Part shown: piece by piece, positions 1 to 64,000 of the stretch
Layout of the letters: the number at the start of each line of letters is the position of its first letter
Numbering within the stretch: the first letter of the stretch is position 1
DNA from: Terriglobales bacterium
GTDB taxonomy: Bacteria > Acidobacteriota > Terriglobia > Terriglobales > Acidobacteriaceae
Length of the DNA: 64,000 bases
Direction: 5' to 3'
NCBI GenBank assembly: GCA_015655585.1
Contig: JAATEV010000068.1
Location: 1-64,000 of the forward strand
Notes under the pieces: generated by a model
Database searches by the model: none
Told to the model about the DNA's origin: nothing
The model's input: the letters and a program-made list of their open reading frames with translations, nothing else
Translations under genes and position numbers: made by a program

Positions 1-458
1 GGCGAGTTGAAGGCCACCTTCTGGTTGAGGAGCAGGTGGGCGAGCTCGGCGTAGAAGATGTCGGCGGCCTCCTGGCTGGCGAAGTAGCCGCTGGCGAGAC
101 CCCAGTCGCGGATGGACTCGGCGACGCGGGTGATGAGGGCGCGGACGCCGGACTCACGCTCGGCGGTGCCGTTGAGGCCGTGTAAGTACTTGCTGGCCAC
201 GATGTTCGTGGCGGTCATGGACCAGTCGGCAGGGACTTCGACGTTCTTCTGCTCGAAGATGATCTTGCCCTTGAAGTCCTGGATGACGGCATCGCGGAGC
301 TCCCAGACGACCTCGTCGTAGGGGGAGACACCGGATTTGGTGAAGTGTCGGCTGAAGGTCAGGCCGGGAGCGGAAGAAGCAGCGGGCGCAATGGCCTGCC
401 GGGAGTTCGCGGCGGAGGTCTTGGTCTGCTTCTGCGCCTGGGTGGGAATGGTCGCCAT
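1..458 (-). CDS. nrdJ: Vitamin B12-dependent (class II) ribonucleoside-diphosphate reductase, N-terminal part, truncated by window edge
   Basis: Reverse-strand open frame from ATG at 458 with no stop to position 1: MATIPTQAQKQTKTSAANSRQAIAPAASSAPGLTFSRHFTKSGVSPYDEVVWELRDAVIQDFKGKIIFEQKNVEVPADWSMTATNIVASKYLHG..., a class II RNR N-terminus. It is not in the ORF track because the stop lies outside the window. Confidence 0.85.
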   Translation of the reverse strand, partial: MATIPTQAQKQTKTSAANSRQAIAPAASSAPGLTFSRHFTKSGVSPYDEVVWELRDAVIQDFKGKIIFEQKNVEVPADWSMTATNIVASKYLHGLNGTAERESGVRALITRVAESIRDWGLASGYFASQEAADIFYAELAHLLLNQKVAFNS

Positions 459-701
459 GTTGGAAATAACTCCTTTTAAATTTGATGAGCAACAAAAAAA
501 CTGGGTTCACCGTGCGAACCGTGGGAGAAACAGCGCTGTCGCGGCAGAATATGGATCCGGTCATGAGGTCTAACCGGCGGCTACGACCCAGCACCAAAAA
601 GATAATTCAGGTCCGTGGAGTCGGCCTGTTCGAGACGAATCCAAGGGGCCCCGTGTTACGGCTTCGTGACTGCTCCGAACAAGGTTGCAGTCGTGAAAGT
701 A

Positions 702-747
702 ACGCCCCTTATAGTGCATGTCAAGTATAAAGCACAAGATGTTGTGT
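702..747 (-). promoter_or_regulatory. Putative tandem NrdR boxes upstream of nrdJ
   Basis: gcacaagatgttgtgt (732-747) closely resembles the NrdR box consensus; a weaker half-conserved copy acgccccttatagtgc (702-717) starts 30 bp away, about three helical turns. Confidence 0.4.
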
Positions 748-971
748 TACCTGTGCGAATACCCGTGTTTATGCGGGAATTCTGCGGCGGAATCGCAAAA
801 ATCGGCGGTTTGGCTGTGGATTTTGGCGAATCGGCGCGTAGAGACGGGGGTTACTGGTTGGTTAAAATGCACAGTTTTCAGGGTAGGCCGAATGGGGCCG
901 CGCGACAAGGCGCAGGAGTGGTGCAAATGCGGTGGATGATGGTGGAAAGCGTGGAAAAACGGTACGGTGGA

Positions 972-2510
972 TCAGTGCATCTGCACCGTACCGGTGGAGT
1001 ATCTGGTCAGGTCGAGGTTGGAGATGGTCTGGGTGGTGCGGAACTGCCGGACTACGGTGTAGGGGGTGTAAGAGACGGGTGTTCCCGGGCAGATGAAGCT
1101 GGGACCGATTCCTTTTCCGTAGGGCCGATTAGAGAACTGCAACTGGCCTGTCTCTACCGGCGAGAGAGCGAAGGCAACGCCGTAGCTGTTCCCTCCTCCC
1201 AGCCAGACGCCACCTTCCGGTCCCGTAGGTGTGGCAGACGGGGTCTCGGGACAGGGGCCGCTTGTCCACCGTCCGGTCATATAGGCGAGTTGCGGAGTGT
1301 ACACGGGATAGCGGCATCTCAGGGCGCTTGTAAAGGTGTCGGCCGCACAGACACCTCCATTGGGAAGCCTGTAATCGTCCCCGGCCGCTATGGCCTCTGA
1401 CCGCTGACCGGCTGCGAGCTGCGCGTTGGCCAAAGAAACCGTCACCGTTGCAGGCGTGGAGCCCAGACGCCGCAAAAAGTCGGGATCAACCAGAATGTAG
1501 ATATTCGAAGGCATTTTCTCCCGTGGAAGTATTATCTGGAATACTTGCTGCCAGCCGGAGCTCCAGTGCAGCCCGTTGGCGGCAGATATCTCCACCTGCA
1601 CCCCCTGAGCCCGGACAATGGAGTCGGCTGCCACTCCAGAGAAGTTGAAGGGAAGGGCGATCCCGTTCGGAGCGGCTCGCCGCCGCCCATTCGACAGATC
1701 CGGAACCTGCCTGCTGGGGTCCGAATCGAAGACCATCGAGCCGGGCAGTTGACTTGCCTGCGCGATATCCGGATAGAGATGCCGGGCCAAAGCTGCTGTC
1801 GGCCGGGCCAGCATGAGGGCGACGATACATACGGGAAGGACGACCAGAGTCAGACGTGTTCGCATTGTGCTGCGTGTGGCATATTGCAGCGTGATTGCCG
1901 TAAGACAGACAATCACGAAGATCGTGAGGATCAGCGGCATGGAGTAGGGATCGGGAAGAACATTGAGATAGAGGCGCGAAGACAGTAGAGACGATCCCCA
2001 GATCAACAGCCCCAGATAGAGCAGAGCAGCCAGCACTGTCAGGGTGAATCGCGGGAAGCTTGAAGTCACGACTGACAGAGCGAAGACCGGAATCAGCATC
2101 ACCGTGGTGAGCCGGGCCATGTTCAGCAGGAGCGCAGGAAGCGAGGCAAGAGGATTCAGCCCGCACCCTGCGAGGATGGCCACCTGCGTCAGCAGCAGTG
2201 GCAGGCAGAAGAAGACTGCTATAAACAGCACCTTCGCGATCAGCAGGTTCGGCCAACGGTAGGGACGCGAGAGCCAGAACTGGTTTTCGCCTACCAACGA
2301 TTCGTCATGCACCGCCTGTACCGTCAGAATCCAACCGTTCATATAGACGAGGAGAGAAAGAATAGTCCCGATGAACATGGTGAGGCCGTTTGTCTGGAGT
2401 GCGTTCTTGACCGAGACCCAGCCAAATGCGATGAAGAAGCCGAGCGAGGCCAGAAGCTGAGGCCAGAGGTGACGTGCGTCTTTTTTGAAGATGTGGAGGA
2501 CCTGGTTCAT
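972..2510 (-). CDS. ABC-2 type transporter permease-like membrane protein
   Basis: 512-aa ORF with multiple hydrophobic segments, overlapping the ATPase gene (ATGA-type junction at 2507-2510). Confidence 0.75.
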   Translation of the reverse strand: MNQVLHIFKKDARHLWPQLLASLGFFIAFGWVSVKNALQTNGLTMFIGTILSLLVYMNGWILTVQAVHDESLVGENQFWLSRPYRWPNLLIAKVLFIAVFFCLPLLLTQVAILAGCGLNPLASLPALLLNMARLTTVMLIPVFALSVVTSSFPRFTLTVLAALLYLGLLIWGSSLLSSRLYLNVLPDPYSMPLILTIFVIVCLTAITLQYATRSTMRTRLTLVVLPVCIVALMLARPTAALARHLYPDIAQASQLPGSMVFDSDPSRQVPDLSNGRRRAAPNGIALPFNFSGVAADSIVRAQGVQVEISAANGLHWSSGWQQVFQIILPREKMPSNIYILVDPDFLRRLGSTPATVTVSLANAQLAAGQRSEAIAAGDDYRLPNGGVCAADTFTSALRCRYPVYTPQLAYMTGRWTSGPCPETPSATPTGPEGGVWLGGGNSYGVAFALSPVETGQLQFSNRPYGKGIGPSFICPGTPVSYTPYTVVRQFRTTQTISNLDLTRYSTGTVQMH

Positions 2511-3415
2511 GCTTCTCTTCCCTTCTGGATGGCGTGGGCTTCTGTTCGCGCGATGGCGAGAAAGATGGAGCGCAGAGACATGGGGGTGAGGGTGATGTTG
2601 CGGGCGGTGGGAAAGATCTGCGCAAGTTCGGCGGAGGCTGCGCCGTTGGCGGCCTCGGTGTGGGTGAAGCGGATGACCGTGCCGACGGCCTGCGGCTGGA
2701 GCCAGGTGGCGGGAATGGCTGCGGGGAGAGGCTGAGGGTGAGGGAGGGTGATCTCTACTTCGCGGAAGCGGTCGGAGAGGGTGGACATCTCGTCGGAGAA
2801 GAGGAGCTGGCCCTGCTGGAGGTAGCCGACGTGAGTGGCGAAGGATTCGATCTCAGCGAGGTCGTGGGAAGAGATCAGGATGGTGGTCTCGGAGGCGCGG
2901 TCGAGGAGGCCTTCGATGAGCTCGTCGCGAACGAGGGGGTCTAGGCCGGAGAAGGGCTCGTCGAGGAGGATGATCTCGGGACGGAAGGCGAGGACGCTGG
3001 CGAGGGCGACCTTCATCCTCATGCCGCGGGAGAGGTGCCGGAGCTTACGGTCGAGCGGGAGATTGAACTGGCGGACGAGGGCGGTGTGGTCCCATTGCGG
3101 GTAGAAGGGACGCAGGTAATCGAGGAAGACCTGGATGGTCATCCAGTCGGGCATCTCCTGATTTTCGGAGACGTAGCCGATGCGGGTGAAGGCGTCGCCT
3201 GCGAGTTGGGTGGAGGGTATGCCGAGTACGTCGGCGTTGCCTTCCGTGGGTTTGAGGATGTTCATCAGGAGCTTGATGATGGTGGTCTTTCCGGCTCCGT
3301 TGGGCCCGACGAGGGCATAGATAGAGTTCTGCGGAATAGCGAGATTGAGGCCGCGGAGCGCGTTTGTGCGGCCATACGTGCGGGAGAGATTGTGGGTCTG
3401 GATTACAGGAGTCAT
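2507..3415 (-). CDS. ABC transporter ATP-binding protein
   Basis: Walker A GPNGAGKTT, signature LSRGMRMKVALA, Walker B EIILLDEPFSGLD. Confidence 0.95.
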   Translation of the reverse strand: MTPVIQTHNLSRTYGRTNALRGLNLAIPQNSIYALVGPNGAGKTTIIKLLMNILKPTEGNADVLGIPSTQLAGDAFTRIGYVSENQEMPDWMTIQVFLDYLRPFYPQWDHTALVRQFNLPLDRKLRHLSRGMRMKVALASVLAFRPEIILLDEPFSGLDPLVRDELIEGLLDRASETTILISSHDLAEIESFATHVGYLQQGQLLFSDEMSTLSDRFREVEITLPHPQPLPAAIPATWLQPQAVGTVIRFTHTEAANGAASAELAQIFPTARNITLTPMSLRSIFLAIARTEAHAIQKGREA

Positions 3416-3861
3416 TTTGTTCGGCGATCTCCGTCTTCAGATTTGGAGCGGGATTGGTTTTCTTCGGGGCTCAGACGATTCCAATGCTGGGTGATGCTGG
3501 TGAGGACTTCTTCAAGCCCGATGCCAAGACGTTTGGCCTCGACGACGAGCTGCTCGACCTCCGGGCCGAGAAGCTGGGTTCGCTCTTTGCGGGTCGAGTC
3601 GGGAAGGGCGGCAACTACGTTGCCGATGCCGGGACGGGTTTCGAGGAGACCGTCGGCTACTAGCTGGGAGATGATCTTGTGGGCGGTATTGGGATTAATT
3701 TTTAGTTCGCGGCTGAGGGTGCGGACCGAGGGGAATGCATCTCCGGGGAGGAGCTGGCCGGAGATCATCGCTTTGTGGGCAGCGTAGACGACCTGCTCGA
3801 AGATGGAGATGCCTGGCCGGAATTCGACACTGAACGGAATCACTTCTGTACTATTACACAT
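3412..3861 (-). CDS. GntR-family (YtrA-like) transcriptional regulator
   Basis: FEQVVYAAHKAMISGQLLPGDAFPSVRTLSRELKINPNTAHKIISQLVADGLLETRPGIGNVV; short effector-less GntR followed by ABC ATPase and permease. Confidence 0.92.
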   Translation of the reverse strand: MCNSTEVIPFSVEFRPGISIFEQVVYAAHKAMISGQLLPGDAFPSVRTLSRELKINPNTAHKIISQLVADGLLETRPGIGNVVAALPDSTRKERTQLLGPEVEQLVVEAKRLGIGLEEVLTSITQHWNRLSPEENQSRSKSEDGDRRTK

Positions 3862-4014
3862 AGTACAGTTGATGGGAAGATGTTTTTTTGTGGTGGGTGG
3901 AATTTATCTCTCTTTGTGGGGAAATAGGGCGGGATAGGAAGTAAAGAACGAGGGGATGGGAAACCCTGAAAAATAGGCACCCATCCCCTCTGTTAGAGGT
4001 ATTGTGCAGGCTGA

Positions 4015-5637
4015 TTATTGTGCCGCTGGAGTCGTTGAACTACTGGAAGAGGATTTTTTCTTAAGGATGTCGATGATGTGGAAGAGATCTACTCCGAAAC
4101 CGATTTGATAGCGATCTCGGTTGGGCTGAGAAACAGGAATATCCGTCACGGAAGGACTTGTATAGGTGATAGGTGTGGTCGAAGTACTGGTGGCAGCAGT
4201 AAGAATAAGCTGAGGATTATCCCTACCAGTTTTGTTTAATTCTGTGTCCATCGATCCGAAGATATAGAGGCCATCGACCTGAGGAACAGGTAGAACACCT
4301 CCGAAATGAAGGACAAAGTGGCGTAATTGACCACCACTGACATATTCGTTCTGGCCAAAGGTCAGATCTCCAATGGCAGGAAAACGATATTTGCCGTGGT
4401 TATAGTCCCCTCCGTACATTTTGAGTCGAACTCCTCCTGCATAGTTGCGGTAAAAGTGGGTTCTGTCTGTCGGCAGAAATGACACGTAGCATGACGTACT
4501 GGATGCGGATGTCGATGTTGATGAAGAAGTAGTCGAGGGGAGAGGATTGCACCCGGGCGCATAAGTAAAACCTGACCCAGGATTCTGGGGATATTGTTGG
4601 ATAATTTGACTCGTCAGGTTATAGACTGCGGGGTTTGCCTGCGATGCGGAAAAGGGAGTAATCGCTCCGAACGAAAGAAGCGCAGAGAGAGTAATGATCG
4701 TGCTTGGCGATTTGAGATGAGCAGAGTGATAGTCCCCAACATCAAAGCTATCGACGGATAACTTCCAGTAGTGAAACAACTGGACGGCAATATTTACAGA
4801 ACCTTCCAGAGATTTAACGACGCTATCAGGATTTGCACTTGCTGCGGTTTCAATATAAGAAGCAATCGAACTGGTTGGGTCCAGAGTAAGGCTCGTGGGC
4901 TGTGCCATTCCGGCAATACGCATCTGACCGCCAACCCATGCGCGCGATGAGAAGAATTTTCCGCTCGAAAGAGGAGCATCCAGAATGCCGATGCCGAGAA
5001 AGACAGGGCTAGGATCGGTAGAACTCGCTCCGGTAATATCCAACCCCGCGAATGCGGTTCCAAGAGGAGCGGTCTTAGAGAAGGATATTACAGGTATGGC
5101 AGCAGAGGTAAAGGTCTGTTGCCCCGCTCCCCCGGCTAAAGTCACGACTTCAGTTACATAAACGTACTGCCCGGCGACGAGTGGATTGATGAGAGTCGTT
5201 TTAAAACTGTCATTTCCCGCCGACGAAATTGAATTAACGATAGCGGCACCCGCTCCAGGATTCTTCTGCTGTGCAATCAAGGGATTATTTGGCGCATTGC
5301 AAGCATCCGGTTGGGCCTTCGGCTTATCATCCGAAACGCAGATGTAGATATCGACCGCTATATACGCTGCGGTCACCGGTTGAACATTGCCATTTATTGA
5401 ACTATCCCCATCCAGCAAAGGACCTTTGACCGCAGGAAGGATCGGACCTGCGACAGGTGGTGGTGGTGGAGGTGGGGCAATTGCTGGAACACCTGGCACT
5501 ACAGCAGATGCAAGCAATGTCCCGGCCAAAATAGTAGTTGGGGAAGCAGGCGATACAGTCGGCGTCTGTGCAACTACCAATGACGATAAAAGAAACGTAA
5601 AAAGGCAGAACATGAAAATGCTATGGATCTTGCTCAT
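4015..5637 (-). CDS. Secreted protein of unknown function, possible outer-membrane protein
   Basis: Signal peptide MSKIHSIFMFCLFTFLLSSLVVAQ, poly-Pro stretch, Ser/Thr-rich tracts; internal start chosen at 5637. Confidence 0.6.
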   Translation of the reverse strand: MSKIHSIFMFCLFTFLLSSLVVAQTPTVSPASPTTILAGTLLASAVVPGVPAIAPPPPPPPVAGPILPAVKGPLLDGDSSINGNVQPVTAAYIAVDIYICVSDDKPKAQPDACNAPNNPLIAQQKNPGAGAAIVNSISSAGNDSFKTTLINPLVAGQYVYVTEVVTLAGGAGQQTFTSAAIPVISFSKTAPLGTAFAGLDITGASSTDPSPVFLGIGILDAPLSSGKFFSSRAWVGGQMRIAGMAQPTSLTLDPTSSIASYIETAASANPDSVVKSLEGSVNIAVQLFHYWKLSVDSFDVGDYHSAHLKSPSTIITLSALLSFGAITPFSASQANPAVYNLTSQIIQQYPQNPGSGFTYAPGCNPLPSTTSSSTSTSASSTSCYVSFLPTDRTHFYRNYAGGVRLKMYGGDYNHGKYRFPAIGDLTFGQNEYVSGGQLRHFVLHFGGVLPVPQVDGLYIFGSMDTELNKTGRDNPQLILTAATSTSTTPITYTSPSVTDIPVSQPNRDRYQIGFGVDLFHIIDILKKKSSSSSSTTPAAQ

Positions 5638-6072
5638 GATGGGCTCCATGGATGGGCGGGCCTGCTTGTCGGCCATGCCATCTTGTCTAGGGGAATTGTT
5701 TGGACGGGAGTGAGGCACTGCCGGTTTGGGCAGGTCGGCGGCCCTTTCGACAAAAGTCGATCGTCAGGCGCGCGCGCGCGGTTTCCCAAGTTCAGCTCTC
5801 CAGTCGAGGGAAAACTTATTTGAAGGGGCCTGAAAACTTTTGAAGGGGGCCTGAAAAATCAGAGACTTATGCGTGCACACTATCAAAGAAACAGCCGCTC
5901 GATATCCCCCATTTGGGAGATATTTTTATGGCCTGGCGGCTTGATCTGTTCCCAATTCCCTGATTTCCTGTTGGCGTTTTTGGGAACACCCATTCCCTCG
6001 CCTGGTCAGGACGCAAATCTGGTCGTCGGATTCGATGTGCTTGTACTTGTTGATCTTTTCCGGAGTTGCAGG

Positions 6073-8202
6073 CTACTCGGATGTGCCCCGGTTAGCCAGG
6101 TTGGCGGTGCCGGGGAGGGGGTTGGTGAAGGTGGCTCGGGTGCCGAGGGCTTTGAGGAGATCGGGGATGTCGTAGTGGCGGACCACTCCGGGGAGGATGT
6201 CCTCGGGGGCGTCTATGGGCATGGGGGCTTCGAGGAGGCTCTTGTAGCTCTCTAAGCTATGGTCTATGTGGACTTGGCGTAGGCGGGCGTCTAAGACGGC
6301 GGCGTGGAGGAGGACGAGGCCCATGTGGCCGCTGGCTTGAGCGGTGATTCTGGTGGGGTCTACGTCGGGGCGGCCGGCTAGGACGTCAATGGCACGGATG
6401 GTGTCGTCTACGCGCATTCCTAAGAGGGTTTTGCCGTTTAGCTCGGCGCGCAGCTCGGTGAGGTAGAAGGGGCCGAGGATTCCGGCCTTGGTCTCCTCAT
6501 TTCCGGGAGGACTGGGGCGCGGAGTGAGGGCCAGAACTACGTTGCCGGCGGCGGTGAGTTGCTGGATTTCGGATGTGGTGGCGGATGGTAATTGGCTGGT
6601 GAGAAGCAGGACGGCTGGGTGTCGGCCGGGGGTGGTGGGGGTGGCTACGAGGATGGGCAGGTCGATGCCGGACTCGGAGGAAAGTGTCTGGTTGGATGCT
6701 GGTGGGTGAGTGGCTCCGGGTTGGGCAGAGGCGTGGGTGATCTCGCGGACCTGATGCTGAAGCTCGGCTGGGGTGAGTGCGGGGACGGGGTGGGCGGCGA
6801 GGAGCTGGCGGGCTCGTTTCAGGTTGAGGGAGTGGATGGTTTCGGCGGTGGGGTAGCTGGTGGCAATCTGGCCGGTGGGAGTGACCTGCAAGGCGTCCTT
6901 GGGCAGGTCGGCGGGCAGGGCGAAGGGGCTGGCTCCGGGTGGTGGAGGCGGCGGGACGATGGGCTGGGCGTTGGAGTGGGCTAGGTGGAGGAGGAAGAAG
7001 CTGACGATCTGGGACTGGAGGGGGCGGAGGTTGCCGTGGCCACCTATGCCGGTGATCCACTGGAGGGCGGCGGTGGCGGGGATGTTGTTGGAGGTGTCGG
7101 GATTGAGGGTGGGGCCTGTGGGGATGCCGGGCTGCGGGTTGCCGGTGGGGGTTCCGGCGGAGGCAGGGTCGAAGAGGGAGTAGAAGCGACGGGTTTCGGT
7201 GACGGAGGTGAGGGCCCCGGCGTAGGGGAACATGTCGGACGCGGTGGAGATGACGGCGTAGGGGCGGGGAGCGGCTAGCTCTACCCAGTCGGGGAAGTCG
7301 AAGCCGCTGGAGATGAAGTTGGGGACGGACTGCTCGGCGTCCTGCGGGCCGATGGAGGGGAGGAGCTTGTCGAAGCTGGTGATGAAGCAGGCGGAGGCGA
7401 TGGTCTTGATGCGGGTGTCGAGGGAGCTGAAGAGGGCGGTGATGGTGCCGCCGCCGGAGCAGCCGAAGGCCCCGATGCGGTTGGGGTCAACCTCGGGGCG
7501 GGATTCGAGGTAGTCTACGGCGCGCATGGCGTCCCAGATGAAGTAGCGGGAGACGGCGTCGCCGAGGAGGGTGGGCTGGAGACCGGCTTCGCCGTGTTCG
7601 CCGGTGGGGCGCATGGCCAGGGACTTGGTGGGATCGGCGGGGTCGGGGTACTGGAGGCGCTCGCCCTGACCGACGGGGTCCCAGGAGAGGACGGCAAAGC
7701 CGTTGCGGGCGAAGGTGCTGGCGGTGCTGTAGTCGCTGGCCTTGCCGGTGGGGCCGTGGCCGGGGGCGATGACGATGGCGGGAAGCTTTTGCCCGGCCTT
7801 GTTGTCGGGCAGGTAGAAGAGGGCGGTTACGGGGAAGTTGGGCTGGGACTCGTAGAGGACTTTCTCGATGCGGAAGCCGTCGGCTTGCGTGGTGCCGAGG
7901 ACTTTGGCGTTGAGCGGGGTCTTTTCGGGCAGGCCGCCGATGAGGGAGAGGATTTTGGCGCGGGTCTCGCGCTGGCGGGCTTCGGCCTGAGCGCGGGTTT
8001 TGATGTTGGCGATGGTGGCGCGGCGGGCGGCGGTGTACTGGGCGGAGATGGTGTCGACGTAGTCGTCGAGCTGCTTGCGGCCGTGATTGGCGGGGCTGTC
8101 GGGGTCGATGCGGGCGGGGGCGGCGGGGCGCGCGGGCGTTTGGGCGGGGAGCAGAGAGGCGGCCAGAAGAGCGGCTGAGGTGAGGAAGAGTGGGGTTCGC
8201 AT
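6073..8202 (-). CDS. Secreted alpha/beta hydrolase (acetyl xylan esterase-like, apparently two domains)
   Basis: Signal peptide MRTPLFLTSAALLAASLLPAQ; nucleophile motif GAFGCSGGG, LPAIVIAPGHGPTG; start placed at 8202 rather than 8283. Confidence 0.75.
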   Translation of the reverse strand: MRTPLFLTSAALLAASLLPAQTPARPAAPARIDPDSPANHGRKQLDDYVDTISAQYTAARRATIANIKTRAQAEARQRETRAKILSLIGGLPEKTPLNAKVLGTTQADGFRIEKVLYESQPNFPVTALFYLPDNKAGQKLPAIVIAPGHGPTGKASDYSTASTFARNGFAVLSWDPVGQGERLQYPDPADPTKSLAMRPTGEHGEAGLQPTLLGDAVSRYFIWDAMRAVDYLESRPEVDPNRIGAFGCSGGGTITALFSSLDTRIKTIASACFITSFDKLLPSIGPQDAEQSVPNFISSGFDFPDWVELAAPRPYAVISTASDMFPYAGALTSVTETRRFYSLFDPASAGTPTGNPQPGIPTGPTLNPDTSNNIPATAALQWITGIGGHGNLRPLQSQIVSFFLLHLAHSNAQPIVPPPPPPGASPFALPADLPKDALQVTPTGQIATSYPTAETIHSLNLKRARQLLAAHPVPALTPAELQHQVREITHASAQPGATHPPASNQTLSSESGIDLPILVATPTTPGRHPAVLLLTSQLPSATTSEIQQLTAAGNVVLALTPRPSPPGNEETKAGILGPFYLTELRAELNGKTLLGMRVDDTIRAIDVLAGRPDVDPTRITAQASGHMGLVLLHAAVLDARLRQVHIDHSLESYKSLLEAPMPIDAPEDILPGVVRHYDIPDLLKALGTRATFTNPLPGTANLANRGTSE

Positions 8203-8245
8203 CGCCTTGTCTTGATACACGGTTTTATGCGGGTTGGTCAAGATG

Positions 8246-8256
8246 TGGTCATACCA
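8246..8256. promoter_or_regulatory. Candidate GntR-type operator TGGTCATACCA
   Basis: Palindromic tggt-N3-acca located 44-54 bp upstream of the hydrolase start. Confidence 0.3.
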
Positions 8257-8746
8257 ATTTTGGCAATGACGATGATTTTTCACGGGAGGCGAGGCGTTGG
8301 CGCAGCTCGGCGGTGGCTTGACGATGGCAGAGGAGGCAGAGGGTCCGGAGGTTGTCGAGGTCGCACTGGCCTCCTCCTTCGGCTACGGGGAGGAGGTGGT
8401 CGGCGTCCCAGAGGGTACGGCGGGCGGTGATGGAGGCCATGCCGTAGAGGCGGAGTCCGGCGATGCGGGCGGGGCCGCGGGCGCGTTTGAGGGCGTTGAA
8501 GGCGGCCACGGTGTCGATGCCGCAGGAGGCGCAGATGCCGTGGTCGCGGGAGAAGACCTGATCGCGGAGGTAACCGGGGTCGGTGCGGAGACGCCACTGG
8601 TGGACGCAGTAGTCGGAACAGAAGGTGCGGCGGCGTTTGGCGAGGATCTCCAGCTCGCACCAGCGGCAGAGAGGGAGGCCGTTGGGGCCGTTGGGCAGGG
8701 AGTCGCGATTGGTTCGACCGCCCTGAAGGGTTCGGGTGGGATGCAT
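8249..8746 (-). CDS. HNH endonuclease domain protein
   Basis: CRWCE...CSDYC zinc-knuckle-like Cys pairs, CASCG, WDADHLLPVAEGGGQCDLDNLRTLCLLCHRQAT (HNH motif). Confidence 0.8.
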   Translation of the reverse strand: MHPTRTLQGGRTNRDSLPNGPNGLPLCRWCELEILAKRRRTFCSDYCVHQWRLRTDPGYLRDQVFSRDHGICASCGIDTVAAFNALKRARGPARIAGLRLYGMASITARRTLWDADHLLPVAEGGGQCDLDNLRTLCLLCHRQATAELRQRLASREKSSSLPKLV

Positions 8747-8855
8747 GGCTCTCTGAGGATAAAGTGCGGGGTTTTGGGATGGAATTGGTGAGGTTGGTTC
8801 GTGGTGGTTTGAGATCGCGTTTGTCTTTCTGTGGAAGCGGAGGCTGGGGAAGGAC

Positions 8856-8940
8856 GGCATACCCCAGGGGCTGAAGCCCCTTTTTCGACTGACGGGAGAG
8901 GCCCAAGGCTAAAGCCTTGGGGTACCCAGAAGCAAAGACA
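8856..8940. repeat. Dispersed intergenic repeat R1 (copy 1)
   Basis: ggcataccccaggggctgaagccccttttt...gaggcccaaggctaaagccttggggtacccagaagcaaa; near-identical copy at 62648-62731. Confidence 0.8.
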
Positions 8941-9117
8941 ACACCTAGACGCAAAGACTGAATTCGTTAGACGCTGCCTACGTTCTGGGCGAGGCAAGGC
9001 CCCTCTGAGAGATCGGGGCCTTTGAATGGTCCATTGCGAGAGATGGATGATCGACTTTTTGAGAAAGCGTGCCAAGATGGAGGAATCGTCCGTAAATCAT
9101 CGGTGAGGTGTCTTTTG

Positions 9118-10710
9118 ATGCTGCGAGTGGGTTTGGTTGGCGTGTTTCTGGCGGTAGCGGTGGCGGGGCAGGCGCAGAGTGCGATGGATAAGGATTTGAT
9201 GGAGGTCTCGGTGCCGGGGCTGGAGAAGCTCTACGCGCAGCATAAGTACACGGTGACGCAGGTTACGGAGTGGTATCTGGGGCGGATTGAGCGGTACAAC
9301 TCCGTGTATAAGGCGGTGGAGACTCTGGACCGGAAGGGTGCTCTGGCGGTGGCGGCGGCTGAGGACAAGCAGACGGCGGCGGAGAGGAAAGCTGCGGGGC
9401 CGCTGTGGGGCGTGCCGATTGTGATTAAGGCGAATACAAGCATTGCCGGGCTGGTGACTACGGATGGGTGGAAGGGCTACATCATTCCGGGCAAGGAGTT
9501 GGTAGCTCCGAAGGACGCTACGGTGGTGGCGAGGCTGAAGGCGGCGGGCGCGGTGATTCTGGGGAAGACAAATATGCCGGACTTTGCGGCTAGCGATACG
9601 ACGATGAGCTCGTCGTATGGGCGGACGGGGAATGCTTACGATGTGAGGTACTCGCCGGGTGGGTCTTCGGGCGGGACTTCGATGGCGGTGGCGGGGAATC
9701 TGGCTACGTTTGGGCAGGGGACGGATACGGCGAACTCGGTGAGGCAACCGGCGGGGCTGAGCGCTCTGGTGGGCGTGCTGCCGACGCGCGGGCTGGTGAG
9801 CATTGCGGGGATCGCTCCGCTGGACTGGCTGCTGGATAATACGGGGCCGCTGGCGCGGGACGTGACTACGGCGGCGATGGCTCTGGATGCTATGCGCGGG
9901 GAGGATCCGCTGGACTTTCGGACGAAGGGGAGCGCGGCGGAGGCAGAGAAGGGGTCGTTTACGCGGTATCTGAAGAAGGACGCGCTAAAGGGGAAGCGGT
10001 TCGCGGTGCCGGGGTTCATTCTGCGGGGCAATGAGAAGGACTTTGTGTCGGAGGGGGTGCTGCAACCGGAGACTCGGGAGATGCTGATGAAAGCAATCGA
10101 GCAGATGCGGGCTGCGGGGGCTACGGTGGTGGTGGATGAGTCGGTGTTGCCGATGGATTTTCTTACGGCTACGCACGCGATTGATACGAAGCCCTATAAG
10201 GCCGAGGGGACGGAGGGATTTCTGAAGGAGTTTGGGCCTGCGGCGTATCACTCGACGGCGGAGTATGAGAAGGCTACCGGTGATCCGTTTCCGGGATCGC
10301 TGATTGGGAAGAAGGGTGGGGAGCAAACTCCTCAGAGTGCGATCGAGAGTGATCCGTTGGCGGAGGCTACGTTCTGGGGGCCTCAGAAGAAGGCCCTGGA
10401 GATGTACTACGACGCGATGAAGCGGCTGAAGCTGGATGGGTTTGTGTATCCGGCGGTGCAGCAGCCTAACTATGACGAGACGGCCGCGGGAGCGCAGAAG
10501 GGCGGGCCGCATAGCTCGACGGGATGGGTGAACAAGATCGGGGTTCCGGCGGTGGTGGTGCCGGGTGGGTTCTATGCGAATGGGCTGCCGTTCGGGCTGG
10601 AGATCTCGGGGGCTCGGTGGAAGGACGGCGAGGTGCTGGGGTATGCGTATGCTTATGAGCAGGCTACGCATAATCGGAAGGGGCCGGTGTTGCGGGGTGG
10701 AAGCGAGTAG
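9118..10710 (+). CDS. Secreted amidase (amidase signature family)
   Basis: GGSSGGTSMAVAGNLATFGQGTDTANSVRQPAGLSALVGVLPTRG amidase-signature core; signal peptide MLRVGLVGVFLAVAVAGQAQ. Confidence 0.92.
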   Translation: MLRVGLVGVFLAVAVAGQAQSAMDKDLMEVSVPGLEKLYAQHKYTVTQVTEWYLGRIERYNSVYKAVETLDRKGALAVAAAEDKQTAAERKAAGPLWGVPIVIKANTSIAGLVTTDGWKGYIIPGKELVAPKDATVVARLKAAGAVILGKTNMPDFAASDTTMSSSYGRTGNAYDVRYSPGGSSGGTSMAVAGNLATFGQGTDTANSVRQPAGLSALVGVLPTRGLVSIAGIAPLDWLLDNTGPLARDVTTAAMALDAMRGEDPLDFRTKGSAAEAEKGSFTRYLKKDALKGKRFAVPGFILRGNEKDFVSEGVLQPETREMLMKAIEQMRAAGATVVVDESVLPMDFLTATHAIDTKPYKAEGTEGFLKEFGPAAYHSTAEYEKATGDPFPGSLIGKKGGEQTPQSAIESDPLAEATFWGPQKKALEMYYDAMKRLKLDGFVYPAVQQPNYDETAAGAQKGGPHSSTGWVNKIGVPAVVVPGGFYANGLPFGLEISGARWKDGEVLGYAYAYEQATHNRKGPVLRGGSE

Positions 10711-10770
10711 GGCTTAGGAAAAGCAAGAACAGGCAACGACAAAAGCAACGGCTTATGGGCTTGGGTCAGG

Positions 10771-10844
10771 TATGGGTAGCGAAGCGGATTTCTCCGCTTC
10801 GCTACTCACGATGAAGCTGTGAGTTGCTTCGGCCGAAATGACGG
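10771..10844. repeat. Dispersed intergenic repeat R4 (copy 1)
   Basis: tatgggtagcgaagcggatttctccgcttcgctactcacgatgaagctgtgagttgcttcggccgaaatgacg; related copies at 29322-29390 and 62890-62962. Confidence 0.75.
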
Positions 10845-10873
10845 TGTTTGTGGCGAGGCGAGAGAAAGCGGTT

Positions 10874-10934
10874 CTCGCTTTGCGCGAATGCCCACCTTCG
10901 TCGCGATAAAGCCGCGACGAAGATGGGGCACCCG
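10874..10934. repeat. Dispersed palindromic repeat R3 (copy 1)
   Basis: tcgctttgcgcgaatgcccaccttcgtcgcgataaagccgcgacgaagatggggcaccc; second copy at 12917-12978. Confidence 0.85.
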
Positions 10935-11058
10935 ATCCTGTGGCTGGTGAGGATGGGACTGGCTTCTTCGTCTATCGGTTGAATTGGAGTGCGTTGTTAC
11001 AGAGATTTGAAGAGATGGGCTTCCAGTTTGGTTAGGATGGAAGACGCTAGTCGATTCA

Positions 11059-11760
11059 GTGAACGGCGAAAGACCGGAACTTTGTGGATGTAATTTTGGA
11101 GGAGGGTTTGTGGACGCAACGCTTGAGGAGTTGAAGGCGGGGATTCGCCGGTTTCGAACGCAGGTTTATCCGGACCATGAGGAGACGTATATCCGCGCGG
11201 CGAGCGAGCCGCAGACGCCCCATGCTCTGATTGTTACGTGTGCCGACTCGCGGATCGATATTGAGACGATTACGCAGTCCGTTCCGGGAGAGCTGTTTGT
11301 TACGCGGAATGTGGGAAACCTGGTTCCGGCGTATGGCGAGATGCTGGGAGGCGTGAGCGCGGTGATCGAGTATGCCGTGACGGCGCTGAAGGTGCGGCAT
11401 GTGGCGGTGTGCGGGCATACGGACTGCGGCGCGATGAAGGGTCTGCTGGACCCGGAGGGGCTGAGGAAGATGCCTACGGTGAATACGTGGCTGAGGAACG
11501 CTCATGCGGCGTTGAGCGTGGCGGACTCGCTGGCTGTGGAGGGCGAACCGGCGAGTGCAAGGATGCGGCGGCTGACGGAGGAGAATGTTCTGTTGCAGTT
11601 GCAGCATCTGCGAACGCATCCCTCAGTGGCGGGAGCGATAGCGAGAGAAGAGCTGACGATCTCGGGGTGGGTGTACGACATTGGCAAGGGCGAGGTGAGT
11701 ATCTCGGAGAACGGCGGGAGGTTGTTCGAGGCGGTAAAGGTAGAGGGCGAGGAGGCATGA
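11059..11760 (+). CDS. Beta-class carbonic anhydrase
   Basis: CADSRID...VAVCGHTDCGAMKGL zinc-binding motifs; the start may be the downstream GTG at 11110. Confidence 0.93.
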   Translation: MNGERPELCGCNFGGGFVDATLEELKAGIRRFRTQVYPDHEETYIRAASEPQTPHALIVTCADSRIDIETITQSVPGELFVTRNVGNLVPAYGEMLGGVSAVIEYAVTALKVRHVAVCGHTDCGAMKGLLDPEGLRKMPTVNTWLRNAHAALSVADSLAVEGEPASARMRRLTEENVLLQLQHLRTHPSVAGAIAREELTISGWVYDIGKGEVSISENGGRLFEAVKVEGEEA

Positions 11761-12665
11761 TCCTGCCGCGTGGGCCGCGACTGGTGCCGATGCTGCGGTA
11801 TGTGGGAAGGCCGCTGCTGGCGCTGTTTGCGTATGATCTCGCGGTGGGCGCGGCTTACAAGGTTCTGGGCTGGGAGTGGGTGGCGATGCCGCATATTCCG
11901 CTGTCCCTGTTCGGGTCGGCGATTGGCATTGTGGTGGCGTTCCGAAACCAGTCGTCGTATGCGCGGTGGTGGGAGGCGCGGACGCTTTGGGGCGGGATCA
12001 TCAATAATTCGCGGAGCATGGCCCGGCAGGTGACTACGGCCATGCGAACCGTGAAGGACGCCGCGGAGATGCGGGAGATGCAGCGGCGGATGGTGTATTT
12101 GTTGATTGCGTATGCGAAGGCTTTGCGGCAGCATCTGCGAGGGCTGGAGCCGTGGGAGGAGATGGAGCCGCTGATGGGGCGGGAGGAGATCGAGGCTCTG
12201 CGGGGGGAGCAGAATGTTCCGCTGGCGATTCTACTGAGGACGAGCGGGATGCTGAGGGAGTGCCAGGCGCGGGAGTGGATCGATATGGCGCAGTGGCAGG
12301 CGATGGATGGAAATCTGGACGGCCTGATCGATGCACAGGGCGGTGCAGAACGCATGAAGAACACGCCGATGCCGAAGCAGTACGATTATTATCCGCAGTT
12401 GTTCGTGTATATCTACTGTGCGATGCTGCCGCTGGGCCTGGTGGCGAATATGGGGTGGTTTACGCCGCTGGGATCGACGCTGGTGGGATTTATTTTTCTG
12501 GCGCTGGATAAGATCGGGCGCGATCTGGAAGACCCATTTGAGAATACGATTCACGATGTTCCGCTTACGGCGATTACTACGGGGATTGAGATAAATCTGC
12601 GGCAGATGCTGGGGGAGACGGAGATGCCGGAGGCGGTAGTTCCGGTGAAGGGTGTGCTTTGGTAG
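11757..12665 (+). CDS. Bestrophin-family membrane protein
   Basis: ATGA overlap with carbonic anhydrase; IVVAFRNQSSYARWWEARTLWGGIINNSRSMARQ and DLEDPFENTIHDVPLTAI are bestrophin hallmarks. Confidence 0.88.
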   Translation: MILPRGPRLVPMLRYVGRPLLALFAYDLAVGAAYKVLGWEWVAMPHIPLSLFGSAIGIVVAFRNQSSYARWWEARTLWGGIINNSRSMARQVTTAMRTVKDAAEMREMQRRMVYLLIAYAKALRQHLRGLEPWEEMEPLMGREEIEALRGEQNVPLAILLRTSGMLRECQAREWIDMAQWQAMDGNLDGLIDAQGGAERMKNTPMPKQYDYYPQLFVYIYCAMLPLGLVANMGWFTPLGSTLVGFIFLALDKIGRDLEDPFENTIHDVPLTAITTGIEINLRQMLGETEMPEAVVPVKGVLW

Positions 12666-12714
12666 GGCTTCGGGGTTAGGAAAGACAAAAAGCAAAGGCG
12701 ATGAATCAGTCGCT

Positions 12715-12815
12715 TCGCCCTTCGGGCTTCGCTCCGGCCTTCGGCAGAGCGGTGTTGCCGCTTCGCGGCGGAGCGAGACCCAAGGCTGAAGCCTTGGGGT
12801 ACCTAGAAGCAACGA
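12715..12815. repeat. Composite dispersed repeat (R2 module plus R1-like half)
   Basis: cagtcgcttcgcccttcgggcttcgctccggccttcggcagagcggtg...gagacccaaggctgaagccttggggtacctagaagcaac; R2 recurs at 40562-40630 and 62497-62545. Confidence 0.75.
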
Positions 12816-12916
12816 CAACAACTGCAACGGCAACGGCAACGGCTTATGGGCTGGGGTTAGGCATGGGTTGAAAAGCGGAGAAATGACAAAATTCGTGGTT
12901 GAGCAAGAAAAAGTGG

Positions 12917-12978
12917 CTCGCGCTTTGCGCGAATGCCCATCTTCGTCGCGATAAAGCCGCGACGAAGATGGGCACCCG
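12917..12978. repeat. Dispersed palindromic repeat R3 (copy 2)
   Basis: GCCCATCTTCGTCGCG-ataaagc-CGCGACGAAGATGGGC, a 16-bp perfect stem. Confidence 0.85.
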
Positions 12979-13030
12979 GTTTATGAGCTGGTTATAAAGG
13001 TGGAAACAGCAACCTATTGAAATTTTGTGG

Positions 13031-13915
13031 CTAGAGCCATTTGAGTTTGCGGAAGATGTAGACCATGAAGATGATGGCTATGAGTGTGATGAGGCCTACC
13101 CACTCGGCTCCATAGGGGGAGTCCGTGAATGGGAGGCCCTTGATGTTCATGCCGTAGATGCCGGAGATGGCCACTACGGGAAGCGCCGCGGTGCCGAGGA
13201 CGCTCAGGACCTTCATGATCTCGTTGGTGCGGTTGGCTACCGAGGTGAGGTAGATGTCGAGCGTGTTGTTGAGCAGGTCGCGCTGGGTTTCCACCGCGTC
13301 GAGGAGGCGGACGATGTGGTCGTAGGTGTCGCGGATGTAGGGCTGGTGCTCGGGGTCGACCAGAGTGTTGGGGTCACGCTGGAGGTGGAGCGCGGCATCA
13401 CGGGTGTTGACGAGGACGCGGCGTAGATCGATGAGGTCGCGCTTGATGGAGAAGACGGCCTGGAGAATCGCGGGGTCGGGGCGGTCTACTACCTCGTCTT
13501 CGAGAGCGTCGATGCGCTCGTCGAAGTGGTCGATGGCGGGGAAGTAGAGATCAACGATGGTGTCGAGGATGAGGTAGACGAGGTGGGAGGGGTTGTCGTC
13601 GTCGCCGTCGCGGCGGGCGCGGGAGAGCGCCTGCTGGGTGGCGGGGCAGGTGGGGTCGGAGACGGTGATGAGGAAGTCTTTGCCGAAGAAGAGATCGATG
13701 GGCGTGAAGACAGGGTTCTGATCGGCGGGGTTATCGGGGTCCTGGACGAGGCGGACGGGCTTGAGGACAGCGAAGGTGTAGTTGCGCTCGGTGTCGACCT
13801 TGACGGTCTCGTCTTTGCTGCGGGCATCTTCGATGTGGAGCGGATGGAGATGGAACCGCTTGGCCAGCTCGTCGAGCTTGTTGTCGTTGGCGTTATCGAG
13901 TTCGTACCAGGGCAC
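13031..13915 (-). CDS. corA: CorA-family magnesium/cobalt transporter
   Basis: C-terminal YGMN motif (ISGIYGMNIKGLP) with two terminal TM segments. Confidence 0.93.
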   Translation of the reverse strand: MPWYELDNANDNKLDELAKRFHLHPLHIEDARSKDETVKVDTERNYTFAVLKPVRLVQDPDNPADQNPVFTPIDLFFGKDFLITVSDPTCPATQQALSRARRDGDDDNPSHLVYLILDTIVDLYFPAIDHFDERIDALEDEVVDRPDPAILQAVFSIKRDLIDLRRVLVNTRDAALHLQRDPNTLVDPEHQPYIRDTYDHIVRLLDAVETQRDLLNNTLDIYLTSVANRTNEIMKVLSVLGTAALPVVAISGIYGMNIKGLPFTDSPYGAEWVGLITLIAIIFMVYIFRKLKWL

Positions 13916-14007
13916 AGGTGCTCCTTCGTCGCTTGTTTGCAGTCGTTTTCAATCGTACTGCGAGAGGACGGCCTGAACCAGAAGCAGTGCGCCGGATTGA
14001 CGGGGGA

Positions 14008-14754
14008 TTAACCTTTTCCGTCTTCGATGTGGGTGAGCTCGCCGTCGCGCATGTGGAGGATGCGGTCGGCGATCCGGGCGGCCTCGGGGTTGTGGGTAAT
14101 CATGAGGACGGTCTGGTTGAGCTCGCGGCTGGACTGGCGAAGCATGTGGAGGACGGCGTCGGAGTTTTTGGTGTCGAGGTTGCCGGTGGGCTCGTCGGCG
14201 AGGATGATGGCGGGGCGATTGATGAGGGCGCGGGCGATGGCTACGCGCTGCTGCTCGCCGCCGGAGAGCTCGTTGGGACGATGATGGAGGCGTCCTTCGA
14301 TGCCTAATAGCTGGGTGAGGTGCTTGAGAAGAGGGCGGTCGAGCTCGGCCTTGTGAGGGGCGCCGAGGTTGGCTATGTCGTGGGCGATCTCAATGTTGCC
14401 CATAGCGGAGAGCGTGGGGAGGAGATTGAAGCGCTGGAAGACGAAGCCGATGCGGGAGCGGCGCATTTTGGTGCGCTCGGCGTCGGTGAGGGAGGCAAAG
14501 TCTACGCCGTCGATGAGGATAGAGCCGGAGGTCGCGCTGGTGAGGCCACCTAAGATATAGAAGAGCGTGGATTTTCCGGAGCCGGAGGGGCCGACGATGG
14601 AGACGAACTCGCCGGGAGCAACGGAGAAGCTGACTTTGCGGAGGGCGGGAACCTCAAGCTTTCCGGAGCGATAGGTTTTGCCGAGATCCTGGGCGAGAAT
14701 GATGGGAGGAGTCTGCCCGGAGGCTGGTTGCGAGGTCGAGTGAGTGGATTCCAT
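14008..14754 (-). CDS. ABC transporter ATP-binding protein (LolD/MacB-type)
   Basis: [35 protein letters not shown]; start at MESTHSTSQ. Confidence 0.93.
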
Positions 14755-14786
14755 GCGTTGTTTGAAGTTTACGTGAATGAGGTGGA

Positions 14787-15422
14787 ATGTATCCGCTGAA
14801 GTTGTTGATGTGGGCTGTGCTGGGATGGTCGGCGCTGGGAGTGATGGGGGTCTCGGTGTCGCTGGCGCGAGGCGAACGGAGGAAGGCTGTGCATGGTCTG
14901 GCATGGCTGGCGGGAGTGTGGGTGGTTTACCTGGGCGTGCTGGCCGGGGTTTCGCTGATGCAGCCGCAGCGGGTTCTGGCTGTGGGCGAAGAGCAGTGCT
15001 TCGATGCGATGTGCTTTACGGTGACGGGAGCGAAGACCGTTCCCGGGTTTCAGATGCAAGGCTTTCAGTTGCGGGATGGGAGCAGGCTGGTGGCGGTATC
15101 GGTTCGGGTAAGGAACCGGGGGCGCGATGGAGCTGCGAGCGATGAGCGCGTCAGCGCGTACCTGGTGGATGCACAGGGAAGGCGATGGAAGCAGTTGCAG
15201 GGCGTTGGCGGGGCGGGCCTGCGGGCACGAATGGCGGCCGGGGAGTCGATGATGAGCGAACCTGTATTTAAGACGGCGGAGGACGCTCGCGGGCTAGGCG
15301 TGGTGTTGACGCAAGGGCGGTGGCAGACCGGAACGCTGGTGATTGGAGACTCGGACAGTCTCCTACATCGGAAGACGGTGGTGAGGCTCAATGACGAAAT
15401 GATGAATGAGGTTGATAAGTAA
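14787..15422 (+). CDS. Membrane-anchored hypothetical protein (DUF4352-like fold suspected)
   Basis: Two N-terminal TM segments, then a beta-rich soluble domain ([34 protein letters not shown]). Confidence 0.5.
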
Positions 15423-15986
15423 TACTTATCGGTTCATTTGCCGCATGGCATACAGGACTCGGAGAGAGTCGCCCTTTCGGACTGAATAAACATTCATTTT
15501 CTGATGATGTCTGCTGAAGTGATGTTGTTTTCCCTCATCTCATGCAAAAAGGTGCATGGAGCACTGGGCGGGACTTGCAAACACCCCAGTAATTGCGGAG
15601 GTGGTCGTTGGTACGGCGATTGCTGAGATTACCGCGTCGGAGGTTGCGACCTCTGAATGGGCTCATAAAGCTACCCTGCTGTGCGCTGGATGACCAGTCA
15701 GGTAGTGATGATAGTAACTGAGCAAAAAGGGCTTCTCGAACGACTTGTATTGTGTCGCGATCGAGTGGTGGGCCGACCTATCTGTCGCATGTAGGAATTC
15801 GCATCCTGTCTAAAAATTGAAGCGCTTCACTGCAATGAAGCCCTCGCGCATGTGTATGCGTGCCTTGTCGCGCGCCAACGTGGTTGGCGAGCGGGAGACG
15901 CGCGTGAGTGTCCGGTATGCCGTTCCATGATGAACGGCGTAAACGGTCGTGCTGTGCCAACAAAAGTTGCATGGAATGGAGACATC

Positions 15987-17666
15987 ATGAACAAGATCGT
16001 ATGCACTCTCGTTACGGCCTCGGTTCTCGCAGGCGGTTCGGCCTTTGCCCAGAGTAACCATGGCAAGAAGCTCCTTGATAACCAGATGGGAAATGTTACG
16101 GCCGGACAGACCTCTTCCGTAGATGCGGGCGGGTCGATTGCAGCGAACAATTCCACGGTGAACACGAATGCCACAGGCTCGGTGAGCCTGAGCGGCAGCG
16201 CACTGGAAGGCGCGGCCGGCGTGAACATTGTGAGCTCGTCCGATGCCCTGGTCGCCAATGGCGTGAACGTGTATGACAGCAGTCTGACGACGGACGGCGG
16301 TTCCGGCAACGCGGGCACCGACGTGAACCAGGTCAACACGATCAACCAGTCGGCTGCCTCGACGGCCACTCTCGACAAGTATTCGCGTGGTGCGAACAGC
16401 CAGCTCTCGGTGAACTCGGCCTCCAATGTAACCAAGTCGGACAACTATTCTTCGAGCCTTAATGGATCGCTGAATACGAGCACGACGAACGACAAATCCT
16501 ACAGCAATGACAAGGCGAACAACTACAGCACCTCAAACACCAACACGAACTCGAAGAACGCCGCGGCACAGCAGAGCGCGAGCAAGAGCGCCTCGGCTTC
16601 GCTGACGACGGGCACGACGGTGTATGACCAGAAGTCGGCCTCCAGCTCGAACTCGGCTGCGCAGAATGCCTCTCTGGACACGAGCGCGGCGAAGTCTGCG
16701 AGCTCGACGAACAGCCTGGCCACGGCGGACAACAAGAGCAACAGCTCTAACTACAGCCAGAATGCTTCGAGCGGCACCACGAACGATGCTTCGCTGACCG
16801 GCAACGGGACGCTGAGCACTTCGGGGGCGACGCAGTCGAACTCGGCGAGCAACTACAGCAAGTCGGGCGCGGCGCAGGAGGGTTCGTCGGGCTACTGGCA
16901 GGGCCAGGGCGCGACGAAGAACAATGGCGTCTCGCAGAACGCGGCGGCGAACAAGTCCGCCTCGGGCGCGACGAGCAGCGGTTCGGCGGCGAATGCGTCG
17001 CTGGATGCCAGCCTCTCGGTGAATGCGAGCGACAACTACGCGACGGGCAAGAGCTCGGGCAAGGCTGCCAGCACCGCGAGCACTTCGGGCAAGAGCCTGA
17101 ATGCGAGCTCGGCTGACAACTATGGCTCGAACGCGAGCCTCTCCGCCAGCGAAGCGAGCCAGAAGGCTTCGGCGAATAACTACGATTCGTCGAAGGGCGG
17201 CTCCACCTCCCTTGCGGCCACGACTGACAAGGCTTCGCAGGAGGCCTCCGGCTGGAACACGGCGAGCAGCAACAGCTCAAGCTCGTCGAAGACCACGTCG
17301 AACACGAGCAACGTTGCTTCTTCGAGCGACTATGCGACGAGCACGGTTGCAAGCCTTTCAACGAGCAAGTCCGACCAGAGCTCCAGCACCTCGGTGCAGA
17401 GCCTTGCTGTAACGGACAACATCCAGGGCGCGGTGAAGATCGGCTCGGCGACGGCGACCAATATCGCTGTTGACGGTTCGACCGTGAACTCGACCACGAA
17501 CTACGCGGTCGCTCTGGCTGACTCGGCCGAGGCGAATGCGAAGGCCCTGAACATCGTCAACGCTGCCGGCGGGATGGTCTCGAACGGCCTGAACATCGCG
17601 CACAGCGCAAACATGAGCGCGATCCCGACCCTGAACCAGGTCAACAGCATTACGCAGGTTCGCTAG
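15987..17666 (+). CDS. Low-complexity Ser/Ala/Asn/Thr-rich secreted protein; candidate Fap-like amyloid fibre subunit
   Basis: Signal peptide MNKIVCTLVTASVLAGGSAFAQ, then LLDNQMGNVTAG; matching ~70-aa segments at N and C termini flank a ~350-aa low-complexity linker with recurring NY/DNY. Confidence 0.7.
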   Translation: MNKIVCTLVTASVLAGGSAFAQSNHGKKLLDNQMGNVTAGQTSSVDAGGSIAANNSTVNTNATGSVSLSGSALEGAAGVNIVSSSDALVANGVNVYDSSLTTDGGSGNAGTDVNQVNTINQSAASTATLDKYSRGANSQLSVNSASNVTKSDNYSSSLNGSLNTSTTNDKSYSNDKANNYSTSNTNTNSKNAAAQQSASKSASASLTTGTTVYDQKSASSSNSAAQNASLDTSAAKSASSTNSLATADNKSNSSNYSQNASSGTTNDASLTGNGTLSTSGATQSNSASNYSKSGAAQEGSSGYWQGQGATKNNGVSQNAAANKSASGATSSGSAANASLDASLSVNASDNYATGKSSGKAASTASTSGKSLNASSADNYGSNASLSASEASQKASANNYDSSKGGSTSLAATTDKASQEASGWNTASSNSSSSSKTTSNTSNVASSSDYATSTVASLSTSKSDQSSSTSVQSLAVTDNIQGAVKIGSATATNIAVDGSTVNSTTNYAVALADSAEANAKALNIVNAAGGMVSNGLNIAHSANMSAIPTLNQVNSITQVR

Positions 17667-17742
17667 AAGAAGACGCGGAACGGAGCCTGTCATGAACAGG
17701 CAGGCTCCGGGCTGTGCCTCTGAGCAGTTCCAAGGAGGATGT

Positions 17743-18150
17743 ATGAGTCGTCTTTTAGTGATTGCGAGTCTTGCCCTGCTTCCTTTGGCAGGCATGGCAC
17801 AGAATGCCGCTCCGCACAGGGCGCAACCGTTGAGCGACGCAGCCATGGACAAAGTGACTGCGGCGGGCGTTACAGCGGGCGTTTCGGACGGAGTGGTGAA
17901 GTTTGCGGGCTCGGCTGCAACCCCGAACGGGCTTGTAACCGGAGCAGGTACGCTTCAGGTGCTTACTGGACCGATCACAGGAAACAACACGAGCACGCTC
18001 TCGCTTAGCGGCGGAGCGCAGCAGAACCTGAGCTCGCTTGTAAACGTCAATGCCGTGAACTCCAACATCAATGTTCTGCTGAATCTGAACGTCAATATCA
18101 ACTCGACGGTCGGAACGCTGACGCAGACCAACCTGACGGGAAGGCACTAA
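17743..18150 (+). CDS. Small secreted repeat protein; candidate minor or nucleator subunit of Fap-like system
   Basis: RBS aaggagg; MSRLLVIASLALLPLAGMAQ signal peptide, LSDAAMDKVTAAG motif, Asn/Val-rich LVNVNAVNSNINVLLNLNVNINSTVGTLTQTN. Confidence 0.65.
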   Translation: MSRLLVIASLALLPLAGMAQNAAPHRAQPLSDAAMDKVTAAGVTAGVSDGVVKFAGSAATPNGLVTGAGTLQVLTGPITGNNTSTLSLSGGAQQNLSSLVNVNAVNSNINVLLNLNVNINSTVGTLTQTNLTGRH

Positions 18151-18152
18151 TC

Positions 18153-18836
18153 ATGAACTGCCTTCGGTCGGTGCTTGCCGCGACTTTGGTGGCTAGCACT
18201 GTTCTCTTCCCTGCCTTCGCACGCGCCCAGAATCCGAAAGGGCGGGCGGAGGCGGAGGGGAGCAAGCACATCAAGACGATGAAAGAGATCCGTTCCGAGG
18301 GGGTGACGCGGCAGCGCTGGGACATGAGCTGCGGCGCGGCGGCGTTGAGCACGCTGCTGACCTACGACTTCAAGGACAACACACCGGAGACGGCCATCGT
18401 GGTGTGGCTGCTGCACCGCCTCGATGGGCAGAAGGTGCGCGATCGGGGAGGGTTTTCGCTGCTGGACCTGAAGCACTTTGCCGAGGCGCGCGGATATACG
18501 GCGGAGGGCTTCAGCGGAATGACGATTCAGGACCTCGCGGTGGAGAAGACGTCGGTGATTACACCGATCCGGCTAAAAGGATTCGACCACTTTGTGGTGG
18601 TGAGGGCGCTGGTGAATGGCCGCGTCTTTCTTGCCGATCCTGGGTTCGGCAACCTGACGATGAAGATCGACAAGTTCGAAAAGCTGTGGAAGGACGGCAT
18701 CGTGTTTGTGGTGCATCCGCCGAGCGAACAGATGATTACGGGAAAGAATCTTTCGATTGCGTCGCGGCTGGTGCCGGATGAGACGGTGATCGAACGCGGA
18801 ATCGGAGCTACGGCTCCAGCGAATTGGCTTTATTGA
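18153..18836 (+). CDS. Secreted C39-family-like cysteine peptidase (FapD-like)
   Basis: RQRWDMSCGAAALSTLL (Q and catalytic Cys), GFDHFVVVRAL (His), FLADPGFGN (Asp); N-terminal signal peptide. Confidence 0.85.
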   Translation: MNCLRSVLAATLVASTVLFPAFARAQNPKGRAEAEGSKHIKTMKEIRSEGVTRQRWDMSCGAAALSTLLTYDFKDNTPETAIVVWLLHRLDGQKVRDRGGFSLLDLKHFAEARGYTAEGFSGMTIQDLAVEKTSVITPIRLKGFDHFVVVRALVNGRVFLADPGFGNLTMKIDKFEKLWKDGIVFVVHPPSEQMITGKNLSIASRLVPDETVIERGIGATAPANWLY

Positions 18837-18858
18837 TGGAAAGGCGGGTTTACCCTCG

Positions 18859-20124
18859 ATGTTGCGGCAACGATGGATTCAAGGACTGCTGGCGGCGATC
18901 CTCTGCGTAGCGCCAGCAGAAGCGCAGACGACTCAGGCACAGACGGCACCGGCGCAGACGATAGACCCGGTGGAGGCGAAGTTGCAGGAGGCCCTGCGGG
19001 AGCGGGACGCGATTATCCGCAACCTGCTGGAGCGGGTCTCCGAGCTGGAGTGGAGGGTGAACGGCGGGTTCACGAGCAGGCCGGACGACAGGCCGGTGCT
19101 GTCTCCGGCAGGCGTTCGGGCCGCGGTGACAGCGGTGAATCCCGCGGTGAACACTGTGGTGAACTCGACATACGACACGACCGAGCGGCAGGCGACGGAG
19201 GCCCTGGACCAGGCGCTGATTGTGCATGGCGGGCTGCTGCTGCCAAATGGGACGCTGGAGATCGACAATACGGCGTCCTACTTCAGCGCGGCGTCGGACC
19301 ACATCACGGTGAATGGGTTTGCGCTGCTGCCGGTGCTGGTGGTGGGCGATATCGCCTCGCAGAGGACGCGGCAGGACTATCTGCTGCCGACGCTGACGAC
19401 GCGGCTGGGACTGCCAAAGCGGTTCCAGATGGACTTCATGATTCCGTATGGGTATGAGCTGATCCGCTCGGTGGATGCGAATAATAATCAGACGACCTCA
19501 AGCAGCTTTGGCATGGGCGACGTCAGCGCGGGGGTCTCGAAGCAGTTGACCAGCGAGCATGGGCACTGGCCGGACATGCTCGGGAGCGTGCGATTTAAAT
19601 CGACCACAGGGAAGGACTCGTTCAACCTGAGCAGCAACGAGGTTGCACTGGGAACGGGCTTCAATGCAGTGCAGGGCAGCCTGACGGTGGCGAAGTCGAG
19701 CGATCCGGTGGTGTTCTTTGGCGGGGTCAACTATACGGCGAACCTTTCGGCGAGTCATATGGTCTCGGCCAACGATCCTACGAATCCCGACGCCAAGACG
19801 CTGGGACGTTTCAATCCGGGAGATGCGGTCGGGTTTCAACTGGGGTCGATTCTGGCACTGAATCCGGAGGTCTCGATGACGCTGGGATGGGACCAGAGGT
19901 TTACACGAGCCACTTTGCTGAATGGCACGCCGATTCCGTCGTCGTACCTGGTGGAGGGAACGCTGCGGCTGGGGACCAGCTATATGTATGCTCCGGGACG
20001 GATGGTGGACCTTACCTTTGGGGTGGGCCTGACGCCGGATACGCCCAGTTTGCAGTTTTCGGTGGGGTTCCCGCTGCGTCATACGCTGTGGGGGCCGAGG
20101 CCGCATAAGCTGCCTGTGCATTGA
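18859..20124 (+). CDS. Outer-membrane beta-barrel protein with N-terminal coiled coil (FapF-like candidate exporter)
   Basis: Signal peptide, heptad-like EAKLQEALRERDAIIRNLLERVSELEWRVNG, then alternating amphipathic strands ending in VGFPLRHTLWGPRPHKLPVH. Confidence 0.7.
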   Translation: MLRQRWIQGLLAAILCVAPAEAQTTQAQTAPAQTIDPVEAKLQEALRERDAIIRNLLERVSELEWRVNGGFTSRPDDRPVLSPAGVRAAVTAVNPAVNTVVNSTYDTTERQATEALDQALIVHGGLLLPNGTLEIDNTASYFSAASDHITVNGFALLPVLVVGDIASQRTRQDYLLPTLTTRLGLPKRFQMDFMIPYGYELIRSVDANNNQTTSSSFGMGDVSAGVSKQLTSEHGHWPDMLGSVRFKSTTGKDSFNLSSNEVALGTGFNAVQGSLTVAKSSDPVVFFGGVNYTANLSASHMVSANDPTNPDAKTLGRFNPGDAVGFQLGSILALNPEVSMTLGWDQRFTRATLLNGTPIPSSYLVEGTLRLGTSYMYAPGRMVDLTFGVGLTPDTPSLQFSVGFPLRHTLWGPRPHKLPVH

Positions 20125-20187
20125 GGGCTGGCGCTGGCCTGGGGAGACTCTCCTGGCGGCGTACTGAAAGAGGTTTGCCCTCGTGAG

Positions 20188-20266
20188 CATTCCCTCAGCG
20201 ACTAAAGTCGCGTTGAATATGTGACGTTTACGGCGGGGCTGAAGCCCCGCCCTTTCAAAACAGTAT
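20188..20266. repeat. Dispersed intergenic repeat R5 (copy 1)
   Basis: cattccctcagcgactaaagtcgcg...ggcggggctgaagccccgccctttcaaaacag; copy at 22709-22784. Confidence 0.75.
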
Positions 20267-20333
20267 CCCCCCTTTAAATAAAACTCCGCCCTTTTGAAAC
20301 AACAACTTTTTCAGCAGACTTCGAGGCACTGCC

Positions 20334-20699
20334 TCAGACGGAGATGGTGTTGGCGAGAAGGATGGAGTGCGGGTTGATGTCTTCGAGGAAGCTGACCTCG
20401 ATGCGGATGGGGATGACCTGACCGAGATCGGCGGAGGATGAGAGATGCTTGCGGCAGGTGCAGAGATCGGTGAGGCTGTGATGCCCGGAGCGGGTGAGCT
20501 CCAGTCCAGAGGCGACGAGGGAGGCGTAGAGGTCGAGCGCGGCGCGGAGCTGAACCTCGACGCGCAGCTCGATGGTTCGGGGAGAGAGCGTTTTGCGGTC
20601 GAGAATCCAGCCGCCGCAGTCGGCAAAGGCCGAGAGGAGGGTGGGAAGCAGGTCGCTGCGCTCTTCGTAGGTGAAGCCCTGGATATCAAGAGGATGCAT
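20334..20699 (-). CDS. Conserved hypothetical protein
   Basis: 121-aa ORF MHPLDIQGFTYEERSDLLPTLLSAFADCGGWILDRKTLSPRTIELRVEV...; coherent soluble protein composition. Confidence 0.6.
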   Translation of the reverse strand: MHPLDIQGFTYEERSDLLPTLLSAFADCGGWILDRKTLSPRTIELRVEVQLRAALDLYASLVASGLELTRSGHHSLTDLCTCRKHLSSSADLGQVIPIRIEVSFLEDINPHSILLANTISV

Positions 20700-20931
20700 G
20701 TATGAGCCCTGATGCGCGGCGGGTACGTTCTGCCGTTAGGGAATATATCGGAGGATCGCGGCAAATCGTTATCCCTGAAGGAGGTACGGTGGTCACGTGA
20801 CAGATGGCACCGGTAGCGGTGGCATAGTAACCATGCTTCCGGTTCCTTTTTTGCACGCTCGCTTCGCAGGCGTGGGTTTTGAGTGGCCGCGGAGCGGGCG
20901 ATGTAAGAGGATGGTTCTGACGAGGTGTGGC

Positions 20932-21315
20932 ATGGTTCTGGGCATGGGGACGGACCTGATCGAGATCGAGCGGGTGAAGGCTAGCGTGGAGCGGTTCGGG
21001 GAGCGATTTCTGGATAAAGTGTTTACCCCGGGGGAGATCGCCTACTGCATGAGGAAGAAGCAGCCGGAGGAGAGCCTGGCGGCGCGGTTTGCGGCGAAGG
21101 AGGCGGGAGCCAAGGCGCTGGGGACGGGAATCAGCCGGGGAATCAGTTGGAAGGAGATCGAGGTCAGGCGCGAGATGGGGCAGAGACCGACGCTGCACTT
21201 CAGCGGCCGGGCCCTGGAGGTGGCCGAGGCGATGGGGGTGAAACGGGTTCAGTTGAGCCTGTCGCACAGCCGGGAACTGGCGCTGGCGGTGGCGGTGGTG
21301 GAAGACGGACGATAA
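20932..21315 (+). CDS. acpS: Holo-[acyl-carrier-protein] synthase
   Basis: MVLGMGTDLIEIERVK...FAAKEAGAKALGTG...VQLSLSHSRELALAVAVVE. Confidence 0.93.
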   Translation: MVLGMGTDLIEIERVKASVERFGERFLDKVFTPGEIAYCMRKKQPEESLAARFAAKEAGAKALGTGISRGISWKEIEVRREMGQRPTLHFSGRALEVAEAMGVKRVQLSLSHSRELALAVAVVEDGR

Positions 21316-21519
21316 TTGAAACTATTTTGCGGCGGGTGGCATCCATTGCTATTGCAGATAAAGCACTTCTGAACGATGAAACGCGCCGGATGGTTCGCTG
21401 CCGGACTGTAAGCGCGGTGATGTATTCTGTGGTTTACCGCATACCCAACACCTTGCATGAGCCCGGCTGGTCTCAGAGGGAGCGGGTGGTGGATTGCGAA
21501 CAGATTTACAAGGAGAGCT

Positions 21520-22605
21520 ATGCCCAGCCAGCAGGAGGTCCGATGGTCGCAGTTGAAGGTGGGCATGATCGTACTGATCTCCACGATCATTCTGGTGGCG
21601 CTGCTGTTCCTGATGACGAGCTCGGCAGGGATCGGCATCTTCTCGCACAAGCTGACGGCCTATAGTTACTTCGAGAACTCGGCCTCCCTGAAGACCGGGG
21701 CCGCGGTACAACTGGAGGGCGTGACGATCGGTACGGTGAAGTCCGTAACGATTGCCACCTCTCCGGACCGGAAGCTGACGCCGGTGAAGGTCACGATGAA
21801 GCTGAACGAGAAGTATGCGGTGAGCCTGAAGAAAGACTCGAAAGCATCGTTGACTACGGTGGGCGTGCTGGGCGATACCGTGGTGGACATCAACAGCCAG
21901 TTTGCCGTGGGAGCCCCGCTGCAGGACGGGGACGAGCTGAAGACGACGGAGACGCCGAGTCTGACGGACGTGGTGAAGGCAAGCCAGGGGACGATTGAGA
22001 GCCTGAACGTGATTCTGGCGAAGATGAACTCGATTGTGGACAGTATGCAGTCGGGCAAGGGATCAATCGGGCAGCTTATCAATAATCCGAGCCTGTATAA
22101 CAAGGCCGATAAGACGGTGAATGAGCTGCTGAAGCTGGAGACGAACCTGAACAATGGGCGGGGGTCGATCGGCAAGCTGATGACCGACGATACTTTGTAC
22201 AACCGGCTGAACGATACGGCAGGAAAGCTCCAGAGCATTGCGACCTCGCTGGACAACGGCAAGGGATCGGCAGGGATGCTGCTGAAGGACGACTCGATGT
22301 ACAAGAACCTGAACTCAACGCTGGCGCACGCGAACTCGATTCTGGCGCAGGCGGACGAGGGCAAGGGTGGGCTGGGTCTGATGCTGAAAGATCCGAAGTT
22401 CCGGCAGGACCTGAGCAATACGCTGTCGCAGGTGAATACGCTGATTACGGGGGTGAACCAGGGGCATGGGACGCTGGGCAAGTTCGCAACCGACGATGCG
22501 GCTTATACGAACCTGAATCATCTGCTGACGGCGAGCACGGACCTGGTGACGACGATCCGGAGCGATCCGAAGAAGTATCTTACGATTCATTTGAAGATTT
22601 TTTAG
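21520..22605 (+). CDS. MlaD/MCE-family protein (lipid transport substrate-binding type)
   Basis: RBS aggaga; single N-terminal TM then MCE domain YFENSASLKTGAAVQLEGVTIGTVKSV and helical repeats NGRGSIGKLMTDDTLYNRLN. Confidence 0.9.
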   Translation: MPSQQEVRWSQLKVGMIVLISTIILVALLFLMTSSAGIGIFSHKLTAYSYFENSASLKTGAAVQLEGVTIGTVKSVTIATSPDRKLTPVKVTMKLNEKYAVSLKKDSKASLTTVGVLGDTVVDINSQFAVGAPLQDGDELKTTETPSLTDVVKASQGTIESLNVILAKMNSIVDSMQSGKGSIGQLINNPSLYNKADKTVNELLKLETNLNNGRGSIGKLMTDDTLYNRLNDTAGKLQSIATSLDNGKGSAGMLLKDDSMYKNLNSTLAHANSILAQADEGKGGLGLMLKDPKFRQDLSNTLSQVNTLITGVNQGHGTLGKFATDDAAYTNLNHLLTASTDLVTTIRSDPKKYLTIHLKIF

Positions 22606-22708
22606 ACGGAACGATATAGAGAACGATGCGGGTTCGGGCTTTGGCTTGGACCCGTTTTGTTTTGGCGGCGAAACCTTGGGGAGCTAAAAGTAAGAATCTC
22701 CCCGCTGA

Positions 22709-22784
22709 GATTCCCTCAGCGACTAAAGTCGCGGGGATGTTGGGCATTTATGGCGGGTCTGAAGCCCCGCCCCTTCAAAACAAG
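22709..22784. repeat. Dispersed intergenic repeat R5 (copy 2)
   Basis: attccctcagcgactaaagtcgcggggatg...ggcgggtctgaagccccgccccttcaaaacaag. Confidence 0.75.
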
Positions 22785-22929
22785 TGCTCTCCTCCTTCAA
22801 CGCGGGAACTTTTCTTTCGCCTCTCTCGTATTGAAGGCAACGGCCCGGACATATTTACGTTTTGCCGGGGTGGGCGTAGGTTATTTTTATCTCTACCTAA
22901 TTTTTGCGCGAGCTCTGCGAAGGAGAACG

Positions 22930-25008
22930 ATGAAGCTCAAGTTCATGACTGCGACTTTTGTGCTGTCTGCCGGGATATGCATGGGGCAGACGATGGTATT
23001 ACCGGACATGGCCGCAGGGCCGACCGCGGAGCCGAAGAAGCCGATCAGCTTCGACCTTTCGGCAATCGATAAGACGGCGGACCCGTGCGTGGACTTCTAT
23101 AAATACGCCTGCGGGAACTGGCTGGTAAAGAATCCGGTGCCTTCGGACCAGGTGCGGTGGGGACGGTTCAATGAGCTGGGCGAGCGGAACAGCTATCTGC
23201 TGTATGCGGAGCTGAAGGCCGCGGCAGACGCTCCGAAGACTCCGCTGCAGAAGAAGTATGGGGACTACTTTGCCGCGTGCATGAATGAAGACCTTGCGGA
23301 GAAACTGGGATCGAAGCCGGTAGAGCCGGTGATGGCTCGGATTGCGGCGCTTAGCGATAAGAAGCAGTTGCCCGCGCTGGTGGCCGAGTTGCAGACGAAG
23401 TATGGGGTCGGGGTCTTGTATGGGCTGGGCGTGCAGCAGGACCAGAAGGACTCGACGAAGCAGATTGTAGGGACGAACCAGGGCGGGCTGACTCTGCCGG
23501 ACCGCTCGTACTATTTGGCCGAGGACGCGCGGAGCGAGACGCTGCGGCAGCAATATGTGGAGCATGTGACGAAGATGTTCGTGCTGCTGGGCGAACCGCA
23601 GGAAAAGGCTGCGGCGGAGGCCAAGGATGTGATGGCCGTGGAGACGGCGCTGGCGAAGGGCTCGATGGACCGGGTGGATCTGCGCGATCCGGCGAAGCGG
23701 TACCACTTGATGACGCTGGCGGATTTGCAGGCGCTTTCGCCGGGCTATGACTGGAAGACATATCTTGCGGGGATTCAGATCGGGCCGTTCCAGACGTTGA
23801 ATGTGGCGACGCCGGATTACTTCAAGGCGATGAATGCAGAGCTGGATGCGGCGAGTGTGAGCGCGATCAAGAGCTATCTGCGGTGGCACGCGCTGCGGTC
23901 GGCGGCTCCGGCGCTGTCGAAGACGTTTGTGGAGGAGGACTTTCATTTCTTTTCGGCTACGTTGCAGGGGCAGAAGGTGGAGACTCCGCGATGGAAGCGT
24001 TGCACGAAGGCGACCGATGGGGCACTGGGCGAGGCCGTGGGACAGGACTGGGTAAAGCAGTACTTCCCGCCGGACGCGAAGGCCAACATGGAGAAGCTGG
24101 TGGCCGCGCTGGAGAAGGCTCTGGGGCAGGACATCCAACAACTGCCGTGGATGAGCGATGCGACCAAGGTAGAGGCGAAGGCGAAGCTGGACTCGATCCG
24201 GGACAAGATCGGCTATCCGGAGAATTGGCGCGACTATAGCGCGCTGACGGTGAAGCGGGACGACTACCTGGGGAATTTGCAGCGGAACTCGGACTTTGAG
24301 CGGAAGAGGAACTTTGCCAAGCTGGGCAAGCCGGTGGATGAGAAGGAGTGGTCGATGACGCCGCCGACGGTGAATGCATACTACAGCCCGTCGGAGAACG
24401 ATATTAATTTTCCTGCGGGAATCTTGCAGCCGCCGTTCTTCGATAACAGCAAAGACCCGGCGGTGAACTTTGGCGGGATTGGCGCGGTGATCGGACACGA
24501 GATGACGCACGGCTTCGACGATGAGGGATCGAAGTACGACGGCAAAGGCAATGTGCGGCCGTGGTTCACCGCGGAGGACCGGGCGAAGTTCGACGAGCGG
24601 ACGGCGTGCGAGGCGAAGGAATATGACGGCTTCCAGGTGGCGGAGGGACAGAACCTGAACGGCAAGTTGACGCTGGGTGAGAATACGGCGGATAACGGCG
24701 GTTTGCGGATTGCGTTCCAGGCGTTGCAGATGACGCTGGCCCAGCAGGGCGCGGCGGCGGAGCCGGGATACGTGGACGGCAAGCGCGATGGATACACCGC
24801 GCAGCAGCGGTTCTTCATCGCATGGGGACAGCTCTGGTGCCAGAACCAGACGGAGCAGAATGCGCGTGTTCTGGCGAAGACGGACACGCACAGCTCCGGC
24901 GAGTGGAGGGCGAAGGGCACGGTGCAGAACTTCGACGAGTTCGGCAAGGCGTTTGGCTGCAAGGTGGGCCAGCCGATGATGCCGGAGAAGTCCTGCCGGG
25001 TCTGGTAG
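22930..25008 (+). CDS. Secreted M13-family (neprilysin-like) zinc metallopeptidase
   Basis: DPCVDFYKYACGNW, VNAYYSPSENDINFPAGILQPPFF, VIGHEMTHGFDDEG, LGENTADNGGL, C-terminal CxVW; start at MKLKFMTATFV. Confidence 0.96.
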   Translation: MKLKFMTATFVLSAGICMGQTMVLPDMAAGPTAEPKKPISFDLSAIDKTADPCVDFYKYACGNWLVKNPVPSDQVRWGRFNELGERNSYLLYAELKAAADAPKTPLQKKYGDYFAACMNEDLAEKLGSKPVEPVMARIAALSDKKQLPALVAELQTKYGVGVLYGLGVQQDQKDSTKQIVGTNQGGLTLPDRSYYLAEDARSETLRQQYVEHVTKMFVLLGEPQEKAAAEAKDVMAVETALAKGSMDRVDLRDPAKRYHLMTLADLQALSPGYDWKTYLAGIQIGPFQTLNVATPDYFKAMNAELDAASVSAIKSYLRWHALRSAAPALSKTFVEEDFHFFSATLQGQKVETPRWKRCTKATDGALGEAVGQDWVKQYFPPDAKANMEKLVAALEKALGQDIQQLPWMSDATKVEAKAKLDSIRDKIGYPENWRDYSALTVKRDDYLGNLQRNSDFERKRNFAKLGKPVDEKEWSMTPPTVNAYYSPSENDINFPAGILQPPFFDNSKDPAVNFGGIGAVIGHEMTHGFDDEGSKYDGKGNVRPWFTAEDRAKFDERTACEAKEYDGFQVAEGQNLNGKLTLGENTADNGGLRIAFQALQMTLAQQGAAAEPGYVDGKRDGYTAQQRFFIAWGQLWCQNQTEQNARVLAKTDTHSSGEWRAKGTVQNFDEFGKAFGCKVGQPMMPEKSCRVW

Positions 25009-25066
25009 ATAAAAACGGCGCAAGAAGGCCAGATGTTTAGCTTGCCTTCTTGCGCCAGAAGGAATT

Positions 25067-26017
25067 TTATAAGGGGATAGTTGTTGTCACAGTGTTTGTA
25101 CTTCCATTAATTACCTTTAATCCGCCGTTCACGATGTACAGTGTGTTAGTAGAAGAATTGACTCCCAATTGTCCGATTATCGGAATAGTCGCAATTACAG
25201 AATTAGTAGTTCCATTGGCAACTTCTGTTCCGTTTTGGTCCTCGAAATAGATAATATTGTTTTGTGAGTTGACCGCTATCAATCCCGTGAACCCAGTTGC
25301 GCTGATAGCTCCAGATTGCGTGTTCGATGTTCCATTGACAACAACTACTGCATTCTCTGCTTGTATATAAATATTGTTTGTGGAAGCATTAACGCCAAAC
25401 AAAACACCTGTGTTAAAGTCGAATCTTCCAATAAACGTGTTGGAAATGCCGTTAACCACATAAAGCACTCCAGTATCGCTTCCCGCTCCCGTAGCATAGA
25501 TAGTATTGGTGTTAGGATTTACGGCCGCAGAAGTTATGTTGAATCCGATATCAACATTGATAAAAGCTCCGAATGAATTTGTTGCGGGATTGAATACCGC
25601 GAGATACTGGCTTGAATTCTGTGCCCCAGAAAATGTCGACCCTGCCACATACAACGTGGCATTCGCTGAATCAAAGGCAAGTCCAGTCGCAACAAATTGG
25701 TTAGTTGGAACTGTCGTCGTTACAGTATTGCTTGCACCATTTATGACTGTAATATTTTGCCCCGCACCACCATGGTTTAATACATAGACAACATTAGCTC
25801 CCGGATCGACAGCAATACTCATGGGATTCGCGCTCACAGGAATAGTCGTAGTTAGAGTATTTGTTGCTCCATTAACAACTGAAATCGCTGACCCATTAAT
25901 GACATAAATAGTGTTAGTTGATTCATTAACCGCCACTTGAGCAACACAATCTATTGATAATGATAAAAAAATAGCAAATACGATAAAAAAATAGCGCTTG
26001 ATGTGGGTGTTCAACAT
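25067..26017 (-). CDS. Secreted YncE/YVTN-type beta-propeller protein
   Basis: Repeats of V(N/D)xxTNTIYVxNGxxxxVVNGxTNTxxTTIP; signal peptide after MLNTHIKRYFF; AT-rich relative to the surroundings. Confidence 0.8.
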   Translation of the reverse strand: MLNTHIKRYFFIVFAIFLSLSIDCVAQVAVNESTNTIYVINGSAISVVNGATNTLTTTIPVSANPMSIAVDPGANVVYVLNHGGAGQNITVINGASNTVTTTVPTNQFVATGLAFDSANATLYVAGSTFSGAQNSSQYLAVFNPATNSFGAFINVDIGFNITSAAVNPNTNTIYATGAGSDTGVLYVVNGISNTFIGRFDFNTGVLFGVNASTNNIYIQAENAVVVVNGTSNTQSGAISATGFTGLIAVNSQNNIIYFEDQNGTEVANGTTNSVIATIPIIGQLGVNSSTNTLYIVNGGLKVINGSTNTVTTTIPL

Positions 26018-26419
26018 GATTTCTCCTAATAGCTCGGACCTTCTGGATTGGGTTTTACTTATAGAACCGTATAGCCTTGTATAAAAGTGCACGGCTCCAC
26101 GGATTACACTCGTGCCTCTTTAAGGACAATCCGAAAATATCTTTTTAATTATTGAGAGATGGTCAGACTCTATAGGGAGCTATGTTCCGATGGAACGGAA
26201 GGCGTACAATCAAAACCGCAATCATTAAAAGCATAGAGCAGCCTAAAGTCAAATAAAAATTTTGATCATCGTTCGACAGGGCTAGCAAGTGGAATAAAGA
26301 TGAAGCCAAGTGGCACAAAGTCACGCTAGATTTTACAATTAGCGAAGAAATTGATTCCTACGGAATTGCCCGCAGTAGAGGTGACAAAGTTCTGTCACCA
26401 GCGAGGATTAAGGAAGCGC

Positions 26420-27727
26420 ATGAAGTTGAGCAGGATCGGCCGGTTTTCGCTGGCCTTCGTAGTTTCTGTGGCGATGGGTCTGGGCATGACGGCGTGCGGT
26501 GGCGGCACGATCGGTTACATGTGGGTGTTGGGGACGCAGTACAACCAGGTTGCCGCGTTCAAGATTGACGACTTCTCGGGCAATCTGACGCAGATCGTCC
26601 ACTCGCCGTTCAGCTCAGGCGGAGCCGATCCGGTGTCGATTGTGGTCTCGTCGGGCGGCCGGTTTGTGTATGTGGTCAATCACGGCCTTACGGGAACGGC
26701 AACGCCTCCCTCTGGTTCGTCTTCCCTTCCCTGCGGCACTGCGGGCAGCATTGCAGAGTTCAGCGTGGGCGGCCAGGGAGTCCTGACCTTCCAGCAGTGC
26801 TTTACGCCCCAGGGGTTCAACCCGGTATGGGCCACTCTCGATCCTACGGGCGGTTACCTGTATGTTCTCGACAGCCTGGGACCGGGCGCGGTATGTACCC
26901 CCACCGCCACGACCCCCGTCACCCCGACATCCTGCTACGGCGATATCACGGTCTTTTCGATTGCGCAGGATACAGGCCGTCTATCTCTGGTATTGAATCA
27001 ACAGGTCAAAGACCCCAACACGCAAAAGCAGTTGAGCTATTTCCCCGTCGGACCAAATCCGACCATGATGACGGTCGCGGGCACCGGATGCGTCTTTACC
27101 CTGAACAACGGAGTTACGCCGAGCAGCGGTTCTGCCGTTGCTCCGAACGTGACTCCCTACTCGGTGGGCGGGTCCGGCCAGTTGACACAGACGACGAACT
27201 CGACGATTGCGATCAATGCGACGCGTCCGACGTCGATCCGGACTGGCGGCTCGATCGTTTACATCACCGATGCCGGGGCACAGAATACGCCTGGACAGAT
27301 TCTGCCGTTCACGGTTGGCGCCTGCTCCCTGAGCACGGTGACCGGCGGCCCGGTGACGAACGTATCGGGTACGGCGAATCCGGTTTACACGCTGGCGGAC
27401 AGCACGGGACAGTTCCTGTATGTCCTGAACCAGAGCTCGACGAACTCGACGATTCCGAACAGCTCAATCTCGGCATTCAACGTAGAGTCGAACAGCCCGC
27501 TGATCCAGCTTCCGGATCAGAACAATCCATATCCGATTGGCGGCGGACCGGTATGCATGGTGGAAGATCCTTCCAACCAGTACCTCTATACGTCAAACGG
27601 AGATGGAACGGTGACTGGAAAGATTCTGGACCGCACCTCGGGACAGCTCTCCGATCTGAAGCGCGGTTCGACCTTCACTGCGGTAGGACAAGCATCGTGC
27701 CTTGCAGTAAGCGGCAACGTAGACTAG
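26420..27727 (+). CDS. Lactonase-like beta-propeller lipoprotein
   Basis: Lipobox MGLGMTACGGG; repeats such as PVSIVVSSGGRFVYVVNHG and PSNQYLYTSN. Confidence 0.82.
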   Translation: MKLSRIGRFSLAFVVSVAMGLGMTACGGGTIGYMWVLGTQYNQVAAFKIDDFSGNLTQIVHSPFSSGGADPVSIVVSSGGRFVYVVNHGLTGTATPPSGSSSLPCGTAGSIAEFSVGGQGVLTFQQCFTPQGFNPVWATLDPTGGYLYVLDSLGPGAVCTPTATTPVTPTSCYGDITVFSIAQDTGRLSLVLNQQVKDPNTQKQLSYFPVGPNPTMMTVAGTGCVFTLNNGVTPSSGSAVAPNVTPYSVGGSGQLTQTTNSTIAINATRPTSIRTGGSIVYITDAGAQNTPGQILPFTVGACSLSTVTGGPVTNVSGTANPVYTLADSTGQFLYVLNQSSTNSTIPNSSISAFNVESNSPLIQLPDQNNPYPIGGGPVCMVEDPSNQYLYTSNGDGTVTGKILDRTSGQLSDLKRGSTFTAVGQASCLAVSGNVD

Positions 27728-27836
27728 CTGGCAACTTTACGCAGCTAGTCATAGGACAGGGCCTGGAGACAGGCTCTGAGTATCGGGACGATAAGAAGTG
27801 TCGGGCGGAAACGATTTGCCCTGGAGTTAGGCAAGC

Positions 27837-29108
27837 ATGATGTTGAATAAGATGGGCCGCGCAGCATTGGCCTCAGCAGTTTCATTGTCGATGTTGGGCG
27901 TTACGGCTTGCAGCCGTGACTATGTGCTCGGGTATCTGTACGTTCCGACTGCGAGACCGCTGTCGGCGGGATCGCCAAACGGCGGCATCAGCGCGTATGC
28001 GATCGACTATCAGGCTGGCGGTCTGGAGCCGCTCTCGGATTCTCCTATTCCTGCTGGAGATAATCCGGTGGCGATTGCGGCTTCCCCGAATAACCTGGCG
28101 CTGTACGTGGTGAATCAGAACGATTCGACCGTGATGACGTACCAGATCGGTACGGATGGCAAGCTCTACAACAAGCAGACCATCAACGTTACGGGAAGCA
28201 CGCCGACGGCGATTGCAGTGGACGCGCAGGCGAAGTTCGTTTATGTCACGAACAAGTATCAGCTCGACGATAACGGCAAGCAGCTCTATTCGCCCGCATC
28301 GCCTGGGCCGGGCTCGGTGACGATCTTCCCGATCAACTCCGACAACACGCTGGGCACCCCCTCCACGCAGAAGGTGGGAAACAATCCGGTGGGCATTGTG
28401 GCGAGCAAGCCGCAGATCAACGCCCCGGCGGCGGGTTTTGTGTATGTGATCGATCAGGAGACACTGGCGAACGGCAGCCCTACCGGCGTTCTGCTTGGCT
28501 TCTCCGAGAATCTGACGACTGGTGCGCTGACGCCTGTTCCGGGAACGACGATCACGACTCAGTCAGGTAGCAAGACGGTGGCGACGGGATTTGGCGCGGG
28601 TACGACGCCGGCGGCAATTGCCGAAGACCCCTCGGCGCGGTTCATCTATGTAACCGACCAGTCCAGCAACCAGCTCTACGGTTATGTGACGCAGAGCAAT
28701 GGCGCGGTGACCCCGATTCCGACCGGGCCATACGAGACGGGCATCTTCCCGCAGGGAGTTACGATCGATCCTCGCGGCAAGTTCGTTTACATTGCGAACG
28801 CCACTTCGAGCACGGTGACTCCGTATGCGATCAGCCAGGCGAATGGATCGCTGACCCCGATTGCCAGCATCTCGGGCGGAAGCTCGGTGACAGACACGAA
28901 TCCAACGTGCATCGCGATTGACCCGGCTCTGGGCGTCTACCTGTACACGACGAACAGCCTCGCAGCGGACATCACGGGCTTGCAGTTGAGCGCGAATGAT
29001 GGCTCGCTGAAGCAGATTCAGAACACTCCGTTCCCCTCGGGCGCACTGCCTCAGTGCGCGGTGGCGGTGTCGAATGGATCGCACGCTACACAGGTAATCA
29101 ATCCATAG
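27837..29108 (+). CDS. Lactonase-like beta-propeller lipoprotein (paralogue of upstream gene)
   Basis: Lipobox LGVTACSRD; repeats AIDYQAGGLEPLSDSPIPAGDNPVAIAASPNNLALYVVNQND. Confidence 0.85.
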   Translation: MMLNKMGRAALASAVSLSMLGVTACSRDYVLGYLYVPTARPLSAGSPNGGISAYAIDYQAGGLEPLSDSPIPAGDNPVAIAASPNNLALYVVNQNDSTVMTYQIGTDGKLYNKQTINVTGSTPTAIAVDAQAKFVYVTNKYQLDDNGKQLYSPASPGPGSVTIFPINSDNTLGTPSTQKVGNNPVGIVASKPQINAPAAGFVYVIDQETLANGSPTGVLLGFSENLTTGALTPVPGTTITTQSGSKTVATGFGAGTTPAAIAEDPSARFIYVTDQSSNQLYGYVTQSNGAVTPIPTGPYETGIFPQGVTIDPRGKFVYIANATSSTVTPYAISQANGSLTPIASISGGSSVTDTNPTCIAIDPALGVYLYTTNSLAADITGLQLSANDGSLKQIQNTPFPSGALPQCAVAVSNGSHATQVINP

Positions 29109-29123
29109 TTGTTCTGCTGGTTT

Positions 29124-29160
29124 GAAGGAAAAGGCCCCACGATGTGGGGCCTTTTCCTTT
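29124..29160 (+). terminator. Rho-independent terminator
   Basis: gaaggaaaAGGCCCCACgatGTGGGGCCTtttccttt. Confidence 0.85.
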
Positions 29161-29321
29161 GGTGTGAGATTGCTTTTGCGGGTGGCGAGGCAATGTTTCT
29201 TTGGGAGATCGAATGTGAGGTCGTTCCAGAAGCGAATTCTTCCTCGGTATGACAGGGGGTTGGGTTGAGTGGAGGAGGAAGAAAGACAACTGCAAAGCAA
29301 CTGCTTCCGGGCTTGGAGCGG

Positions 29322-29390
29322 TATGGGTAGAAAAGCGGGTTTCTCCGCTTCGCAGTGCGATGAAGCCGCGCTGCTCCGGTCGAAATGACG
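29322..29390. repeat. Dispersed intergenic repeat R4 (copy 2)
   Basis: tatgggtagaaaagcgggtttctccgcttcgcagtgcgatgaagccgcgctgctccggtcgaaatgacg. Confidence 0.7.
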
Positions 29391-29561
29391 AAATTTAGGG
29401 ATGGTGTGCAAGAAAAGCAACAACAAGAACAACGGCAGGCGTTTCTCCACTATGGCGGCAAAAACGCCGCCCCCGGTCGAGATGACGTGCCTTGGTGGAG
29501 GCCGGGATGAAAGACAAGAGCAACCGCAAGGTCTCTGGAAAGCTTTCAGAGGCTCTAAAGG

Positions 29562-30743
29562 CTAGCGGGAGGCGGCGGTTGCGGCGCGGTATTTGTGGGA
29601 GAAGCGCTGGAGGAGGGCCTTGCGAGCGGGGGTTTCCACGAAGCGGTAGGCGACCAGCGAGAGCAGGACCAGGATCACGTAGGAGATCCAGGGATCGAAG
29701 GCTGCCAGATGAAGGCGCTCAGGCACTCGATAGATGTGGAGGAGCTGGTAGAAGTTGAAGTGGATGAGGTAGAGGCAGTAGGTGCTTTCGCCAACGAGCA
29801 GAAGCGGACGGCTGGCGAAGACGGACGAGATGGCATGGGGGCCGCTGAGGCCGAGGACAAGCGCGGCGAAGAGAGGGGTCATCAGGCCGCCATGCATAAG
29901 CAGGTAGGGCGTGTGGCCGACGATGGAGTAGAAGAAGACTCCCACGGCCAGAAGACTGACCGCGGCGAGCGTAAAGCGCTGGCGCGGGCTGAGAGTGAGG
30001 GCGAGCTGGAGCTTGCCGAGCGTGACTCCGCCGAGGAAGGTGCAGACATAGGGGAGAGGCGTGTACTTGAGGAAGCGGAGAAGCTGGCTGGAGCTGTAGC
30101 GGTCGATGGGGCCTGCGATGTGGTCGGGATTGAAGATGAGATAGAGGGCGTGGGGAACCAGTCCAAGAATCCAGAGACCACAGAGAAGGAAGAGGAGGTT
30201 CCGCGGCTGTTTAGGCCAGGAGATGCGGATGAGCCAGGGGAAGGCCGCGTAGAGCATGAACTCGCAGGAGAGGGTCCAGGCGACGGTATTCCAGAAGGTG
30301 GCGAGCGAAGGGCTCCAGCCCTGGAGGACGAAGGGGGTGAGGACGACTCCCTGCCAGAACTCGGCGTGGGAGCGGACATGCCACTCGTCCTGCAACATGC
30401 GGAAGGAGAGAAGGAGCACGAGGAAATAGACGGGGTAGAGACGAGCGAAACGGGCCAGCCAGAACTCGCGCTTGCTGAGGGTCTGGGCGCGGTCGGCGTA
30501 GTTGTAGGTGAGGACGTAGCCGGAGATCAGGAAGAAGACACTGACGAAGACGTATCCGTTGTCCACGATGGGAAAGAGGATGCCGAGATGCGGCGGGGTG
30601 AAGTGAAACAGGACGATAGCCAGCGCGAGGACGGTGCGAATGCCGGTGAGAGCCGGGAGTTGAGGCCTGCGGATGGTTGCTGCCGCCGAGTTGGGCGCAG
30701 GAGTCGTCGGCTTGGCCTCAGGTTCCAGAAGGTTGGTTTTCAC
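29562..30743 (-). CDS. Acyltransferase family 3 (OafA/NodX-like) membrane protein
   Basis: LPALTGIRTVLALAIVLFHFTPPHLG, many TM helices, STYCLYLIHFNFYQ. Confidence 0.9.
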   Translation of the reverse strand: MKTNLLEPEAKPTTPAPNSAAATIRRPQLPALTGIRTVLALAIVLFHFTPPHLGILFPIVDNGYVFVSVFFLISGYVLTYNYADRAQTLSKREFWLARFARLYPVYFLVLLLSFRMLQDEWHVRSHAEFWQGVVLTPFVLQGWSPSLATFWNTVAWTLSCEFMLYAAFPWLIRISWPKQPRNLLFLLCGLWILGLVPHALYLIFNPDHIAGPIDRYSSSQLLRFLKYTPLPYVCTFLGGVTLGKLQLALTLSPRQRFTLAAVSLLAVGVFFYSIVGHTPYLLMHGGLMTPLFAALVLGLSGPHAISSVFASRPLLLVGESTYCLYLIHFNFYQLLHIYRVPERLHLAAFDPWISYVILVLLSLVAYRFVETPARKALLQRFSHKYRAATAASR

Positions 30744-30986
30744 TCGTTACTCTTCCTGGTCTCGTCCTGAAAGAATTGGATGCAGTGAAGGCATTAGTCT
30801 CTATAAACGCCGTTTCGCGAAGTTTGACGCAAAATAAGCGCCAAAGGATTCGATTTTGCTCCATTTCCACCGGTCTGGGGGCAGCCGGAGCAGAACAGAA
30901 GCAGCAACCGGGCCTCTAAACTTTGCACAGACGGACGGTTTGGGAACCACGCCTGCGATTCTGTTCGCGGCAACGTGCAACGCTGG

Positions 30987-31691
30987 TCAGGCCGTGACCA
31001 GAGAGCCGATCTTATCGCCTTTGACGACACGGACAATGTTTCCGGACTCACGCATACTGAAGACCATCATCGGCATGTTGTTGTCTTTACAGAGCGAGAC
31101 AGCGGTGGTGTCCATGACGCGGAGGTTGAGGCGAAGGATGTCGTTGTAGGTGATCTGCTCGAAACGGGTGGCGGCAGAGTCGACCTTGGGATCGGCGGTG
31201 TAGATGCCATCCACGGAGGTGGCCTTGAGCAGGATGTCGGCCTTGATCTCCATGGCGCGGAGGCTGGCGGCGGTATCGGTAGAGAAGAATGGGTTGCCGG
31301 TTCCGGCAGCGAAGATGACAACGCGGCCTTTTTCGAGGTGGCGCATGGCGCGGCGGCGGATATAAGGCTCGGCGACCTCGTGCATCTCGATGGCGGACAT
31401 GACGCGGCAGTGGAGGCTGAGCTTTTCGATGGCGTCCTGCAGGGCGATGGAGTTGATGACGGTGGAGAGCATCCCCATGTGGTCGGCGGCGACGCGATCC
31501 ATATCGATGGCCTGCTGGGCTACGCCACGAAAGAAATTGCCTCCCCCGACAACGATGCCGATCTGGCAGCCGAGCGCGTGGACGGCAGCAATCTCTGCGG
31601 CGATTTTGTGGATGAAGACGGCGTCGATACCGAAGCCCTTGCCGGCGGCCAGGGCTTCCCCGGAGATCTTAAGGAGGACTCTCTTGTACAT
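30987..31691 (-). CDS. pyrH: UMP kinase
   Basis: [23 protein letters not shown]...[10 protein letters not shown]...[19 protein letters not shown]. Confidence 0.97.
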
Positions 31692-31792
31692 GTCAGGTTC
31701 AAGTATCGCATGGCCGGAGGGGAGTCCGGGACTTCCTCAACTGGCGGGTCTTTCGTCCACGCAGCCCCCCTGACGTCTACACTGATAGATAC

Positions 31793-32884
31793 ATGAATAA
31801 GCTGGTTGCCGGAAACCTTGTCCACCGCCCATTACGCTCGCTGATCAGTTGCCTGGCCATCGCAATCGAGGTGGTGATGATCCTCTCGATCACCGCGATC
31901 CTGATGGGCAAACTGAACGGCTTCAAGACGAGGCAGAACGGCATAGGCATGGACATGTTCGTCCGGCCGAACTCGACGAACAACTTTATCGGCATGAGCC
32001 CGGCGGGGTCTTCGATCAAGGTGGCCGACGTGCTGGGCAGGATTCCGCATGTCGTTGTCTCGGCGCCGGTGAACGTACAGATTACGAGCTCGCTGGACAG
32101 CATCTACGGGATCGACTTCAAGAGCTTCAACGACCTGTTGCCGTTCAGCTTTCTCTCGGGAGGGCCGTTTCAACATCCCTTCGACATCATTCTCGACGAC
32201 TACGCGGCGGAGGGGAAGAAGGTCGGCGACACGATCCAGTTGCTGAACCATGCGTTCCGCATCTGCGGCATTGTGGAGCATGGCAAAGGCGGCCGGAAGT
32301 TTATGCCGATTGAGACGATGGGGCAGATCACCGGCACCGAGGGCAAGGCCACGATGTTCTACCTGCGGACGGAAGACCCGCCGAAGTACCAGGAGGATAT
32401 CCGGAAGGCGATTCTGGCTACTCCCGGCATGAGCACGTACAACGTGGCCACGGCGGAGGAGTATCTCTCTTCGATCTCACCGGACCGGCTGCCGGGCTTC
32501 AATATCGGGCTGCGGGCGACAATTGGCATCGCTGCCGTCATCGGGTTTCTGGTGATCTTTCAGTCCATGTACACCGCCGTAATGGAGCGCACGCGAGAGA
32601 TCGGTATTCTGAAGTCAATGGGAGCTTCGCGCTCGTACATCGTCGGAATCGTGCTGCGGGAGACGGGCGTGCTGGCGGGGATTGGGATTGCGGTTGGAAT
32701 TGCGGCGAGTTTCCTCCTGAGCGCGGCACTCAACGCCCGGTTCCCGACGCTGGACTTCGTTATCAACGTTCCGTATGTCTGGAAGTCTGTACTGATTGCC
32801 TTCACCGGAGCTTTGCTGGGAGCGCTCTATCCGGCGATGAAGGCCGCGAGCAAGGACCCGATTGATGCCCTGTCTTACGAGTAG
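31793..32884 (+). CDS. FtsX/MacB-type ABC transporter permease
   Basis: N-terminal TM, periplasmic domain, RTREIGILKSMGASRSYIVGIVLRETGVLAGIGIAVG, C-terminal DPIDALSYE. Confidence 0.9.
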   Translation: MNKLVAGNLVHRPLRSLISCLAIAIEVVMILSITAILMGKLNGFKTRQNGIGMDMFVRPNSTNNFIGMSPAGSSIKVADVLGRIPHVVVSAPVNVQITSSLDSIYGIDFKSFNDLLPFSFLSGGPFQHPFDIILDDYAAEGKKVGDTIQLLNHAFRICGIVEHGKGGRKFMPIETMGQITGTEGKATMFYLRTEDPPKYQEDIRKAILATPGMSTYNVATAEEYLSSISPDRLPGFNIGLRATIGIAAVIGFLVIFQSMYTAVMERTREIGILKSMGASRSYIVGIVLRETGVLAGIGIAVGIAASFLLSAALNARFPTLDFVINVPYVWKSVLIAFTGALLGALYPAMKAASKDPIDALSYE

Positions 32885-33024
32885 AGCGAACTGGCTTTCC
32901 TGCCGTCATTTATTTCCCTTCTGACTTGGATAAGGCACCGTTTTGAGGCGGTTTTACGACCAAAAGAGGCTTTTAGAATCTTTTTCGAGTGTTTTAATAG
33001 AAGATCAGGTCTTTAACAGAAGCG

Positions 33025-34707
33025 ATGAATCGGTCCCGGCTTTCTTTCCCATCCCGCGCTGTACGAACGATCGAAGCGCTGCTTCTGGCGGCCGCCGCGA
33101 TCTTTCTTGCGCTGCATGGCCTGCATTTGAGCGCCGATTTTCCGAACCACTCCCCGTGGATGGACTGGGCCAAATATACGGACGAGGGCTGGTATGGCGA
33201 CGCCGCGATCCGCCACTTTCAGCGCGGCCACTGGTATCTGCCCGGAGACTTCAACCCGGCGGTAGCTCTGCCGGTATGGCCCCTGCTGGAGGGACTCCTG
33301 TTCCACTTCACGGGAGTCAACCTGATTGCGGCACGCGGGCTGGCGGTCGGGGTGTTTGCGCTGATCCTCGTGAGCTCGTACCTGCTGCTGCGGCGGTGGG
33401 ATGGGCTGGCTGAAGATTCCATCCCCGCAGACAAGCCAACGAAGTCGCTTGCTCCTGCGATTGCGGTGCTTCTGCTGGCGGTAAGCCCGTTCTGCTATGT
33501 CTTTACGCGCCTGGCGATCCTGGAGCCGCTCCTGATCCTGCTCATGCTGCTGGCCCTGCGGGCTGCGTCGTATGCCAGCCCGGAGACCGATCTTCTGAAG
33601 CGGCAGTGGCGCGGCGCGGGGGCACTCCTGGCCCTTGGGCTGCTCCTCCCCCTGATGGTCCTGACCAAGACGACCGCAATTTTTCTGATTCCGGCGATAC
33701 TGTGGGTGCTGTGGGCTCGCGCAGGCTACAGTCTGAGGCCGTTTCTGCGGATCGCCGTACCGCCCGCACTGCTGGGTGCGGCTCTGTGGATGGGCTACTT
33801 CGGCCTGATGGTTCACGCCAGCTTTCTTGAGGACTACCGCTACCTCTTCGCAGCCAACTCCTACACCGGCATCACCCTGGAGAATGCGGCTTCGGTGCTG
33901 CACGATACCGTCTCCAGCGGACTGTGGATGGGAAAGATTCTGTATCCGCTTGCCATTGCAGCCTCGATGCTGGCGGTTGGGCTCGGATTCCTTCGCCCTC
34001 GGCGGTTTCGGAGTCCGCTGGTTGGGGCGCTGATTCTGTGGGCGTTGGGCTATGCCGGATTCCTCTCGTACCACGACAATCTTCAGCCTCGGTACTACCT
34101 GGTGATCGCGGTTCCGCTTACTCTGCTGGTGGCAGTCGTGTTTGAGGGCCTTCGGAGCGCGGTATCGGCTGGCGCGGCGAGACCGTATCTTCGGCTGGCC
34201 AGCGCAGGCGCGTTTGCGGCTGTTGCGATTCTTGCGGCGAGCGATGCGAGGCAGACCCTGGGGTATGTGCGCACGCCTGAGTACACCTTCGCCAGCGCCG
34301 CGGACCAGATCCACAGGATCATCGCCGCCGACCGAACGCATAATCCGCTGGTGCTGTCGATCAGCGGCTCGAACCTGTCATTGATGACGGGGCTGCCGTC
34401 GATCTGCGACGACTTCGGGACGATGGAGCTGGATGCCCGGGTGCGGACGTACCACCCCGGCTGGTACGTCGCCTGGAACTACGTCGAGGACGACAAGATG
34501 GAGGCGCTGGCGCCGATCTATCACCTGCGCCGTGTCGCCGAGTTCCCTGCGATGGACGACCCGGAACGCAACCTGTTGATTCTTTATCGTCTCGATCCCC
34601 CGGAACGCAAAACTCCACGACAGCACCAGCAAAACCCATCCCCACGCTTGCTGGAGTCCAGCTTCAGCCAGCATAAGGCCGCCTCGACCGATTCCAGAAG
34701 AGACTAG
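33025..34707 (+). CDS. Glycosyltransferase family 39 / ArnT-like membrane protein
   Basis: Polytopic membrane protein; DEGWYGDAAIRHF acidic first-loop motif typical of GT39/PMT-like enzymes. Confidence 0.75.
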   Translation: MNRSRLSFPSRAVRTIEALLLAAAAIFLALHGLHLSADFPNHSPWMDWAKYTDEGWYGDAAIRHFQRGHWYLPGDFNPAVALPVWPLLEGLLFHFTGVNLIAARGLAVGVFALILVSSYLLLRRWDGLAEDSIPADKPTKSLAPAIAVLLLAVSPFCYVFTRLAILEPLLILLMLLALRAASYASPETDLLKRQWRGAGALLALGLLLPLMVLTKTTAIFLIPAILWVLWARAGYSLRPFLRIAVPPALLGAALWMGYFGLMVHASFLEDYRYLFAANSYTGITLENAASVLHDTVSSGLWMGKILYPLAIAASMLAVGLGFLRPRRFRSPLVGALILWALGYAGFLSYHDNLQPRYYLVIAVPLTLLVAVVFEGLRSAVSAGAARPYLRLASAGAFAAVAILAASDARQTLGYVRTPEYTFASAADQIHRIIAADRTHNPLVLSISGSNLSLMTGLPSICDDFGTMELDARVRTYHPGWYVAWNYVEDDKMEALAPIYHLRRVAEFPAMDDPERNLLILYRLDPPERKTPRQHQQNPSPRLLESSFSQHKAASTDSRRD

Positions 34708-34747
34708 CCGACTGGCGTTCGACAGCGAGAATCTAACGCACATTTCA

Positions 34748-34776
34748 TTGACTTCCCCCATCAGGTTCGCTATCCT
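34748..34776 (+). promoter_or_regulatory. Sigma70-like promoter upstream of rplM leader
   Basis: TTGACT (34748-34753), 17-bp spacer, TATCCT (34771-34776). Confidence 0.6.
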
Positions 34777-34782
34777 GTTTAC

Positions 34783-34955
34783 TCGCGCAACCTTGGCGGC
34801 TGTGTCTTCGTGTGTCTGCGAATACATAGAGCCCGAGGCGCCGTAGTGGACGATTGGAGCAGCAGAGCCAATTCTGGCGGCAGTTCCTCCCGTGAACCAC
34901 TCCTCAAGCCGACAACAGGCTTTTGTGCGAAGTCCCTAGCGGTACGGCTTTTTTG
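34783..34955 (+). ncRNA. Candidate structured RNA or rplM leader (identity unresolved)
   Basis: Own -35/-10; nested hairpin GTGG-ACGATT-GGAG...GCCA-ATTC-TGGC...CCTCC-CGTGAA-CCAC; ends with aagccg...cggctt + T-run. Confidence 0.35.
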
Positions 34956-35120
34956 TGTGCGGAGAGATTCGCTCCCATCACTCAGCCATCTGCCCGGAAC
35001 AATATTTGCTTGAAGCAGTCCCTAACCGGCTGTCCGTAAGTTGCGGTAAAAATCGTTCCATCCTTTCTTCATGCACCACGCCGAACACTGAAGACGGCAG
35101 AAACAAGGAGTAACCCAGAG

Positions 35121-35570
35121 ATGTCCACGACAATCCCAAGCGGCAAAGATATCAAGCGCAAATGGTTTGTGCTCGATGCCAGCGGCAAAACCCTCGGCCG
35201 CCTCGCCACCCAAGCGGCCAGCGTGCTTGCCGGTAAGCTGAACCCTCTCTACACCCCCTACATCGATATGGGTGACCACGTTATCATCGTCAACGCCGAA
35301 AAGATTGTTCTTACCGGCCTGAAGGCTGATCAGAAGCTCTATCGCCGCTATACCGGCTTCCCCGGCGGTCTTCGCGAAGAGTCGTTCGTCAAGCTGCTCG
35401 CCCGCCGTCCCGAGGCGATCGTCGAACAGGCTGTGAAGGGAATGCTTCCCAAGTCGAAGCTCGGACGCCAGATGGCCACTAAGCTGAAGGTTTACAAGGG
35501 CAGCCAGCATCCGCACCTTGCCCAGCAGCCGGTTCCGTTGGAGCTTCCCTCCAGCGCGGCCAAGGCTTAG
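35121..35570 (+). CDS. rplM: 50S ribosomal protein L13
   Basis: [49 protein letters not shown]. Confidence 0.98.
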
Positions 35571-35668
35571 TCTTTCAGGATTCGAAGCAGCGGAATTTTG
35601 AAGGCCGCTGAACAAAACGGGCCGTCCAGGGATTGATCCCCGGGCCTTTTACAAGTTCAAGGAGCATC

Positions 35669-36064
35669 ATGGCAGATCTGATTCAGTACTACGGAACCGG
35701 CCGTCGCAAGTCCTCGATTGCACGCGTTTTTTTGCGTCCGGGCAGCGGCAAATTTACCGTCAACAAGAAGGAGTGCGATGTTTACTTCGTCACTCCGCAG
35801 CAGCGTGCCTCGGCACGCCGTCCGCTGGGCATCGCCGATATCGGCGAGACCTTTGACGTCATCACCACCGTGCGTGGCGGCGGCGTAATGGGTCAGGCCG
35901 ACGCGGTGAAGCTTGGAATTGCCCGCGCCCTGATGGAGTTCAATCCTGAACTCCGCAAGGCGCTGAAGTCCGAAGGCCTCGTTACCCGCGACTCGCGTGG
36001 TAAGGAGCGCAAGAAGTACGGTCAGAAGGGCGCTCGCGCTCGCTTCCAGTTCTCCAAGCGCTAA
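35669..36064 (+). CDS. rpsI: 30S ribosomal protein S9
   Basis: [26 protein letters not shown]...[17 protein letters not shown]. Confidence 0.98.
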
Positions 36065-36265
36065 ACGTGCCGGCAAGTCTGCTTGCCGCCGCTTGAGACA
36101 GGAAGACCGCAGTTTTATGGAGGAGCTCCGAGGGGTTTTCCCTCGCCTCCTCCATCGCATCACCCGCAGGCTTTACCACTTGCGGCAAGGAGTCAAATCT
36201 CCCGCACGCGGGATCAATCCAGGCATCGGTGGGGATCTCCCGGCTGCCTTAACTAAGGAGTTACT

Positions 36266-37201
<936 letters not shown>

Positions 37202-37333
37202 ATCAGCCACGAAGACTCCACCTGAGAGCGTGGCGGCCTCCGCGAAAGCGAATTCGGCGCCACGCTCTTTCTGCGTCAACGACGCAGTAACATACACGCT
37301 GCATCATCAATGAGAAGGATTGCGAACACCATC

Positions 37334-37993
37334 ATGAGCGAAACTACCGTAAAGATCGACGCAAAGCTGGTCAAAGAACTCCGCGAAAAGTCCGGCGCCC
37401 CCATGGGCGACTGCCTCAAGGCCCTCCAGGAAGCCAAGGGCGATATGGAAGACGCCTTTGTTGTGCTGCGCAAGCGCGGCATGGCCTCGGCGGCCAAGAA
37501 GGCGAGCCGCACCACGAACGAGGGCGCGGTGGGAACCTATATCCACGCAGGCGGCAAGATCGGCGTTCTGCTGGAGCTGAACTGCGAGTCGGACTTCGTG
37601 GCTCGCACGGACGACTTCCAGGAGCTGCTGCGCGATATCGCGATGCACATCGCCGCGGTCGATCCCCGCTTCGTCAGCCGTGAGGACGTGACCGCAGCCG
37701 ATCTGGAGCGTGAGAAGGACGTTTACCGCGCCCAGGCCGCTGCTACCGGCAAGCCGGCGAACATTATCGAGAAGATGCTCGAAGGCAAGCTTGCCAAGTT
37801 CTACGAGGAGTTCTGCCTGCTGGATCAGCCGTTCATCAAGGAGTCCTCGCAGACGATCACCCAGTTGATCGCGAGCAAGGTCGCCAAGCTCGGCGAAAAT
37901 ATCTCGGTTCGCCGCTTCGCCCGCTTCAAGGTCGGCGCTCCGGATTGGACCGTTGCTACCACCAAGCAGGCCGCTGAAGAGACGCAGGCCTAG
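37334..37993 (+). CDS. tsf: Elongation factor Ts
   Basis: VKELREKSGAPMGDCLKALQEAKGDMEDAFVVLRKRG...ELNCESDFVARTDDF. Confidence 0.98.
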   Translation: MSETTVKIDAKLVKELREKSGAPMGDCLKALQEAKGDMEDAFVVLRKRGMASAAKKASRTTNEGAVGTYIHAGGKIGVLLELNCESDFVARTDDFQELLRDIAMHIAAVDPRFVSREDVTAADLEREKDVYRAQAAATGKPANIIEKMLEGKLAKFYEEFCLLDQPFIKESSQTITQLIASKVAKLGENISVRRFARFKVGAPDWTVATTKQAAEETQA

Positions 37994-38015
37994 AACTTTA
38001 TACAAGGCCCAACAG

Positions 38016-38046
38016 AAGAGCCCGGCCGCGATGGCCGGGCTTTTCT
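38016..38046 (+). terminator. Rho-independent terminator after tsf
   Basis: agAGCCCGGCCgcgatGGCCGGGCTtttctg. Confidence 0.9.
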
Positions 38047-38120
38047 GTTGAGAGCTAAATATTTTTGCCGCGGAGACAATATCACCCTGCACAGATTGCT
38101 GGAGATACTTTCATGGATGC

Positions 38121-39602
38121 CTATCGACGGGCAGCAAGGCCGACAGGATTGCTCCCGATGACGGTCCTTCGCGGCGATCGGACGAAGATGTCACCGAAGA
38201 GCGGCATCAGGTAGCGCGTCGAAAACGCCATAAAGATAATGAGAGCAGCCCTGTATCCCAGAGTATAGACAAGAAGGCTTAATCCTCCCTCCGGGGCGAT
38301 CTGGGAGAAGATCAGGAGCACGAGCAGTCCCCATGGAGAATTGCGAACATCTCCACAGAGCGAATCGAACACTGTGAAAAGCATGAAGTAAAGAATGGGG
38401 GCGATGATGAGGACTCCAGCCCACCTCATGATGTGATACGACTCGCCTACGGGACTGAAAGAGATGCCTGTGGTTATATCGTCGTCCGCAAGATACCCCA
38501 TCTGGTGGGCATACAGATTTCCACCTCTCCAGACAGGCTTATTCTGCCAGATGAAATGCGGGACCAGATTGGCGAAGTAGATATAGACGGGAAGAATTCC
38601 GGGTTCAACCCCTTGTTCTGTCAGATTAACCAGATTATCGTCCGGGCCGATCATCTGAGTACGGTCTAGAAAGCCATGGTGTTGGTTGTAGTAGTTGAGA
38701 ATTCCATTTTGCTCTAACTCGATCTCACTCTTCTTGAACTCGCTGCGTACTCTATCTAGATCCGTCAACAAGGAGACGGAATCATCTATGTTGTCCAACA
38801 GATTGGGTTTCCTAAACATGCGGCCATACTGCGAGTAAGGAACCAGATAATAGATCGAAATGAAGGACACAACAATTAACACTGCTATCTGAGCCGGGGA
38901 GAAACGATAACGCCGCGCGGCTGCAGCGAGTATCAGGCAGACCAAGGGAGTAAACATCCCTTCTTTCGTAAATCCCAAGAGACCAACGGAGAAAAGAGCA
39001 CATCCCGAGATCAATACGGGAAGATTAACGAGACGAATTCCCCCGCTGCGGCGTATGGTATCGAAAACACCTACAAGCAACGCTACTTCGAGAAAGTGGT
39101 TGAGTTGGCCGAGAGCACTAAGAATTGACCCATCTTCTCTAGGTACCACTAGCAGGAGGAATGTCACGAATAAGCCGATGAACATGAAGCCAACGGTAGC
39201 GCTGGACATGGTCTCGTCGGTAACGAAGTTGGCAAGAAGGGCACGCTTGGGAACGACTCGCTTGCTGACAAAGACTGCGGCAAGCATTCCGCTGATGCCT
39301 CCGACGTAAGCTTTTGCCGTTTGAATGGGAACGTGGAGATTGGAGTCCGCAGCTTCGCCGAAGAAGGCTTTTCCAACCAGGCCGACGATGACGGCCAGCA
39401 GCGAAAAAAAGAAGATATAAGCGCCCGAGGGACGAGTCAACCCACCGGCCAGGTTAAACGCTACTCCAGCTATATTGATGAAAAGAAAGCATAAAATAGA
39501 AAAGAGGGGAGCAGTCCCCTCGATGAGCTGCACCGCGCAGAGGATGAGGGAGAAGATGCAGACGTAGGCGAGGGGAATCCTCTCTGGGAAGGGGAGATAC
39601 AC
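38121..39602 (-). CDS. Polytopic membrane protein, oligosaccharide/O-antigen polymerase-like
   Basis: ~12 predicted hydrophobic segments with a large extracytoplasmic loop; Wzy-like architecture only. Confidence 0.5.
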   Translation of the reverse strand: MYLPFPERIPLAYVCIFSLILCAVQLIEGTAPLFSILCFLFINIAGVAFNLAGGLTRPSGAYIFFFSLLAVIVGLVGKAFFGEAADSNLHVPIQTAKAYVGGISGMLAAVFVSKRVVPKRALLANFVTDETMSSATVGFMFIGLFVTFLLLVVPREDGSILSALGQLNHFLEVALLVGVFDTIRRSGGIRLVNLPVLISGCALFSVGLLGFTKEGMFTPLVCLILAAAARRYRFSPAQIAVLIVVSFISIYYLVPYSQYGRMFRKPNLLDNIDDSVSLLTDLDRVRSEFKKSEIELEQNGILNYYNQHHGFLDRTQMIGPDDNLVNLTEQGVEPGILPVYIYFANLVPHFIWQNKPVWRGGNLYAHQMGYLADDDITTGISFSPVGESYHIMRWAGVLIIAPILYFMLFTVFDSLCGDVRNSPWGLLVLLIFSQIAPEGGLSLLVYTLGYRAALIIFMAFSTRYLMPLFGDIFVRSPRRTVIGSNPVGLAARR

Positions 39603-39904
39603 GCAGTCTCTTTTCAGGTAGCTATGCTAAATGCAGCGTTAGAAACGGCAGAATCTTACAGAGAAACCTTCGCATGGCACGCGGTCAGCGAAAAACCTTA
39701 TAGAAGCCATGATAGAGAGAAAGAGTAAGAGGGTCAAAAGCTGGTTTGCGGGTGGTGTTTGCGCCTGAGCTCAAACATTCTTTTCATGATGTCATTTTGT
39801 GGTGAACTGCTTTGACTTGAGGGGGATACAGCGATATTCTTCGTGCAGAATGGATTGTTTCCGATATAGAGGGCAATGAGGTTGGTTCTGGGCTAGCGGA
39901 GCGA

Positions 39905-40327
39905 ATGGAAAGATTCTGCGACGAGCTGCGGTTGGAACGGGAACGGCGCCAGGTCTCGATTGAGACGATCTGCGCGGAGACGAAGGTCTCGCCGCGCCAT
40001 CTGCAGGCGCTGGAGGCTGGCGAGTATAGCCAGTTGCCGGGGGGAGTCTTCCGCAAGGGTATTGTGCGGAGCTACCTGAGAGTCCTGAACCTGGACGAAA
40101 CCCCTTGGATTGAACGATTTGAAGCCAGTCTGCGCGAGAGCGGCACAGGCGGAGGCGAGGACACAGACTGGATGGAGTTCGCGGAAAATGTAAGGAGAAC
40201 CCGGACTGGAGCGGAGGATAGTTCTCTAAACCGGGGTCGTTGGATGGGCGTGGGGATGATGGTGGTCTCGCTGGCGGCACTGGGGTGGGGAGTCTGGAAG
40301 TTTGCCCTGCATGGGCGTCTGTTCTGA
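39905..40327 (+). CDS. RodZ-like HTH protein with single C-terminal TM
   Basis: FCDELRLERERRQVSIETICAETKVSPRHLQALEAGEYSQLPGGVFRKGIVRSYLRVLNLD, then TM VGMMVVSLAALGWGVW. Confidence 0.85.
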   Translation: MERFCDELRLERERRQVSIETICAETKVSPRHLQALEAGEYSQLPGGVFRKGIVRSYLRVLNLDETPWIERFEASLRESGTGGGEDTDWMEFAENVRRTRTGAEDSSLNRGRWMGVGMMVVSLAALGWGVWKFALHGRLF

Positions 40328-40561
40328 TTTTCCTTCATTAAATTCTTCGAGGCAGGAACCCTGTTTTTTGCTGGGGTCTGGCAAAAATGAGGTGCTCGGA
40401 CCATGGTTTTGGATGGTTCGGTTGTGGTTCCCAGCGTATTTTTTCGTGGTGCGAGGATGGCCGTTCTTCCGGGGGCGGAAAATATGCCACTTCTTTGAAA
40501 TTTAATATTGGGGCCTGTCGGGATTTGGGTTCGCTCTAAGAACAAACAAAAACAACAACAA

Positions 40562-40630
40562 TAAATCAGTCGCTTCGCCCTGCGGGCTTCGCTCCAGCCT
40601 TCGGCAGAGCGGTGGTCGCTTCGCGACGGC
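40562..40630. repeat. Dispersed intergenic repeat R2 (copy 2)
   Basis: aaatcagtcgcttcgccctgcgggcttcgctccagccttcggcagagcggtggtcgcttcgcgacgg. Confidence 0.75.
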
Positions 40631-40785
40631 TTTTTGTGGCCGGGCTGAAGCCTGCCCTATCTCAAAGGCAAGTGCAACAGCAAAGGCAAGAACAAACAAC
40701 AGCAGCGGCAAACGCTACCGCAGGTTTCTTCTGCAGAGTCAGAGGAGGAAGAGAGGGTGGCGAGGAGGCTTGGGGCGTCCTACAG

Positions 40786-41025
40786 TTATTTGGCCAGCTT
40801 GCTCTGCGTGAGGTCGAGCAGGTCGCCTACGTTCTTGAGATCCTGTAGCTCGCCGAGGGCGAACTTGATCTTGAAGCGATTCTCGATGGCGAGGATGATG
40901 TTGAGGTGCGCGAAGGAGTCCCAGTCCTCTACGGTGTAGGTGCTGGACTCGCGGGTCAGGACGAGGTTGGGCTGGTCGAGTACGTCGCGAAAGATGTCCT
41001 GCACTTCGGGGAGAAGGTTATCCAT
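40786..41025 (-). CDS. Acyl carrier protein
   Basis: 79 aa; VEDWDSFAHLNIILAIENRFKIKFALGEL with phosphopantetheine DS(F) site. Confidence 0.85.
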   Translation of the reverse strand: MDNLLPEVQDIFRDVLDQPNLVLTRESSTYTVEDWDSFAHLNIILAIENRFKIKFALGELQDLKNVGDLLDLTQSKLAK

Positions 41026-42844
41026 TGCTCAACTCCGTGAGTTTGATGTGGGTGTTGCGGGGCCGGTAGCTGGTGATGTCGAGCGACCAGGTTGTGGCTT
41101 CGGTCTCCGCATCTTTGGCACAGGGGGTAAAGCCAAGCTTACCATAGTGATCGGCGACCATAGCGTTCTTGGCGGTGGGCAGGTAGTAGCCGTAGATGGT
41201 ATTGACTCCGGCTTTGGCGGCGAGCTCTGCGACTCGGTCCAGCATGGCCAGTTCCATGTCTCGCTTGAGGACGCGGCAACTCATGAGCCAGAGATCGAGA
41301 TGGAGCGCGGGGCCTTCGACGCAGCCTAAGACTACAGAGACGAGGCCGTTGTCGCCGAAGCGGTCGGTGAGACGGCCGTAGACGCCGATCTGGCCGGTGG
41401 CGAGGGCGGACTCCATCTCGGCGAGGGTGTAGCGGCGGGTGGTGAGGTTGAACTGGTTGGTCTTGTTGGTGAGCTGGACGATGCGCTCCATGTAGACGGG
41501 GCGGAAGGGCTCGATCTCGGCGGTCATTTCGAGGGAGTCGAGGTACTCGCCGTAGTTGGCGAAGCGGGCCTCGGCGCTGGAGCGCTGGGCGTTCTCCTCG
41601 TACTGGCGAGCACGCTGGAGGTCGTCTTTGCCTAGAGAGACGGTCTCGAAGTAGCGGGCGGCCTCGATGATGGCGGCGTATTTGGATACGTCGTCGCCTA
41701 CTTCGGGGACGGCGATGCCGGGAATCTGAGCCTCGACGATGGCGCGTTCGGCTGGGTTGTCGTCGACGAAGACGAAGCTGTCGACGCCGAGGTTGAGCTC
41801 GCGGGCGATGGCCAGGATGTTCTCATGCTTGGGCTCCCAGTTGGCCTTGAAGGCGGCGAAGTGCTCAAGCTGGAGGACGGAGTCGGGGTGAGCGAAGCCC
41901 TGGCGGGCGATCTCGTCGTCGTTCTTGGAGCAGACGGCCAGGAGGATGCCGCGGTTGCGGAGGGAGAGGCAGTACTGCTGGAAGGCGGTATAGGCCTCGG
42001 CGAGAGGGGTCTCGCGACCGATGCGGATCTTGTCGGGGCCGTCGTCGCCGATGATGCCGCCCCAGAGGGTGTTGTCGAGGTCGAGGACGAGGCACTTGCG
42101 GGATTTGCCGTAGACGGCGCGGACGATGGAGGTAAGAGAGCGGGCGATGGCGAAGCTGCCCTGAACGGTGGTGGCGAGCTTGTAGCTGCACCAGCGGCTG
42201 AGGTCAGCCCAATGGTCGAGGCCGAGGCGCGCGGCGATGCTCTGGATGTCCTGCAGGATGAGGCGGGGGTCTTCGGCAGAGGCGCGGGCTAGCTGGAGGT
42301 TGAGCTCGTTGACGAAGCGGGTGCGGCCACCGGGGCTTACAGCGTCGAGATTGCCGAGGATGGCGGTGGCGGGCGTATCGAAGTTGTTCTGGATGATCTG
42401 GGCGCTGGTGTGCTCTTCGAGCGATTGCCAGATGCGGCGGAAGCGGGCGATCTCGGAGGAGACGAGGGCGGAGAGATCGTCTTCGGTGGTGGAGAGCGAG
42501 GGCCAGCCCTGAATGTTGACGGAGGTGGTGTGGATGTAGATGAGGTCGGGACGGAAGTCGGCGACGAGATGGGGTTCGAGGACGGCGTCTTCGTAGTAGC
42601 GGTTGTACTCGGACTGATAGAAGACGGGCTTGAAGCCGCTGTCGAGGAGGAGAATTTCGAGGAGGTCTACGAGCTCGTTGGTGGTGGAGCCGCCGAGGAC
42701 GGCGATGCGGACCTCGTAGAGGTTGGAACGGGTGAGGAGCTGCCGACGCAAGCCCTTGCGTTTGAGCTGGATGGTTTCAATCGGCAGGGTGTCGAGGCGC
42801 ATGGAATCAGGGCTCATAGAGTCGGGGCGCATAGATAGGTTCAT
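41018..42844 (-). CDS. FkbH-like HAD-IIIC family protein (possible glyceryl-ACP forming)
   Basis: KCLVLDLDNTLWGGIIGDDG HAD motif; FVFVDDNPAERAIVEAQIPGIAVPEVGDD; C-terminal acyltransferase-like region. ORF can extend to 42919. Confidence 0.9.
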   Translation of the reverse strand: MNLSMRPDSMSPDSMRLDTLPIETIQLKRKGLRRQLLTRSNLYEVRIAVLGGSTTNELVDLLEILLLDSGFKPVFYQSEYNRYYEDAVLEPHLVADFRPDLIYIHTTSVNIQGWPSLSTTEDDLSALVSSEIARFRRIWQSLEEHTSAQIIQNNFDTPATAILGNLDAVSPGGRTRFVNELNLQLARASAEDPRLILQDIQSIAARLGLDHWADLSRWCSYKLATTVQGSFAIARSLTSIVRAVYGKSRKCLVLDLDNTLWGGIIGDDGPDKIRIGRETPLAEAYTAFQQYCLSLRNRGILLAVCSKNDDEIARQGFAHPDSVLQLEHFAAFKANWEPKHENILAIARELNLGVDSFVFVDDNPAERAIVEAQIPGIAVPEVGDDVSKYAAIIEAARYFETVSLGKDDLQRARQYEENAQRSSAEARFANYGEYLDSLEMTAEIEPFRPVYMERIVQLTNKTNQFNLTTRRYTLAEMESALATGQIGVYGRLTDRFGDNGLVSVVLGCVEGPALHLDLWLMSCRVLKRDMELAMLDRVAELAAKAGVNTIYGYYLPTAKNAMVADHYGKLGFTPCAKDAETEATTWSLDITSYRPRNTHIKLTELSNG

Positions 42845-43018
42845 GCTACACAAAGAATTTGTGATTCGTGTTTCATTCGGGCGCTGGAGGAAGGATGCCA
42901 GCTCCGATTTATTTAGCATGGCTATTTTTGCTGGAGCGGGACGGGCATTGCTAGAATAGGAGGGTCACCATCCGCGCTGGATATTGTGTCCGGCTCATAC
43001 CTTCTGGAGGAAGTTGTT

Positions 43019-44188
43019 TTGGCTAAACGCGACCGTTTTCTTTTTACAAGTGAATCTGTAACCGAAGGGCATCCCGACAAGATCGCCGACCAGGTCTCCG
43101 ATGCAATTCTGGACGCCTGCCTGGCGCAAGACCCCTTCAGCCGCGTGGCGTGCGAGACGCTGACCTGCACGGGTCTGGTAGTGGTTGCGGGCGAGATTAC
43201 GACGAAGGCCTATGTGGACTTCCAGAGCCTGGTGCGCGGAACGGTGGCGGCGATTGGGTATGACAACGCTCTGTATGGCTTCGACTCGAATACGTGCGCG
43301 GTGATCTCGACGATCAACAAGCAGTCGGGCGATATCGCGATGGGCGTGGATACGGGCGGCGCGGGCGACCAGGGCATGATGTTCGGGTATGCGACGAACG
43401 AGACGCCGGAGCTGATGCCGACGCCGATCTCGCTGGCGCACAAGCTGGCGTTCCGGTTGAGCGAGGTTCGCAAGAACGGCCTGATGGCGTATCTGCGGCC
43501 GGACGGCAAGAGCCAGGTGACGGTAGAGTACGACCAGAACCACAAGCCGGTGCGTGTGGATGCAGTCGTCATCTCGACGCAGCACGCGGAGAACGTAGGC
43601 AACGACGAGCTGCGCGCGGACATTCTGAAAAACGTGATTCAGCATGTGATTCCGGCGGAGTTGCTGGACCAGGATACGAAGTACCACATCAACCCGACGG
43701 GGCGGTTTGTGGTCGGTGGACCGATGGGCGATACGGGCCTGACCGGTCGCAAGATCATTGTGGACACATACGGCGGCATGGGCCGGCATGGCGGCGGAGC
43801 CTTCAGCGGTAAGGACTCGACGAAGGTGGACCGCTCGGCGGCCTATATGGCGCGGTACGTGGCGAAGAACATCGTCGCGGCCGGGCTGGCTGATCGCGTG
43901 GAAGTGCAGCTTGCGTATGCGATCGGCGTGGCAGAGCCGGTGAGCGTGCTGGTGGATACGTTCGGCACGGGCAAGGTAGACGAGACGAAGCTAGAAGAGC
44001 TGGTGCGGAAGAACTTCTCGCTGACGCCGAAGGGCATTATCGAGAGCCTCGACCTGCGGAAGCCGATCTTCAAGGCTACGGCTGCTTATGGCCACTTTGG
44101 CCGCACGGGCGAGGGTTTCAAGTGGGAGAACACGGACAAAGCTGCTGCTCTGAAGGAGCAGGCGAGTCTGGAAGCTGCTGCCAAGTAA
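43019..44188 (+). CDS. metK: S-adenosylmethionine synthetase
   Basis: [26 protein letters not shown]...[12 protein letters not shown]...[22 protein letters not shown] start inferred at 43019. Confidence 0.97.
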
Positions 44189-44212
44189 CCTGCATACAAA
44201 GTCTGGAAAGAT

Positions 44213-44246
44213 GGGCGGGCCTTTGGGCTCGCCTTCTTCTTTTTGG
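44213..44246 (+). terminator. Probable terminator after metK
   Basis: gGGCGGGCctttggGCTCGCCttcttcttttt. Confidence 0.55.
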
Positions 44247-44591
44247 GCATGTGGAAGCTGCTGGGGTTAGTTTGGAGACCCTAGGCTTCTTCGCTTTCGT
44301 ATCGACCGTAAGGCTGCAAGGAAGCACATCCCCGCGAGCAGGGCGGAACGAAGAGGATGATCGAGTCTCATTGCCTCAAGGGCTAAGAATATCCCGAGCA
44401 GAAACAACGTGATTTCAAACATTCGATCAAACATGGAGGTATGCTACTTCTCTTTCGACCATCCCTGACAGATTTTTCTTCGAGGGAGACCTTCTCTCTG
44501 AGGTTGATCTCTGGAGAAAGATAGAGGAAACTGCCGCTATTGCCTGATTTGCATCTCATGTAAGACCACCCCCTGTAGAAACGAGGGTTCG

Positions 44592-45500
44592 ATGCTGATC
44601 AAGTCTGAGTTCGATATTCAGTTCCATCTTCCTGTGCCTGCGCCCATGGTGGCGATACTGCATCTGCATCCTACGCTTGAGCCGCTGGTGAGAGCGGGCA
44701 ATGAACTTCGAGTGGAGCATATCGATGGCGAGACGAAGACCGATATTGTTACCTCGGAGTTTCGCGATGGGTTTGGGAATCGCTGTACGCGATTCATGAT
44801 GCCAGCGGGCGCGATACGGTTGAGCGGTGAGAGCATCGTGGAGATGGAGGGCCTGCCGGATGAGGTTCCGATGAAGGCGCAGCAGGCGCCGGTGGAAGAG
44901 CTGCCGGATGAGGTGTTGCAGTATCTGCTGCCTAGCCGGTACTGCCAGGTAGACCAGTTTGGAGCGATTGCGCAGGACCTGTTCGGATGGATGGCTCCGG
45001 GATGGGCCAGGGCGGCGGCGATTCGCGACTGGGTGCATGAGAAGGTGGCGTTCCATTACCTGGCGGCGCGGCCTACGAAGACCGCGATGGATGTGTTTTC
45101 GGAGCGGACCGGAGTGTGCCGGGACTTTCAACATCTGGCCATTACTCTGTCGCGCTGCCAGAATATTCCGGCGCGTTATGTGACAGGGTATGTGGGGGAC
45201 ATTCGTCGGCCATATAGCGGGCCGGGCGACTTCAGCGCATGGTATGAGGTGTTTCTGGATGGGCGCTGGGTGACGATGGACGCTCGGCATAATGAGCCGC
45301 GCCTTGGGCGCATCCTGATGGCAACGGGGCGGGACGCAGCGGATGTGGCGATCACAACCTCGTTCGGCAATGCGATCCTGACGCACTTCTACGTGGAGAG
45401 CAGCGAGGTGCTGGAGGATGGGACGAGGGTGCCTCCGTTACCGGTGGAGACTCCGATGGAGAGTCCCGAGCGCGTCGCGGTTCAGAGTCTGGCGGAGTAG
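44592..45500 (+). CDS. Transglutaminase-like family protein
   Basis: ERTGVCRDFQHLAITLSRCQNIPARYVTGYVGD...DFSAWYEVFLDGRWVTMDARHNEP (Cys-His-Asp). Confidence 0.93.
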   Translation: MLIKSEFDIQFHLPVPAPMVAILHLHPTLEPLVRAGNELRVEHIDGETKTDIVTSEFRDGFGNRCTRFMMPAGAIRLSGESIVEMEGLPDEVPMKAQQAPVEELPDEVLQYLLPSRYCQVDQFGAIAQDLFGWMAPGWARAAAIRDWVHEKVAFHYLAARPTKTAMDVFSERTGVCRDFQHLAITLSRCQNIPARYVTGYVGDIRRPYSGPGDFSAWYEVFLDGRWVTMDARHNEPRLGRILMATGRDAADVAITTSFGNAILTHFYVESSEVLEDGTRVPPLPVETPMESPERVAVQSLAE

Positions 45501-45985
45501 AAGGTGTAGGTGGCGGTGTAAGGAACGCGGATGGTGATGTCGAGGTGCTGGGCATCGCAGCCGGTGGCGGGAGCATTGCCGCCCTGGGTGTTGGAGCGGC
45601 GGATGTACTCAACCTTGGAAAAGATACCGGAGCCAGTGGAGGCGGCAGGCTTGAGGAGGAGCCAGGGAACCGCGGAGGCGGCAGGTGAGGCTTTCGCGAT
45701 GACCTGACCTCTGACGGTGCTGGCGTCTTCGGTTGACTTCCAGATGGGGCCTGCTCCGTGGGTGGCTACGGTTTTGCCGGTGGCGTTGGTGAGAGTGGCT
45801 TCCGGGGCTTGAAAGACCCATTGCGGCGAGCCGGAGACCTGTTGGCAGGCGTAAATCTGCACTCCTTTGCCGGTGGCGGTGAGGATGGGCTGCTGGCCGG
45901 ATGGCGGGAGGGTGGGGTCTTGCGCGGAAAGAGCTGCGGGAAGGACGAGGAGGGCGGCGAGAAGGAGTTTGGGGAGAGTGGGCAT
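45482..45985 (-). CDS. Secreted DUF3455-like protein
   Basis: Signal peptide MPTLPKLLLAALLVLPAALSAQ; GKGVQIYACQQVSGSPQWVFQAPEATL...HGAGPIWKSTEDASTVRGQV. Confidence 0.75.
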   Translation of the reverse strand: MPTLPKLLLAALLVLPAALSAQDPTLPPSGQQPILTATGKGVQIYACQQVSGSPQWVFQAPEATLTNATGKTVATHGAGPIWKSTEDASTVRGQVIAKASPAASAVPWLLLKPAASTGSGIFSKVEYIRRSNTQGGNAPATGCDAQHLDITIRVPYTATYTFYSARL

Positions 45986-46095
45986 ATCGCTGTCGAGTGT
46001 ACCGCGTGGAGATTGGAGAGGTGTTTCAGGAGGGGATCGAGTTTGAGGATACGAAACGGAGTGTGCGTGCAGCGGGCGAATGGGAAGATACTGGA

Positions 46096-47205
46096 ATGAT
46101 GGCGAACGAGAAGACGAAGACGGGTCTGGGATATACGGCTCCGGGGTATTTTGCGGGCAGGCAGTGGCAGCAGGTGCTGACGCGGGACGCAAGCGCAGAT
46201 GGGCAGTTTGTGTATGCGGTGAAGTCCACGATGATCTATTGCAGACCGAGCTGCGCGAGCCGCAAGCCGATGCGGAGGCAGGTGAGCTTCTTCCCTACCC
46301 CGGCTCTGGCCGAGGCCGCGGGATACAGGGCGTGCAAGCGATGCGAGCCGGAGCGGGCAGAGGCAAAGGCCGATCCGCAGGCCGGGGCGATTGCCGCGGT
46401 GACGGAGTATCTGAAGGAGCACGCGGAGGAACGGGTCAGGCTGGAGGATGTGTCGAAGGCCACGGGAGTGGGGCGGCTGACGATTCTGCGCGGGTTCAAG
46501 CGGGTGCTTGGGGTGAGTCCGGGGCAGTATGCGAAGCAGGCTCGGCTGGCGAAGTTCAAAGAGAAGGTGAAGGAGCCGAAGAAGAGAACGATTACGGAAG
46601 CGATCTACGAGGCGGGGTATGGGTCGAGCAGCAGGCTGTATGAGACGAGCACGGCTGCGCTGGGGATGACGCCTCGCGTGATGCGGGAGGGTGGCGCGGG
46701 GCTGAGGATTCGGTATTGCATGACGGGGTCTCCGCTGGGACGAATGCTGGTGGCGGCTACCGATATGGGCGTGTGTTCGATTACGTTTGGCAAGAACGAT
46801 GCGGAGCTGCTTGCTGGGCTGAGGGAGGGGTTTTCCAAGGCAGAACTGGTGGCAGCCAAGGGAAATACGGGCTGGCTGGCTGATGCGGTGGAGTTTGTGG
46901 CCAGCCAGTTGAGCGAGCATCCGCTGGCGGCGAAGTTTCCGCTGGATGTGCGGGCTACGGCGTTTCAGCAACGGGTGTGGAAGGCGCTGCGGGAGATTCC
47001 GAGAGGCGAGACGCGGAGCTACTCGGAGCTGGCGGCGCAGATAGGTTCGCCGACGGCTACGCGGGCGGTGGCGGGAGCGTGCGCGGCAAATCCGGTGGCG
47101 GTGGCGGTGCCTTGCCATCGGGTGGTGGGGAAGGATGGATCGCTGACTGGATACAGGTGGGGCGTGGAGCGGAAGCGGAGGCTGCTGGAGGCGGAGAGTA
47201 GATAA
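46096..47205 (+). CDS. ada: Ada: methylated-DNA-[protein]-cysteine methyltransferase / AraC-type regulator
   Basis: STMIYCRPSCASRKP...YRACKRCEP zinc site; AraC HTH; AVPCHRVVGKDGSLTGYRWG MGMT site. Confidence 0.94.
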   Translation: MMANEKTKTGLGYTAPGYFAGRQWQQVLTRDASADGQFVYAVKSTMIYCRPSCASRKPMRRQVSFFPTPALAEAAGYRACKRCEPERAEAKADPQAGAIAAVTEYLKEHAEERVRLEDVSKATGVGRLTILRGFKRVLGVSPGQYAKQARLAKFKEKVKEPKKRTITEAIYEAGYGSSSRLYETSTAALGMTPRVMREGGAGLRIRYCMTGSPLGRMLVAATDMGVCSITFGKNDAELLAGLREGFSKAELVAAKGNTGWLADAVEFVASQLSEHPLAAKFPLDVRATAFQQRVWKALREIPRGETRSYSELAAQIGSPTATRAVAGACAANPVAVAVPCHRVVGKDGSLTGYRWGVERKRRLLEAESR

Positions 47206-47333
47206 CGATTTTCATGTGATTGAAAATGCGCTGTTTTCTTCCGAATGAAATGTAGAGTGGCTGGGCGGCAGGGACGGACTGATATTCTGGAATGGCTTGA
47301 AATCTATTTTTGATAACTGGAACGAGGGAAAGC

Positions 47334-48776
47334 ATGGCTACAGCAACCGTGGATAAGATTGCGGCAGAGTATAAGGTCGCGGACATATCGCTGGCGGATT
47401 TCGGACGCAAAGAGATCGACATCGCCGAGCAGGAGATGCCGGGATTGATGTCGATCCGCAACAAGTATGCCGCGGGCAAGCCGCTGGCAGGGGTTCGCGT
47501 GACGGGCTCGCTGCACATGACGATTCAGACGGCGGTGCTGATCGAGACGATGGTAGCCCTGGGCGCGAACGTTCGCTGGGCGAGCTGCAATATCTTCTCG
47601 ACGCAGGACCATGCGGCGGCGGCGATTGCTGCGGCGGGCGTACCGGTGTTTGCATGGAAGGGCGAGACGCTGGAGGAATACTGGTGGTGTACGAATAAGG
47701 CGCTGAGCTTCCCAGACGGAAACGGCGGCCTGCTGGGTCCGCAGCTTGTGATCGATGACGGCGGCGACGTGACGCTGCTGATCCACAAGGGCGTGGACCT
47801 GGAGAAGGGCGATAAGTGGGTCGATTCGCCTTCGGGTTCGCAGGAGGAAGAGGTCATCAAGGCGCTGCTGAAGTCAGTCCATGCCGAGACGCCAACGCGT
47901 TGGCAGGAAGTGGCGAAGGAGTGGCGCGGTGTCAGCGAAGAGACGACGACGGGCGTTCACCGGCTGTACCAGATGTTCGAGAAGGGCCAGTTGCTGGTAC
48001 CGGCGATTAATGTAAACGATTCAGTTACAAAATCGAAGTTCGACAACCTGTACGGCTGCCGCGAGTCGCTGGTGGACGGCATCAAACGCGCGACGGACGT
48101 GATGATCGCGGGCAAGGTGGCGGTGGTCTGCGGATACGGCGACGTGGGCAAGGGCTCGGCAGCTTCGCTGCGCGGACTGGGCGCTCGCGTGATCGTGACG
48201 GAGATCGATCCGATCAATGCATTGCAGGCGGCGATGGAGGGTTACGAAGTCACGACGCTCGAAGAGACGCTGGGACACGGCGATATCTATGTGACCTGCA
48301 CGGGCAACGTGGACATCATCACGGTGGAGCACATGAAGCTGATGAAGGACCAAGCGATTGTGTGCAACATCGGCCACTTCGACAATGAGATCCAGATGGA
48401 GCCTCTGAACGCTCTGCCGGGCGTGAAGAAGCTGAACATCAAGCCGCAGGTGGACAAGTATACGTTCGAGAGCGGCAACAGCATTTTTGTGCTTGCAGAA
48501 GGACGGCTGGTGAACCTGGGCTGCGCGACGGGCCACCCGAGCTTCGTGATGTCGAACAGCTTCGCCAACCAGACACTGGCGCAGCTCGACCTGTGGAAAA
48601 ACAAGGACACCTACAAGGTAGGCATTTACATTCTGCCGAAGAAGCTGGACGAAGAGGTTGCGCGGTTGCACCTGGAGAAGATCGGCGTGAAGCTGACGAC
48701 ACTCTCGCAGAAGCAGGCGGATTATCTGAGCGTTCCGGTGGAAGGGCCTTACAAGGCGGAGCACTACCGCTACTAG
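47334..48776 (+). CDS. ahcY: Adenosylhomocysteinase
   Basis: [22 protein letters not shown]...[29 protein letters not shown]...C-terminal YKAEHYRY. Confidence 0.98.
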
Positions 48777-48796
48777 AATTGTGCTGTTGGAAGACG

Positions 48797-48834
48797 AGGC
48801 CGCCGGGGAACCCCCTGGCGGCCTTTGCTTTTTC
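48797..48834. terminator. Terminator between convergent ahcY and DUF4397 gene
   Basis: GGCCGCCGGGGaaCCCCCTGGCGGCCtttgcttttt. Confidence 0.85.
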
Positions 48835-49610
48835 TAGCTGCCGGGGGCGTCGAAGTCGTCGGCGGTGATGACCTGAAGGCTGGGAGGGGTGGTTAGCGGC
48901 TGGTCTATGAGGACGAAGGTGCGAGCCGCTCCGGAGACATAGGTGACCTGGGAGCCGGAGTAGGAGGAGGTAGGCGGGGTGGAGGGCGGGAGAACGGGGG
49001 AGACGATGCTCGATGTGGTGGGAGGGGCGGCAGGAGTGGTTCCGGCGGGGTAGATGACGATGCTGTAGGCTCCGGCGGCAACGTTGAAATAGCCGGTGTT
49101 GGTGCCGAGGGTTACGTTGGTGGCGATTGGCGCGACGGCGGTGATCTTCTGGCCGGAAGGGACGAGGTAGATATCGACGGCCCCGACGCGGGTGGCCTGG
49201 CCGACGAAGCGGAGCGCGATTTGGCCGGTAGGCGCGGACTGAGAGAGATCGGTGAGGGTGATCTGCTGGAGGTTGGCCGCGGTGTTGCCGATCAGCACGG
49301 TGTACTGCTGGTAGGACGCGATGGTCACCTTGGAGGAAGAGACGACCTGCCGGGAGCCAGCGGTATCGGCGTTGATGATGTAGCTGCCGGGGGAGATGGG
49401 GATGTATGAGCTGACGGTGCCGAAGCCAAGGTTATAGGCGAGCGCGGTGCTGTTCTGGTAGATGTCGAGGCCGGGAGCGTCGGGAGAGGCCGTGATGATT
49501 CGTAGCTGCGAGTACTGCGGGTTGCCGTTGATTGCCTGGCAACCGGAGAGCGTGCCGATGGAGAGAGCGGCAGCGATGAGACCAGCGAGATGGCGAAGTC
49601 CTGAAGGCAT
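48834..49610 (-). CDS. DUF4397-type lipoprotein
   Basis: Lipobox IGTLSGCQA; LRIITASPDAPGLDIYQNSTALAYNLGFGTVSSYIPISPGSYIINADTAGS. Confidence 0.85.
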   Translation of the reverse strand: MPSGLRHLAGLIAAALSIGTLSGCQAINGNPQYSQLRIITASPDAPGLDIYQNSTALAYNLGFGTVSSYIPISPGSYIINADTAGSRQVVSSSKVTIASYQQYTVLIGNTAANLQQITLTDLSQSAPTGQIALRFVGQATRVGAVDIYLVPSGQKITAVAPIATNVTLGTNTGYFNVAAGAYSIVIYPAGTTPAAPPTTSSIVSPVLPPSTPPTSSYSGSQVTYVSGAARTFVLIDQPLTTPPSLQVITADDFDAPGS

Positions 49611-49819
49611 TGACCGTCGGCACAGAAGATCGTTCAGGCTGAGTTCCCTGTACGAAACACTCTAACCTATTTTCGAGCAGAGGGCGATGAAACTCGCTGG
49701 CTGGAAGTGACACATTTGGGGCAGATACGGGCAGTGCTTCCCGTATGGGGACGCTGGTTGTGCTGGAGATGCTGGCTGCGCTGGGGAGGCAGCCAGCTTG
49801 TTATGGGGATGCAAACGGG

Positions 49820-50137
49820 CTATTTTTGGGCTGCGTGAGTGGCGACGATCCGGTCGCGGATGCCTTCGTAGGTATTTTGCGGGATGATGCCGCGGGTGGC
49901 GAGCTGGTTTTTCGCGGTGTATGGGCGGCCCTCAATGATGCGCTTGACGTAGACGTCTCCGATGCCGGGGAGGGCCTTGAGCTGGGCTGGGGTGGCGGTG
50001 TTGATGTCGAGCGGAGCGGAGGCCGCTGCGGGTGTTTTGGCCTGTGCGTGGAGAGGGATGGCAGGGGCGACGGCGAGAAGAAACGCGGCGGCGAGAAGAA
50101 ACGCGGCGGCGAGAAGCTTGCGCCGGAGAGGGAACAT
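49820..50137 (-). CDS. Secreted ComEA-like helix-hairpin-helix protein
   Basis: Signal peptide then DINTATPAQLKALPGIGDVYVKRIIEGRPY. Confidence 0.85.
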   Translation of the reverse strand: MFPLRRKLLAAAFLLAAAFLLAVAPAIPLHAQAKTPAAASAPLDINTATPAQLKALPGIGDVYVKRIIEGRPYTAKNQLATRGIIPQNTYEGIRDRIVATHAAQK

Positions 50138-50367
50138 GCGGGGATCTCCTTTGGGATGATGGACTTCCATGCGGAAGAGTACGGGAGCGGTGAGGGGTGC
50201 GTCAATGGACTGGGTGGGGGACTGAATGGGGTGAACGCAGTTGCTCGGTGGAGGGAGGGTTTGTGGGAGTTTCGTGAATCTTTGGTGTCCCGGGTAGATT
50301 TGGGTTGATTTTGGGTCTACTTTGGGTTGACTTTCCGGCGAAGACGAGGCTACCCTGAAAGTCAGAG

Positions 50368-50451
50368 ATGAGCTTCCGTCGCTTCCATCACGGGCATCAC
50401 CATCATCATGCGCAGAGCGTGTTGGCGGCTGTGTCCGGTGTAGCGAAGTAA
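50368..50451 (+). CDS. hisL: Histidine operon leader peptide MSFRRFHHGHHHHHAQSVLAAVSGVAK
   Basis: ATG...TAA with seven His codons (cat cac ggg cat cac cat cat cat) directly upstream of a terminator hairpin and hisI. Confidence 0.85.
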   Translation: MSFRRFHHGHHHHHAQSVLAAVSGVAK

Positions 50452-50474
50452 CGAACGCTAACCCAAGGATTCCG

Positions 50475-50513
50475 AAAGGCCCGCTGACGCGCACACCGCG
50501 AGCGGGCCTTTTT
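50475..50513 (+). terminator. his operon attenuator terminator
   Basis: aaAGGCCCGCTgacgcgcacaccgcgAGCGGGCCTtttt between hisL and hisI. Confidence 0.85.
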
Positions 50514-50543
50514 CTGTTGCGTAGACGATGTAGGAGAGATGAG

Positions 50544-50885
50544 ATGAGTGAAGCAATAGCAATTGATTTTGAGAAGATGGACGGCCTGGTTCCGGGCATG
50601 GTCCAGGACGCGAAGACGGGCGAGATCCTGATGCTCGGCTTTTTGAACGAGACCAGCTATGCGAAGACGCTGGAGACGGGATTTGTAACCTTCTGGAGCA
50701 GGACTCGACAGAAGCTCTGGATGAAGGGCGAGACCAGCGGCAACCGGCTGCGCGTGGTCAGCGCCTCGACCGATTGCGACAGCGATGCACTGCTGTTCAA
50801 GGTCGAGGTAGAGGGCGATGGACTGGTGTGCCACGAGGGCACGGTGAGCTGTTTCACGAAAGACATTCCTATGGAGGCAAAGTGA
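50544..50885 (+). CDS. hisI: Phosphoribosyl-AMP cyclohydrolase
   Basis: [21 protein letters not shown]...[19 protein letters not shown]...[12 protein letters not shown]. Confidence 0.97.
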
Positions 50886-51760
50886 GCGAGAAGAAGCTGA
50901 AGCTGGGGATTCCGAAGGGCAGTCTGCAGGATGCCACGATTGCGTTGTTCGAACGGGCGGGATGGAGGATCTTCGCGAACGGGCGGAGCTACTTCCCTAC
51001 GATCGACGATGAAGAGATTGAGTGCATGTTGGTGCGCGCGCAGGAGATGGCTCGCTATGTGGAGCACGGCGCACTGGATGCGGGACTGACCGGCAACGAC
51101 TGGATTCAGGAGAACCAGCACGATGTGGAGTACATCACGAGCTTGACCTACTCCAAGCAGAGCCGCCAGAAGGTGAAGTGGGTGCTTGCTGTGCCGGAAG
51201 ACTCGCCGTATGAGAAGCCGGAGGACCTGCGCGGCAAAATTATTGCCACGGAGCTGGTGGAGTTCACGAAGCGGTACTTTGCCTCGAAGAACATTCCGGT
51301 GACGGTGGAGTTTAGCTGGGGCGCGACCGAGGTGAAGCCTCCGACGCTGGCGGACGCGATCGTCGAGGTGACGGAGACGGGGTCGAGCCTACGGGCGAAC
51401 CGGCTGCGGATCATCGAGACGCTGATGGAGAGCGAGACGCAGTTGATTGCGAACAAGACCTCCTACGAAGATGCGTGGAAACGCGAGAAGGTGGAGAACA
51501 TCTCTCTGATGCTGAACGCCGCGATTGCCGCGCAGGGCCGCGTGGGACTGATGCTGAATACCAAGCGGGCTGACCTTGCGAAGGTGATTGGGGTGCTTCC
51601 GGCGCTGAACTCGCCTACGGTGTCGCAGTTGAGCGATGCGGAGTGGGTGGCGCTGAATACGATTCTGGATGAGTCGCTGGTGCGGGACGTGATTCCGCGG
51701 CTGAAGGCTGCCGGAGCCACGGGCATCGTAGAGTATCCGTTGAGCAAGGTTGTGCTGTAG
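50882..51760 (+). CDS. hisG: ATP phosphoribosyltransferase (long form)
   Basis: GTG start overlapping hisI stop; [22 protein letters not shown]...[12 protein letters not shown]...[14 protein letters not shown]. Confidence 0.97.
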
Positions 51761-51767
51761 AAGGTTT

Positions 51768-51809
51768 TTCGCCGCTGCCTCCTGAGAAAGCTCGGGAGGC
51801 AGCGGCGAA
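51768..51809. other. Intra-operon perfect hairpin between hisG and hisD
   Basis: TTCGCCGCTGCCTCC-tgagaaagctc-GGAGGCAGCGGCGAA with inner GAG/CTC pairing; no T-tract on either strand. Confidence 0.75.
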
Positions 51810-51837
51810 GACGATGAAGCTGGTTTGAGGAGTAAGG

Positions 51838-53100
51838 ATGAAGCTGGTAAAGACATTTGGGCGCGGCGCGAAGGCCGCAGCCGCTCTGATAGAGACGCTG
51901 GAGAAGCGTGGCGCGGTGAATACGGGCAAGGTGGAGCCGGTGGTGCGGCGGATAGTGGCGGACGTTCGCAGGAGCGGAGACCGCGCGCTGCTGAAGTATG
52001 CCGCAAAGTTCGATGGGTTGAAGCAGGGGCAGGATCTGCTGGTCTCGCGCGAGGAGATGAAGGCCGCCTGGGAGGCGACCGATCCGAAGTTGCAGGCGGC
52101 GATGATGGTGGCTCGGGGAAATATTCTGGAGTTTGCCGAGGCGCAGAGGCCTGCGGAGTGGACGATTTCACCGGTGGATGGGGTGAAGACGGGGCAGATT
52201 GTACGACCGCTGGAGAGCGTGGGTTGCTATGTACCGGGCGGGCGGTATCCGCTGCCTTCGACGCTGCTGATGACGGTGACTCCGGCGCAGGTGGCGGGCG
52301 TGGAGCGGATTGTGGTGTGTTCGCCGAAGCCTGTGAAGGAGACGCTGGCGGCGGCGTGGCTGGCGGGGGTGACGGAGTTCTATCGTGCGGGCGGGGCTCA
52401 GTCGATTGCGGCGATGGCCTATGGCACCGAGACGGTAGGACGCGTGAACAAGATTGTGGGGCCGGGGAATCTATTTGTAACTGCGGCGAAGATGATGGTG
52501 GCGAACGAGTGCGGCATCGATATGCCTGCTGGGCCCACGGAGATCGTGGTGACTAGCGAGAAGGGGAACTCGGCGGGAATTGCCGCTGACCTTGTGGCGC
52601 AGGCGGAGCATGATCCTGAGACGCTGGCCGTGCTGATTACGAGCAATGAAGGGCTTGCGCGGGAGGTTGCCGCTTCGGTGAAGGCGCAGGCGAAGGATAA
52701 CGCGATTGCGAAGAAGTCGCTGGCGGCGCAGGGCGCGATATTTGTAACAGCTACGGTTCAGGAGGCGCAGGAGCTGACGAATAGGCTGGCTCCGGAACAT
52801 CTTACGGTAGATACGAGCGCCGATCTGAAGTGGGTGCGAAATGCGGGGTCGGTGTTTGTGGGAGACTATGCGCCGCAGTCTATGGGGGATTATGTCTCCG
52901 GACCGAACCATGTGCTGCCGACAGGGCGCGTGGGGCGGGTGCGTGGAGGCCTGAGCGTGGTGGACTTTGTAAAGGTGATTACAGTGCAGGAGTACACGCG
53001 CAAGGGATTGCGGCAGATTGCTCCTCATGCGATTGCACTGGCCGAAGCAGAGGGTCTGGTGGGACATGCGGAGAGCGTTCGCGTGAGGATGCAGGGATGA
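51838..53100 (+). CDS. hisD: Histidinol dehydrogenase
   Basis: VGCYVPGGRYPLPSTLLMTVTPAQVAGV...GPGNLFVTAAK...DMPAGPTEIVV. Confidence 0.97.
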   Translation: MKLVKTFGRGAKAAAALIETLEKRGAVNTGKVEPVVRRIVADVRRSGDRALLKYAAKFDGLKQGQDLLVSREEMKAAWEATDPKLQAAMMVARGNILEFAEAQRPAEWTISPVDGVKTGQIVRPLESVGCYVPGGRYPLPSTLLMTVTPAQVAGVERIVVCSPKPVKETLAAAWLAGVTEFYRAGGAQSIAAMAYGTETVGRVNKIVGPGNLFVTAAKMMVANECGIDMPAGPTEIVVTSEKGNSAGIAADLVAQAEHDPETLAVLITSNEGLAREVAASVKAQAKDNAIAKKSLAAQGAIFVTATVQEAQELTNRLAPEHLTVDTSADLKWVRNAGSVFVGDYAPQSMGDYVSGPNHVLPTGRVGRVRGGLSVVDFVKVITVQEYTRKGLRQIAPHAIALAEAEGLVGHAESVRVRMQG

Positions 53101-54197
53101 TTGTTACCGATGAAGTTACAAAAATGACAGTGAAGCCTCGCAAGGCTGTGCTTGAGATGCCGGAGTATCATCCTCCGCTGGCAGAGCGGACTGCACTGCG
53201 TCTGGACTTCAATGAGAACACGTTCTCGCCTTCGCCTCGAGTGATGGAGAAGCTGAAGGAGATTACGGCAGAGGGGTTGACGAAGTATCCGGAGCGCGAG
53301 CCGGCGGAGCGGATTGCGGCGAAGCACTTCGGGCTGGAGCCGGAGCAGGTGCTGCTGACGAACGGCGTAGATGAGGCGATTCACCTGATCTGCGCAGCTT
53401 TTCTGGAGCCGGAGGACGAAGCGGTAGTCTGGGTGCCGTCGTTCTTCATGTACGACGTGAGCGTGCAGATGATGACGCCGAATCTGCGCAGGGTGCAGTC
53501 GGACGCATCGCTGGAGTTTCCGCTGGAACGGTTTCTGGCGGCGATTACGGAGAGGACGAAGCTGGTGATTGTGGCCTCGCCGAATAATCCTACGGGCGCG
53601 GTGGTGAGCCGGGAGCATCTTCTGGCGATAGCAAAGGCCGCGCCACATGCGGTGTTGATGGTCGATGAGGCTTATTATCACTTCTTCGGCGAGTCGATGC
53701 TGACAGATGTGAAGACAGTACCGAACCTGATTGTGACGCGGACGTTCTCAAAGGCGTATGGACTGGCGAATCTGCGGATCGGCATGGTGGTGGGTGATGC
53801 GGAGCTGATGAAGTTTGTCCGCAAAGTGAGTTCGCCGTATAACGTGAATGGTGTGGCCCTCGATTGCCTGCCGGTTGCGCTAGAGGACGAGAAGTATCTT
53901 GCGTGGTACTGCGAGCAGGTTCGAGTGGGCCGCGAGCGCGTGATGGCCGGACTGGGGGAGCTTGGGGTTCCCTTCTTTCCTAGCCATGCGAACTTTGTGC
54001 TGATGGATATTGGGCCGAAACATAAGGAGTTGGTGGCGGCGATACGGGCGCACGGAGTTCTGCTGCGGGACCGCTCGAATGATCCGGGATGCGAGGGATA
54101 TGTGCGCATCACGATTGGCGTGGAAGAGCATGTAACCAAGGGTTTGGAAGCGTTGAAGGCCTCGTTGCAGGAGATTGGATGGAGCGCGAAAGCATGA
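53097..54197 (+). CDS. hisC: Histidinol-phosphate aminotransferase
   Basis: ATGA overlap with his[15 protein letters not shown]...[15 protein letters not shown]...[16 protein letters not shown]. Confidence 0.97.
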
Positions 54198-54787
54198 AAG
54201 CACGAACAGGGACGATCAAGAGGAACACGACCGAGACGCAGATTGCGTTGAAGCTGGTGGTGGATGGGCAGGGCGTTTACAAGGTGTCGACGGGGATTCG
54301 GTTCTTCGATCACATGCTGGAGCTGTTTACACGGCATGGCGGATTTGACCTGACGCTGACCTGCACGGGCGATCTGGATGTGGATCAGCATCACACGGTC
54401 GAGGACGTGGGGATAGCGTTGGGTGAAGCCTTCAACAAGGCTCTGGGCGATAAGAAGGGCATCATGCGCGCAGGGTACTTTGTGATGGCGATGGACGAGA
54501 CGCTGGCCGTGGCCGCGGTGGACCTGAGCGGACGCGTGGCCTACGTCGTCGATGACAAGGTGAAGGTGAGGCTGGTGGGCGACTTCCAGAGTGAGTTGCT
54601 AGCTGACTTCTTCGATGGCTTTGCACGCGGCGCTAAGGCGAATGTTCATGTGAAGACAATGTATGGGCGGAGCAATCACCATAAGATCGAGGCGATCTTC
54701 AAGGCATTTGCACGGGCTCTGCGCGGGGCTTGCTCGCGCGATGAGCGGATGCGGGAGATGCTACCGAGCACGAAGGGACTGCTGTAG
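54194..54787 (+). CDS. hisB: Imidazoleglycerol-phosphate dehydratase
   Basis: ATGA overlap with his[17 protein letters not shown]...[17 protein letters not shown]...[19 protein letters not shown]. Confidence 0.97.
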
Positions 54788-55398
54788 TGATCGCGGTTAT
54801 CGACTACAAGGCGGGCAACCTGACCAGCGTGGTGAAGGCTCTGGACTATCTTGGCGCAAAAGAGATCGTGGTGACGCAGGCTCCTGAGGTTGTGCGCACC
54901 GCGGACAAGATCGTGCTGCCGGGAGTGGGGCACTTTCAATCGACGCAGTTGTTGCAGGACCTGGGGCTGACGGATGCTGTGCGCGAGAGCGTGGCGAAGG
55001 GCACGTGGTTCCTGGGGATCTGCGTTGGGTTGCAATGGTTGTTCGAAGGATCGACGGAGGCTCCGGACACTTCGGGGCTGGGTCACTTTGCAGGAATGTG
55101 CGAGCGGTTCCCTGCCCGGTTTGAGGGCGCGGAGCTGAAGTCGCCGCATGTGGGATGGAACTCGTTGGAGCAGGTGCGGGAGGACTCGAAGCTGCTGCGG
55201 GGAGTTGAGGACGCGGGTTTTGTGTACTACACGCACTCGTGGCGTGCTCCGCTGGTAAAAGATACTGTGGCTGCTACAAATTATGGCGGCGGCTTTACGG
55301 CGGCGGTGGAGCGCGAGAATGTGATGGGAGTGCAGTTCCATCCGGAGAAGTCGAGCGCGGTGGGATTGCAGGTATTGAAGAACTTTCTGGAGTTGTAA
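54787..55398 (+). CDS. hisH: Imidazole glycerol phosphate synthase, glutaminase subunit
   Basis: [13 protein letters not shown]...LPGVGHF...[14 protein letters not shown]...VQFHPEKSS. Confidence 0.97.
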
Positions 55399-55400
55399 CG

Positions 55401-56171
55401 GTGCTGACGAAACGGATTATCGCTTGCCTAGATGTGCGCGGCGGACGCGTGGTGAAGGGCGTGCAGTTTGTGGACATTGTGGATGCGGGCGACCCAGCGG
55501 AGTTGGCGCATCGTCATGCAGCGGCAGGTGCGGATGAGATCGTACTGCTGGACATTACGGCTACCCATGAAAGACGCGGCACGCTGCTGGAGACGGTGAA
55601 GCGTGCCGCGGCGAAGCTGTTTGTGCCGTTCACGGTGGGCGGGGGGATACGGTCGGCGGAGGATGCCGCGGCGGTATTCAACGCGGGCGCGGATAAGGTC
55701 AGCATCAACTCAAGCGCGATTGCGAGGCCGGAGCTGATTGGCGAGATTGGCGGAAGCTTTGGCGCGCAGGCTGTGATTGTAGCGATCGATGCCCGGCGAG
55801 GAACGGCTGGAGTGGAAGACGCCGAGGTGTATGTGAGCGGAGGACGCAAGACCACTGGGCGCAGTGTCGTCGAGTGGGCTCGTGAAGCGGAGGAGCGTGG
55901 AGCGGGCGAGATTCTGCTGACCTCGATGGATACGGATGGGATGCGGAGCGGCTTCGACTGCGAGCTGACCGCGGCGGTGAGCTCTGCTGTGCAGATTCCG
56001 GTGATTGCTTCGGGCGGGGCTGGAAGTGCGGCGCACTTTGCCGAGGTGTTTGGACGAGGGCGAGCCGATGCGGCGCTGGCGGCCAGCATCTTCCACTTTG
56101 GGGTTACGGATTCGCGGGAGCTGAAGGCGGAGTTGCAGCGGAGTGGAGTGAGTGTGCGGCTGCCTTGTTGA
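55401..56171 (+). CDS. hisF: Imidazole glycerol phosphate synthase, cyclase subunit
   Basis: GTG start; [33 protein letters not shown]...FTVGGGIRS. Confidence 0.97.
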
Positions 56172-56236
56172 ACGAACGCGGATCTTCGCGGATGACACGG
56201 ATTTAGAACAGACAATTTTTGTTTGGAGAGAGCTAG

Positions 56237-56938
56237 ATGTTGATACCTTCGATTGATTTGATGGGTGGGCGGATTGTGCAGTTGGTGCAGGGCGAGAAGC
56301 TGAAGCTTGCCTTCGATGATTTTGAATATTGGATTGAGCGGTTTTCAAAGTATCCCGTGGTGCAGTTGATCGATCTGGATGCAGCGATGCGGCAGGGGGA
56401 CAATCGCTCGCTGATTGAGATGATTTGTAAGCGGCTGCCTTGCCAGGTGGGTGGGGGTTTGAGGACGGCAGAGGATGGGCAGGCTTTGCTGGATGTGGGG
56501 GCGAAGCGGGTGATCTATGGGTCGCGGCTGTTTGGGGCTCCGGAGGAGGGAGAGACGCGGCGGCATAAGGTGATTCGGCTGGAGTTCGCGGAGAGCTTGA
56601 AGAAGGAGCTGGGCGAGGAGGCGCTGGTGTTCAGCGTAGATACCAAGGAGGGCCGGGTGGCGGTGAAGGGGTGGAAGGACTCGGTGGACCTGACGCCGGA
56701 GGAGGCGGTGACCTGGCTGGAGGATTCGTGCTCGGCGTTTCTGTACACGCATGTCGATACCGAGGGCACGATGCAGGGGTTTCGGATGGATGTGGCGGCG
56801 GTGCTGCGGGCTTGCACGGCGAAGCAGTTGATCGTGGCCGGAGGCATCAAGGAGCAGGCTGAGGTGGACGCTCTGGATGCAATGGGCGTAGATGCTGTGG
56901 CGGGAATGGCGGTTTATTCGGGCGCGATGGAGGCGTAG
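56237..56938 (+). CDS. hisA: Phosphoribosylformimino-5-aminoimidazole carboxamide ribotide isomerase
   Basis: MLIPSIDLMGGRIVQLVQGEKLK...QLIDLDAAM...CQVGGGLRTAEDGQ. Confidence 0.92.
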   Translation: MLIPSIDLMGGRIVQLVQGEKLKLAFDDFEYWIERFSKYPVVQLIDLDAAMRQGDNRSLIEMICKRLPCQVGGGLRTAEDGQALLDVGAKRVIYGSRLFGAPEEGETRRHKVIRLEFAESLKKELGEEALVFSVDTKEGRVAVKGWKDSVDLTPEEAVTWLEDSCSAFLYTHVDTEGTMQGFRMDVAAVLRACTAKQLIVAGGIKEQAEVDALDAMGVDAVAGMAVYSGAMEA

Positions 56939-57077
56939 CGGCTCGGGCGGCGCGAATACCGGCCTGTTTGCCTATGTTTATGGGGATGCGTGAATCCTCT
57001 TCTCTGCTTCCGGCGTCAAAACGAGACATTGGCCTGAGCGATAACGCCAGGTCTCTCGCGAAAATTCAGGAGGGTGC

Positions 57078-58076
57078 ATGGAGTATGTGAATCTGGGGAA
57101 GACCGGGCTTAAGGTCTCTCGTATCTGCTTGGGCTGTATGTCGTATGGGGTTGCGCCGACAGCGACGACGAGGCCAGGGAGCCATGCCTGGGTACTGAAC
57201 GAGCAGGAGAGCCAGCCGTTCTTCAAGCAGGCGCTGGATCACGGGATCAACTTCTTCGATACGGCGAATGTGTACTCGATCGGGACGAGCGAGGAGTTTC
57301 TGGGCCGCTTTCTGAAGGCGAATGTGCAGCGCGAGAACGTCGTGATCGCCACGAAGCTGAACGGCATGATGCGCGATGATCCGAACGGCAAGGGGCTTTC
57401 GCGCAAGGAGATCTTTTTCGAGATCGACCAGAGCTTGAAGCGGCTCCAGACGGACTATGTGGACCTGTACCAGATCCATCGGTGGGACTACGAGACGCCC
57501 ATCGAGGAGACGATGGAGGCTCTGCATGACGTGGTGAAGGCGGGCAAGGTGCGGTATATCGGCGCATCGTCGATGTATGCGTGGCAGTTCGCCAAGGCGC
57601 TTTATGTGGCCGACCGGCATGGATGGACGCGGTTTGTCTCGATGCAGAACCACTACAACTTGCTCTATCGCGAAGAAGAGCGCGAGATGATGAACCTGTG
57701 CCAGTCCGAGGGCATTGGGGTGATTCCGTGGAGTCCGCTGGCGCGTGGACGTCTGGCACGGCCGTGGCAGACGGAGACGACGAAGCGCTCGGAGATGGAC
57801 CAGTTCTCGAAGACGCTCTACACCAAGACCGACGAGGCCGACCAGAAGGTAGTCGAGCGGCTGCATGAGCTTGCCGGAAAGCGCAGCGTGCCGATGGCGA
57901 CGCTGGCGCTGGCGTGGATGTTGAGCAAGCCCTACATTACGTCGCCAATCATCGGAGCCACCAAGCCGAACCATCTGGATGACGCAGTGGCGGCGCTTGG
58001 AGTGAAGCTTGCCCCGGAGGAGATCGCTTCGCTGGAGGAGGTTTACATTCCTCATCCTGTGCTTGGGTTCAGCTAG
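57078..58076 (+). CDS. Aldo/keto reductase
   Basis: MEYVNLGKTGLKVSRICLGCMSYG...FFDTANVYSIGTSEEFLG...DLYQIHRWDYETPIEETMEAL. Confidence 0.96.
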   Translation: MEYVNLGKTGLKVSRICLGCMSYGVAPTATTRPGSHAWVLNEQESQPFFKQALDHGINFFDTANVYSIGTSEEFLGRFLKANVQRENVVIATKLNGMMRDDPNGKGLSRKEIFFEIDQSLKRLQTDYVDLYQIHRWDYETPIEETMEALHDVVKAGKVRYIGASSMYAWQFAKALYVADRHGWTRFVSMQNHYNLLYREEEREMMNLCQSEGIGVIPWSPLARGRLARPWQTETTKRSEMDQFSKTLYTKTDEADQKVVERLHELAGKRSVPMATLALAWMLSKPYITSPIIGATKPNHLDDAVAALGVKLAPEEIASLEEVYIPHPVLGFS

Positions 58077-58089
58077 GCCCCCCTCCCCC

Positions 58090-58097
58090 GTCAAAAT
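58090..58097. repeat. Target-site duplication, left copy (GTCAAAAT)
   Basis: Immediately outside the left TIR; identical to 62254-62261. Confidence 0.85.
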
Positions 58098-58167
58098 CGG
58101 GAGTATGTACTTTACGCAAGAGGTTGAATGGGAATGGCTGAATTGACGAAAGAACAAAAAGAGGCGA

Positions 58168-58470
58168 TCAGTTGGGGAATTCAGTTGGCGGCAGAGCTTC
58201 AAGAGCTTTCCGCAGAGCTTCCTCCGAAAATAGCTCAGGAGAGGGCGGCGTCTTGGCATCAATCATTGCGTCGTAGGAATTCGCCGCTTCTAGGACATCT
58301 GGAGATTCTCGGGCGTCAGCTAGAATTCCTTCAACGACAGCGGGATTCCCGAAAGGCCCTTCTTTCAGAAGAGCCGCAAACTTACGATACGTCAGTAATT
58401 CCCGATAATTCTTCTTTGCGTGTTCCGCGAAGACGCGAATAGCTACTTGCCGTTTGGATTCGTTTTCCAT
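58168..58470 (-). CDS. Hypothetical transposon cargo protein
   Basis: 100-aa ORF MENESKRQVAIRVFAEHAKKNYRELLTYRKFAALL..., preferred over the overlapping opposite-strand ORF. Confidence 0.55.
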   Translation of the reverse strand: MENESKRQVAIRVFAEHAKKNYRELLTYRKFAALLKEGPFGNPAVVEGILADARESPDVLEAANSYDAMIDAKTPPSPELFSEEALRKALEALPPTEFPN

Positions 58471-58497
58471 TCATTCTTCCTGAAAGTATTTATCGAT

Positions 58498-58725
58498 TCA
58501 GATAGGCCGAAAGAATTCCCCGAGAGACATATCGAAGCTTTTGGCAAATACCTCCAAGGTAAACAGGCATGGTTCCTTGAGTCCACACTCCACATTGCTG
58601 ATGAAGGTCTTACTCATGCCAGTATGGACAGAGAAATAAGTCTGCGTCCACCCTCGCTCACGACGTAGGTGTCGGATACGATTCCCAACGCGCTTGCGCA
58701 CGTCCTCCTCTTTATCCGTTGCCAT
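58498..58725 (-). CDS. XRE-family HTH regulator (transposon cargo)
   Basis: VGNRIRHLRRERGWTQTYFSVHTGMSKTFISNVECGLKEPCLFTLEVFAKSFDMSLGEFF. Confidence 0.85.
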   Translation of the reverse strand: MATDKEEDVRKRVGNRIRHLRRERGWTQTYFSVHTGMSKTFISNVECGLKEPCLFTLEVFAKSFDMSLGEFFRPI

Positions 58726-58795
58726 ATAGCTAGGATGCCGGTACTCTATCGGTTAATAATTCCTCCATAGAGCAACAAAGAAAGAACGTGCACGT

Positions 58796-59035
58796 ATGCA
58801 AGTGGCAACATCGATTCGCCGTCGTCCATCCCCCGAACAAGGCCGTGCTCTTGAGATTCTGGGGCACGCGATTGAGTATCTGATGGATTCTTATGTACTT
58901 ATGGCCTCCAAAGATGGTGGGGTCGGGGATGCGGAGGCCGCGCAACTCCTGATGCGATTGAGTCTGGAAGTCTTTGAGGAGTGTCCACTGGCTATATCGT
59001 TCTGGGAAGGACTACGAAAATGGTTGAGTCGTTAA
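58796..59035 (+). CDS. Hypothetical transposon cargo protein
   Basis: 79-aa ORF divergent from the XRE regulator; helical composition. Confidence 0.5.
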   Translation: MQVATSIRRRPSPEQGRALEILGHAIEYLMDSYVLMASKDGGVGDAEAAQLLMRLSLEVFEECPLAISFWEGLRKWLSR

Positions 59036-59134
59036 ATTCTTTTCAAACTGACCCACGACCTGTGACTGTCAATGGGGGAACAACAGATCGGTCGAGATAG
59101 TGCGGTTGTCTCGGAAAGGGATAAGATTAAAGAC

Positions 59135-59713
59135 ATGTCTTGGTTACAGCACATATTCAGGCCAAAGCTCAAGTCGGAAGAAAATCCATTCCCTGCTCAG
59201 GCCAAAAACCGCCCAATGATGCCCACCGTAAAGTTTGACGTTTCACTGGTCACAAACAAGGTAAAGGCTGACCTTCGCAAGAACGTCGAGCAGCTTGAAG
59301 ACATTCCAAAGAAACATATTCGCGAGATATATGACGCCGCACTAGCCATGATCGAGTCAGGCGGAAATATGCCGCTGCTGTACAACATGCTCCTAAAGGT
59401 GGATGGCATGACCAAGGGTCGTGCTAGAGAGATAACCATAACGCTTGGCAATAAAGCTCATGCACTCACAGAGCAGGAAAGACGGGTAAGACTTGGCATC
59501 ACTCACGCAATATGGATGTACTCTAACGCGCCTTGCATGGTGAACCCGAAGCATCCCACGGACGCCGACCACAAACAGGACGCCGCGCACCAAGCAGCGA
59601 ACGGCAAGCAGTTTGAAGTCGGGAAGGGCTTCCTGATCAACGGAGTTTGGACCCTGCCAGGCAGAGATATGGGATGCAAATGCAATTCGAGGACTGTGGT
59701 CCCTTGGATCTAG
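59135..59713 (+). CDS. Phage MuF/head-morphogenesis-like C-terminal domain protein (transposon cargo)
   Basis: C-terminal FLINGVWTLPGRDMGCKCNSRTVVPWI resembles the MuF/SPP1 gp7 family C-terminus; start at MSWLQHIF (ORF can extend to 59072). Confidence 0.5.
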   Translation: MSWLQHIFRPKLKSEENPFPAQAKNRPMMPTVKFDVSLVTNKVKADLRKNVEQLEDIPKKHIREIYDAALAMIESGGNMPLLYNMLLKVDGMTKGRAREITITLGNKAHALTEQERRVRLGITHAIWMYSNAPCMVNPKHPTDADHKQDAAHQAANGKQFEVGKGFLINGVWTLPGRDMGCKCNSRTVVPWI

Positions 59714-59800
59714 CCCTTCAACCGCTAGTGTCACCGTCTATAACTAGAGAAGTCCAGTGGTGTGTCTGAAAAGTGCGTTGGTGTAAAATTAAGGCACAAA

Positions 59801-59829
59801 CAGAAAAGCCGCCCTGCAAGGCGGCTCTC
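59801..59829. terminator. Hairpin terminator-like element in transposon
   Basis: aaaaGCCGCCctgcaaGGCGGCtctcc. Confidence 0.45.
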
Positions 59830-59898
59830 CCCTATCTTTGTACCGGCAGATTCAAGATATCACTTGAGGTGTACCGATGCAAGAATATTCTGAACTCC

Positions 59899-60150
59899 CT
59901 ACCAATCAGATAACCCCTTTAGAAGAGTTCGCAAAGTATTGGCATCGTCATGACTCATTGGCCCAATCTCGTCTTTTGCTGCACGAAGATTTGTTTTATA
60001 CAACTTTCGAAGATTTGGATCGCTTTCTAGCGTCCTTCGAAGAGCCACCACTGTCTGAAGGGCGTTATTGATCGCCTTATCCTGTCTTTTTAGATACGTC
60101 GCTAGTTCTTTATGGATCAGACGTAATTCCTTAATCTTTGCATCTTCCAT
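59899..60150 (-). CDS. Small hypothetical protein (transposon cargo)
   Basis: 83-aa ORF MEDAKIKELRLIHKELATYLKRQDKAINNALQTVVALRRTLE...; overlaps a 64-aa ORF on the other strand. Confidence 0.4.
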   Translation of the reverse strand: MEDAKIKELRLIHKELATYLKRQDKAINNALQTVVALRRTLESDPNLRKLYKTNLRAAKDEIGPMSHDDANTLRTLLKGLSDW

Positions 60151-60207
60151 TGGACTTTCTCGCTTTCCGTTCTAGGATTCACAACCATCATTCCTACTTA
60201 GGCCCAA

Positions 60208-60321
60208 GAGGATCGGGATTCCAATCTGGAGCGAGGGAGCCGCAAGGCAGGGATCAAAACACTTCAGGCAATTGCGGATGCTTTGGGATTGCGAATGGAA
60301 GAGTTGTTTCGGGGATTATGA
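60208..60321 (+). pseudogene. Truncated XRE/HTH regulator remnant
   Basis: Frame ...EDRDSNLERGSRKAGIKTLQAIADALGLRMEELFRGL* without an N-terminal half; upstream in-frame stop. Confidence 0.6.
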
Positions 60322-60448
60322 TTCTTTGGGCCATCCCGCCGTTGGCTTTTTCTTCTCAAGAGATTTCTTGACCGCTTCTTCCCATTTGCCATCGAGTTTC
60401 AGTCGGTATGGCTCTGGGCCACGCTTCAATGGTTCTGGAGTTTTCTTC

Positions 60449-61414
60449 TTAGGCATGTGGGTTGACCGCTGACTGATACATGAGCCGCTTTCCTTCTGCG
60501 GCTTTGATTGCTTCAATGGTACGCTCTCCATCATTCAACTTGCGAGTGTTCCAAACGAAATCGAACTGCCAGAGATAGCGGTGGAGATATTCCTTGCTGA
60601 CGTTATGGTATGTGCCGATAATGCCACGTTTTACGAGTGCAAAAGAACTTTCAGCAGTGTTGGTATGAATCGGGCCTCTGGCATATTCCTTGCGGCTGTG
60701 CGTAACTGTGAGATGACCGCCCATGAAGTGATCGCCGATGCCCTTATAAGCTGCATTCTCATCGGTAAAGATATGGGATCGGGGATCAACAACATTCTTG
60801 ATTGCGGCTTTGAGTGTCTTTCCCGTCACATCCGCGACAACATGACGCCGGATTTGACCATCGCGTTCAACCGCTGCAAATACGGGAACTTTCGAGGTTC
60901 CCATTCCACGCTTGTTGTGTCCTTTGAACCTGGGTTTGCCGCCAACATACGTTTCATCGCATTCGACAAAGCCTTGCAATTTCGGGGCAGTTGGCAGGTC
61001 TGGAGCCATCGCAAACCGGATGCGATTCATCAGGAACAATGCACTCTTGTAGCTGATCTGGCAGTGACGCTGAATCTCTAGAGCACTAACGCCCTTTTTC
61101 GAGGTGCAAGCTCTCCAGAACGCATAAGCCCAATGGCGCAAGGGGAGGCGGCTTTCTTCGTATACCGTGCCAATTCTGACCGTGTATTGTTCTTTGCAAT
61201 CGCGGCAACGCCAGAGAAACCGCTTGCTACGCTCACCCGTTTTCGAATCCTTCATAGCGTAGACATCAACAGAGCCACACTTCACACAGCATGGCGTATT
61301 CCCCCAGCGTTGGAACTCAAAGAATTCCACGGCGGCAAGTTCATCGGAGCAGGCAAGTGGAATCTGTTCAATGACTTTCGATTTGCTGAGGTTGTGTGTA
61401 TCGCGCTTTCTCAT
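60449..61414 (-). CDS. IS1595-family transposase (DDE, ISXO2-like)
   Basis: CCVKCGSVDVYAM...WRCRDC zinc ribbon; ECDETYVGGKPRFKGHNKRGMG; FTDENAAYKGIGDHF; GPIHTNTAESSFALVKRGIIGTYHNVS. Confidence 0.93.
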   Translation of the reverse strand: MRKRDTHNLSKSKVIEQIPLACSDELAAVEFFEFQRWGNTPCCVKCGSVDVYAMKDSKTGERSKRFLWRCRDCKEQYTVRIGTVYEESRLPLRHWAYAFWRACTSKKGVSALEIQRHCQISYKSALFLMNRIRFAMAPDLPTAPKLQGFVECDETYVGGKPRFKGHNKRGMGTSKVPVFAAVERDGQIRRHVVADVTGKTLKAAIKNVVDPRSHIFTDENAAYKGIGDHFMGGHLTVTHSRKEYARGPIHTNTAESSFALVKRGIIGTYHNVSKEYLHRYLWQFDFVWNTRKLNDGERTIEAIKAAEGKRLMYQSAVNPHA

Positions 61415-61504
61415 AGGTATAATTTTATACTTAGCGCAATTATTTCGTCAAGTATAATGTTTAGTTGACATTGGCGCGCCGCAGAGTTATTATGCCTCAT
61501 AGTG

Positions 61505-61604
61505 TGGTGCGGTGAAGGGGAATCGAACCCCCATGGGCCTAGCTTCAACTAGGTACCCGGCAGAATCCAAGTCTGCTGCGTCTCGCCAATGTCGCCATCA
61601 CCGC
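61505..61604 (-). tRNA. Class II tRNA, Leu-like body, predicted anticodon UGG (Pro), CCA encoded
   Basis: GCGGTGA TG GCG ACATTGGCGAGA CGC A GCAGA CTTGGAT TCTGC CGGGTACCTAGTTGAAGCTAGGCCCAT GGGGG TTCGATT CCCCT TCACCGC A CCA. Confidence 0.85.
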
Positions 61605-61621
61605 ATTGCTTTAGAGAATGA

Positions 61622-61700
61622 GGCCGGAGTCAGGGTTGAACTGATTGTCCATGAGGTGCAAACTCATGTCCCTAGACCCCTAGGGTTAGGCTCCCCGGCC
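61622..61700 (-). tRNA. tRNA-like cloverleaf, predicted anticodon UGC, no encoded CCA, atypical D arm
   Basis: Acceptor GGCCGGG/TCCGGCC; D stem CCTA/TAGG; anticodon arm ATGAG-TTTGCAC-CTCAT; T arm TCAG-TTCAACC-CTGA; position 8 is G, not U. Confidence 0.5.
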
Positions 61701-61710
61701 ATATAAACGA

Positions 61711-62100
61711 TTAGGAGGTTTTCTCTTCGGAGTTAACCTCCTCTTCTTTTGCCCTCAAAGCGCCGTATTTTCCGTATCCGCGCTTTTCAATCTTCTTCTT
61801 TCCTACCAATTTGGACAGAATGGTGCGAGTCGTCCCAAGCGGTATATCCAAAGATTCGGATAGCGATACAGGATCAAAATCGTTTTCTGGAGATTCCGAC
61901 AACGTCGTCAATATGCGGCCTATGCCAGAACCTTTCCGAATGCGCGGAGAGGGCTTGGTTGCTACTGCAACTGCGACCTGCTGGGTAGACGTAGAATTCG
62001 GTATCAGCCTATCCCACTGCGCCTGAGCAGCAGCCAAATCCTGCTTCAACGCAACAATCTTTGCGGCGAGTTTCAACACTTCTTCGGGTTGAGGTCGCAT
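61711..62100 (-). CDS. Winged-helix-like regulatory protein (transposon cargo)
   Basis: N-terminal coiled coil then GSGIGRILTTLSESPENDFDPVSLSESLDIPLGTTRTILSKLVGKKKIEKRGYGKYG. Confidence 0.6.
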   Translation of the reverse strand: MRPQPEEVLKLAAKIVALKQDLAAAQAQWDRLIPNSTSTQQVAVAVATKPSPRIRKGSGIGRILTTLSESPENDFDPVSLSESLDIPLGTTRTILSKLVGKKKIEKRGYGKYGALRAKEEEVNSEEKTS

Positions 62101-62253
62101 CGTCTTGTACCCTCTATGGAATAAATATACCTCAGATTTGAAAAGGGTACAAATTATTTTCACAAATGGTCGGCAAGAAGAACGGGGTGGGGTATGTCGA
62201 GGTGAGCGGTATCTACCTTTTAATTACACCTTTGCGTAAAGTACATACTTCCG

Positions 62254-62261
62254 GTCAAAAT
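62254..62261. repeat. Target-site duplication, right copy (GTCAAAAT)
   Basis: Immediately outside the right TIR; identical to 58090-58097. Confidence 0.85.
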
Positions 62262-62352
62262 TGCACAAAGTCTTCATTCCATGTGGGTTAGCTTTGGACT
62301 TCATGGGTAAAGTATTGATTCTAAAGGTCTCATCCTGTAAAGTCTTGATTTC

Positions 62353-62396
62353 AAAAGAGAAGAGCCCCGGCATTCACCGGGGCTCTTCTCTTTTTT
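62353..62396 (+). terminator. Rho-independent terminator
   Basis: AGAGAAGAGCCCCGGcattcaCCGGGGCTCTTCTCTttttttt. Confidence 0.9.
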
Positions 62397-62496
62397 TGGC
62401 TCTGTATTCAGTATAGCGTTTCCAGTGGGGTCTCTACGCCAGCCGCAACTCTATGATTCTTTGGACGATCGCTGCTTTTGGGGGTTGACAAGTCAG

Positions 62497-62545
62497 ATTG
62501 GTCGCTTCGTCCTTCGGGCTACGCTCCGGCCTTCGGTAGTCGGTA
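62497..62545. repeat. Dispersed repeat R2 (copy 3, degenerate)
   Basis: ttggtcgcttcgtccttcgggctacgctccggccttcggtagtcggt. Confidence 0.65.
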
Positions 62546-62647
62546 GATAAGTATGTCGCATTGCAGCGAGCTTTTTGACGCCGGGGCTTGGTAGTGTCTG
62601 ACGAATCGAATTTGGTTTGTTTATAGAATGCGGGACTGGGGCAAGAA

Positions 62648-62731
62648 GGCATACCCCAGGGGCTGAAGCCCCATTTTTCGACTGGCAGGAGAGGCCCAAG
62701 GCTAAAGCCTTGGGGTACCCAGAAGCAAAAA
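62648..62731. repeat. Dispersed intergenic repeat R1 (copy 2)
   Basis: ggcataccccaggggctgaagccccatttttcgactggcaggagaggcccaaggctaaagccttggggtacccagaagcaaaa. Confidence 0.8.
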
Positions 62732-62889
62732 CTGGATTTGTCAGACACTGCCTAAAGCCTGGCTCTATCTCAAAGGCAAGGGCAACAGCAACGACAAACG
62801 CAGATCCCCTGCGGGAATGACAAACCAAAATAGACAACGACAAGTGCAAGAACAAAGACAAACGCGACGGCTTATGGGCTCGGGAGGGG

Positions 62890-62962
62890 TATGGGACGAG
62901 AAGCGAATTTCTCCGCTGCGCAGCTCACGATGAGGCTGTGAGCTGCTTCGGTCGAAATGACG
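62890..62962. repeat. Dispersed intergenic repeat R4 (copy 3)
   Basis: tatgggacgagaagcgaatttctccgctgcgcagctcacgatgaggctgtgagctgcttcggtcgaaatgacg. Confidence 0.75.
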
Positions 62963-63138
62963 AGGTTTGTGATGGTGTGAAGGAAAAGCAAAACAACAAC
63001 AAAGATAAGAACAAGCAACAGCAAAGGCTTAGGGGTGAAGTGGACTTGCGGTATGGAATTGTATGTCTGGATGATCTTTATGGTCTCCTTATGGTTCTCG
63101 TGGTTTGCTTAAGTTGTTTCCTGAGAGGAGCTTCTTGT

Positions 63139-64000
63139 ATGCGTCGGATGAGCCGTGCTGTGCTGTTTCTTCTTTTTGTCGGTTTGCTTGGCGGGGTGGG
63201 TCAGGCGGAGACGCCGGAGAATGCGGATGTGGCTGAGCTGAAGAAGACCGTGCAAGAGCTGGCGGCTCGGGTGAGTGTGCTGGAGGAGGAGTTGCACCGG
63301 GAGCGTGGGGCTCGTTCGGTGGCAGAAAGCGGTGATGCCGCTCGGGTGGTTCCTGCGGCTTATACGGCGGAGGTTCGTCATGGCGTGGAAGATATTTCGA
63401 GCAGCGCGGGAGTAGCGGCTTATGTGCCGGTTGGTGTTACGAATACGCAGACGGCTGCGAGGAATGCTGCGGCGGTGTTGCCCTCTACGCTGCCGGGTGG
63501 GGCTACGCTGAACTATCAGCTTGATGGGTACTACGGGTATGACTTCAATCATCCGATTGGGAGGGTGGAGTATCTGCGGGCTTATGACGTTTTGAGCAAT
63601 GCATTCAGCATCAACCAGGCGGGCGTGGTGTTGGCTCTGGACCCGGATGTGGCGGCGGGGCGGCGGTATGGCGTGAGGCTGGATTTGCAGTTCGGGCAGG
63701 CTACGGAGACGCTGCAGGGGAGTCCGCAGAACGAGCCGCGACCGGAGATCTACAGGAACATCTTTCAGGCTTATGGGACGTATGTGGTTCCGCTGGGCAA
63801 GGGGCTGACGGTGGATGTGGGCAAGTGGTCGAGCTCGCTGGGGATCGAGGGGAACTATACGAAGGACCAGATGAATTATTCGCGGTCGTTCTACTTTGAT
63901 TATTTGCCCTTCTACCATGCGGGGGTGAGGGCCAGCTATAAGGTGAATGACAGGCTTACGGCGAACTATTGGCTGGTGAATGGGACGGACCAGTCGGAGC
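63139..64000 (+). CDS. Outer-membrane beta-barrel porin (BBP2-like), truncated by window edge
   Basis: Open to window end and absent from the ORF track: MRRMSRAVLFLLFVGLLGGVGQAETPENADVAELKKTVQELAARVSVLEEEL...LNYQLDGYYGYDFNHPIGRVEYLRAYDVLSNAFSINQAGVVLALDPDVAAGRRYGVRLDLQFGQATETLQ... Confidence 0.85.
   Translation, partial: MRRMSRAVLFLLFVGLLGGVGQAETPENADVAELKKTVQELAARVSVLEEELHRERGARSVAESGDAARVVPAAYTAEVRHGVEDISSSAGVAAYVPVGVTNTQTAARNAAAVLPSTLPGGATLNYQLDGYYGYDFNHPIGRVEYLRAYDVLSNAFSINQAGVVLALDPDVAAGRRYGVRLDLQFGQATETLQGSPQNEPRPEIYRNIFQAYGTYVVPLGKGLTVDVGKWSSSLGIEGNYTKDQMNYSRSFYFDYLPFYHAGVRASYKVNDRLTANYWLVNGTDQSE

Follow-up and report, generated by a model that had tools for sequence, protein, structure and literature searches.

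A conserved four-gene acidobacterial cassette with a FapF-type barrel and a C39 peptidase: a probable new lineage of Fap/Fil-type fibre secretion

A four-gene cassette (A-B-C-D) in the 64,000-nucleotide stretch of DNA analyzed here (the window) encodes two candidate subunits, a C39 peptidase and a FapF-type outer-membrane barrel, and probably represents, with a probability of about 0.7, a new acidobacterial lineage of Fap/Fil-type fibre secretion that works as proposed below. The sequence evidence consists of the homology of C and D, the gene order, the repeat structure of A and B, a leader motif and the promoter architecture. The initial annotation had described four tightly spaced same-strand genes in an acidobacterial host; all of the ORFs were found, and the nearest named genomes are those of Edaphobacter and Granulicella. 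E. lichenicola is an Edaphobacter that also carries the cassette.

15987..20124, + strand: four-gene cassette A-B-C-D
15987..17666, + strand: gene A (ORF), 559-aa secreted protein, major fibre subunit candidate
17743..18150, + strand: gene B (ORF), 135-aa secreted protein, minor subunit candidate
18153..18836, + strand: gene C, 227-aa secreted C39 cysteine peptidase of the FapD/FilB type (Pfam C39, 5e-16)
18859..20124, + strand: gene D, 421-aa FapF-type outer-membrane barrel (FapF, 3e-27)

The genes are separated by 76 bp (A/B), 2 bp (B/C) and 22 bp (C/D), with good ribosome sites ahead of A (GGAGAC) and B (GGAGG), and an acpS-like gene lies downstream. The B, C and D proteins are roughly 53–76% identical between species. 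In a genus sample of 60 genomes, 25 carry the order A-B-C39-barrel, which is present at all 26 genuine C39 loci; the co-conservation in relatives on which the annotation had depended is therefore real, and, because the same four genes recur in this order in different species, the cassette is not a chance arrangement. It occupies the same genomic site in several species, and decayed relics also occur at that site. Reports of complete Fap systems are confined to Proteobacteria; for five further phyla, which their text does not name, there is only a note that fapD and fapF homologues are adjacent (PMC3792158, PMC6173800). To these the cassette adds an operon of soil acidobacteria that is defined and conserved and has subunits of its own.

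Sequence comparison identifies D as a true FapF homologue and thus as the outer-membrane transporter expected of a Fap system. It matches the NCBIfam FapF model over profile positions 6–417 of 420 with 95 bits (equivalog cut-off 700), and the sequence of the FapF crystal structure (PDB 5o65) with an E value of 2e-20; besides FapF, there are no other outer-membrane proteins among its PDB matches. The homology that the annotation had left undemonstrated is thereby established at the sequence level, and D did not turn out to be an unrelated porin; the generic uptake-porin family PF13557 gives 15.9 bits, under its cut-off. The NCBIfam FilC model scores 55 bits (cut-off 630), below FapF. Pseudomonas and Aeromonas FapF lie outside the single long branch that the acidobacterial barrels make up. 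FapF has a trimeric coiled coil and a plug helix; residues 35–72 of D are heptad-like (73% LIVMA at a/d positions in the best register), and the core of this stretch, RERDAIIRNLLERV, is invariant in nine orthologues. An AlphaFold model of D, with a pLDDT of 31 and an N-terminal helix of low confidence, was uninformative as to the fold, the alignment probably being shallow.

18967..19062, + strand: predicted N-terminal coiled coil of D (aa 37–68; heptad pattern, invariant block, low-confidence model helix)

As judged from sequence, C is a C39 peptidase of the periplasmic type, most similar to FilB and FapD. It scores 59 bits with Pfam Peptidase_C39 (cut-off 22) and matches the NCBIfam models of FilB (3e-35, 122 bits; cut-off 475) and FapD (1.1e-26, 93.5 bits; cut-off 330). 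Its signal peptide was assigned by eye. The predicted FapD-like peptidase with Cys, His and Asp motifs is thus borne out, and C takes the place of the periplasmic C39 peptidase FapD of a Fap system; its catalytic residues are also shared with Aeromonas FapD.

18330–18332, 18588–18590 and 18636–18638, + strand: catalytic residues Cys60, His146 and Asp162 of C (invariant)

A and B are mutually homologous secreted subunits built from repeats, with linkers of variable length, as in Fap systems. Mature A consists of 74% Ser/Thr/Ala/Gly/Asn/Gln and contains no Cys; its two repeats flank a low-complexity linker that makes up two thirds of the protein. The A orthologues span 207–565 aa, and the differences lie almost wholly in the linker, R1 and R2 being conserved; the 207-aa orthologue (L031) has nearly lost the linker and retains both repeats. 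B contains one repeat, related to those of A. Within the subunits, the three repeats (R1, R2 and that of B) stand out as conserved, more hydrophobic and bearing Asn, and no copy of R2 other than R1 was found in the same genome. AlphaFold modeling of L031 gave a pLDDT of 34, again probably from a shallow alignment.

16134..16352, + strand: repeat R1 of A (aa 50–122), homologous to R2 (hhalign, E 3e-17)
16353..17453, + strand: Ser/Ala/Asn/Thr low-complexity linker of A (aa 123–489; 77% STAGNQ)
17454..17663, + strand: repeat R2 of A (aa 490–559), homologous to R1
17992..18147, + strand: C-terminal repeat of B, resembling R2 of A with an hhalign E value of 6e-5 and a z of 8 against permuted columns

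Both subunits carry a double-glycine-like leader after the signal peptide.

16071..16106, + strand: leader LLDNQMGNVTAG of A (aa 29–40); strict motif in 12 of 12 A orthologues
17830..17865, + strand: leader LSDAAMDKVTAA of B (aa 30–41); strict motif in 10 of 12 B orthologues

The motif (Leu at -12, Met or Leu at -7, Val or Ile at -4, then TA[G/A]) follows the C39 double-glycine criterion of hydrophobic residues at -12, -7 and -4 and Gly or Ala at -2 and -1, here placed after a Sec signal. The two B orthologues outside the strict motif carry VTAS. The strict motif occurs in 0.2% of shuffles and 3.3% of background ORFs, and in none of the 24 C and D orthologues. Since it is the two subunits that carry the leader and neither C nor D does, A and B are predicted to be the substrates of the C39 peptidase C. 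At C39/FapF loci of proteobacteria and f28, GG versions of the leader are found in the short proteins and in those at the FapE position. A 2017 study did not settle what FapD cuts (PMC5557850), and the leaders of A and B, together with these GG versions, make that question directly testable.

The region upstream of A has the architecture of an enhancer-dependent promoter.

15543..15556, strand not assigned: TGCA-N6-TGCA element, probable UAS for an enhancer-binding protein; kept upstream of A in 11 of 12 orthologues
15609..15624, + strand: sigma-54 -24/-12 promoter-like site TGGTACGGCGATTGCT; 11 of 12 consensus positions

The TGCA-N6-TGCA element precedes the -24 element by 50–52 bp, and it and the -24/-12-like site, which is at the same place, are each kept in 11 of 12 orthologues; the combined architecture arose in 3 of 36000 shuffles. 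An rpoN gene is present in the same genome, and scans for sigma-70 promoters and terminators gave results at chance level. The cassette promoter has its parallel in the RpoN -24/-12 promoter of the P. fluorescens fapA-E operon and in the enhancer-binding protein BrfA (PMC9207406, PMC13101488); its architecture suggests that systems of this kind have control by enhancers in common. Linkage to a BrfA-like activator with a VpsR domain was rejected, there being one weak match among genomes with an intact cassette and otherwise none. A second genomic match to the UAS and -24/-12 arrangement (G000:C9:4360), with a poor -24/-12 site, was treated as chance; the gene after it encodes a 273-aa secreted protein without A/B-like features. 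Neither the leader nor the sigma-54 promoter had figured in the initial annotation.

In the proposed mechanism, sigma-54 RNA polymerase, started by an enhancer-binding protein at TGCA-N6-TGCA, would transcribe A-B-C-D, and Sec would carry all four proteins over the inner membrane. In the periplasm, C would then cleave both subunits behind the double-glycine-like leader (...VTA[G/A]), which may keep them export-ready or mark them as substrates. D, with its periplasmic coiled coil, would hand the unfolded subunits on to the surface, where B (one repeat, few charges) may nucleate or cap the fibre and A may polymerize, R1 and R2 stacking with the disordered polar loop between them, into a matrix fibre that is probably amyloid-like. 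The cutting of A and B, their export, their assembly into fibres and amyloid, and their separate roles are inferred. With slightly less than even odds, we further propose tentatively that the cassette belongs to a separate, deep FapF/C39 amyloid lineage whose subunits bear the protease leader, and in which periplasmic maturation of these subunits, rather than of FapE, licenses export.

It is unlikely, but worth weighing, that A and B use the same export machine but form no amyloid, serving instead as a surface layer, an adhesin or a soluble polar protein of the matrix, with the work done by the Ser/Asn/Ala linker and not by cross-beta repeats. The small polar composition of A and the size of its linker fit this reading, as do the lack of significant similarity to canonical Fap repeats and the L031 model, which gives no structural support for a fold of A. 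However, R1 and R2 persist in L031 nearly without a linker, the repeats are the conserved, more hydrophobic and Asn-bearing parts, and the nearest characterized FapD and FapF machine exports amyloid (PMC5557850). A canonical Fap operon recently acquired from proteobacteria, with fapA and fapE since lost, is very improbable: it would explain the FapF and FapD homology and the common sigma-54 control, but not the separate long branch of the barrels, the shared genomic site with its relics, or subunits unmatched by FapB/C models. That a COG4313-like uptake porin merely neighbors a C39 peptidase maturing a bacteriocin-like peptide is hardly tenable, for although FapF is part of a wider barrel family and the leaders are of the bacteriocin type, this reading is already weakened by the strict four-gene co-conservation, and D favors FapF over PF13557, A and B are large secreted proteins each with its own signal peptide, and C has no fused ABC transporter.

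The preferred reading is a new lineage of Fap/Fil-type secretion. With Fap of Pseudomonas and Aeromonas, the system by which Pseudomonas builds the amyloid fibres of its biofilms, the cassette shares a FapF-type barrel with an N-terminal coiled coil (here predicted), a periplasmic C39 peptidase (FapD), two secreted, mutually related repeat subunits with variable linkers, and an RpoN -24/-12 promoter. In FapC, likewise, the linkers between repeats run to about 30–260 residues (PMC12392863). Unlike Fap, the cassette puts the leader motif on its own subunits A and B, places the large subunit first and the small one second, has two repeats in A rather than three, and lacks a linked activator of the VpsR/BrfA type. 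The FapB, FapC and FapE models, which recognize Aeromonas Fap proteins, do not match A or B (FapB/FapC at E 1), and hhalign profile comparison of R1 and R2 with canonical Fap repeats gave z values of 2.0 and 0.9, not above the null; the same comparison for B was not significant either. There is no fapE in the 22 bp between C and D, no candidate fapA ORF beside the cassette and no FapA match among A–D; among 16 genera with Fap, 6 likewise lack FapA (PMC3792158). The original description as a diverged Fap-like system therefore holds for the FapF/FapD-type homology and the co-conservation, but not for strict membership in Fap.

Relative to Fil of Acinetobacter (filABC...), C is somewhat closer to FilB than to FapD, whereas D favors FapF over FilC. 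The FilA leader, MDDAALSAATGQ, is similar to that of A and B, although FilA resembles neither by eye; no FilA-, FilD-, FilE- or FilF-like neighbors were found in the window when its ORF list was compared with L042, and no literature treating Fil together with Fap was found. C39/FapF loci of Cupriavidus, Croceicoccus, Polymorphobacter, Photobacterium and an f28 acidobacterium have the same parts as the cassette, namely a secreted low-complexity protein, a short secreted protein, a C39 peptidase and a barrel, with GG-type leaders. In several of them the FapE position, empty in the cassette, holds a protein with a leader of the GG type, and their barrels form a group separate from that of the cassette. 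The repeat of their short subunit is related to that of B (z 4.9), and the repeat of their long subunit to R1 (z 7.2).

The four open reading frames of the initial annotation are all present in the window as described, and ribosome sites before the first two back the gene starts.

15987-17666, same strand as the other three, gene A: candidate major fibre subunit
17743-18150, same strand, gene B: candidate minor subunit
18153-18836, same strand, gene C: C39 peptidase
18859-20124, same strand, gene D: FapF-type barrel

The intergenic gaps are only 76, 2, and 22 bp, which suggests that A–D form a single transcript. The source genome (3.1 Mb, 75% complete; window on contig C13) has Edaphobacter lichenicola strains, Edaphobacter MAG RYN_7, and Granulicella sp. 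L60 as its closest named relatives. Upstream of the cassette, 14787-15422 encodes a membrane-anchored protein with weak, below-cut-off similarity to DUF4352; its gene points away from a neighbouring ABC-transporter ATPase gene, in divergent orientation, and is kept at this site in several species. Two perfect palindromes, GCGACTAAAGTCGC and GGGGCTGAAGCCCC, turn up repeatedly, far more often than chance would give (20198-20248, also 8867, 22719, 22755, and 62659 of the window), as a dispersed REP-like element, with one copy pair (20198-20248) directly 3′ of the cassette.

The proposed FapF-like barrel is upheld by profile comparison: D aligns with NCBIfam FapF across profile positions 6-417 of 420 (3e-27), and the FapF crystal-structure sequences 5o65, 5o67, and 5o68 match it with E values between about 2e-20 and 2e-19; no other match in the latter search falls below E 0.4. 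D scores 15.9 bits against the generic family PF13557, under that family's cut-off, and the FapF model has no match in 14 control genomes. Likewise, the C39-like peptidase with Cys/His/Asp motifs is recovered by Pfam C39 (5e-16), NCBIfam FapD (1e-26), and NCBIfam FilB, the C39 protein of the Acinetobacter Fil system (3e-35); Cys60, His146, and Asp162 are invariant through the Aeromonas, Cupriavidus, Croceicoccus, and Photobacterium relatives. Because their NCBIfam scores are far below the equivalog cut-offs, C and D are, by these sequence comparisons, homologues rather than canonical FapD and FapF.

The NCBIfam FapB/C/E models, which do recognise Aeromonas Fap proteins, match neither A nor B. 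A orthologues range from 207 to 565 aa, with almost all of the spread in the low-complexity linker between two repeats, R1 and R2, which are homologous to each other (E 3e-17; z 26 against column-permuted controls). R2 is also matched by B (E 6e-5, z 8). Comparison with canonical Fap repeats, six from FapC and two from FapB of Pseudomonas UK4 and Aeromonas, gives no significant score for R1 and R2 (z 2.0 and 0.9). R1 reaches z 7.2 against the long proteins of C39/FapF loci in Cupriavidus, Photobacterium, Croceicoccus, and Polymorphobacter, and the short proteins of loci of this kind reach z 5.9 against canonical Fap and z 4.9 against B. Such loci may be stepping stones between the A/B repeats and canonical Fap, a comparison that is suggestive only because the repeat sets were hand-cut. 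The subunits are presumed to form amyloid, and their secretion is likewise presumed.

Directly after the signal peptides (called by eye), A carries the double-glycine-like leader LLDNQMGNVTAG and B carries LSDAAMDKVTAA; the stretch separating the leader from the signal is variable in both length and sequence. A strict pattern (hydrophobic at -12, -7, and -4; G/A at -2 and -1) is found in 12/12 A and 10/12 B, the other two B ending in VTAS, and in none of 24 C and D proteins; by chance it arises in 0.2-1% of shuffles, and 3.3% of the 921 ORFs used as background have it. Proteobacterial and f28-family loci have similar sites, often with full GG (KLDDVRGG, LTDDEMSSLRGG, ISNEELDSQRGG, ITDYELATMRGG), on both the short and the FapE-position proteins; at loci L037, L039, L043, L044, and L027, a clear double-glycine leader lies on the FapE-position protein (e.g., LTDDEMSSLRGG, ITDYELATMRGG) or on the short subunit, and Aeromonas FapE carries LADGELAHLRGR. 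In Pseudomonas, FapD C38A abolishes FapC secretion, the FapD target is not known, and FapE alone appears N-terminally shortened (PMC5557850). We infer that the periplasmic C39 enzymes of these loci may cut double-glycine-like leaders and that their acidobacterial substrates would be the fibre proteins A and B themselves.

A sigma-54-type site, TGGTACG-N4-TTGCT, is located at 15609. Eleven of the 12 orthologues share one layout in otherwise diverged DNA: a TGCA-N6-TGCA box is followed at 50-52 bp by a -24/-12-like site (agreeing with the consensus at 9 to 12 of 12 positions), which precedes A by about 320-430 bp; the sole exception is a MAG, at the locus of the 207-aa A orthologue. This arrangement occurred in 3/36000 shuffles. 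Because the weaker single sites are not significant alone, it is the fixed pairing of box and site that is the evidence for a putative promoter. The box and site in the window (15543-15624) are 363 bp upstream of A, leaving a long untranslated leader. The own genome contains rpoN and seven strong enhancer-binding proteins.

Co-conservation of the four genes, proposed as a check in the initial annotation, is seen throughout the genus sample: at 26/26 C39 loci, C39 is flanked by B and D, and A adjoins B (in G049, A is visible on a longer stretch of the locus). That sample comprises 60 genomes, 25 of which carry a true C39 orthologue (E at most 1e-90; two weak unrelated matches left out). Across 297 genomes sampled from the phylum, barrel orthologues occur in ten of the window's genus (including the own genome and two relics), in one genome from another genus in the family, and in two f28 genomes that are distantly related. 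At the same genomic site, G061 has a broken barrel without C39, and G036 (G036:C1, about 11603-12214 of the reverse complement) has a deletion relic without A, B, and C, in which the remaining 3′ part of the barrel gene follows immediately after the sigma-54 promoter. Since two species hold relics at the same site, the history points to vertical inheritance with loss. In the barrel tree, the f1-family barrels form one long, fully supported branch, separate from both Pseudomonas/Aeromonas FapF and a mixed group that joins other proteobacteria with one f28 protein; this tree gives no firm order for the deep branches.

A 2018 review lists five further phyla with fapD/fapF pairs, so the occurrence of such a pair beyond Proteobacteria is in principle already known. 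In the open-access literature, no paper on amyloid in Edaphobacter was found, nor any on FapC in Acidobacteria apparently relevant by title and abstract; within that literature, there seems to be no earlier description of the operon, its subunits, the leader, or the promoter.

A VpsR-domain activator has no linkage to the cassette in the window's clade. P. fluorescens fapA-E has an RpoN promoter and the c-di-GMP-responsive activator BrfA (PMC9207406, PMC13101488). In Aeromonas, a -24/-12-like site precedes the fapB ORF by 66 bp, and a VpsR-domain activator lies near fap; the VpsR-domain sigma-54 activator that adjoins the barrel and C39 genes at the acidobacterial f28 locus L027 (G196:C31, 3436-4758, minus strand) resembles this Aeromonas activator.

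Follow-up and report, generated by a model that had tools for sequence, protein, structure and literature searches.

A leucine-type tRNA with a proline UGG anticodon is a recurrent passenger of IS1595-family transposons

Allo-tRNAs, which are long-armed tRNAs of Acidobacteria and other bacteria, carry anticodons mismatched to their identity elements (Mukai et al. 2017; PMC7609411) and act as missense or nonsense suppressors in E. coli (PMC7609411). One Edaphobacter allo-tRNA overlaps a transposon-related gene, and a link to transposons or toxin-antitoxin systems has tentatively been suggested (PMC7609411). An engineered yeast tRNA-Ser(UGG) inserts serine at proline codons and is toxic unless modulated (PMC6827378); like the tRNA described here, it is a class II tRNA with a synthetase that ignores the anticodon and a proline anticodon, but it is artificial and eukaryotic. 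The Ser-type tRNA of element L183 described below is a natural bacterial counterpart. The present tRNA was found in a window of 64,000 nucleotides (the whole stretch of DNA analysed) and belongs to a group carried by IS1595 transposons. It resembles the allo-tRNAs in that its identity elements, those of a Leu-type body, are mismatched to its UGG anticodon. In allo-tRNAs the acceptor/T arms are 8/4 or 9/3 and the identity is mainly serine, whereas the IS1595 tRNAs have 7/5 arms, mainly leucine identity and mostly UGG, as well as a defined home in IS1595 and a usual winged-helix partner gene. Because of their 7/5 arms and mostly leucine identity the IS1595 tRNAs are not allo-tRNAs by definition; by analogy, they would work like allo-tRNAs if charged. 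A natural Streptomyces tRNA-Pro variant with alanine identity is expected to misread proline codons, as the IS1595 tRNA is, although it is a class I tRNA, is charged by AlaRS and is not borne by a transposon. Known IS1595 transposons with passenger genes share with the present element a DDE_Tnp_IS1595 transposase, inverted ends, 8-bp duplications and passengers placed beside the transposase; the difference is that the passenger here is a tRNA together with a coiled-coil/winged-helix gene, and no report of tRNAs as IS1595 passengers was found in the open-access library searched.

The window element combines an IS1595-type DDE transposase with inverted repeats and an 8-bp target duplication, as is characteristic of the IS1595 family (Table 1). 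Terminal-repeat sites occurred twice in the window, against 0.02 expected, and the inverted ends and the duplication GTCAAAAT enclose the tRNA, in agreement with the transposon location proposed for it in an earlier sequence-only reading. A second stretch of the genome (G000:C3:52819-53261) is 73% identical in DNA to the MuF-like cargo gene. Just outside the transposon, at about 62637-62729 and at 62898-62962, lie short intergenic sequences with many copies across genomes of the genus.

Table 1. Coordinates of the IS1595 transposon, its tRNA and associated features in the window.
Feature	Coordinates	Strand	Basis or remark
Target-site duplication GTCAAAAT, left copy	58090-58097	+	8 bp flanking left inverted end
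Complete IS1595-family transposon, 4156 bp	58098-62253		22-bp inverted ends, 8-bp duplication, DDE_Tnp_IS1595 domain
Left terminal inverted repeat CGGGAGTATGTACTTTACGCAA	58098-58119	+	Near-perfect 22-bp repeat
Cro/CI-type HTH regulator, additional cargo here	58498-58725	-	Domain match
MuF-like phage head-morphogenesis fragment, additional cargo here	59072-59713	+	PHROG 324, E 6e-16
IS1595 (ISXO2-like) transposase, 321 aa	60449-61414	-	PF12762, E 1.6e-39; PF12760 zinc ribbon
CCA codon 19 of the transposase	61358-61360	-	Identical in all of the first seven UGG elements
Promoter-like TTGACG-18-TAAAAT site, lying between the tRNA and the transposase gene	61422-61451	-	Consensus match only
Class II, Leu-type tRNA, anticodon UGG	61505-61604	-	ARAGORN, Rfam, stem inspection; encoded CCA at 61505-61507
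Second, irregular tRNA-like fold; loop TTTGCAC (UGC), short variable loop, no CCA	61622-61700	-	Cloverleaf scan
Coiled-coil/winged-helix protein, 150 aa, usual tRNA partner gene	61711-62163	-	Comparison with relatives; model of L179
Hairpin at end of winged-helix ORF	61713-61742	-	z -2.4; recurs just before the tRNA in relatives
Right terminal inverted repeat CGGAAGTATGTACTTTACGCAA	62232-62253	-	Near-perfect 22-bp repeat
Target-site duplication GTCAAAAT, right copy	62254-62261	+	8 bp flanking right inverted end

Read along the minus strand, the 5' half of the tRNA consists of GCGGTGA, TG, GCG, ACATTGGCGAGA, CGC, A, GCAGA, CTTGGAT and TCTGC, and the 3' half of a 27-nt variable region followed by GGGGG, TTCGATT, CCCCT, TCACCGC, A and CCA. 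The acceptor (GCGGTGA/TCACCGC, 7/7), anticodon (GCAGA/TCTGC, 5/5; loop CTTGGAT) and T stems (GGGGG/CCCCT, 5/5 with one G-U; loop TTCGATT) are paired throughout, the variable region holds a GGG..CCTAG/CTAGG..CCC helix, and the acceptor/T configuration is 7/5, with A73 and an encoded CCA. The full cloverleaf that the sequence-only reading had described, with its 7-bp acceptor, Leu-style D arm, long variable arm, T loop, A73 and CCA, is thus present in all its parts, and the UGG anticodon it had assigned agrees with the ARAGORN call of tRNA-Pro(tgg) at exactly the tabulated bounds. The score to the Rfam tRNA model (RF00005; gathering score 29) is 44.1 bits in a local run, the blank result of a whole-window search at gathering threshold being a filter effect. 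An assembly error is unlikely because the same arrangement recurs in many independent genomes. A cloverleaf due to chance is excluded, since a strict cloverleaf scanner run on 60 shuffled 4-kb sequences returned zero matches in each of the 15 best listed. The window tRNA has C14 in place of the near-universal A14, which all 30 other listed tRNAs carry, and one additional D-loop base, changes that may make it a weakened copy; it also has A37 and U38, whereas tRNA-Pro has G37. Phage and plasmid BLAST searches with the window tRNA gave ordinary or distant matches, or none. The irregular fold just upstream of the tRNA reached a cloverleaf score of 45 against a shuffle maximum of 36 (n=150), with a fold z of -1.9, and was called by neither ARAGORN nor Rfam. 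In the tRNA trailer, positions 61467-61484 form a 16/18-nt antisense copy of the D arm, and a predicted sigma-70-like promoter (11/12) at 61465-61493 on the plus strand points into the antisense strand of the tRNA; the D-arm complement was considered as an anti-tRNA switch and rejected, as it occurs in the window copy only among the elements compared.

By similarity, the body of the window tRNA is of leucine type. Its blastn relatives in genomes of the family, for which the loci were read, are tRNA-Leu genes with CAA, UAA or UAG anticodons, and its full-length identity to the host tRNAs is 62-68% for Leu, 56-59% for Ser and 48-54% for Pro. Features of tRNA-Leu found in the window copy are the long class II arm, A73 and A15-U48, with A14 and a Leu anticodon missing; features of tRNA-Pro are the UGG anticodon and A73, while the class I body, C1-G72 and G37 are replaced by a class II body, G1-C72 and A37. 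Together with the long arm and the best similarity to tRNA-Leu, A73 and A15-U48 speak for leucine identity, despite C14. Five tRNA-Leu genes and the tRNA-Pro species UGG, CGG and GGG are already present in the host genome (3.12 Mb in 122 contigs, 75% complete), so the window tRNA is surplus. The same genome contains an extra tRNA-Glu(CTC) at G000:C38:17118-17192 (L047), unlike its two other tRNA-Glu genes and either acquired or a contaminant.

The Leu-like UGG tRNA is a recurrent, conserved passenger of IS1595 in several bacterial phyla. The sequence-only reading was right about the Leu-type class II body, the UGG anticodon and the transposon location, and it erred in treating the tRNA as a single oddity. 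In a blind scan of IMG/VR and GTDB r220, made with a DNA pattern for Leu-bodied UGG tRNAs and with no transposon reference, about 14 independent tRNAs were left after removal of random matches, and 11 of these had an IS1595 transposase and/or a winged-helix ORF. The transposase lay alongside in L085, L073, L074, L075, L076, L079, L081 and L082; in L078, L087 and L089 the same kind of upstream ORF was found and no transposase in the fetched DNA; L084, L088/L091 and L092 had neither an IS1595 transposase nor a winged-helix ORF. Inverted ends and perfect 8-bp duplications surround the tRNA in L085, L074, L076 and L081, and inverted ends with 8-bp duplications enclose it likewise in the window element and in L179, L180, L181, L182 and L183. 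A control pattern for other non-Leu anticodons, run on viral contigs, gave only the UGG matches and one UGU tRNA near IS1595; the latter is a class II tRNA in viral contig L230, where a distant IS1595 transposase lies some 600 bp away.

A second survey started from transposase searches in Acidobacteriota, the home family and Planctomycetota, followed by a shuffle-calibrated cloverleaf scanner, and yielded about 20 IS1595 elements with a class II tRNA, mostly UGG, with one UGC clade, a single UUA, possibly a UGU and one Ser-type UGG. Regular UGG tRNAs were found in the window, L085, L179, L180, L266, L274, L284, L289 and L293, irregular UGG tRNAs in L278 and L288, UGC tRNAs in L181, L182, L281, L285 and L294, and the Ser-type UGG tRNA, with G73, in L183. 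The UUA anticodon of the Leu-type tRNA in L297 would read the stop codon UAA. In the transposase tree the UGC elements form one supported clade, and the UGG elements are scattered, with several gains or losses. All 18 alphaproteobacterial IS1595 loci from other clades lacked a class II tRNA. The IS1595 family can also do without one, since many close relatives have no detectable tRNA. Other unusual tRNAs were seen in phage contigs of IMG/VR: many contigs (L107, L139, L100, L126, L157, L127 and L144 among them) have tRNA-like sequences in which the acceptor (often AGTCAGG/CCTGACT) is perfect and a T arm and a Leu-type D arm are present, but no canonical five-pair anticodon stem, and L104, L113, L165, L135, L149, L099, L121, L132 and L138 have phage tRNAs with a Leu-type D arm, a variable region of 25-41 nt, anticodon GUU, U1-A72 and G73, which to judge from their sequences are apparently class II-bodied tRNA-Asn.

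The stems of these tRNAs have been kept. Among 31 listed tRNAs, including the near-duplicates L207/L079 and L182/L281, 216/217 acceptor, 153/155 anticodon and 155/155 T-stem pairs are intact (524/527 in sum), though the acceptor sequences differ widely. The 7/5 arms are common to the window tRNA and its listed relatives, and U8, A14, G18G19, U33 and A73 are present in nearly all 31. Leu-bodied tRNAs have A15 and nearly always U48, while the Ser-bodied one has G15-C48 and G73; most have G1-C72, with C1-G72 and A73 in L079/L207 and L278, and most have A37, with G37 in L085, L179, L266 and L289. Apart from C14 in the window, the breaks in otherwise general features are C55 in L181-L183, the lack of G18G19 together with G55 in L278, and C33 in L288. 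In L182 and L281 the tRNAs are 100% identical beside transposase DNA of 86% identity, and in L085 and L179 the tRNAs are 93% alike against 73% for transposase DNA. The transposases of L181 and L285 are 91% identical, and their tRNAs are unrelated (60%) and their partner genes differ; both tRNAs have UGC, and since this anticodon is kept across unrelated tRNAs it seems to matter to the element. An ordinary tRNA-Leu that was copied into a transposon by chance, and is now decaying with a drifting anticodon, would agree with C14 and the additional D-loop base of the window copy and with the patchy presence among IS1595 relatives, but such a capture is highly improbable in view of the recurrent association, the almost unbroken stem pairing, the finding of one anticodon on differing tRNA bodies and the L182/L281 comparison. 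That the tRNA is functional cargo of the transposon is well supported.

The transposases of UGG elements use CCA in a position-specific manner. In the first seven compared, a single one of 57 invariant four-fold-degenerate columns (1/57) had an invariant codon, the proline CCA in the motif E-[IL]-P-x-A-C; in L033, the sister of the window element, where no tRNA was found, the corresponding codon is CCC. At four variable-region proline sites, picked after inspection of these seven elements, CCA makes up 36/38 codons in UGG elements and 15/39 in others, and in a hold-out of seven new UGG elements the same sites gave 13/15 versus 14/33 (p=0.005, by a test that ignores relatedness). At conserved proline columns CCA is rare, 5/77 in UGG elements versus 24/109 in others, with a hold-out of 3/35 versus 10/61 that is not significant (p=0.36, likewise ignoring relatedness). 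In UGC elements GCA is rarer at conserved alanine columns (10/48 versus 26/66; p=0.04, relatedness again ignored), and no comparable trend was seen elsewhere. Column conservation alone was tried as a predictor of CCA and rejected as not significant, the effect being site-specific, and CCA use is unremarkable in the winged-helix genes.

The same codons could be explained by a tRNA that supplies proline, being charged by ProRS and helping to translate CCA, a codon uncommon in the host, in the transposase. CCA accounts for 60/180 proline codons in UGG transposases as against 85/738 (11.5%) in host genes of the window, L079/L207 and L278 share C1-G72 and A73 with tRNA-Pro, and ProRS reads G35, G36 and A73. 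At the CCA sites, some elements without a detected tRNA have proline encoded by CCC, CCG or CCT, and no leucine was seen there in homologous transposases, so CCA may simply be read as proline. Such a supply role is nevertheless quite unlikely, given the Leu-type D arm, A15-U48, the long variable arm, mostly G1-C72, A37 rather than G37 in most members, a host tRNA-Pro(UGG) already in place, the rarity of CCA at conserved prolines of UGG transposases, and cousins of UGC, UUA and Ser type that do not fit. The invariant CCA near the transposase start, taken with A37 in most members, would also suit a +1 frameshift tRNA, in which UGG lacking m1G37 slips on CCN to give a programmed frameshift in the transposase; this is very improbable, as the transposase is encoded by a single open reading frame and no overlapping frame downstream of it calls for a shift, and L085, L179, L266 and L289 have G37.

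The tRNA usually follows, on the same strand, a coiled-coil/winged-helix ORF, a strong hairpin and a short spacer. The upstream ORF is present in the window, L085, L179, L180, L266, L181, L182, L281, L285, L289, L294, L081, L078, L087, L089 and L073; in L183 the partner ORF lies downstream of the tRNA, and beside the tRNAs of L284, L278, L293 and L297 no winged-helix ORF was found. In L181 and L182 the ORF-tRNA pair is inverted relative to the transposase, which indicates that the pair is a portable module and the tRNA not a mere transposase leader; in three elements without a tRNA (L184-L186) the ORF is absent too. Hairpins upstream of the tRNA have a mean z of -2.7, with 18/27 below -1.5, and downstream of it the mean is -0.6. 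For the partner protein of L179, modelling predicts a single helix of 91 residues and, after it, a winged helix of three helices and a two-strand wing, with pLDDT mostly >90 in those parts; a PDB search returned mainly winged-helix proteins, none at E<=0.001. Searches of the partner proteins against Pfam gave no family above cut-off, HARE-HTH (PF05066) appearing only in L180 (21.9 bits versus 25.9) and not in the window protein, and defence-system profiles gave weak matches in two relatives only and none in the window protein. In the viral-contig element L074 an AlbA_2/Schlafen-like gene, judged by eye, follows the UGG tRNA.

The tight pairing with one protein type and the leader hairpin raise the question of whether the RNA acts outside translation, as a decoy, an aminoacyl donor or a regulatory RNA that works with the winged-helix protein in a toxin-antitoxin- or silencing-like manner. 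The universal features broken in L181-L183, L278, L288 and the window agree with such a role, as does the suggestion that allo-tRNAs might be parts of transposons or of toxin-antitoxin systems (PMC7609411). That the tRNA acts wholly outside translation is unlikely, because the relatives are mostly fully canonical and the codon use of the transposases follows the anticodon; the retention of UGG across swapped bodies also speaks against it.

The preferred reading, for and against which the balance stands about even, is that a subfamily of IS1595 carries the tRNA as a conserved and functional passenger, that it is of class II and of leucine identity (serine in one lineage) with an anticodon moved to UGG (UGC in one clade), and that it would be active in translation, probably as a leucine-charged missense tRNA tied to the transposase. 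Charging would be by LeuRS, which in bacteria ignores the anticodon. The tRNA, once expressed and charged with leucine (serine in L183), would probably be read at CCA in competition with the host tRNA-Pro(UGG), leucine being inserted at some of these codons, possibly including the four tolerant sites of the element's own transposase. The winged-helix partner is probably a DNA-binding protein that controls the module or the element. With such a tRNA the element would bring along a reading of one codon that is its own and partly altered; this may determine how active the transposase is, or make loss of the element costly. A more specific proposal, rather unlikely at present, is a transposon that recodes itself: its own tRNA would give CCA (or GCA) a second meaning, the codon would be placed at chosen transposase sites, and the composition and activity of the transposase would depend on tRNA dose, as a copy-number or new-host switch under the winged-helix protein.

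Natural tRNAs with mismatched anticodons have so far been scattered curiosities with no agreed role. Here they gain a defined carrier in IS1595 and a gene that usually accompanies them, their anticodon recurs, and the transposase of the carrier bears a codon signature, so that why bacteria keep mistranslating tRNAs becomes a testable question. The finding also suggests that a changed codon meaning can travel horizontally on mobile elements.
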